Part shown: positions 1 to 24,267 of the stretch, piece after piece
Layout of the letters: every line of letters starts with the position of its first letter
Position numbering within the stretch: position 1 is the first letter of the stretch
IMG/VR virus record: IMGVR_UViG_3300030233_000021
Location: 1 to 24,267 of that record
Direction: 5' to 3' (one strand)
Origin: a virus
DNA length: 24,267 nucleotides
Notes under the pieces: generated by a model
Database searches by the model: none
Told to the model about the DNA's origin: nothing
Seen by the model: the letters and a program-made list of their open reading frames with translations, nothing else
Position numbers and translations under genes: made by a program

Positions 1-126
1 AAAAAACTTGCCGACGAATACCAAATGTCAATTATTGCTGTTCCTGATTTGTTGTTGGAAAATAGCGATTCTTGGGCTCTTTATTGTCACGAAGAAAAAA
101 CAGGGTTTTACTCGTTGGGGGCGTAA
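1..126 (+). CDS. C-terminal end of an unidentified gene (partial at left edge)
   Basis: An open frame runs from base 1 to a TAA at 124-126 and encodes the last 41 residues of a protein (ending ...KTGFYSLGA). The frame is open at the window edge, so the start lies upstream. The stop overlaps the next start in a TAATG junction, the style used throughout this late operon. In phages with this head layout the portal or terminase genes usually lie just upstream, but the 41 residues carry no motif that identifies either, so no function is given. Confidence 0.6.
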   Translation, partial: KKLADEYQMSIIAVPDLLLENSDSWALYCHEEKTGFYSLGA

Positions 127-386
127 TGTCTTTGAACATTGAGGGGTACATGAACCGTCATGTGTCCTACATTGAAATTACCGAAAAGCCCGCCGAAGAT
201 TTTGAGCCTTTCGAGGCCATAGAGGCGGCTATGGAGGCGAAAACGGACGCCGATAAGTGGGCGAGGGCGCTTGATTGCGTTATTGACGCTTCATTACGAG
301 ACGGTAATGATCCGGCGCAAATAACGGAGGCTCTACGCCTGACGCAGCGCAAGCTGTGCCAAGAGGCGCGCGGGAGGGCCGGATGA
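126..386 (+). CDS. small acidic protein of unknown function, head operon
   Basis: This is an 86-residue protein if it starts at the ATG overlapping the upstream stop (TAATG). A second ATG at 150, preceded by GAGGGG, is an alternative start. The sequence is helix-prone and acidic (EPFEAIEAAMEAKTDADKW...), with no membrane segment or signal peptide. It ends in an ATGA overlap with the next gene, so the two are probably translationally coupled. The position ahead of the co-chaperonin and scaffold genes suggests a role in head assembly, but that is inference from context only. I do not recognise the family. Confidence 0.6.
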   Translation: MSLNIEGYMNRHVSYIEITEKPAEDFEPFEAIEAAMEAKTDADKWARALDCVIDASLRDGNDPAQITEALRLTQRKLCQEARGRAG

Positions 387-667
387 CGCCCGAAGATTGG
401 GATATGTGGCGATCACGCCCCGACACAAAAGAAGCGTTTCAGGAAATTCTGAAACTCACGCAGGAACAGTGGGGCAATGAGGCCGACGAGATAGCCAGAA
501 ACGGCTACCGCTCGCTTTTCGCCAATTCGTTCAACCAGATAGACTATGCGCGCTTGCGCGGGCACATGGAATGTGTTAACTACCTTATGGAAGCGATTAA
601 GCAACCGCTTGATGAATTGAGAATTGACGAGGAGCGCAATGAGGAAAATAGACCCAAAGACGTTTGA
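383..667 (+). CDS. small helical protein of unknown function
   Basis: This is a 94-residue protein. The start is the ATG at 383, which has GGGAGG five bases upstream and overlaps the previous TGA (ATGA). The sequence is rich in charged and aromatic residues (DWDMWRSRPDTKEAF...), looks fully helical and has no transmembrane segment. The segment NSFNQIDYARLRGHMECVNYLMEAI resembles small phage proteins that sit next to portal or terminase genes, but I cannot assign a family. Its 3' end overlaps the start of the co-chaperonin gene by 29 bases in another frame. Confidence 0.65.
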   Translation: MTPEDWDMWRSRPDTKEAFQEILKLTQEQWGNEADEIARNGYRSLFANSFNQIDYARLRGHMECVNYLMEAIKQPLDELRIDEERNEENRPKDV

Positions 668-992
668 GCCTTTGTCCTACCTTGTTCTTGTAAAAGAGGA
701 CACAGTTGAGGAGAAAACAAAGGGCGGCGTTATCCTTCCCGACGCATCAAAGGATGCGAACGGCTATCAACAACAATTTGGCGAGCTTGTGAGTATGGGG
801 CCTTTGGCCTTTACCCGCAACGATGACGGCGTGGACGTTATCCAAGACTCACCCTCACCCGGCGACAAGATCGTATGGTCAAAATTCGCTGGCGAGGGGA
901 AGGCTTTTCATGAAGACGCAGACGGCAACAGATACCGACTGTTACGCGACCGAGACATATTGGGGGTTGTAGAAAGGATCAACAATGGCTGA
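639..992 (+). CDS. GroES-like co-chaperonin (Cpn10 family)
   Basis: This 117-residue protein has the full layout of a Cpn10 subunit. The N-terminal strand PLSYLVLVKED is followed by a mobile-loop segment EEKTKGGVILPDA, whose Val-Ile-Leu triad matches the GroEL-binding hydrophobic tripeptide. Next come the GELVSMGP strand, the PGDKIVWSKFAGEG core and the closing strand LLRDRDILGVVE. Known phage co-chaperonins such as T4 gp31 replace GroES so that the host GroEL can fold the capsid protein. Its position just upstream of scaffold and capsid genes fits that role. The start at 639 has GAGGAG upstream; an in-frame ATG at 624 is less likely. The gene ends inside the scaffold start (8-base overlap). 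Confidence 0.85.
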   Translation: MRKIDPKTFEPLSYLVLVKEDTVEEKTKGGVILPDASKDANGYQQQFGELVSMGPLAFTRNDDGVDVIQDSPSPGDKIVWSKFAGEGKAFHEDADGNRYRLLRDRDILGVVERINNG

Positions 993-1887
993 AGCCGCTG
1001 AAGAACAGGTTTCGGAAGAAATCGAAAACGAAGAAGAAACAGATCAACAGGTTGAGGAACAAGAGGAAACAACAACTCAGGAACCGGCCCCGCTCACGGA
1101 CGAGCAGCTAGCGCGCCGTCGCGGCTGGAAACCGGCGAGCGAGTGGGTTGGCGACCTTCCAGACAATTTTGTTGACGATCCGGCGAAATTTAACGAGGAT
1201 CACGAGCGCATTAACCCCCGGCTGAGGTCGGAGGTTTCCCGTCTCAACGAAGAATTGAGCCGGTTCGAGGGGCGCTTTAATCAGGCCATTGAGGCTCAAA
1301 ACCGCCGCCATCAGAGCGAGCTAAAACGAGAGCGTGAGCGCCTTTTGGCGGAAATGCGCGACGCCACGGAAAGCGCCGACACTGACCGCTTTGACCGCGC
1401 CAAGAAGTCGCTTGACGAGCTTGCCACCGTTCCAGAACTACAAACACAGACGCCGCAACAAAATCAGGAACAGTACCACCCCGACCGTGACCCGCACTTC
1501 AAAACATGGCACGCCGACAACGCTTGGTATCGCCAAGACGCCGCCCGCACGAAGTACGCCGAACAGGTGGCGGCGAAAGAAGTTGCACAGCGCGGCCTAA
1601 GCCCGCAACGCGACGGCAGGGCTTTTTACGACGCCGTAACCAGAGAAGTTGAGGCTGCTTTTGGCCCCGCCGCTGGCGGAAAATCGCCAAACGTAAACAC
1701 TGGCGGCAGAAGCACCGCAAACGCCGCCCGTCCCGCAAAGGCAGGGTTTGACCAGCTTCCAGCCGATATGAAGGGTGACTTCAAGTGGATGGTGCAGCGC
1801 GGCATCTTCAAGAACGATAAAGAATCAAAAGAGCGGTATGCGGCGCAAGTTTACGCCGACAACCCCGAATTGAAAAAGAAAGGCTAA
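985..1887 (+). CDS. probable head scaffolding protein
   Basis: This is a 300-residue, strongly charged protein. Residues 1-40 are an extremely acidic, Glu/Gln/Thr-rich tail. A segment LARRRGWKPASEWVGDLPDNFVDDPAKFNEDHERIN follows. Residues ~75-160 form a long predicted coiled coil (SEVSRLNEELSRFEGRFNQ...LKRERERLLAEMRDA). The remainder is Gln/Pro-rich and ends in a basic tail (NPELKKKG). Acidic start, central coiled coil, basic C-terminus and location two genes before the decoration and capsid genes are typical of phage scaffolds, whose C-terminal helix binds the coat. No serine-protease motif is visible. The function is inferred from architecture and gene order. Confidence 0.7.
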   Translation: MAEAAEEQVSEEIENEEETDQQVEEQEETTTQEPAPLTDEQLARRRGWKPASEWVGDLPDNFVDDPAKFNEDHERINPRLRSEVSRLNEELSRFEGRFNQAIEAQNRRHQSELKRERERLLAEMRDATESADTDRFDRAKKSLDELATVPELQTQTPQQNQEQYHPDRDPHFKTWHADNAWYRQDAARTKYAEQVAAKEVAQRGLSPQRDGRAFYDAVTREVEAAFGPAAGGKSPNVNTGGRSTANAARPAKAGFDQLPADMKGDFKWMVQRGIFKNDKESKERYAAQVYADNPELKKKG

Positions 1888-1890
1888 CCC

Positions 1891-2331
1891 ATGCAGACGA
1901 GAAAATCCCGCCGCGAAAAGCTGGAAGAAAAGCGCGCCAAGCGCCAACCTATCATGGGGAACACCCAACGCCTGAAAATGGACAGCATCCCCAAGGGGTT
2001 TGTTGCGCGCTGGTTCAACGACGACGGTAGCCGTATTCAGGATGCGCGCAACGCCGGATGGGAGTTCTTGCGCAAAGACGATAACGAGATTGTCGAGGAC
2101 GTAGACGACATGGGAACCGTGATTCGCCAAAGGGTTGACAAGAAGGCGTCCGGTGAACCATTATATGCGTACCTTATGGTCCTCGAAGAAGAAATTTACA
2201 ACGAGGCCCAAGAAGAGAAGCAGGCCGGTATTGATGCGGTCGAAGAAGGATTGAAGCAAGGGACTTCTGCAAGTTTTGGCGGTAGGGTTGACGGAAAAAC
2301 CACCTACGTCAAGTCAGCAAAGTTCGATTGA
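1891..2331 (+). CDS. virion-associated protein of unknown function
   Basis: This 146-residue protein starts 4 bases after the scaffold stop. Residues 1-25 are very basic (RKSRREKLEEKRAKR). Then comes a compact region, MDSIPKGFVARWFNDDGSRIQDARNAGWEFL, of the kind seen in small proteins placed just before the decoration or capsid gene in many phages. The second half is acidic and helical (VLEEEIYNEAQEEKQAGIDAVEEGL), followed by a Gly/Thr-rich C-terminus. A basic start may bind DNA or the acidic scaffold. I know the pattern from gene order but not a proven function. Confidence 0.65.
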   Translation: MQTRKSRREKLEEKRAKRQPIMGNTQRLKMDSIPKGFVARWFNDDGSRIQDARNAGWEFLRKDDNEIVEDVDDMGTVIRQRVDKKASGEPLYAYLMVLEEEIYNEAQEEKQAGIDAVEEGLKQGTSASFGGRVDGKTTYVKSAKFD

Positions 2332-2390
2332 CGCTGCGCTACGGCGCTTAGACCGATAGACGTTCAACCACTTTAACCAATAGGTGTATA

Positions 2391-3002
2391 ATGGCAAACG
2401 CTGATGCTGCGTTTGGTCTGCGCCCGGTAAGGTATCTGGACGGTCGCCCGTATAACGGGGCCAGCGTTAAGGCTTTCGCTTTCGATACTTCAACGCCCCT
2501 CGCAATTGGCGATCCGCTCGTTCTTTCCGGCACGGCAGGTGCAAACGGAATCCCTCAGTTTAAACGGGCCGCTGCGGCTGGCCCAATCGACGCGGTAGTT
2601 GTTGGTCTCGCTTCTTCAAAGGGAGAAGACGAGAACGTAATCCTCCGCGACGCATCCCGAGTAATCCCGGCCACGACTTCCGCCGACGATGGCGCTTTCG
2701 TTCACGTTGTTCCAGCAACCGCAGACCTTCTGTTTGAGGTTCAGGAAGATTCAGATAGTGAAAACGTCGCAATCGCTGAAGTTGGCCTTCACGCAAACCT
2801 CATCTACACGGCTCCCGATACAGTCAACGGCATTTCCAAGGTAGAGCTTGACTCAAATACCGCCGCTACTGACACGACCGCTGGCCTCGCCGTCAAGATT
2901 TTTGGTCTTGTCGAAAACGAGGACAATGATGTGGGAACCAACGCAAACTGGCTCGTCTCTAACGTCAAATCGACTTGGGGCACCGCTGGTTCGAGCAGGT
3001 AA
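2391..3002 (+). CDS. head decoration-like structural protein
   Basis: This 203-residue protein has the typical start MANADAAFGLRPVRYLDGRPYNGASVKAF. The same opening (A-x-x-FGLRPVR-x-x-G-x-P-Y-x-G) is common in phage structural proteins encoded directly before the major capsid gene. The rest is beta-rich and Ala/Val/Asp-rich without charge clusters, fitting a capsid cement or decoration protein. A 59-base spacer separates it from the previous gene, the ribosome site is weak (AGGTG), and the capsid start follows 12 bases after its stop. The role is inferred from sequence style and position. Confidence 0.7.
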   Translation: MANADAAFGLRPVRYLDGRPYNGASVKAFAFDTSTPLAIGDPLVLSGTAGANGIPQFKRAAAAGPIDAVVVGLASSKGEDENVILRDASRVIPATTSADDGAFVHVVPATADLLFEVQEDSDSENVAIAEVGLHANLIYTAPDTVNGISKVELDSNTAATDTTAGLAVKIFGLVENEDNDVGTNANWLVSNVKSTWGTAGSSR

Positions 3003-3014
3003 GGAGAGTATAAC

Positions 3015-3932
3015 ATGACAGTAATTACCCGCTCTAATCACCCAGCCGCCCTATGGCCCGGTGTTCGCGAATGGTTCGGACAGAGCTACGACGAGTACCC
3101 GGAAGAGTTCCGCGAATTGTTTGAGCAGGCCCCTTCCGACAAGGCTTATGAGGAGCGAATCCTTTCAAACGGATTTGACCTCGCGCCCGTCAAGAGTGAA
3201 GGCGCTCCAACGCAATATGTGGCCGATACCCAAGGGTACACGTCGCGCATTGCGAACATTGCTTACTCGCTTGGCTTTATCGTCACGCGAGAGGAGCTTG
3301 CGGACAACCAGTATCGCGACAAGGCGTTTAACCGCGCTGCGAAGCTGGCCTTCTCCATGCGCCAGACGAAAGAAACCGTCTGCGCCAACGTGTATAACCG
3401 CGCTTTCAATGCAAGCTATCCGGGCGGCGACGCCAAGGAGCTTATTGCGACTGACCACCCCACCGTGGGCGGCGACCAGTCCAACGAGCTTTCCCCGGCT
3501 GCTGACCTTTCGGAGCAGGCGCTTGAGGACTTGAGCATTCAGATCATGACGGCCAAAAACTTCAACGGCCTTCAGATCGCACTCAAGCCCGAGTGCCTCA
3601 TCTTGCCTCCGCAGCTTGTGCATGAAGCCAACCGTATCCTCTATTCGGGGATGCAGTCCGGCACGGCGAACAACGACCTTAATTCGCTTTACGAAATGGG
3701 CATATTCCCGGCTGGCATGAAGGTTAACCATTACCTGACGGACGCGGACGCCTTCTTTATCCGCACCCGTATGCCGAGCGGTACAGGTATGATTTACCAA
3801 GAGCGCGAAGCTGTTGAGCTTTCCAAAGACACCGACTTCGACACTGACAACGCCAAGGCGAAAGCCTATATGCGCTTCGGTGTTGGTTGGGGCGACTGGA
3901 AAGGCGTTTACGGCTCTCCGGGCTCCGCTTAA
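3015..3932 (+). CDS. major capsid protein (HK97-fold, Mu gpT-like)
   Basis: This 305-residue protein has a strong ribosome site (AAGGAGAG). The N-terminus (LWPGVREWFGQSYDEYPEEFRELFEQ) lacks a cleavable delta domain, so a separate scaffold is expected and one is encoded upstream. The body has features of gpT-type head subunits: SLGFIVTREELADNQYRDKAFNRAAKLAFSMRQTKE (spine helix), FNGLQIALKPECLILPPQLVHEANRIL, and the end region AYMRFGVGWGDWKGVYGSPG. It is the last gene of the head operon. Its stop lies inside a hairpin and a terminator follows. The capsid assignment rests on order, size and these motifs; the exact subfamily is less certain. Confidence 0.82.
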   Translation: MTVITRSNHPAALWPGVREWFGQSYDEYPEEFRELFEQAPSDKAYEERILSNGFDLAPVKSEGAPTQYVADTQGYTSRIANIAYSLGFIVTREELADNQYRDKAFNRAAKLAFSMRQTKETVCANVYNRAFNASYPGGDAKELIATDHPTVGGDQSNELSPAADLSEQALEDLSIQIMTAKNFNGLQIALKPECLILPPQLVHEANRILYSGMQSGTANNDLNSLYEMGIFPAGMKVNHYLTDADAFFIRTRMPSGTGMIYQEREAVELSKDTDFDTDNAKAKAYMRFGVGWGDWKGVYGSPGSA

Positions 3933-3952
3933 TAAGAACGATCCTTATTAAG
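3928..3952 (+). other. perfect stem-loop over the capsid stop codon
   Basis: CTTAATAAG (3928-3936) and CTTATTAAG (3944-3952) are perfect reverse complements separated by 7 bases. The capsid TAA (3930-3932) lies in the first arm. There is no U-run directly after it, so it is more likely an mRNA-stabilising or processing hairpin just ahead of the true terminator than a terminator itself. Confidence 0.55.
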
Positions 3953-3968
3953 GGCTCGCTAACTGAGG

Positions 3969-3995
3969 CCCCCGCTCCGGCGGGGGTTTCTTTTT
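3969..3995 (+). terminator. Rho-independent terminator of the head operon
   Basis: The arms CCCCCGC (3969-3975) and GCGGGGG (3980-3986) flank a TCCG loop and are followed by TTTCTTTTT. The G+C-rich 7-bp stem with a U-rich tail lies 36 bases after the capsid stop and just before the non-coding island. It marks the end of the head transcription unit. Confidence 0.88.
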
Positions 3996-4036
3996 GCGTC
4001 AAGTTGAAGGTTTACAGGTGAGCCATATTGTCAACC

Positions 4037-4087
4037 TATGGGTTACCTATGACCCAAATTGTACGCTTATGGTTTACCTATAGCGCA
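4037..4087. repeat. pair of 20-bp imperfect direct repeats upstream of the RNA promoter
   Basis: TATGGGTTACCTATGACCCA (4037-4056) and TATGGTTTACCTATAGCGCA (4068-4087) match at 16 of 20 positions. Their starts are 31 bp apart, about three helical turns. A further ACCTAT lies at 4034. They end 30 bp before the -35 box at 4117, so they could be activator or repressor sites for that promoter. Nothing in the window identifies the protein that would bind. Confidence 0.45.
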
Positions 4088-4116
4088 AAATATAAAACGA
4101 CACGTCCATATTTTTG

Positions 4117-4145
4117 TTGACGCGCTACGATAGCGCGTCTATATT
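4117..4145 (+). promoter_or_regulatory. strong sigma70-type promoter P1 of the RNA island
   Basis: TTGACG (4117-4122) and TATATT (4140-4145) are separated by exactly 17 bp, each with five of six consensus bases. The predicted start is about 4151-4152, exactly where a GGCGCGG helix begins the downstream structured RNA. No protein start follows within a usable distance. Together with the upstream terminator this makes an independent unit likely. Confidence 0.72.
4119..4139. promoter_or_regulatory. palindromic operator inside promoter P1
   Basis: GACGCGCTA (4119-4127) and TAGCGCGTC (4131-4139) are perfect 9-bp reverse complements around CGA. The palindrome fills the whole spacer between -35 and -10 and overlaps the -35 box. 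This is the usual arrangement of an operator where a dimeric repressor blocks RNA polymerase. The cognate regulator is unknown; the small HTH proteins encoded near the right end are possible but unproven partners. Confidence 0.6.
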
Positions 4146-4151
4146 TATGTG

Positions 4152-4263
4152 GCGCGGCGGCGTGGAAAGCAGACACGCAGCACTTACCTACAAGTGAACG
4201 GTCAGTAGGATGGGGCCGTCTTTAATCGGGCAACCGACAGCCGGAGTAGCGACCGGCCCGCGC
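4152..4263 (+). ncRNA. structured non-coding RNA with pseudoknot (RNA1)
   Basis: The segment right after promoter P1 folds by hand into a closed multi-helix RNA. The closing helix is GCGCGG (4152-4157) with CCGCGC (4258-4263). Inside are hairpin A GCGTG/CACGC (4160-4164, 4174-4178), hairpin B CACTT/AAGTG (4181-4185, 4192-4196), hairpin C ACGGTC/GGCCGT (4198-4203, 4214-4219), hairpin D TCGG/CCGA with a GCAA tetraloop (4226-4237), and hairpin E GCCGG/CCGGC (4240-4244, 4253-4257). The loop of B (CCTAC, 4187-4191) is complementary to GTAGG (4205-4209) in the loop of C, giving a kissing loop or H-type pseudoknot. It is not a tRNA (no T-arm or anticodon arm) and I recognise no known family. The 3' end is uncertain: the first terminator is at 4364-4411. 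Confidence 0.55.
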
Positions 4264-4269
4264 ACCTTA

Positions 4270-4298
4270 TTGACAACAACAACATCCACGGTTAATTT
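4270..4298 (+). promoter_or_regulatory. possible promoter P2
   Basis: A perfect -35 box TTGACA lies at 4270-4275. Candidate -10 boxes are TAATTT (4293-4298, spacer 17, three matches) and GTTAAT (4291-4296, spacer 15, four matches). Neither combination is ideal. If active, transcription would start near 4303 and produce a short RNA ending at the terminator at 4364-4411. Confidence 0.35.
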
Positions 4299-4299
4299 T

Positions 4300-4411
4300 C
4301 AGACGGGGCGGCAAAAACAGGCTTCGTGTCGGGTCGATATGGGAACCGCGTTCCCGTCCCTACGAGCGCCGCTCCGGGTTGTCCTCCCCCGTGTAGCGGC
4401 GCTCACTTTTT
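4300..4411 (+). ncRNA. possible short RNA or 3' part of RNA1 (RNA2)
   Basis: This is the segment between possible promoter P2 and the terminator. It contains GGGAAC/GTTCCC around CGC (4341-4355), a competing long-range pairing GACGGG (4302-4307) with CCCGTC (4353-4358), and the terminator stem. No credible reading frame with a ribosome site is present. It may be a separate small RNA or the 3' domain of a single ~260-nt transcript starting at P1. The sequence alone does not decide between them. Confidence 0.3.
4364..4411 (+). terminator. long stem-loop terminator of the RNA unit
   Basis: GAGCGCCGCT (4364-4373) and AGCGGCGCTC (4395-4404) form a perfect 10-bp stem. An inner CGGG/CCCG pairing (4375-4378, 4388-4391) extends it, and TTTTT follows at 4407-4411. 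The loop is longer than usual, but the stem is very stable and the T-run is correctly placed two bases after it. Confidence 0.6.
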
Positions 4412-4473
4412 GCGGGTTTGCACCGTAGCAATACGGCGGGCATTGGCGCGGTTCGAATCCGTGACCCGCTCCA
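4412..4473 (+). tRNA. atypical 62-nt tRNA-Gly-like element ending in CCA (remnant, mini-tRNA or att core)
   Basis: A canonical T-arm is present: CGCGG (4447-4451), loop TTCGAAT (4452-4458), CCGTG (4459-4463). It is followed by ACCCGC, discriminator T and CCA (4464-4473). ACCCGC pairs with GCGGGT at 4412-4417, giving the acceptor sequence and U73 typical of bacterial tRNA-Gly. The acceptor/T-stem is one base short (11 bp instead of 12). Only 29 bases lie between the arms, enough for one hairpin (CCGTA-GCAA-TACGG, 4423-4436) but not for D and anticodon arms, so no anticodon can be assigned. It begins directly after the terminator T-run. It could be a decayed tRNA-Gly, a tRNA mimic, or the tRNA 3'-end core of an attP; no integrase is visible. 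A complete functional tRNA is unlikely. Confidence 0.4.
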
Positions 4474-4510
4474 CTTATAACAAGTTTATGACATAAATAG
4501 ATAAACCCAA

Positions 4511-4556
4511 TATACGCCATTGCGCATAAGGCTGGCTTATACGCCACCCCGCATAA
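4511..4556. repeat. 19-bp direct repeat in the A+T-rich spacer
   Basis: TATACGCCA-TTGC-GCATAA (4511-4529) and TATACGCCA-CCCC-GCATAA (4538-4556) match at 16 of 19 positions and start 27 bp apart. The surrounding stretch 4474-4600 holds no gene, only this repeat and a small CCCG-AA-CGGG palindrome near 4560. Protein-binding half-sites or recombination arm sites are possible; the sequence does not decide. Confidence 0.4.
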
Positions 4557-4605
4557 AAACCCGAACGGGAACAAAACCGTCAAAAAGCGACAGTATCGAG
4601 AAATT

Positions 4606-4625
4606 GTTACCGCTCGGTAACTTTT
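4606..4625 (+). terminator. inverted repeat with T-run (weak terminator or operator)
   Basis: GTTACCG (4606-4612) and CGGTAAC (4615-4621) are perfect reverse complements around CT, followed by TTTTCT. As RNA this is a compact 6-7 bp hairpin with a short U-run, and as DNA it is a palindrome 26 bp before the next promoter. It may end transcription leaving the island or act as an operator for promoter P3. GTAACC at 4633 repeats part of an arm. Confidence 0.4.
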
Positions 4626-4651
4626 CTGAGAAGTAACCAATCAATCACACC

Positions 4652-4680
4652 TTGACTGGCTCCCGAAAAAACACGACAAT
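4652..4680 (+). promoter_or_regulatory. sigma70-type promoter P3 of the peptidase operon
   Basis: TTGACT (4652-4657) and GACAAT (4675-4680) are separated by exactly 17 bp (five and four consensus matches). The predicted start, about 4687, coincides with the first base of the closing helix of the leader RNA described next. It would drive the small gene at 4799 and the HslV-like peptidase. Confidence 0.6.
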
Positions 4681-4686
4681 ATCACC

Positions 4687-4798
4687 GCGCGCCATCGTCT
4701 AAGGAACGCACTCCACCGCACTGATAAAGCGGCAAGACCGCCGGGATAACCGGAGGAATGTGGGGCTGGCCCACTGGCGCGCACAAAACGGAGGAATT
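4687..4798 (+). promoter_or_regulatory. structured 5' leader RNA (multi-branch, RNA3)
   Basis: GCGCGCC (4687-4693) pairs perfectly with GGCGCGC (4776-4782), closing a 96-nt domain. Inside are CCGC/GCGG (4716-4719, 4729-4732), CCGG-GATAA-CCGG (4741-4753) and GTGGG/CCCAC (4760-4764, 4770-4774), giving a four-way-junction outline like a cloverleaf. ACTCC (4710-4714) could also pair with GGAGG (4752-4756). No T-arm or CCA is present, so it is not a tRNA. The ribosome site CGGAGG (4789-4794) for the next gene lies just outside the closing helix. A cis-regulatory leader is possible, but I match no known riboswitch class. Confidence 0.45.
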
Positions 4799-5113
4799 AT
4801 GCACTCAAAAGAATATGTGGATCACGTAGCAGCGGCCATATACGGCGCTATCTATAAGAACGCAGACGGCTTCGAGGGCGCGTCTGATAACGCCAAAGAC
4901 GACGCCCGCCTTGACGCCAGAACCATCATATCGGCCCGTATGTGCGGACAGTCCAAGCTTGAGGCGGCGCAACGCCTGAACACATGGCACTGGGTTGACC
5001 GCCAAAAGACGCACGTTCCTTGGCCCGAAGCGCCAGAACCTGTCAAAAAAGTAATGCTACGCAAGGCTCATGCCGGAATGGATGCGACCATGACGTTCGG
5101 GGGTGCGAAATGA
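4799..5113 (+). CDS. small protein of unknown function, coupled to the peptidase
   Basis: This 104-residue protein starts at the ATG preceded by CGGAGGAATT. An upstream in-frame ATG at 4758-4760 lies inside the structured leader with a badly spaced ribosome site and is rejected. The sequence is mostly helical: MHSKEYVDHVAAAIYGAIYKNADGF at the start, then a charged middle (SDNAKDDARLDARTIISARM) and a Pro-rich end (PWPEAPEPVKKVMLRKAH). It has no membrane segment. It ends in an ATGA overlap with the HslV-like gene, so the products are probably made together. A partner, substrate or regulator of the peptidase is conceivable but unproven. Confidence 0.68.
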   Translation: MHSKEYVDHVAAAIYGAIYKNADGFEGASDNAKDDARLDARTIISARMCGQSKLEAAQRLNTWHWVDRQKTHVPWPEAPEPVKKVMLRKAHAGMDATMTFGGAK

Positions 5114-5565
5114 CCACAATCGCCTACAAAGACGGCGTTCTTGCTGCTGACGGCAGAGAAACCATTGACGGGGCTATATTTAACGAAAGCGCCATTAAAA
5201 TAGCCAACCTAGGAAACGGCTTGTACTTTGCTGGCTCGGGCGACTCAGATGACCGCGCAATTCGAGAAATTCTTGGATCGGGACAAATCCCATCGGTTGA
5301 GGATTTGAGGGAGATCAAACAGGAGCACTACGGCATCCTCGCGGACGCCAAGGCGAACAAGCTTTACTACGTTGCGGCGGACGATAAAGCCTGCGCAATA
5401 AACGATATTCCAATAGACAGACCCTTCGCTACCGGCTCTGGCGGGGTTTACGCCCTTGGGGCCATGCTGGCTGGCGCTTCTGCAAAAGAGGCGGTGCAGG
5501 CCGCAAAAAAGATTGACGTAAATAGCGGGGGCAAGGTCCGCTGCGTCCAGCTTTGGGAAGGTTGA
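5110..5565 (+). CDS. HslV/proteasome-beta-like Ntn-hydrolase peptidase
   Basis: This is a 151-residue protein starting at the ATG that overlaps the previous stop. After Met removal the N-terminus is Thr-Thr-Ile-Ala, as in HslV, where Thr1 is the catalytic nucleophile. The pattern continues with an Asp in AADGRETIDG (mature residue ~13) and a Lys in ESAIKI (~29), equivalent to the D17/K33 pair of proteasome beta subunits. GLYFAGSGDSDDRAIREIL matches the G-F-A-G-x-x-x-D region of HslV. The C-terminal half has FATGSGGVYALGAMLAGASAKEAVQAA, equivalent to the family's late glycine-rich turn and helix. It is shorter than bacterial HslV (~175 residues), and no HslU ATPase is visible. Roles could be head maturation, host takeover or self-processing. 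The family call is firm and the role open. Confidence 0.78.
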   Translation: MTTIAYKDGVLAADGRETIDGAIFNESAIKIANLGNGLYFAGSGDSDDRAIREILGSGQIPSVEDLREIKQEHYGILADAKANKLYYVAADDKACAINDIPIDRPFATGSGGVYALGAMLAGASAKEAVQAAKKIDVNSGGKVRCVQLWEG

Positions 5566-5598
5566 CTTTCCAGCCAATAGAGAGCAAAATATCTTAAC

Positions 5599-5642
5599 CA
5601 TAGCGCCGGAATGGTCCGGCGTTGCAACCCACAACGCTATGA
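5599..5642 (+). promoter_or_regulatory. nested hairpin in the leader of the next structural gene
   Basis: CATAGCG (5599-5605) pairs perfectly with CGCTATG (5636-5642). Inside, CCGGA (5606-5610) pairs with TCCGG (5615-5619) around an ATGG loop. The outer arm ends at the first base of the GAGG ribosome site (5642-5645) of the gene at 5652. The fold could modulate its translation or mark an RNA processing site. There is no T-run, so it is not a classical terminator. Confidence 0.42.
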
Positions 5643-5651
5643 GGTTTACAC

Positions 5652-6404
5652 ATGGGAACCCCGACTCGTTTTCCAAACGGCGTCACGAATAGCAAGTCTA
5701 ATGCTGCGATTGCAGACCTGCCGATTCTTGACCCGACAAAAGTTTTCTCGTTTTACGATGATTTCGACCGTTTCACCGCTGCCGCATCTGGCGTAACCGG
5801 ATGGCACGCAGACGCAGCGGGCACGCCCACCGTCGCGGTAATTGATGGCGCGGGTGGGCTGTTGCAAGTCACAAACGACACCACAGCCACGTCAAATGCT
5901 CACTATCAGTGGGGCAACAACACGGACGTTCTCGAAATCTTCAAAATCGAGGCTGGCAAAAAGGCTTGGCTGAAGGCGCGCTTCAAAATTGAAGATGCAG
6001 ACCAGAGCCTTCCGATTATCGGCCTCCACGTCGCCGCTGACGACCCTTGGGGAACGGAACCGGCGGACCAGTTCCTTTTCCGCACACAGTCTGGCGATGC
6101 GGACGCGCTGGAATTTGCTGTTGGCAAAACCAACTCAACAGAGGTTGAGGTTGCGCTTGGTAATCTGGAAGATGACACGTTTACCGAGGTTGTCGCGTTT
6201 TATGACGGCAAGGACACGGTGTTTGTTGAGCGGCGCGACGAAGACGGCGTTGTCACCAATCGCGGTCAAGCGGACGTGACAAGCTCAACTCAGGGCGACC
6301 TGCTTCCCGACACAGAGCTAACCGTGGCCTTTGGTCATGAGGCTCTTGACGGCGGAGAAGATAACCTGACCATTGACTACATCTTCGCAGCACAGGAGCG
6401 CTAA
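5652..6404 (+). CDS. beta-rich structural protein (possible jelly-roll/LamG-like)
   Basis: This is a 250-residue protein with GAGG upstream. It opens MGTPTRFPNGVTN...LPDPTKVF-FYDDFDRFTA, an opening I associate with phage structural proteins encoded near the capsid gene. The rest is a beta-sandwich-like sequence (WLKARFKIEDADQSLPIIGLHVAADDP...DALEFAVGK...VVAFYDGKDTVFVERRDEDG...LTVAFGHEALDGGEDNLTIDYIFA) resembling a concanavalin/LamG fold, with alternating hydrophobic residues and no signal peptide. Possible roles are a head fibre or an outer decoration. The function is inferred; the gene itself is solid. Confidence 0.68.
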   Translation: MGTPTRFPNGVTNSKSNAAIADLPILDPTKVFSFYDDFDRFTAAASGVTGWHADAAGTPTVAVIDGAGGLLQVTNDTTATSNAHYQWGNNTDVLEIFKIEAGKKAWLKARFKIEDADQSLPIIGLHVAADDPWGTEPADQFLFRTQSGDADALEFAVGKTNSTEVEVALGNLEDDTFTEVVAFYDGKDTVFVERRDEDGVVTNRGQADVTSSTQGDLLPDTELTVAFGHEALDGGEDNLTIDYIFAAQER

Positions 6405-7190
6405 ATGACTAAGGAGGACAAAAAGCAGCCGGTCAAAAATATAGCGATCTGCACGCCTATTGGCCGATTTGCCGACCCTGACTACATGACTTCAGTCTTT
6501 AAGACGATGAAGTTTCTTGATGGTCACGCAAACGTATCTTGGTTCACCCAAGTTGGTCACGCAAACTTGCCACGGGCGCGCAACATCCTGACCGGGCAAG
6601 CCCTAAAGTGGGGCGCTGATGACATTATCTTTATTGATGATGACATTGGTTGGGAGCCGGAAGCGCTTTTGAAGCTGATGCACGTTCCCGAAAAGGTGTT
6701 GATTTGCGCGGGAGCGCCACAGCGCCGGACAGAAGAATTGAGCTTTTGCGGCGGCCCTGACAACAACCTTCAATGGGACTGTGGCGAGGGAAGGGTGATA
6801 TACAGCGGCTATGCTGCTACCGCCTTCCTGAGAGTGAAAAGAGAAGCGTTCGAGGCTTTGGCCGATAAGGTTGAGACGTTTAGTTATACCGGAACGGACT
6901 ACAAGGCGTTTTTCAACTACAAGATAGGGCCAAACCCAAGCGGCAAAGAGGTGGGCTTTATCGGAGAAGATTACTATTTCTCCATGCTGGCGAAGGATAA
7001 CGATGTAGAGGTCTGGATTGACCCGACGATTGAGCTAAGACACTGGAACCGAAGCCCGCTAACCGAAGTTTTGGTTAATCACGTTAAGCCCAAGGAGAGT
7101 AAAGATGACGCTATTGGGGAAATTGCAAGCGATAGTGACAGCGCTGGACGAAATTCTAACCAAGACGGGGCAGGTGCAGACGGCGCTTGA
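6405..7190 (+). CDS. GT-A-type glycosyltransferase-like protein
   Basis: This 261-residue protein starts directly after the upstream TAA. Residues ~11-20 (IAICTPIGRF) form the first nucleotide-binding strand. NLPRARNILTGQALKWGADDIIFIDDDIGW carries the DDD motif that binds metal and nucleotide sugar in GT-A enzymes. GYAATAFLRVKREAFEAL and GFIGEDYYFSMLAKDNDVEVWIDP provide the later acidic 'ED' catalytic-type segment, and LRHWNR follows. The last ~30 residues are low-complexity (DSDSAGRNSNQDGAGADGA) and overlap another gene out of frame. Possible targets are virion proteins, host surface sugars or modified DNA, and none can be chosen from sequence. The acceptor and donor are unknown. Confidence 0.7.
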   Translation: MTKEDKKQPVKNIAICTPIGRFADPDYMTSVFKTMKFLDGHANVSWFTQVGHANLPRARNILTGQALKWGADDIIFIDDDIGWEPEALLKLMHVPEKVLICAGAPQRRTEELSFCGGPDNNLQWDCGEGRVIYSGYAATAFLRVKREAFEALADKVETFSYTGTDYKAFFNYKIGPNPSGKEVGFIGEDYYFSMLAKDNDVEVWIDPTIELRHWNRSPLTEVLVNHVKPKESKDDAIGEIASDSDSAGRNSNQDGAGADGA

Positions 7191-7221
7191 TGACCTAAAC
7201 AACTTTCTCGACGCCGTGTAA
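7105..7221 (+). CDS. 38-residue amphipathic peptide, out-of-frame overlap with the glycosyltransferase end
   Basis: An ATG at 7105 has AAGGAG eight bases upstream and opens a frame to the TAA at 7219-7221. The product MTLLGKLQAIVTALDEILTKTGQVQTALDDLNNFLDAV has clear heptad-like spacing of Leu/Ile/Val with Asp/Glu/Lys between, as in a short coiled coil. It overlaps the last 86 bases of the glycosyltransferase gene. That gene's unusual low-complexity tail is what one expects when a second frame is under selection. Function unknown; an oligomerising or accessory peptide is possible. Confidence 0.5.
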   Translation: MTLLGKLQAIVTALDEILTKTGQVQTALDDLNNFLDAV

Positions 7222-7278
7222 ACGCCAGCAGGCGGCTCAAGCGGTCAAAACTAGACTACGCGAAACTGATGAGGTACA

Positions 7279-7359
7279 TTGGTTAACATTAAAACTTCCC
7301 GCCGCGCTAGGTTTGGCGTTGCAGGACATACAACAGTTACAGGGCTCGCAAATGGCTGA
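7279..7359 (+). CDS. possible 26-residue basic peptide (TTG start)
   Basis: A TTG at 7279 has GAGG four bases upstream and opens a frame ending in TGA at 7357-7359, encoding VNIKTSRRARFGVAGHTTVTGLANG after the initiator. It overlaps the next start (ATG 7352) by 8 bases, which could couple the two. The evidence is only a ribosome site and an open frame, and the TTG start is weak, so it may equally be a leader peptide or chance. Confidence 0.25.
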   Translation: MVNIKTSRRARFGVAGHTTVTGLANG

Positions 7360-7777
7360 CACAGTAGAAGTTGAAAAGATTTACGGCGCTAACTCTGCCG
7401 AGGCTGGGCGAGGGCGCTACGTTTATCGCCTTTCCAACAAAAGCGACTCAACCGGCGAGAACGCCGTAACAAAAATTGACATTTCTTCACTGTTTGCGCC
7501 GGGGCCGGGAAAAACGAAGCTTACCCCAACGTACACGGTGGTAGAGCGTATTGATTATCGCGTAACGGGGTTTGATTACGTTGAGCTTCTTTGGGACCAC
7601 GACACAGACGATCAAATCGCTGTGTTGCGCGAGCAAGGCGTTATTGATTTCACGCCCTTTGGCGGTCAAATTGACCCTAAGAGCGCTGGCGGCACTGGTG
7701 ACATTAAGCTGACCACGGCAGGCGCTACCACGGGCGGCAGCTACGAAATCGCTATTCAGTTTCGCGTAAAGGCGTAA
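7352..7777 (+). CDS. structural-type protein of unknown function
   Basis: This 141-residue protein, if started at ATG 7352 (AGGG upstream), begins MADTVEVEKIYGANSAEAGRGRYVYRLSN. An alternative TTG at 7313 would add 13 residues without a good ribosome site. The sequence alternates beta strands (YRVTGFDYVELLWDHDTDDQIAVL, GDIKLTTAGATTGGSYEIAIQFRVKA), as in small phage head or tail completion proteins. It has no Cys and no membrane segment. The location between the glycosyltransferase and fibre genes fits a virion protein. I do not recognise a named family. Confidence 0.65.
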   Translation: MADTVEVEKIYGANSAEAGRGRYVYRLSNKSDSTGENAVTKIDISSLFAPGPGKTKLTPTYTVVERIDYRVTGFDYVELLWDHDTDDQIAVLREQGVIDFTPFGGQIDPKSAGGTGDIKLTTAGATTGGSYEIAIQFRVKA

Positions 7778-7781
7778 TGCC

Positions 7782-7976
7782 ATGCCTCCGCGCGGGAGAG
7801 CTATGTACGACAGGCCGCTTATCGGCGGTCGCTCTTACCACAAACCGTCTCAACGATGGGGTGGGGGTGGGTCCGCAGGTGGGGGCGGGGGGCCGTCCAA
7901 CAACGGCCTTCTACTGGAAGATGGAACCAGTTTTATTTTGCTAGAGGACAACTCCTCTGTTTTGGAGCTTGAATAA
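7782..7976 (+). CDS. small glycine-rich protein
   Basis: This 64-residue protein has a basic start (MPPRGRAMYDRPLIGGRSYHKPSQRW), a poly-Gly centre encoded by G-runs, and a C-terminus with a double repeat LLLEDGTSFILLEDNSSVLELE. Such Gly hinge plus 'LLLEDG' endings occur in short phage proteins placed just before tail-fibre genes. A start at ATG 7803 (GGAG five bases upstream) would give 57 residues and is equally plausible. The stop overlaps the next start (TAATG). Probably a virion or adaptor peptide; the function is inferred only from context. Confidence 0.6.
   Translation: MPPRGRAMYDRPLIGGRSYHKPSQRWGGGGSAGGGGGPSNNGLLLEDGTSFILLEDNSSVLELE
7858..7892 (+). other. G-run cluster with G-quadruplex potential
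   Basis: Five runs of three to six G (7858-7861, 7863-7867, 7869-7871, 7881-7885, 7887-7892) lie within 35 bases on the coding strand. They encode the Gly stretches of the small protein. The spacing allows a G-quadruplex in DNA or mRNA, and the runs could slip during replication. Confidence 0.4.
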
Positions 7977-9079
7977 TGGCTAACACCCGCGTATCAGACC
8001 TGACATCGGGCGGTGCTTTTGCCGCCACGGACCTTTTTTATGTTGTCGAGACCGCTGGCGTTGGCGGGGTAAAGAAAACCGGCGCACAACTTCAAGAGTT
8101 CCAGCGCGACACCATCGCCTCCTTTGCGACTGCCGGAACGAATATGTCCATCGTCCATGACGACGGCGCGGACACCCTTACCTTCAATAACACTCAGGCG
8201 GCCTACACTGACGCTGACGCCGTAGGCGCTATTAGCGACGAATTGGGCGGTAACGGGCTTGCCGTTAGGACGGCGGCAGACACCCTCACCCCGCGCTCCT
8301 TAACGCAGCCTGCGGCTGGTATTACGATTTCAAACAACGATGGCGTATCCGGTAATCCCACATTCGCCCTCGCCGACGACCTTTCGGCCCTTGAGGGGTT
8401 AGGTTCAACTGGCATAGCAGTGCGCACGGCGGCAAACACATGGGCGCAGCGGACTATAGCCGGAGGCACAGGAATTACCGTTTCTGACGGTAATGGGGTA
8501 TCCGGCAATCCGAGCGTCGCCGTAACCGCAGGCGGGATTGACACTGCACAATTGGCAAACGATGCAGTAACCTTTGCTAAACTACAAGAGCTATCAGCTG
8601 ATGTTTTAATAGGAGCTTCTTCCGCAGGCAATCCTGTAGAAATTTCTTGTACATCCGCCGGTAGAAATCTTATAGACGACGCGGACGCAGCAGCACAAAG
8701 AGCTACTTTAGGAATATCCACCTCCGCTACAACCTTGTTAAATACTGGTATTGCTTTTTCTACGGGTATTGTGTCTGATGATGCCGCAGCCGAAGTAAAT
8801 GTAGGCGGGTTTAACGGTGCTACCGTAATTATTCAAGGTAATGTAACCGCAGCAGGGATGGGGCTGTTCTTTTTGCGGACAAATTCTACAGTCAGTGCAG
8901 AGGAAGTTGCTCAGATAGGTACGACAATAAATGTAGTTGCTGGTGATGGCAGTTTAGGTGGCACTACCGGACCAGATAATAAAACGAACATACGCCCAGA
9001 CAGCTCGGGTAGCAGTCTTTGGATTGAGAACAGAACAGGCGCTGCTCGTGGATATACAGTTTATTTATTAAGGCAGTAG
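7976..9079 (+). CDS. tail fibre/spike protein with internal repeats
   Basis: This is a 367-residue protein. Residues 1-50 (MANTRVSDLTSGGAFAATDLFYVVETAGVGGVKKTGAQLQEF) are the typical phage fibre 'adaptor' opening. Two ~43-residue repeats follow, at ~90-132 and ~141-183, sharing GIAVRTAANT...R...GITISNxxGVSGNP. A hinge FAKLQELSADVLIGASSAGNPVEI is the usual fibre linker to a distal tip. The distal part (from about residue 196, base ~8565) is coded by visibly A+T-richer DNA than the first half, suggesting exchange of the receptor-binding tip. The gene overlaps the previous stop by one base. Confidence 0.75.
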   Translation: MANTRVSDLTSGGAFAATDLFYVVETAGVGGVKKTGAQLQEFQRDTIASFATAGTNMSIVHDDGADTLTFNNTQAAYTDADAVGAISDELGGNGLAVRTAADTLTPRSLTQPAAGITISNNDGVSGNPTFALADDLSALEGLGSTGIAVRTAANTWAQRTIAGGTGITVSDGNGVSGNPSVAVTAGGIDTAQLANDAVTFAKLQELSADVLIGASSAGNPVEISCTSAGRNLIDDADAAAQRATLGISTSATTLLNTGIAFSTGIVSDDAAAEVNVGGFNGATVIIQGNVTAAGMGLFFLRTNSTVSAEEVAQIGTTINVVAGDGSLGGTTGPDNKTNIRPDSSGSSLWIENRTGAARGYTVYLLRQ

Positions 9080-9083
9080 TATC

Positions 9084-9512
9084 ATGGCAACACGTATAAA
9101 CGGAAGAAAGTGGCGTAGAGATAGAGATGGTGCTATTTTTTGGGTTTCAGACGATAGCAACTACACTGATGCAAGTCTGGACAGTTTAGAAGAAGATGCA
9201 ATTACAGCATCAGAAATGGAATATGGAAGGCCGGGAAAGAAAGAAATTCTAACAGAAGCTTACCGTAGAATAGGCGCTGTTCTAAACGTAAACAATCGTG
9301 ACGCTGTAAAAACAAGAGAACATTCTTTAAGAGCTAGAGCAGAAAGTTTGTTAATCAGAAATGCTCTAGGTTTTACTCTTACTGCTTCTCAACGAGATTT
9401 CTTAACACAATACGTAACTTCTATTATGGAGGTACAAGCAATAAAAGAAGCGGCGGAACTTCTGTTAACCAGCCGTCCTGTAGATTATATAAACGACAGA
9501 CATTGGCCGTAG
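9084..9512 (+). CDS. fibre-associated protein of unknown function (A+T-rich)
   Basis: This is a 142-residue protein starting 4 bases after the fibre stop. The N-terminus INGRKWRRDRDGAIFWVSDDSNYTDASL is beta-like. The remainder is helical (KKEILTEAYRRIGAVLNVNNRDAVKTREHSLRARAESLLIRNALGF...YVTSIMEVQAIKEAAELLL). Codons are clearly A/T-ending compared with the genes on both sides, matching the distal half of the preceding fibre, so the two probably travelled together. It may be a fibre-tip partner or assembly chaperone, which is inference from linkage. Confidence 0.65.
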   Translation: MATRINGRKWRRDRDGAIFWVSDDSNYTDASLDSLEEDAITASEMEYGRPGKKEILTEAYRRIGAVLNVNNRDAVKTREHSLRARAESLLIRNALGFTLTASQRDFLTQYVTSIMEVQAIKEAAELLLTSRPVDYINDRHWP

Positions 9513-9564
9513 GAAATTATAGTGAATATTCCGCCACAATTAGACGCTGTATAGGAGGCCTCGA

Positions 9565-9966
9565 ATGATCCACGTTGAAATAGCCACGCGGGCCGAGAAC
9601 CTAAACCCACAAATCAACAAACTACACAACAATCTTGTGTACAACACAGACTTTGTTTTTACCGTTTACACGGAGGGGTGGAGAAAAAGGTGCGTGGTTC
9701 CTGCTGGGGCCGCTGCAACGAAGCGCGTCAAGCCACGCAGGGCACGGGCGGAAATTATAGAACAATGCCTTAAAATAGCGCGCCGTGACGGATACCCATT
9801 ATCGTGGCGCGATGTAGACCAAGCCACTATTGACGTTATGAGAGAAGATGGATGCGACGCTGCATATTTGTTTTTCAGAAGTGCGGCGAGCTATATTCGT
9901 GGCTTTGCAACAAAGCTTTGGCGCTACTGGTATGTGCCGAAATTAGAATCAGAGCAACAAAAGTGA
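9565..9966 (+). CDS. basic protein of unknown function
   Basis: This is a 133-residue protein with a strong ribosome site (AGGAGG, six bases). It has a basic middle (EGWRKRCVV...KRVKPRRARAEIIEQCLKIARRDGYPLSWRDVDQATIDVM) and a Trp/Tyr-rich C-terminus (IRGFATKLWRYWYVPKLESEQQK). Base composition is back to the phage average. It may bind nucleic acid, but no known motif is visible. The stop overlaps the next start (GTGA), so it is coupled to the zinc-ribbon-like gene. Confidence 0.6.
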   Translation: MIHVEIATRAENLNPQINKLHNNLVYNTDFVFTVYTEGWRKRCVVPAGAAATKRVKPRRARAEIIEQCLKIARRDGYPLSWRDVDQATIDVMREDGCDAAYLFFRSAASYIRGFATKLWRYWYVPKLESEQQK

Positions 9967-10637
9967 AAAACGCGGATTTTCAACTAAAGGGATGCAAACC
10001 CGTCCGTCATCACGATAAACGGCGAGGCGGCTATCACGGCTCATTCAAAAGGGTCTGTGACCGTTCCGGCTTTGTCTATGACGCAGAAGACACGCGCAAA
10101 GAGTGGACCGGACTTATTGTCGGCAAGGATCAATGGGAGCCACGCCACCCGCAGGAGTTTGTTCGCGGCCTACCTACCGACATAACCGTTCCTGACCCCC
10201 GCCCCGGCTCTCCGTTTTCCGCTGGTGCTGGCGTAGACATTAACGACCTGACGGCGGTTTCCGGCTCCGTGGCCGCAAGCGTTTATACTTCCGGCGCAAC
10301 CGATGAGACGCGCCCGTTCGTCTATTGGACGCTAGACCTTGGTGCAGAGGTTGGCGTAAACAGCGCTACACTCAGCAGTTTCGCCGCTGCTGGCGCTACA
10401 AACCCTGATATTCGAAAGGGGTTTTATATTGAAACATCTTCGGATAACATAACCTACACACCCCTGCTTGAGGCTATTAATGAGCAGGGCGGCGGGGTTT
10501 CTCCCGCAGCGACCGATTACGTTGTGCAGATCAGTAAAGATGCTCGATACCTTCGCCTGACGCTTCGCGGCGGGAAGGGGCTGGGTTATACGGGCGTTAT
10601 AACAATGACCGGCCTGTCGGTTTCAAAGGAAAGTTAA
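9963..10637 (+). CDS. virion protein: zinc-ribbon-like N-terminus plus discoidin (F5/8C)-like domain
   Basis: This 224-residue protein starts at the GTG overlapping the previous stop. An upstream start would need ~37 extra residues that overlap the previous gene. Residues ~15-75 (GSFKRVCDRSGFVYDAEDTRKEWTGLIVGKDQWEPRHPQEFVRGLP) match a phage family whose typical version has two CxxC knuckles. Here only one Cys remains and the second knuckle reads VGKDQW, so zinc binding is probably lost. The end (SVYTSGATDETRPFVYWTLDLGAEVGVNSATL...IETSSDNITYTPL...ARYLRLTLRGG) looks like an F5/8C carbohydrate-binding sandwich. Likely a structural protein near the tail or head surface. The family and domain calls come from memory of motifs. 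Confidence 0.65.
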   Translation: MKNADFQLKGCKPVRHHDKRRGGYHGSFKRVCDRSGFVYDAEDTRKEWTGLIVGKDQWEPRHPQEFVRGLPTDITVPDPRPGSPFSAGAGVDINDLTAVSGSVAASVYTSGATDETRPFVYWTLDLGAEVGVNSATLSSFAAAGATNPDIRKGFYIETSSDNITYTPLLEAINEQGGGVSPAATDYVVQISKDARYLRLTLRGGKGLGYTGVITMTGLSVSKES

Positions 10638-11354
10638 TTGGCTACCAGCGGCTCCACAGATTTCAACGATACTTCCCGCCTGATTGTGCGGGACGCGCTT
10701 GCGTCTATTGGCGGATTACAGCCCGGAGAGACGCCGGAACACGAGTTGTCAGAATACGCCATGCGCCAGCTTAATCGCATGATCAAAGCTTGGCAGGCTA
10801 AGGGTTACAATCTTTGGCGCGCAACAGAGGGGGAGATTACCCTTGTCGCCGGTCAGCAGTCTTACACCATGGGCGGATCAGCGCCAGACTTCGCCTCGCG
10901 CCCGCTTCGCATTGAGCACATGCGATATGAGGATTCTTCAGGCACCGAAACTCCGCGCATTATGCCAATGAGCCGAGAGGAATACTTTGCGCTTCCCAAC
11001 AAAGACTCCAACGGGGTGCCGACGCAGTTTTACTATGACCCACAGTTAACGCAGGGGCGGCTATACATCTGGCAGGTTCCGTCAACTGTAAACGGCGAGA
11101 AGATCAAGTTTACCTATCAGCGATCAATTGAGGACTTCGACGCCGCAACGGACAATCCAGACTTTCCGCAGGAGTGGCTTGACGCGCTTGTGAAAAACCT
11201 TGCCTTCCAGCTTGCGCCCACGGTCTACCCCGGCCAGCCTCAGATTGCGATTGCGGCCAAAGCTATTGCCGAGGAGGCCCTAACAATGGCCGAGGACTTT
11301 GATCGGGAGTGGGGGTGCGTCTATTTTACAATGGGCGACCCTAACTACAGGTAG
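10638..11354 (+). CDS. P22 gp4-like tail accessory factor (head-tail adaptor)
   Basis: This is a 238-residue protein with a TTG start directly after the previous TAA. The N-terminus is a helical adaptor pattern seen in P22 gp4-type proteins: RLIVRDALASIGGLQPGETPEHELSEYAMRQLNRMIKAWQAKGYNLW. Then come EITLVAGQQSYTMG, an RPLRIEHMRY segment, EEYFALPNKDSNGVPTQFYYDPQLTQGRLYIWQVP, and FPQEWLDALVKNLAFQLAP. Gp4 binds below the portal ring and extends the connector in short-tailed phages. Finding it upstream of a gp10-like protein supports a podovirus-type tail. Confidence 0.82.
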   Translation: MATSGSTDFNDTSRLIVRDALASIGGLQPGETPEHELSEYAMRQLNRMIKAWQAKGYNLWRATEGEITLVAGQQSYTMGGSAPDFASRPLRIEHMRYEDSSGTETPRIMPMSREEYFALPNKDSNGVPTQFYYDPQLTQGRLYIWQVPSTVNGEKIKFTYQRSIEDFDAATDNPDFPQEWLDALVKNLAFQLAPTVYPGQPQIAIAAKAIAEEALTMAEDFDREWGCVYFTMGDPNYR

Positions 11355-11359
11355 GCCCC

Positions 11360-12592
11360 ATGACCGATACTGGCTTTCCACAGTCAAACATTAGTATTGT
11401 AGACCCCAAAAGCGGCCTAGCAACGCGCGCCTTTTGGCGCTTGCTGGAAAATATCTGGCGGCGCGCTGGCGGTTGGGAAGATTCCCTGTCCGATTTCCAA
11501 GCCGCCGATGCGGATTTTGGCGCTCTTATTCAATCCCTCGCAGCAGAGCAGTCAGAAACAAACGAAGCGCTGCGACAAATTGACGCAACTACCCGAAACG
11601 CAAGGTGCGAGGACGCCTGCATTCGGGTTGATGACATTGAGGGCGAGCAAGAGCATTTTCGCGGCTACCCCTTCCCGCAAGACGAAATAGACGAAATTAA
11701 CGACGCCGTGCAGAGCCTTTACGTCAGGCTGGCGTCTATTGATCCCGACGCCGGGGGTGGGGGTGGCGCAGTTGAGTCGGTGTTTGGCCGTACTGGCGCA
11801 ATAACGGCGCAGGCAAGCGATTACGATGCGGCGCAGATTGATTATGACAATACCAGTTCTGGCCTATCCGCCACGAACCTACAGGATGCGGTTGATGAAA
11901 TTGTCGGCGCGTCCGGCGGTCTGGTTTCCTCTGTCTTTGGCCGAACGGGTGCGGTTGTTGCGGCTGCGAGCGACTACGACGCCGCCCAAGTTGACTTCGA
12001 TAATACCTCCTCAAGCCTAACGTCAACAGACGTGCAGGGCGCTCTTGAGGAGCTTGCCAGCGCAGGGGGTGGCGGTGGCGGGGCTTGGAGCAGGACAGAC
12101 GGGGCCTCCGTGACTAACGGGGCTGAGGCGGATGTTGCTTTGCCGGATGCGGATAAAATTTTAATTGAATATATAATAACACCGCTAACTGATGCGGTTG
12201 ACGCCTTTATACGCCTCTCAACAGACGGCGGATCGTCGTTTGAAAGCGGCGCGTCCGATTACGGATGGGGGCACAGAGGAAACGATATTGACGGGGATGT
12301 TTCGGCGCAAAACGCATCGACCGATAGCTATATTTCATTATGGGGAGCGTCCGTTGGCAGCGATACAAACGAGTATATCGAGGGAACGCTTATCATCACT
12401 GGCGCAAACACAACCTCAAAGTTTACTAACGTCCGCTATGACGGCCTTATCTACACCGCTGGCGGCGACATACGGCGTTTATATGGTCTAGGCGTATATC
12501 TATCAACAACGGTCACGGATGCGCTAAGGTTTGCTATGTCATCTGGCAATATAGACGCCGAGGTTAATGTTTATGAGTGGGTTACGTCGTAA
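11360..12592 (+). CDS. tail fibre with twin 'VFGRTGAV' repeats
   Basis: This is a 410-residue protein. Residues 1-125 are helical (ATRAFWRLLENIWRRAGGWED...NDAVQSLYVRL) and form the probable virion-attached stalk. Residues 138-181 and 189-231 are two repeats (SVFGRTGA...ASDYDAAQxDxDNTSSxLxxTxxQxAxxEL) widely seen in phage tail fibres. Gly stretches at ~132-136 and ~236-241 flank them as hinges. The C-terminal ~170 residues (WSRTDGASVTNGAEADVALPDADKILIEYIITPL...VYEWVTS) form a beta-rich distal domain, probably receptor-binding. There are two fibre-type genes in this window, so the phage may carry two receptor specificities. Confidence 0.75.
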   Translation: MTDTGFPQSNISIVDPKSGLATRAFWRLLENIWRRAGGWEDSLSDFQAADADFGALIQSLAAEQSETNEALRQIDATTRNARCEDACIRVDDIEGEQEHFRGYPFPQDEIDEINDAVQSLYVRLASIDPDAGGGGGAVESVFGRTGAITAQASDYDAAQIDYDNTSSGLSATNLQDAVDEIVGASGGLVSSVFGRTGAVVAAASDYDAAQVDFDNTSSSLTSTDVQGALEELASAGGGGGGAWSRTDGASVTNGAEADVALPDADKILIEYIITPLTDAVDAFIRLSTDGGSSFESGASDYGWGHRGNDIDGDVSAQNASTDSYISLWGASVGSDTNEYIEGTLIITGANTTSKFTNVRYDGLIYTAGGDIRRLYGLGVYLSTTVTDALRFAMSSGNIDAEVNVYEWVTS

Positions 12593-12607
12593 GCCTGTGC
12601 AGGTCTG

Positions 12608-12635
12608 TTGATTTTTAATGCAATTATGGTAAATT
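12608..12635 (+). promoter_or_regulatory. possible promoter before the next structural gene
   Basis: TTGATT (12608-12613) and TAAATT (12630-12635) lie 16 bp apart in a short A+T-rich gap, each with four consensus matches. The start at 12654 follows with GGGG as ribosome site. It could boost expression of the tail completion genes. CCTG-TG-CAGG just upstream (12594-12603) is a small palindrome. Confidence 0.35.
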
Positions 12636-12653
12636 CCAAGAAAAGGGGTTTTT

Positions 12654-13052
12654 ATGGCAGTAAGAGAGTTCGAGGAGGTTGTGCAGCACACAACCGCCGC
12701 CGGAACCGAGCAAAAGGTTTATGAGGGTCCGGGCGGCGAGGTTGCCGTTATCCAGAAGCTTCAGGCTGTTAACACAGACACGTCAACGAATTGCGTGGTG
12801 AATGTGTGGGTTTCCCCGTCTGGCGCTTCTTCCGTGGCCCCCGGCGATGACGACCACTGCATTGTGGACTACATCCTCACAGCCAAGGAAACAAAATCCT
12901 TTGCGCAGGCGGCGCGGAAAATACCAGAGGGCGGAACGGTGTTTGTGGACGTTGCCGACTCAACCGGCGGAAACTTCCAATCAAGCGTCAACTTCACCCT
13001 TTCCGGCGTTTTAATTACGCAGTCTCGCGCGGCGACTGGAACCAGCGCATAG
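12654..13052 (+). CDS. beta-rich structural protein, tail region
   Basis: This 132-residue protein (MAVREFEEVVQHTTAAGTEQKVYEGPGGEVAVIQKLQAVNTDTSTNCVVNVWVSPSG...) continues as alternating strands with PEGGTVFVDVADSTGGNFQSSVNFTLSGVLI. The layout is that of a small immunoglobulin-like or jelly-roll virion protein. The position between a fibre and the gp10-like protein fits a fibre adaptor or tail knob subunit. No membrane or signal segment is seen. The family is not recognised. Confidence 0.62.
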   Translation: MAVREFEEVVQHTTAAGTEQKVYEGPGGEVAVIQKLQAVNTDTSTNCVVNVWVSPSGASSVAPGDDDHCIVDYILTAKETKSFAQAARKIPEGGTVFVDVADSTGGNFQSSVNFTLSGVLITQSRAATGTSA

Positions 13053-13061
13053 GAGGGTTAA

Positions 13062-14480
13062 TTGCCTAACCTGTCCTTTGCGTCGCAGGCTTATCATCGC
13101 TCGGACTACGGCCTTCCGCCGGAAATATGCGTTAACATGTTTCCAGAGCAGGGGGCCTCTGCTGGCAGTAATGAGCCGTTCGCGCTAGTACCGCGCGAGG
13201 GCCGGGTTTTGTTCGCTAACACCGGAGAGCAAAACTGCCAAGGCGGTTTTCAGCGGGACGGTGTGGCTGGCGGGAAGCTGATTACCGTACACGACACAAG
13301 GGTTTACGCCACAGACAAATTCGGCAGCACAACCAACATCGGCGCTATTGACCTTCCGCAAGGCCCGGTCAGGTTCGCCGCTATCCGTAATTCAATCGTC
13401 ATCCTCTCCCCTTCCGGCAACGCCTTCAGGACAGACGGCGAAACGGTAGCGCAAATCACAGACACGGATTTGCCTACGCCGATTTCTGACATTACGGCGC
13501 TAGATCAGCGCATCATCTTTTCAGTTAAGGACGACGACCAATTCTACTGGTCCGAAACCTTACAGGCGCAATCCATCGTTGGGCTGTCGTTCGCCACCGC
13601 AGAGCGAAACGCAGACCCCATCGTTGGCGTTATAAGATCACACGACGCCGTATATATTTTCGGAACCGAAACGTCAGAACCTTGGCAGGGAACGGGCGGG
13701 CCGTCCGAATCTGCCTTTACCCCCATTTCCGGCGCGGCCATCGAGCGCGGCTGTGTCGCCAGAGACACAATCCTTAACGCAGACAACACCGTATTCTTTT
13801 TGGGCGATAATGGCATCTATTACCGTATCGGAAGCGGCTACACGCCGGAGCGGGTGTCAACCTTTTCCGTAGAGGAGGCGGCTGCTACGGAAATACGCAA
13901 TGGCAACGCCTCGCAGATCAGGGCTTGGACATACACTCTCGGCGGTCATGAGCATATTGGGCTGCGCTTCCCCAACGAAGGAACCTTTGTTCTGGATGTT
14001 TCCAGCGGCAGGTGGTGGGAGGCGCGCACTTGGAATAAGGACACTTTCCAGCAAATATACGCCGTTCGGGCTTTTGGGAAGGTGCTGGTTGGTGACGAGG
14101 ATTCGGGGAAAATCTGGTATCTGGACCCTACGGTTTTCACTGACGAGGGAGAGACAATCGAGCGGGTAGCTACGGCCAATATTCCAGTAAACGCCAGAAC
14201 CCCCTGCTTTTCCTTCAGGATTCACGCAATTGAGGGGCAGGGAACACAAACAGGGCAGGGCCAAGACCCCCATTTGCTTCTGGATTGGTCAGATGACGGC
14301 GAGGGACGCTACTGGTCTAATGAGCGCAGGCTGGACTTCGGGAAGGTTGGGGCTTACGGAAAGCGCGTTATTGCGCGCACCTTGGGGCAAATGAAGCCGC
14401 CGGGGCGCATATTCAGGGTGAGGGTGACGGACCCCGTAAACTTCACGCTTCGAAAGGCAAATTTCAATGACATTGACTAG
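13062..14480 (+). CDS. P22 gp10-like packaged-DNA stabilisation protein (tail hub)
   Basis: This is a 472-residue protein with a TTG start and perfect GGAGG upstream. The N-terminus (NLSFASQAYHRSDYGLPPEICVNMFPEQ) followed by beta-propeller-like repeats is the pattern of P22 gp10-type proteins: VYATDKFGSTTNIGAIDLPQGPVRFAAIRNSIVILSPSG, DQRIIFSVKDDDQFYWSETL, and HDAVYIFGTETSEPWQGTGGPSESAFTPISGAAIERGCVARDTI. The last part (DPHLLLDWSDDGEGRYWSNERRLDFGKVGAYGKRVIARTLGQ) is also characteristic. Gp10 sits below gp4 and keeps packaged DNA from leaking. The length is close to that of P22 gp10. Confidence 0.83.
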   Translation: MPNLSFASQAYHRSDYGLPPEICVNMFPEQGASAGSNEPFALVPREGRVLFANTGEQNCQGGFQRDGVAGGKLITVHDTRVYATDKFGSTTNIGAIDLPQGPVRFAAIRNSIVILSPSGNAFRTDGETVAQITDTDLPTPISDITALDQRIIFSVKDDDQFYWSETLQAQSIVGLSFATAERNADPIVGVIRSHDAVYIFGTETSEPWQGTGGPSESAFTPISGAAIERGCVARDTILNADNTVFFLGDNGIYYRIGSGYTPERVSTFSVEEAAATEIRNGNASQIRAWTYTLGGHEHIGLRFPNEGTFVLDVSSGRWWEARTWNKDTFQQIYAVRAFGKVLVGDEDSGKIWYLDPTVFTDEGETIERVATANIPVNARTPCFSFRIHAIEGQGTQTGQGQDPHLLLDWSDDGEGRYWSNERRLDFGKVGAYGKRVIARTLGQMKPPGRIFRVRVTDPVNFTLRKANFNDID

Positions 14481-14892
14481 CGTTCGCGAAGCTGGACTTT
14501 CTGACGTTGAGCAGTTAATATCTTGGGGGCGAGCGTTTCACGCAATATCCCCATGGCGTCACGCCAGCTACGATGCGGACGCCGTTAGACAGATCATTAC
14601 AGACGCGATAGAGGTCGACCACGCAACCGTGTTTATGCACGACAAGGGTGCTATTGGCGGGGTGGTTACGCCCCTCTGGTTGGCCCCTGAATACAAAATA
14701 GCCAAGGAGCTTTTTTGGTATTCGGGCGGCGGGGGCAAGGAGCTTCTTGATGCTTTTGAAGAATGGGCCGAGCGCTTGGGTGCTAATGAAATTATGATGA
14801 GCGGCCTTGACGAGCTTGGGGAAAAACCGAAAGAGATTTACAGAAAAAGAGGATACTCGCCAATAGAGTATTCATACGTTAAGAGGTTCTAA
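14467..14892 (+). CDS. GNAT-family N-acetyltransferase
   Basis: This is a 141-residue protein overlapping the previous gene by 14 bases and ending in a TAATG junction. Residues ~3-20 (LTSVREAGLSDVEQLISWG) form the GNAT strand 1 and helix 1. GAIGGVVTPLWLAPEYKIAKELFWYSGGGGKELLDAFEEWAERLGA holds strand 4 and the acetyl-CoA pyrophosphate loop (SGGGGKELL, compared with the usual Q/RxxGxG/A). YRKRGYSPIEYSYVKRF is the typical GNAT ending. Small acetyltransferases recur in the tail/ejection region of P22-like and related phages. The substrate is unknown. Confidence 0.75.
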   Translation: MTLTSVREAGLSDVEQLISWGRAFHAISPWRHASYDADAVRQIITDAIEVDHATVFMHDKGAIGGVVTPLWLAPEYKIAKELFWYSGGGGKELLDAFEEWAERLGANEIMMSGLDELGEKPKEIYRKRGYSPIEYSYVKRF

Positions 14893-15848
14893 TGGCTGCT
14901 CTTGCTGGTGCGGGGATTGCTGGAATCGGCTCTATCATTGCCGGTAAAAAACAAAACAAAGCCGCCGAACAAAGCGCGGACGCCATTACGCAGGCGGCGC
15001 AAATCGGCGCAAACGCGCAACGCCAAGGGTTTGTAGATACAACACGCCTTCAGCAAGGCAGAGCGCAGGCCGGTGACGCTGCAACCGCCCGTATGATGCA
15101 AATTCTCGGGCTTCCTGTTCCAGACTCACTCACATCCGGCTCTGCTTACGAATCCATTTACTCAAACGCTGGCGGTTTGGGCGGGGGCGGCAAGGGCGCT
15201 AATTTTGATGCAAATTCTTATTTTTCAAAATACGGCGACGTTAAGAGCGCTTGGGAGGGCGCAAAACCGGAAGATATAGAGTACATTCAAGACCGTGGCT
15301 ACGAACCAACAGCACAGGGGTTTGCGCAATACCATTACGACACCTACGGCAAGGCTGAGGGGCGAACAATTGGCGACTCTTCCTCAGCCAATGGGCTTGC
15401 TGGCGGAGGAGGGGGTGGTCAATACGCTCTTAACGTAGAGAACCCCGGCGTTAACGGCCTAACCGCGATGATTCAAAACACGCCCGGATACAAGTTCAGA
15501 ATGAAAGAGGGGATTAACGCAATCGACTCCTCTGCTGCGTCTCGCGGTATGCTGCTTTCCGGCTCTCAGCTAAAACGGCTTCAGGACTTCGGCTCTGAGT
15601 ATGCCGCTCAGGAGTTTGACAAATACTGGAACCGCCTCGCTGGCGTCGCTGGCGCAGGACAAACAGCCACGGGCGACATTTCAGGCGCGGCACAACAGAA
15701 CGCGGCCAATCAGGCGAACATCGCAAACCAGCAAGGTCAAGGGCTTGCTTCCAGCTACGGCCAACAAACCAGCGGTTTTGGAAATGCGCTTGGTGTAGTC
15801 GGTGGTGCGCTCGGACAATACTACGGAGGCAAAGATGCCGGCGCTTGA
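14892..15848 (+). CDS. probable internal virion/ejection protein
   Basis: This is a 318-residue protein. Residues 1-17 (MAALAGAGIAGIGSIIAG) are a small-residue hydrophobic segment typical of phage DNA-transfer proteins. Then come an Ala/Gln-rich helix (KKQNKAAEQSADAITQAAQIGANAQRQG), a central module FDANSYFSKYGDVKSAWEG...GFAQYHYDTYGKAEGR found in cell-surface and phage proteins, and a Gln/Gly/Ala-rich C-terminus. MIQNTPGYKFRMKEGINAIDSSAASRGMLLSGSQLKRLQDFGSEYAAQEF matches a phage family found in this position. It probably leaves the capsid with the DNA to cross the envelope. The role comes from family pattern and order. Confidence 0.7.
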   Translation: MAALAGAGIAGIGSIIAGKKQNKAAEQSADAITQAAQIGANAQRQGFVDTTRLQQGRAQAGDAATARMMQILGLPVPDSLTSGSAYESIYSNAGGLGGGGKGANFDANSYFSKYGDVKSAWEGAKPEDIEYIQDRGYEPTAQGFAQYHYDTYGKAEGRTIGDSSSANGLAGGGGGGQYALNVENPGVNGLTAMIQNTPGYKFRMKEGINAIDSSAASRGMLLSGSQLKRLQDFGSEYAAQEFDKYWNRLAGVAGAGQTATGDISGAAQQNAANQANIANQQGQGLASSYGQQTSGFGNALGVVGGALGQYYGGKDAGA

Positions 15849-17001
15849 TGATTTTTACAGAAGCTACTCATTCGGCCAGAACATAGGCCAGAACGTGCGC
15901 GCCAGTCAGGATCGCCGCGAGCAAGAGGAGTACCAAAACCGCCTTGCTCAACCGCTTATGGATCAGGATTACGGCGGCGCGGCTAACGTGGCGTTTGAAT
16001 CTGGAAAGATTGACGAGGGGTTACAGTTTCAGGACGCCGCCCGCAAGCTCGCGCAAGCCGACCGTGAGGCCGCTATGGCTGAAAACGAGGAGTTTCGCAC
16101 CGGCTATGGCGCGGTTGTTGATATTCTTGGTCGCATTGATGCGGCCAAGGCGCGCGGTATCATTTCAACGCCGGAGGAGGAGCAGGCCGCTCTCGAAAGC
16201 GGACTTACCGCCGTTGCGCCCATGGTGCAGGGAAACCAAAAGCTTCAAGAGGCGATCCCCAACCTTCTCAGCGTTTACCAACAATCCCCAACCGGGGCCG
16301 CTGCAATTTACAGCGAAGAATACATGAAGCAGGAGCTTGAGGCTTCAGACCCCGCACAGTTGCGCAAAGAGGGCCGCGAAGACACTCGGCTTGGTTTCGA
16401 GCGTCGCAGGGTTGAGCTTGCAGAGCGCGAGGCGGAGCGCAAGGCAAACGAAAAAGAAGAAACCGGCGGGCTGACTGACTACCAGATTATTCAGGTCGCT
16501 AAGTCTTATGGCTCTGACTTTGAGCAAGCTGCAAAAGGGGCAATGCAGATCGTGCGCGATCCCAAGATTAACAACGTCATGGAGAAGGACGCCGAACAGA
16601 TTGTTGACAATCCAACACTCACCGGCCAGCTTCGCTACGCTCTCGCGCGCCTCGCGAACGGTGGCGGTGTTCTTTCCGTTCAAGATGTTACCATGGCGGA
16701 TGGTAGCTCGCTTTATGACAACATCATTTCTCAGGCCAACCAGCTAAAGGGGCGCGGCAAGATGAGTGAGCGCCAAGCGCAGCGCGGCCTAGAGCTTTTA
16801 AAAACAAACTACGAGGCGGAAACACAGTACATTAATAACCTGATCGAGACACAACAGGAGCAGGCCGGTATTGCTGGCGTTCCCGATAAATACATGGGCC
16901 TCGTCACCCCCGGCTCAAGCGCGCTTCAGCGCCGAATGCAAGAAACCCAAACCGGCGACGATGTTTTCAGTCAGGCAGACGCAATCCTAGAGGGTCTATA
17001 A
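15835..17001 (+). CDS. probable ejection/internal virion protein
   Basis: This is a 388-residue protein starting at an ATG with GGAGG upstream and overlapping the previous gene by 14 bases. It is almost entirely helical and charged (ASQDRREQEEYQNRLAQPLMDQDYGGAANVAFESGKIDEGLQFQDAARKLAQADREAAMAENEEF...). A long coiled-coil-like stretch lies at ~180-210 (RKEGREDTRLGFERRRVELAEREAERKANEKEE). There are no membrane segments. Large helical proteins between two hydrophobic ejection proteins fit the P22 gp7/gp20/gp16-like set by position, though I cannot establish one-to-one equivalence. Confidence 0.68.
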   Translation: MPALDDFYRSYSFGQNIGQNVRASQDRREQEEYQNRLAQPLMDQDYGGAANVAFESGKIDEGLQFQDAARKLAQADREAAMAENEEFRTGYGAVVDILGRIDAAKARGIISTPEEEQAALESGLTAVAPMVQGNQKLQEAIPNLLSVYQQSPTGAAAIYSEEYMKQELEASDPAQLRKEGREDTRLGFERRRVELAEREAERKANEKEETGGLTDYQIIQVAKSYGSDFEQAAKGAMQIVRDPKINNVMEKDAEQIVDNPTLTGQLRYALARLANGGGVLSVQDVTMADGSSLYDNIISQANQLKGRGKMSERQAQRGLELLKTNYEAETQYINNLIETQQEQAGIAGVPDKYMGLVTPGSSALQRRMQETQTGDDVFSQADAILEGL

Positions 17002-19172
17002 TGGCCGCAAATGAAAACCGTGCGCAGAAATATGCAGAGTGGATAGTTCAAAATCAGGACAAAAAAGGAACGCCTGAATTTGAGACTGTTGCTAATGCGT
17101 ACAAAGCCGCGCGGGACGCTGGCGAGCAAACACCCGCGCAGCCAGAGAGCGACCCGTCTCTGCTTCAGCGCGCCGGACGCGCTTTCGATAACATGTCAAA
17201 AACCCCCGGCTCACCCGCTTGGGCTGTAGACCCTCGCCGGATTGAACCATTGGCTCGCGGTACTGCCTCCGCTATTGGCTTGGGTGTACCGGCTGATGTT
17301 GCCGGTCAGGCCGTGGGTGGGCGGATAGCACAAGGTATTCAGGCTGCTCGCGGCCAAGAAGTCACGCCCGTTCCAGACGTAGACACAATGGTTGATCGTG
17401 CGCGCACTAGGGGCTCTGAGTTGCGGGAAGAATACCCGCTCACATCCTTAATGGGTGGTGCGGTTGGCGCTGTTGGCGCGGCGCGTCGCTTGCCTGCTGG
17501 TAAGGGCGCGCTCTCTCGTTTTGGTATTGGCGCTGGCGGGGCTGGCGCAGAGGGCGCTGCTTTCGCTGCATCAGAAAAGGGCGAGGATATTTTACAAGAC
17601 GCTGGATGGTCTGCCCTACTCGGGGGCGGGCTTTCTTCCGCTGGACCGGCGGTTGTTAACGGATTGCGACAAACCGGCGGTGCCGCGCTGCGAAGGTTTT
17701 TCAAAGACGAGGCAGCGGCGCGCTTGGCGCTTGAGCGCATGAAGATTCCCACTGGCGCTGTTGACGAGTTGATGGAGCAGTTCAAGACAGGCACTGGACG
17801 CGAGGCCTCCTTGCTTGATGTTGCCGACCCGGAGGCGGCGCTGGAATTGCAGCGTATTTCCAGTAGAAGCTCTGAAGCGCAGGTAGCTATCCAAGATGCT
17901 GCGGAGGAGGTTGGGAAGTTGCGCCAAACAACCCTTCCACCCGCCATTAGGGGAAAGAGGCCAGTTGCCACGCCGGGAGAAATGGAGCGCGGACTGAAGG
18001 CAGAGTTTAAGAAATCATTCGACCCAATCCGAAACGAGGTTATCGACTACGCCGCGCTCCCCGGCCAGCAACAACAAATTCTTTCAAATGCAGCCGATGT
18101 TTTGCCGCAGGCGATCCCCGGTTCGTCTAACCTAAAAACAGCCGTGCGCGCACAGCAGGCGCTTGACAGTGCGGAAACGGAATTAGCTAAGGCTCAAAAC
18201 CGGGCTGCAAAAGCTATGCGATCCGGCGATGAGGAGGCCATTGCAAAAGCCCAGCGCAAAGTTGCCGCAGCCGAAGAAAAACTTATCGAGGCAGACGCAA
18301 TCGCAAAAGAGTATCCCGTTACAATGGATGTTCTTGATTCTGCTCGCTTTGACATTGGCACAAAGGGCCAGTTCACCATTGACGGCGGCAAGAAAGGGCA
18401 GATAACGCTTGACGCCGCGCGCCTATCGAAAAGCGTAGGCGACATTGGCCGTGACCTGTTTCCTGAATATGGAGACATGCTAAAAACGTATGCAAATCGC
18501 TCTAGGCGCGCTGAGGCAGCTTTTGGAGAACCAAAAACCGGAAAGTTCGGTCAGCTACTTCCGCGCGGAATGGCGAAGCGCGTTGTGTCTGGCGGCGGTA
18601 ACCCCGAGTCTATCGCAGACGCCATTAAGTTCCTAACACCGGCGGCAAAGAAGGGTACAGCCCTAGGCTCTGTTCAGCAGCTTGCATCTGCGGCCAGCCA
18701 GTCTCCCGAAAAGGCAGCCAAGCTTGTCTCAAACCTTTCCCGCAACTCAGCCCTTCAGCGGTCTTTGCGAAAGGCTATCGGCAAGAAGGAAGCCGCCCGC
18801 ATTATTGATATTGCAAAAATGGAACACGCCGCTAATGTAAACTTTAGGGTTGCGTCGTCTGGAAGCCGGAAAGCGGCCAGCGACGTTGCCGCACAAGAGG
18901 CTTCAGAGGCGCTTCGTGGGCTTTACTCCTCAAAGCTAGGCGGTGCCGCTATGGCGAACCTTGGTAAGGACGTGGGCGATACGTTTCTTGTTCCGCCAAA
19001 GGTTGCAGAAAGGTTGTCAAAAAACTTGATTGACCCGAATAAGGCGCAAGAAACCCTCAAGACCATGCGTCGCCTTGCTAAAAATGATGAGGCTGTGCTT
19101 GAATTGCTGAAACGAAACGCTGTTGCTGCGGCGCTGTTGCAGACGCAGGCGGCGGAACAGTTATCGGAATAG
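17001..19172 (+). CDS. large probable DNA-ejection protein
   Basis: This is a 723-residue protein, the largest in the window, in a TAATG junction with the previous gene. Residues 1-50 are helical. Residues ~85-220 are glycine/alanine-rich with repeated hydrophobic patches (SLMGGAVGAVGAARRLPAG, FGIGAGGAGAEGAAFAASEKGEDILQDAGWSALLGGGLSSAGPAV), suited to membrane insertion. From ~225 on it is helical with a coiled coil near ~400-435 (AETELAKAQNRAAKAMRSGDEEAIAKAQRKVAAAEEKLIEADAI). No lysozyme or transglycosylase motif (no clear ESxxxP) was seen. Order and composition support an internal protein ejected with DNA. Confidence 0.68.
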   Translation: MAANENRAQKYAEWIVQNQDKKGTPEFETVANAYKAARDAGEQTPAQPESDPSLLQRAGRAFDNMSKTPGSPAWAVDPRRIEPLARGTASAIGLGVPADVAGQAVGGRIAQGIQAARGQEVTPVPDVDTMVDRARTRGSELREEYPLTSLMGGAVGAVGAARRLPAGKGALSRFGIGAGGAGAEGAAFAASEKGEDILQDAGWSALLGGGLSSAGPAVVNGLRQTGGAALRRFFKDEAAARLALERMKIPTGAVDELMEQFKTGTGREASLLDVADPEAALELQRISSRSSEAQVAIQDAAEEVGKLRQTTLPPAIRGKRPVATPGEMERGLKAEFKKSFDPIRNEVIDYAALPGQQQQILSNAADVLPQAIPGSSNLKTAVRAQQALDSAETELAKAQNRAAKAMRSGDEEAIAKAQRKVAAAEEKLIEADAIAKEYPVTMDVLDSARFDIGTKGQFTIDGGKKGQITLDAARLSKSVGDIGRDLFPEYGDMLKTYANRSRRAEAAFGEPKTGKFGQLLPRGMAKRVVSGGGNPESIADAIKFLTPAAKKGTALGSVQQLASAASQSPEKAAKLVSNLSRNSALQRSLRKAIGKKEAARIIDIAKMEHAANVNFRVASSGSRKAASDVAAQEASEALRGLYSSKLGGAAMANLGKDVGDTFLVPPKVAERLSKNLIDPNKAQETLKTMRRLAKNDEAVLELLKRNAVAAALLQTQAAEQLSE

Positions 19173-19176
19173 AACC

Positions 19177-19818
19177 ATGACCATTTTTTTGAACCCCTCA
19201 CTTCTTGCCCTGAACACAGACGGAACCCGAATCAGCGGCGCAAAGCTTTATGTGTACGAGGCTGGCTCCACAACGCCCACAGATTCGTACTCTGACGAGG
19301 CGCTTACCACACCAAGAGACAACCCGGTTGATGCAGACGCGGACGGGCTTTTTCCCGTTATCTATCTTGACGATACGGTGAGCTACAAGTTCGTTCTTAC
19401 GGACGGCTCGGACGCGGGCGACGATCCCGACAACGAAACTGTATTGTGGACAAGGGACGATTACAAAACCGGCCTCACGCTGAGTTACGATTTCACCATT
19501 GGCGCATCTGGCTCGGTAGGGTCGGACCAAACCTATCTTGGGCCATACGCGGTACGTGCTTTCACCGTTCCCGACGATTTTAGCGGCTCGCGCGCTCGAC
19601 TGGAAACAGCACCCGATGCGGAGACCGAGTTCTCAATTCAAAAGAACGGCTCCGAAGTGGGTACTATAACCTTTGCCTCATCGTCACAGACCGGCGTATT
19701 TGCATCTTCTGGCGCGGTGTCGTTTGCTTCTGGCGATTACGTTGATGTTGTAGCGCCGTCCACAACCAACTCAGCGGCGGGATTGCGCGTAACAATCAAA
19801 GGGCAAGTGAGTGTGTAA
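19177..19818 (+). CDS. tail spike/fibre-type protein
   Basis: This is a 213-residue protein starting at ATG 19177, 4 bases after the previous stop. Residues 1-80 (FLNPSLLALNTDGTRISGAKLYVYEAGSTTPTDSYSDEALTTPRDNPVDADADGLFPVIYLDDTVSYKFVLTDGSDAG) form a module common at the N-terminus of phage tail spikes and fibres (G-A-K-LYVYEAGTTTP...T.PLANPV.AD..G.FP.IYL). The rest is beta-rich (YLGPYAVRAFTVPDDFSGSRARLETAPDAETEFSIQKNGSEVGTITFASSSQTG...). It is short for a spike and ends without an enzymatic domain, so it may be an adaptor that holds another fibre. Confidence 0.72.
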   Translation: MTIFLNPSLLALNTDGTRISGAKLYVYEAGSTTPTDSYSDEALTTPRDNPVDADADGLFPVIYLDDTVSYKFVLTDGSDAGDDPDNETVLWTRDDYKTGLTLSYDFTIGASGSVGSDQTYLGPYAVRAFTVPDDFSGSRARLETAPDAETEFSIQKNGSEVGTITFASSSQTGVFASSGAVSFASGDYVDVVAPSTTNSAAGLRVTIKGQVSV

Positions 19819-20916
19819 ATGGCAAACCCGCCAAGTGACAATAATGTTCGGTTCGCGAGTGGGTTTAATGGAACAGACGATGCGACCTCTTTAGCAACTG
19901 GCGAGTTTATTGGCGCAACACCAACATTTGTTGGCGGCGCTCGAATTGAGGACGAGCTAAACGGAACGCTACCTTACTGGCCTCTTGTTGGAAATGATGC
20001 TGGCACTTCGTTAAAGTGGGACGATACCGCAGACGGCGGCGTAGAGCTTGCAAGTATTCTAGGTTCAACCCTCGCTGCCGGGGGTGCGTTTTTTATAGAG
20101 TACATCTTTAGAAGCTCAGGCGTTGGTAAAAACCACACGTCTTTAAGCGTTGGGGCCGAGACAGGCGACGAAAAGATGCTAGAGGTTCGTTTTTCTAACG
20201 GCGGTAGGCTGCAAATACGCGCATCAACAAACGGAACATCGTTTGGCGACAACAAAATCATAAGCCTTTCTAACAATGCAAGAGTGCGATACATCGGCAT
20301 CCAGTATTTAAGCGGCAGGATTGCTGTGTGGTTCGCTGAGGGAATGGAAACGGAATGTGAACCATTTACTGTCACCAAGGTTGTTGACTACACGCCGGGA
20401 ATCCTACACCCATCAGATCAAAAGCTTGTTTTTGGCCGTCGCAACGGCGGCAGCAACTCATCCCCCGGATGGCAAAACTGGACGTATGTTGTTACAAACG
20501 AAATACTTTACGACACATGGCCTAGCTCGTTTGTTTTTCCAGCAGGCAGCAATTGCGGATTTCCAAGACCTACTTCGTGCGCCCCACAACAGACAACAGC
20601 AATTCCAGATATAACCCTTTTCATTGACGAGGAGTATTCAAAGGACTACTCGCTTTTCTTCAGGGCTCGCGTAGGGTCTGGAAGTAATACGGTATTCACC
20701 GCAACGGGGTTGCCAGACGGCCTGTCAATCGACTCGGCAACAGGCGTTATATCAGGCGCTATTGAGAACACCGAGTCGGAAGGCTCCACGCATAACGTGA
20801 CCGTTACCGTTAACACAACCGGGTGCGGCGTAACGGAAGATACATTCACCATCACGGTTGGAACGGTTGTTGCGGATGGCGGTGTGTCGCGCACCACTAT
20901 GCACTCAGCAAGCTAA
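19819..20916 (+). CDS. adhesin-like virion protein: LamG-type plus putative Ig (He_PIG) domain
   Basis: This is a 365-residue protein directly after the previous stop. Residues ~15-240 look like a concanavalin/LamG sandwich (NNVRFASGFNGTDDATSLATGEF...AGGAFFIEYIFRSSGVGKNHTSLSV...LQIRASTNGTSFGDNKIISLSN...IAVWFAEGMETE). Residues ~255-350 contain the classic putative-Ig motif (VFTATGLPDGLSIDSATGVISGAIENTESEGSTHNVTVTVNTTGCGVTEDTFTITV). Such sugar- or surface-binding modules usually sit at fibre tips. The stop overlaps the next start (TAATG). Confidence 0.72.
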   Translation: MANPPSDNNVRFASGFNGTDDATSLATGEFIGATPTFVGGARIEDELNGTLPYWPLVGNDAGTSLKWDDTADGGVELASILGSTLAAGGAFFIEYIFRSSGVGKNHTSLSVGAETGDEKMLEVRFSNGGRLQIRASTNGTSFGDNKIISLSNNARVRYIGIQYLSGRIAVWFAEGMETECEPFTVTKVVDYTPGILHPSDQKLVFGRRNGGSNSSPGWQNWTYVVTNEILYDTWPSSFVFPAGSNCGFPRPTSCAPQQTTAIPDITLFIDEEYSKDYSLFFRARVGSGSNTVFTATGLPDGLSIDSATGVISGAIENTESEGSTHNVTVTVNTTGCGVTEDTFTITVGTVVADGGVSRTTMHSAS

Positions 20917-21290
20917 TGGGAAAGCCAAGCAAATATAAAAACGTCAAGACCGAAGTGGACGGTATGGTCTTTGATAGTAAGGGTGAGGCCGGGCGCTGGC
21001 GGGAATTGGTTTTCCTTGAGCGTGCTGGTGAGATACAAGACTTAACCCGCCAAGCACGGCTGCCACTGCATGTTAACGGCCAGCGCGTTTGCGATATGAT
21101 CCTAGATTTCCGCTACACAAAAGGCGGCGAGGATGTTTGGGAGGATTTTAAGGGCATGAAGCCCACGCCAGTTTGGAATCTGAAAAAGAAAATGGCCAAG
21201 GCAGAATATGGCATTGAAGTCATAATTTCAGGGCCGGGCGGATTGCGGCGTAAACGGCGGAAAGTCCGCGCGAAAGGTGCAGGTCGTTAA
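20916..21290 (+). CDS. DUF1064-family putative PD-(D/E)xK nuclease (resolvase-like)
   Basis: This is a 124-residue protein. SKYKNVKTEVDGMVFDSKGEAGRWRELVFLERAGEI is the typical DUF1064 opening with the conserved S-K-x-E helix. CDMILDFRYTKGGEDVWEDFKGMKPTPVWNLKKKMAKAEYGI holds the D...E-D-x-K catalytic core of a PD-(D/E)xK nuclease (D in DFRY, E-D-F-K). Members are common in phages and annotated as Holliday-junction-resolvase-like or of unknown function. The C-terminus is very basic (GGLRRKRRKVRAKGAGR). The gene is the last of the rightward tail operon, and its end overlaps the convergent primase gene by 71 bases. Confidence 0.75.
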   Translation: MGKPSKYKNVKTEVDGMVFDSKGEAGRWRELVFLERAGEIQDLTRQARLPLHVNGQRVCDMILDFRYTKGGEDVWEDFKGMKPTPVWNLKKKMAKAEYGIEVIISGPGGLRRKRRKVRAKGAGR

Positions 21291-22089
21291 AGTCTCCCTC
21301 GATTGGCGGCATGACGTAATCACAGGCCGACTTCAGCGCAGCCCACTCGCCAGCACCATACTTGGGCGCTCTCTTTGGAAACCTGACCTCATCCCGGTCG
21401 GCGCAGACTAACCCTTTAATTCCTGCATCCGGCAACCCTTTAATGCCCGCCGTAGTTAGCGCACACCACACAGTCACATCCACACCCTTATCGCGAAACG
21501 CCTTGTATATACTCAACCCTGTGGCGAAACCCTCACAAACGCACATAGAGCGCCCCTGATGGCCAATTTTTATTCCGCACCCAACCAGCCGACCACCCTT
21601 CAAAAACGATTTCTTGCCTTCCTCTGTGACGATTTGGCAATTCCAAAGCTTTCCATCCAAATCCTTAATGGGTAGGATGGCGCAATTCTTATCCCCCAAT
21701 CGTAATACGGGAACGTCTAGGTCCGGAAACCCCTTTTTGGCGAAGTACGGGTGAGTCTTCCAAACAGCTTTGCGCAGCATGTTTTCAGCCTTCCGTGCAG
21801 CGCCCTCGTATCGGGACAGTCTCTCCGCCTCACGGTCGCGCTCCGCCTCAGGGTCGCGCTGCTTTGGTTTGTGAGACAAGCCCACGCCAAGCGCCCTCTT
21901 AACGTCCGCAGGGGAGCAACCCTTGAAACAGGTGATGTAGGGATAGCCGCCCTTATCCATGACGGATAGCGCCCGCTTCTCGCGGCTTTTGCCATCCTGA
22001 CACACCGGGCATACGGCAACGCCGTAGGAGCCTAGCCACTCCCCGCCAAGGTCGCGCACTATTTGCCGTGGGCTTGTCTGTTGGGTCAT
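21220..22089 (-). CDS. TOPRIM-domain DNA primase (primase-only, no helicase)
   Basis: This is a 289-residue protein read leftward. Residues ~25-60 hold a zinc-binding region (CPVC ... ITCFKGC). The middle is charged and helical (DPEAERDREAERLSRYEGAARKAENML). Residues ~130-260 form a TOPRIM core: CAILPIKDLDGKLWNCQIV, then the conserved Glu in CVCEGFATGLSIYKAF, then the D-x-D motif in LVCADRDE, and GDFNDLH at the end. This matches the phage/plasmid primases with a Toprim_3-type fold, which make RNA primers for replication. No P-loop helicase part is attached. The start overlaps the stop of the upstream 52-codon gene (ATGA). Confidence 0.8.
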   Translation of the reverse strand: MTQQTSPRQIVRDLGGEWLGSYGVAVCPVCQDGKSREKRALSVMDKGGYPYITCFKGCSPADVKRALGVGLSHKPKQRDPEAERDREAERLSRYEGAARKAENMLRKAVWKTHPYFAKKGFPDLDVPVLRLGDKNCAILPIKDLDGKLWNCQIVTEEGKKSFLKGGRLVGCGIKIGHQGRSMCVCEGFATGLSIYKAFRDKGVDVTVWCALTTAGIKGLPDAGIKGLVCADRDEVRFPKRAPKYGAGEWAALKSACDYVMPPIEGDFNDLHLSRGLSAVYAAIRPALKL

Positions 22090-22244
22090 CGGATTCTGCT
22101 GTTAATGTGGTTGACGGCAGCAAGCAAGGCGGGAATCTGGTCCTCTGAAATAACATCAAAAATCTTACCCGACCACCCCCCCCTGTTTTTTCCGAAAACC
22201 CAAACAACATAATAGCTTTTATATTTTTCAATAACTAAAACCAC
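22086..22244 (-). CDS. small 52-residue protein with GTG start, leader gene of the primase
   Basis: Read leftward, GGAGG and four bases precede a GTG (22242-22244) that opens a frame ending in TGA overlapping the primase ATG (ATGA, 22086-22089). The product starts VVLVIEKYKSYYVVWVFGKNRGGWSGKIFDVISEDQIPALLAAVNHINSR: a two- or three-strand beta sheet followed by a helix. The ribosome site, the tight coupling and the promoter-like TATAAT upstream make it a credible gene. It contains a run of A6 followed by G8 (22174-22190 region) that could slip. Function unknown; possibly a primase partner. Confidence 0.6.
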   Translation of the reverse strand: MVLVIEKYKSYYVVWVFGKNRGGWSGKIFDVISEDQIPALLAAVNHINSRIR

Positions 22245-22277
22245 AAAACCTCCAAAACAGCCATTTGACCGCTTGCC

Positions 22278-22283
22278 ATTATA
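22278..22283 (-). promoter_or_regulatory. -10 box of a leftward promoter
   Basis: A perfect TATAAT on the minus strand lies 34 bp before the GTG start of the 52-residue gene. The matching -35 region (TGCTCA or TTGCTC, spacers 17 and 18) is weak. It lies in the 55-bp gap between two divergent genes and probably drives the small gene and the primase. The rightward lysis gene may use TTGACC (22265-22270), overlapping this site. Confidence 0.4.
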
Positions 22284-22299
22284 TTGCTAACTTTCCCCC

Positions 22300-22458
22300 A
22301 TGAGCAAGCAAAAATTTTATAAGACGGCTGGGCTGTTCGCCGCTGGCGTTATCGTCCTCGCCCTATTCCTGAATCCCAACGCCGCTGGCGCTGCGATCAC
22401 AGGTGCGTTTGCTCTCATTGGAACCGTGCTCGCCGGGTTATCCGGTCTGAGTTTATAG
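22300..22458 (+). CDS. holin-like small membrane protein
   Basis: This 52-residue protein has two hydrophobic stretches, residues ~9-24 (TAGLFAAGVIVLALFL) and ~30-50 (GAAITGAFALIGTVLAGLSGL), joined by a short NPNAA turn, with a Lys-rich N-terminus (MSKQKFYK). Two membrane spans and a position right before the spanin genes fit a class II-like holin, which would make holes in the inner membrane for lysis. No ribosome site precedes the ATG, so initiation may be leaderless or weak, as expected for a timed lysis gene. An antiholin or a non-lysis membrane peptide cannot be excluded. Confidence 0.58.
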   Translation: MSKQKFYKTAGLFAAGVIVLALFLNPNAAGAAITGAFALIGTVLAGLSGLSL

Positions 22459-22467
22459 GAGGCCGTT

Positions 22468-22665
22468 GTGAAAACTGTATTTGTCGCCATTATCTTCCTC
22501 ATTGAATCTTCTAGCGGACAACCTGTTGACCTTGCAACCGCAGTGTTTGAGTCGCGGGAAGTGTGTGAGTTTAAGCTTGAGGAGCTACGCCAGCGCGTTG
22601 AGCAGGATTTACGCTTGAATATTGAGGGACAATGTGTAGAGCAGCCCGTAATAAGGGCGCGATAA
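22468..22665 (+). CDS. small probably exported protein
   Basis: This 65-residue protein has a GTG start six bases after AGGAGG. The N-terminus MKTVFVAIIFLIESSSG looks like a signal peptide or anchor. The remainder is charged and helical with two Cys (EVCEFKLEELRQRVEQDLRLNIEGQCVEQP) spaced to form a disulfide in the periplasm. It lies between the holin-like and i-spanin genes, overlapping the latter by 34 bases. A lysis accessory role is possible; no enzymatic motif is seen and it is too small for an endolysin. Confidence 0.58.
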   Translation: MKTVFVAIIFLIESSSGQPVDLATAVFESREVCEFKLEELRQRVEQDLRLNIEGQCVEQPVIRAR

Positions 22666-23006
22666 TAGCTAGAGCATTTCTCGCCGTCATGCTTCTTAAC
22701 CCGATCATTCGGTACGTCCTTCTTTCTGTGGGCGTGGTAGGCGTCATGGGGTTTATATACCTCAAGGGCCGAATAGACTGCGCCTCCAAGTGGCGTGACA
22801 AACTTGCGGCAGCGGAGCAGGAGTGGAACGAGCGCACCCTTGGCGCTGTAGAAAAGGCCGCAAACGATGCGGTGGAGCGCGAACGCGCTCGATCCAAGAT
22901 TAAAGACGCAATCAACGACATGGCGAATGAGGCGGAAAATGAAGTTGTTGAAGATGACGTGTGCGTTAGCGCCGGTACTCTTGAGCGCCTGCGGAACATC
23001 AATTAG
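22632..23006 (+). CDS. i-spanin (Rz-like)
   Basis: This 124-residue protein starts at ATG 22632 with GAGG upstream; ATG 22689 is an alternative. There is one N-terminal membrane span (IIRYVLLSVGVVGVMGFIYL). A periplasmic, charged coiled-coil region follows (SKWRDKLAAAEQEWNERTLGAVEKAANDAVERERARSKIKDAINDMANEAENEVVEDD). This is the Rz architecture: the inner-membrane spanin that contacts an outer-membrane lipoprotein to fuse the two membranes at lysis. The call is supported by an overlapping lipoprotein gene in another frame, as in the Rz/Rz1 pair. Cys residues near ~58 and ~110 may link dimers. Confidence 0.75.
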   Translation: MCRAARNKGAIIARAFLAVMLLNPIIRYVLLSVGVVGVMGFIYLKGRIDCASKWRDKLAAAEQEWNERTLGAVEKAANDAVERERARSKIKDAINDMANEAENEVVEDDVCVSAGTLERLRNIN

Positions 23007-23226
23007 CACGCAATCTCTCCCGCAAGCACCACAATCTCTAGTGCAATGCACAGAACAAGAATTAACGTCAATTCCTGACGGACCCTTAACCAACGAGAAC
23101 CTTTCAGAGATTGCCCGCCTTCTCGGAAATATCCGTGCGGGCGAAGTTGGAAACCTTCGTTGCGCTCAAGGGTGGTATGATTTTTACCGTTCATTGAGTA
23201 ACGAGGCTATCGCAGCGCGGCCCTAG
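22939..23226 (+). CDS. o-spanin (Rz1-like lipoprotein)
   Basis: This 95-residue protein starts at ATG 22939 (AGGCGG upstream), inside the last 68 bases of the i-spanin gene in a different frame. The signal peptide MKLLKMTCALAPVLLSAC ends in a clear lipobox (LLSAC) with Cys18 as the lipidation site. The mature part begins GTSISTQSLPQAPQSLVQCTEQELTSIPDGPLT, Pro-rich as usual, and ends in an unusually long helical tail (LSEIARLLGNIRAGEVGNLRCAQGWYDFYRSL). The partial overlap with the i-spanin is one of the standard Rz/Rz1 layouts. Its end overlaps a convergent leftward gene by 20 bases. Confidence 0.78.
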   Translation: MKLLKMTCALAPVLLSACGTSISTQSLPQAPQSLVQCTEQELTSIPDGPLTNENLSEIARLLGNIRAGEVGNLRCAQGWYDFYRSLSNEAIAARP

Positions 23227-23491
23227 ACATTTCCCGCGCTCGGTAAACCCTGTCCTCAAAAGCGCAGTATTCTTCCATCATATCCTCATAACCGCGCACA
23301 CACTTATCGCCCACGCTTAGGGCTTTTGCCGCAGCCCGCTTTGACAGCCCGTTCGCAAGCATTAACTCTGTGGCTATGGCGCGGGCCATGGTGATTGTTC
23401 GGCCCTTGACTGGCTGCCTCCCGTCCCTCTTGAACATGTCGTCCGGCTCAATACCGCAGGCGTAGGCGGCGCACCTTACTTCCATTCTCAT
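23207..23491 (-). CDS. helix-turn-helix protein resembling the DnaA DNA-binding domain
   Basis: This is a 94-residue protein read leftward, in an ATGA overlap with the upstream gene. GRTITMARAIATELMLANGLSKRAAAKALSVGDKCVRGYEDMMEEYCAFEDRVYR resembles the DnaA C-terminal (domain IV) pattern: an 'ARxxAxxL' helix, a 'LSxxxxAxAL' helix, and a 'GD' recognition turn. The N-terminus carries CAAYACGI. Phage proteins of this type are thought to bind DNA and may regulate transcription or replication. The similarity is by eye only. It is a candidate to bind the repeats and operators near 4037-4139. Confidence 0.55.
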   Translation of the reverse strand: MRMEVRCAAYACGIEPDDMFKRDGRQPVKGRTITMARAIATELMLANGLSKRAAAKALSVGDKCVRGYEDMMEEYCAFEDRVYRAREMSRAALR

Positions 23492-23739
23492 GATGCTGGC
23501 ACCGAGAAATCAGGAAGGGGTATGCCCATGAGCGCTCGTAACCGCTTCGCGCAACCGCGATCAGACACAACCTCATAGAAAATGCGCGCGCCCTTGCTGT
23601 CCCGGTTCTGGCAGCTCAATTCCTGAGTGCGGCGGTTAAGCTCGTCGCATCGACTCTGCGCAAACTCTTCGCCCTTGGTAACAAGCTCAAACGGCGTAGG
23701 AGAGCGCCCCGCAATCCTAATGACGTGAAATTCCCTCAT
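23488..23739 (-). CDS. small protein of unknown function
   Basis: This is an 83-residue protein read leftward. The ATG at 23739 has GGAGG six bases upstream and is preferred over an upstream in-frame ATG at 23802. MREFHVIRIAGRSPTPFELVTKGEEFAQSRCDELNRRTQELSCQNRDSKGARIFYEVVSDRGCAKRLRALMG shows a beta-alpha-beta pattern with a helix of regularly spaced charged residues, like small phage early proteins of the 'xxxVVxxGxxFxxxxxCxxLN' type. No function can be assigned. It overlaps the winged-helix gene by 23 bases and the next gene by 4. Confidence 0.6.
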   Translation of the reverse strand: MREFHVIRIAGRSPTPFELVTKGEEFAQSRCDELNRRTQELSCQNRDSKGARIFYEVVSDRGCAKRLRALMGIPLPDFSVPAS

Positions 23740-23959
23740 CGTTTCCTCCAATGGTGACGTAATAATAGTTCGCCGGATAAAAGGCCACCCAATTACTTTC
23801 ATCGACGCGGCGCTGTTCTACAATCCCGTCATACATCAAGCCCTGAAGCTCTCGCGTTATGTCTTTTGAGAGCGCTCCCGTTTCTTCGGCAAGAGCGACA
23901 AGCGACAAGCCGCCAGAGTCGTTCAAAGCGTCAATCACTAATTTTTGTAAACACGCCAT
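23717..23959 (-). CDS. winged-helix-like regulatory protein
   Basis: This is an 80-residue protein read leftward. LQKLVIDALNDSGGLSLVALAEETGALSKDITRELQGLMYDGIVEQRRVDESNWVAFYP has the winged-helix order: helix 1 (VIDALN), helix 2 (SLVALAEETG), recognition helix (LSKDITRELQGLMYDG), then a wing hairpin (IVEQRRVDESNWVAFY). Such small phage proteins often act as transcription regulators. No good ribosome site precedes the ATG. The targets are unknown, and binding to the island operator at 4119 is possible but not shown. Confidence 0.55.
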   Translation of the reverse strand: MACLQKLVIDALNDSGGLSLVALAEETGALSKDITRELQGLMYDGIVEQRRVDESNWVAFYPANYYYVTIGGNDEGISRH

Positions 23960-23971
23960 ACGAAAATAGTA

Positions 23972-24267
23972 TCACTCTTTTGGTTCAGCCCCAAGTCTTT
24001 TTTCTTCGGCAAGCTGCAAATTCATAAGCGCTCGCACAGCAAGGTGGGCGTCTGCAAGCTCACCGCTTTCAGGGTCGATAGAGCCGCTATCAATAAGGTG
24101 TCGAGCGATGCAGTCCTTGTGGTCAGATGACGCCGGACGGTTCCAGCCAATGTTACCTTCGTTGTGCTTATCAGCGCCAAACTGCATCACACGCGACACA
24201 GCAGCTATAGCGAGGGGGAAAAGGTCAAGGCAACCGGAGTAGACCGGGGTGCGCTTGCGCGCTTCGG
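23972..24267 (-). CDS. dATP/dGTP diphosphohydrolase-like protein (DUF5664), partial at right edge
   Basis: Read leftward, the frame is open from the window edge to a stop at 23972-23974. The first internal candidate start, GTG at 24199, would cut through the conserved core. The upstream codons encode ARKRTPVYSGCLDLFPLA, which continues the same domain, so the gene is truncated by the window. PLAIAAVSRVMQFGADKHNEGNIGWNRP ... DCIARHLIDSGSIDPESGELADAHLAVRALMNLQL matches the phage family with FGAxKY...NW and RH...G...DxESGxxHxAHA..N. These proteins hydrolyse dATP/dGTP in some phages or serve in nucleotide-pool control. Activity is inferred from the family. Confidence 0.7.
   Translation of the reverse strand, partial: EARKRTPVYSGCLDLFPLAIAAVSRVMQFGADKHNEGNIGWNRPASSDHKDCIARHLIDSGSIDPESGELADAHLAVRALMNLQLAEEKRLGAEPKE

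Follow-up and report, generated by a model that had tools for sequence, protein, structure and literature searches.

ROOL and GOLLD are structured RNAs of phages and prophages, which are often located near tRNA islands and whose function is unknown (PMC12286853). They are several hundred nucleotides long and form homo-oligomeric cages, and GOLLD is constant in its 3′ region and variable in its 5′ region, with a linker that sometimes holds tRNAs (PMC12286853). HDV-like theta ribozymes, which are also small and structured, belong to the tRNA operons of phages (PMC10879173). Two further phage RNAs are the CI RNA of satellite P4, which sets immunity by pairing with its own leader, and the pRNA of phi29, which is tied to one phage lineage and a packaging ATPase.

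The RNA described here, RNA1, is encoded in the IMG/VR virus record IMGVR_UViG_3300030233_000021, of which a stretch of 24,267 nucleotides (positions 1 to 24,267, in the following called the window) was analyzed. It is a member of a widespread phage RNA family, for which 221 distinct members were collected by a general finder among the fetched loci.

RNA1 and its surroundings in the window

A first-pass annotation had described a promoter-driven structured RNA at positions 4117-4263. This observation held as a whole and extends beyond what had been described. The sigma-70-type promoter TTGACG-17-TATATT (4117-4145, plus strand) scored 10/12 in a consensus scan, and the start predicted from its -10 box, at about position 4152, coincides with the beginning of the closing helix P1, as had been claimed. 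Not contained in the annotation was a perfect 9-bp palindrome, GACGCGCTA-CGA-TAGCGCGTC (4119-4139, no strand), which fills the spacer between the -35 and -10 boxes. It is the sole match in the window, with about 0.01 expected by chance from shuffles, and is likely to be a candidate operator or repressor site, a function inferred from its sequence. Upstream of the promoter, an A/T-rich region (4014-4095) carries loosely repeated GGTTTACCTATA / GGGTTACCTATGACCC motifs, which are possibly regulatory; no direct-repeat family was reported in it by the repeat finder.

RNA1 itself (4152-4263, plus strand) consists of a constant frame and a variable insert, as judged from its 221 distinct relatives and a covariance model. 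The frame begins with the 5′ strand of P1 (GCGCGG, 4152-4157), followed by the 2-nt linker CG (4158-4159) and the hairpin P2 (GCGTG-GAAAGCAGA-CACGC, 4160-4178), which is hairpin A of the annotation. After the hypervariable insert of 61 nt (4179-4239), the last hairpin P4 (GCCGG-AGTAGCGA-CCGGC, 4240-4257) is directly abutted by the 3′ strand of P1 (CCGCGC, 4258-4263), so that P1 comprises 6 bp in this phage. All of these parts lie on the plus strand. Covariation in relatives supports nearly all positions of P1 as well as the P2 stem, whose loop is conserved, and the stem of P4, for which the relatives came from a scan with P2 only. The covariance model built in this analysis covers 4149-4266 with 40.7 bits (E 9e-7), the window itself being among the 48 training sequences.

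Inside the insert, hairpins B (4181-4196), C (4198-4219) and D (4226-4237), the GCAA loop and the complementarity between the loop sequences CCTAC (4187-4191) and GTAGG (4205-4209) are present on the plus strand as the annotation had written them. They are known from this sequence only. No relative of the insert was found; hairpins B to D and the proposed kissing loop or pseudoknot therefore lack comparative support, and the pairing of the two loops remains unproven. Folded on its own, RNA1 is unimpressive (MFE z -1.25), and its predicted fold differs from the annotated one. The case for RNA1 therefore rests on its relatives.

The gap behind the capsid operon, in which RNA1 is located, has a length of about 870 bp; of 13 relatives of the capsid gene that were checked, 12 have a gap of only 15-130 nt behind this gene. 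The claim that the phage spends some 850 bp on this RNA had to be corrected, as RNA1 takes up about 112 nt, while the terminator of the capsid operon (3965-3990) and another two tRNA-like elements are located in the remainder. The gap shows no evident protein gene, and ARAGORN called no tRNA over RNA1, which agrees with the annotation on both points. When the gap as a whole was compared with phages by DNA similarity, only short terminator-like matches and matches of 25 nt were returned, and the latter turned out to be the P2 hairpin.

The annotation had also recognized no known family, and this held. No match at gathering score was found in the window with the 4227 models of Rfam 15, which include tRNA, tmRNA, GOLLD, ROOL, pRNA and ribozymes, and at E<=10 nothing relevant appeared over RNA1 or over its relative in locus L027. 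In 15 further loci, the only Rfam matches touching family members were tRNA hits to tRNA-like inserts. The folds of HDV-like and hammerhead ribozymes were rejected due to their topology and the absence of Rfam matches. A published description of the family was not found in the open-access literature searched, in which the exact loop sequences gave chance matches only; subscription papers and unpublished lists of viral RNAs were outside this scope. The family is thus probably undescribed so far.

A near-constant frame in a widespread family

The first lead to relatives came from 80 loci with a related capsid gene, of which only L027 has the RNA; the capsid gene and the RNA therefore do not travel together. 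In L027, two short collinear stretches on the opposite strand matched both ends of RNA1 and not its middle, and the comparison yielded two conserved hairpin loops, GAAAGCAGA and AGTAGCG. Searching IMG/VR with both loops as a pattern gave 72 stretches at a spacing of 52-82 and 70 at 83-113, besides 5 at 21-51, 40 at 114-144 and 16 at 145-175. With P2 only, 33 stretches were found in 84,980 prokaryote genomes, mostly of Proteobacteria, and with P4 only at least 120. Members originate from IMG/VR contigs, Proteobacterial prophages and named phages, i.e., PotUPM1, Persinger, Ochrobactrum phage POI1126, vB_PaeS-D14H (D14H) and the Orimi/Orisa group (Orimi01). Sulfitobacter phage pCB2047-A likely carries a diverged copy. 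No family member was found in E. coli genomes, and a search of plasmids gave short matches of low score only. The reversed-sequence control, performed with an earlier run of the finder, returned 0 matches.

Two annotated hypothetical proteins, WEV90047.1 of PotUPM1 (L257, 3099-3431) and XAI70718.1 of Orimi01 (L261, 4993-5466), overlap the RNA and are probably spurious. A coding function within the RNA was rejected, as a Shine-Dalgarno sequence with ATG and ORF occurred in 4 of 192 cases.

The family shares a near-constant frame of P1, linker, P2 and P4, in which P4 is stacked on P1 in a cloverleaf-like wiring and which holds a structured insert. From 5′ to 3′, P1 is followed by the 2-nt linker, P2, the insert, a conserved A (93%), P4 and the second strand of P1 without a linker. 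The contiguous pairs of P1 peak at 9 bp (54 of 188 relatives) and mostly number 6-12; the linker is CG in 170 of the 188. Both hairpins have stems of 5 bp, and their loops are GAAAGCAGA in P2 and AGUAGCGM (AGTAGCGM in DNA) in P4, the latter in nearly all members. As the loops served as search terms in the two-loop patterns, their conservation can be judged fairly only from the one-sided scans. In the scan with P4 only, most loci again show P1, the CG linker and the P2 loop, with P2 stems covarying around the constant loop (GCGTG/CACGC, GCGGG/CCCGC, GCGCT/AGCGC, GCACG/CGTGC). Conversely, the P2-only scan recovers P4, whose stems covary as well (GCAGG/CCTGC, GCGAG/CTCGC).

P1 was not used in any scan. 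In 143 members chosen without regard to P1, its positions 1-7 are paired in 90-100%, compared to 40-67% expected from independence at the variable positions, and all pair types occur at the positions past the first. An alignment of the frame from 48 diverse members has 96.5% of its cells paired (99.6% in the P2 stem), and 15 of 19 pairs show double-sided changes. Its covariation score is 0.58 versus 0.13 when shuffled, and slid versions of the alignment are paired in only 32-48%. Unaided, RNAalifold returns the same structure. The first-pass annotation had proposed covariation in relatives as a check, and compensatory changes were seen in P1, P2 and P4, so that its closing helix, hairpin A and last hairpin are confirmed. 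Its claim of a real, functional phage RNA is supported by the 221 relatives and these changes, together with the absence of an Rfam family or paper. What it had not seen is the division into a constant frame and a hypervariable, exchanged middle, in which its proposed pseudoknot lies.

A chance folding or a functionless, degenerate tRNA remnant is all but excluded. It could appeal to the unremarkable fold of the single sequence (z -1.25), but it is contradicted by the covariation in P1, P2 and P4, by the homologous inserts described below and by the lack of any match in the reversed control. For the frame, chance folding is refuted by covariation; it remains possible that the insert of the window alone has decayed.

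The RNA is free-standing, as indicated by the random strand of its neighbors and by promoters placed at P1; expression data are not available. The downstream gene is co-stranded with the RNA in 87 of 175 cases and the upstream gene in 89 of 166, which equals a random distribution. Throughout the family, -10 boxes cluster just before P1, reaching a score >=9 in 7.9% versus 1.2% of shuffled sequences and a score >=10 in 2.9% versus 0.1%. Strong promoters are thereby enriched 6-fold over shuffles at this site; no more than about 8% of members have one of the best (score >=9). Terminators just 3′ of the RNA were found in 8 of 139 members (0.8 when shuffled), including intrinsic ones in Persinger and D14H. 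The neighboring genes are of all kinds, e.g., structural, integrase and methyltransferase genes. No recurrent protein partner was found next door, as the neighbors matched 127 PHROGs, each in at most 2 of 116 cases, and anti-defence genes were not enriched among them.

These data bear on the explanation that the RNA is a cis-acting element of the adjacent operon, such as a leader, an antiterminator like put of HK022, or a packaging RNA. RNA1 has its own promoter and sits upstream of same-strand genes in the window, which would fit this explanation. Against it, the strand of the downstream neighbor is random (87/175) with no fixed orientation upstream of an operon, in Persinger and D14H a terminator of its own ends the RNA, and in L027, the only one of the 80 related-capsid-gene loci with the RNA, it lies antisense between capsid-operon genes. 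Due to the random neighbor strands, the own terminators and the antisense copy, a general leader role is excluded, and a cis-acting element as such is very unlikely. The roles proposed by the annotation (regulator, decoy, packaging or anti-defence RNA) remain unresolved, with packaging and leader functions disfavored by neighbor strand and position.

The exchanged insert and the connection to tRNAs

Between P2 and P4 the family is hypervariable: 218 distinct inserts formed 197 clusters (E<=1e-3). The loci L280 and L350 are 97% (1,042 nt) and 87% (213 nt) identical in their flanks and carry unrelated inserts of 44 and 122 nt. In L296 and L302 (flanks 95 and 94%), P1 is identical and the inserts are unrelated, and the switch occurs exactly between P2 and P4. 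Conversely, L090 and L115 share the same 65-nt insert bar one base, with flanks only 75-76% identical and a different P1, and the inserts of L112 and L129 are 100% identical within flanks of 81-93%. Unrelated inserts in near-identical flanks and near-identical inserts in diverged phages show that the insert behaves as a cassette, which is replaced wholesale between phages. It is inferred that the conserved P2 and P4 sequences provide the homology for this exchange by recombination.

Two copies of the RNA with different inserts are found within one locus, in tandem in L237, a Herbaspirillum MAG, and at a distance of 3.7 kb in L084/L125.

Where inserts have relatives, they keep their helices by compensatory change, i.e., they are under structural selection. 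In ten homologous inserts, helix Pa, which pairs insert nucleotides 2-5 with the four bases preceding a constant ACCTGA, is kept by seven different sequence combinations in 39 of 40 cells, compared to 5-25 of 40 in slid controls. Most of the ten also keep a helix Pb, whose 5′ strand lies in the loop of Pa, forming an H-type pseudoknot, with the variants CTCCG/CGGAG, CTCACG/TGTGAG and GGGC/GCCC. Two pairs of distant inserts show 6 (L205/L213) and 5 (L153/L163) compensatory and 0 broken pairs. By MFE, inserts are no more stable than shuffled or flanking DNA (z -0.5); therefore, the evidence for insert structure rests on few homologous groups. The pseudoknot in homologous inserts makes the one proposed for RNA1 of the window plausible, yet it is unproven, as its insert has no relatives.

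The largest insert group (L226, L237, L242, L257, L274, L284, L341, L351, L357, L370) ends in a strongly conserved tail, GAGAGAAAGGC..TGTCGGCC..GAGGAT, and is the most promising single insert family for structural work.

Such diversity could also be expected from a self-recognition or immunity RNA, whose insert would serve as an address specific to the phage and be matched by a cognate site or protein that this phage itself encodes, the diversity arising from selection for exclusivity between phages. The extreme variety of inserts and their wholesale exchange between near-identical phages would suit an incompatibility determinant, and some members are located near cI or integrase genes. However, insert 11-mers matching the own locus are not in excess (0.0055 versus 0.0044), and in three phage records, of which two are complete genomes and the third covers 50 of the 59.8 kb of POI1126, the longest antisense match has 10-12 nt, no longer than for unrelated inserts. 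A constant cognate gene next door is also missing. This explanation is considered unlikely, with the role still open. A guide or antisense role against the phage's own DNA was tried as a candidate and gave no signal in the own loci or in the three phage records.

An RNase-resistant carrier, in which the frame only protects the transcript and the insert targets host transcripts as antisense or sponge RNA, is likewise improbable. The constant frame, the exchangeable cargo and the own promoters and terminators speak for it. On the other hand, conservation in those inserts that have relatives concerns paired helices and a pseudoknot rather than single-stranded seeds, and no complementarity to the own phage DNA was found, a check that did not include host transcripts.

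Several findings connect the family to tRNAs. Same-strand T arms occur at 0.23-0.41 per kb within 250 nt of the RNA, compared to about 0.05 further off, and seven inserts contain a T arm. The inserts of L174, L177, L187 and L219 score as tRNA. ARAGORN tRNAs adjoin several members, and proximity to tRNA genes holds for about a fifth. The connectivity of the cloverleaf is met, with a 2-nt linker after the closing stem and a last hairpin of 5 bp without linker, and it is possible, by analogy, that the loops of P2 and P4 meet like D and T loops. Not met are the 7-bp acceptor stem (the mode of P1 is 9 bp, and 6 bp in the window), the T loop consensus TTCRANY, in place of which P4 has AGTAGCGM, and a CCA after P1. 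For these reasons the family is not classed as tRNA. In L219, an RF02968 DUF3800-IX RNA (6608-6682), whose function is also unknown, adjoins the tRNA-bearing family member.

The window itself contains a tRNA-like element, RNA2 (4411-4473, plus strand), recognized by sequence and fold, which is a neighbor and not a part of RNA1. It has an acceptor-like stem (GCGGGT/ACCCGC), a perfect canonical T arm (CGCGG-TTCGAAT-CCGTG) and an encoded TCCA, and a single GCAA-capped hairpin replaces the D and anticodon arms; ARAGORN makes no call. A second tRNA-like fold, RNA3 (4687-4782), shows an 8-bp closing stem (GCGCGCCA/TGGCGCGC), on which a T-arm-like hairpin (GTGGG-GCTGG-CCCAC) sits directly, and the loop CTGATAA, which is anticodon-like. 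Among the fetched loci, neither RNA2 nor RNA3 had convincing relatives.

Accordingly, a mimic or decoy derived from phage tRNA genes has to be considered, which would titrate or block a tRNA-handling enzyme or a tRNA-cutting defence nuclease. It is supported by the cloverleaf wiring with linkers of 2 and 0 nt, the enriched T arms nearby, the seven T-arm inserts, the adjoining tRNAs, the tRNA-scoring inserts and the tRNA-like RNA2. Against it, the P4 loop is not a T loop, a CCA is missing, P1 most often has 9 instead of 7 bp, and most inserts are unlike anticodon arms. Though still open, this explanation appears unlikely on its own; it is compatible with the favored one set out below, and both may hold.

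Proposed function and comparison with known systems

As the most economical explanation we favor, tentatively and with the expectation that it may well fail, an RNA acting in trans, whose constant frame serves recognition or stability and whose insert is an interchangeable effector, which is turned over in an arms race. The data show the frame, the swapping and the structural selection; function, partner, target and benefit are inferred. P2 and P4 would dock either with one another or with a host factor of wide conservation and thereby confer stability or recognition. The insert would act in trans as an effector domain binding a changing host target, a protein or an RNA, which probably belongs to the host machinery or to defence. 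Inserts would be swapped by recombination at the conserved sequences of P2 and P4, which would allow phages to retarget the RNA. In the phage of the window, a sigma-70 promoter belonging to RNA1 would drive its transcription, with a repressor probably acting at the palindromic operator. The turnover of the insert would reflect conflict with hosts or other phages, which again is an inference. Against this explanation stand the lack of expression or binding data and of an identified host target, the MFE of the inserts, the missing enrichment of anti-defence genes nearby and the small share of members with the best promoters, and the hypervariability might possibly reflect self-recognition instead of host targeting. 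A bolder reading is conceivable, in which phages of Proteobacteria share a modular RNA system whose constant tRNA-like frame displays interchangeable pseudoknotted effectors, which spread and are swapped by recombination at the two conserved hairpins and each of which blocks a different host factor.

If the inferred function of a trans-acting effector RNA is true, the family would be a natural library of RNA effectors, each selected against something in the host, and swappable RNA modules would join proteins among the means by which phages counter or steer their hosts. Under the bolder reading, it would be an RNA counterpart of fast-evolving anti-defence proteins. The constant hairpins offer a simple handle to find members and to fish out partners, and the swaps are natural experiments.

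Nearest in kind among the described RNAs are ROOL and GOLLD, which are also phage RNAs near tRNA genes with unknown function. The family of RNA1 differs from them by its length of about 100-250 nt, another secondary structure and the absence of an Rfam match. With tRNA, tmRNA and YrlA it shares a closing stem, a 2-nt linker, a 5-bp hairpin, a middle part and a 5-bp hairpin stacked without linker, as well as the neighborhood of tRNA genes. In contrast to these, it has neither the T-loop consensus nor a CCA, its closing stem usually has 8-10 bp, and it has other conserved loops and a hypervariable middle. Like the P4-type CI RNA it would be a phage RNA that is short and stable and owes its specificity to variable parts, but no such pairing within the own phage was found in the own locus or in three phage records, and there is no Rfam match. 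The phi29 pRNA is likewise a small phage RNA with loop-loop contacts, whereas the family described here occurs in unrelated phages at varying places, also without an Rfam match. The theta ribozymes have a nested pseudoknot fold, while the RNAs of the family are closed as a whole by P1 and carry their conserved bases in the loops of hairpins; no Rfam match links the two. To our knowledge, no other natural RNA family combines a near-invariant frame with nearly 200 unrelated structured inserts exchanged between near-identical viruses. Even if its function should turn out to be milder than proposed, the family adds a distinct class to the few phage RNAs of unknown role beside tRNA genes, namely ROOL and GOLLD.
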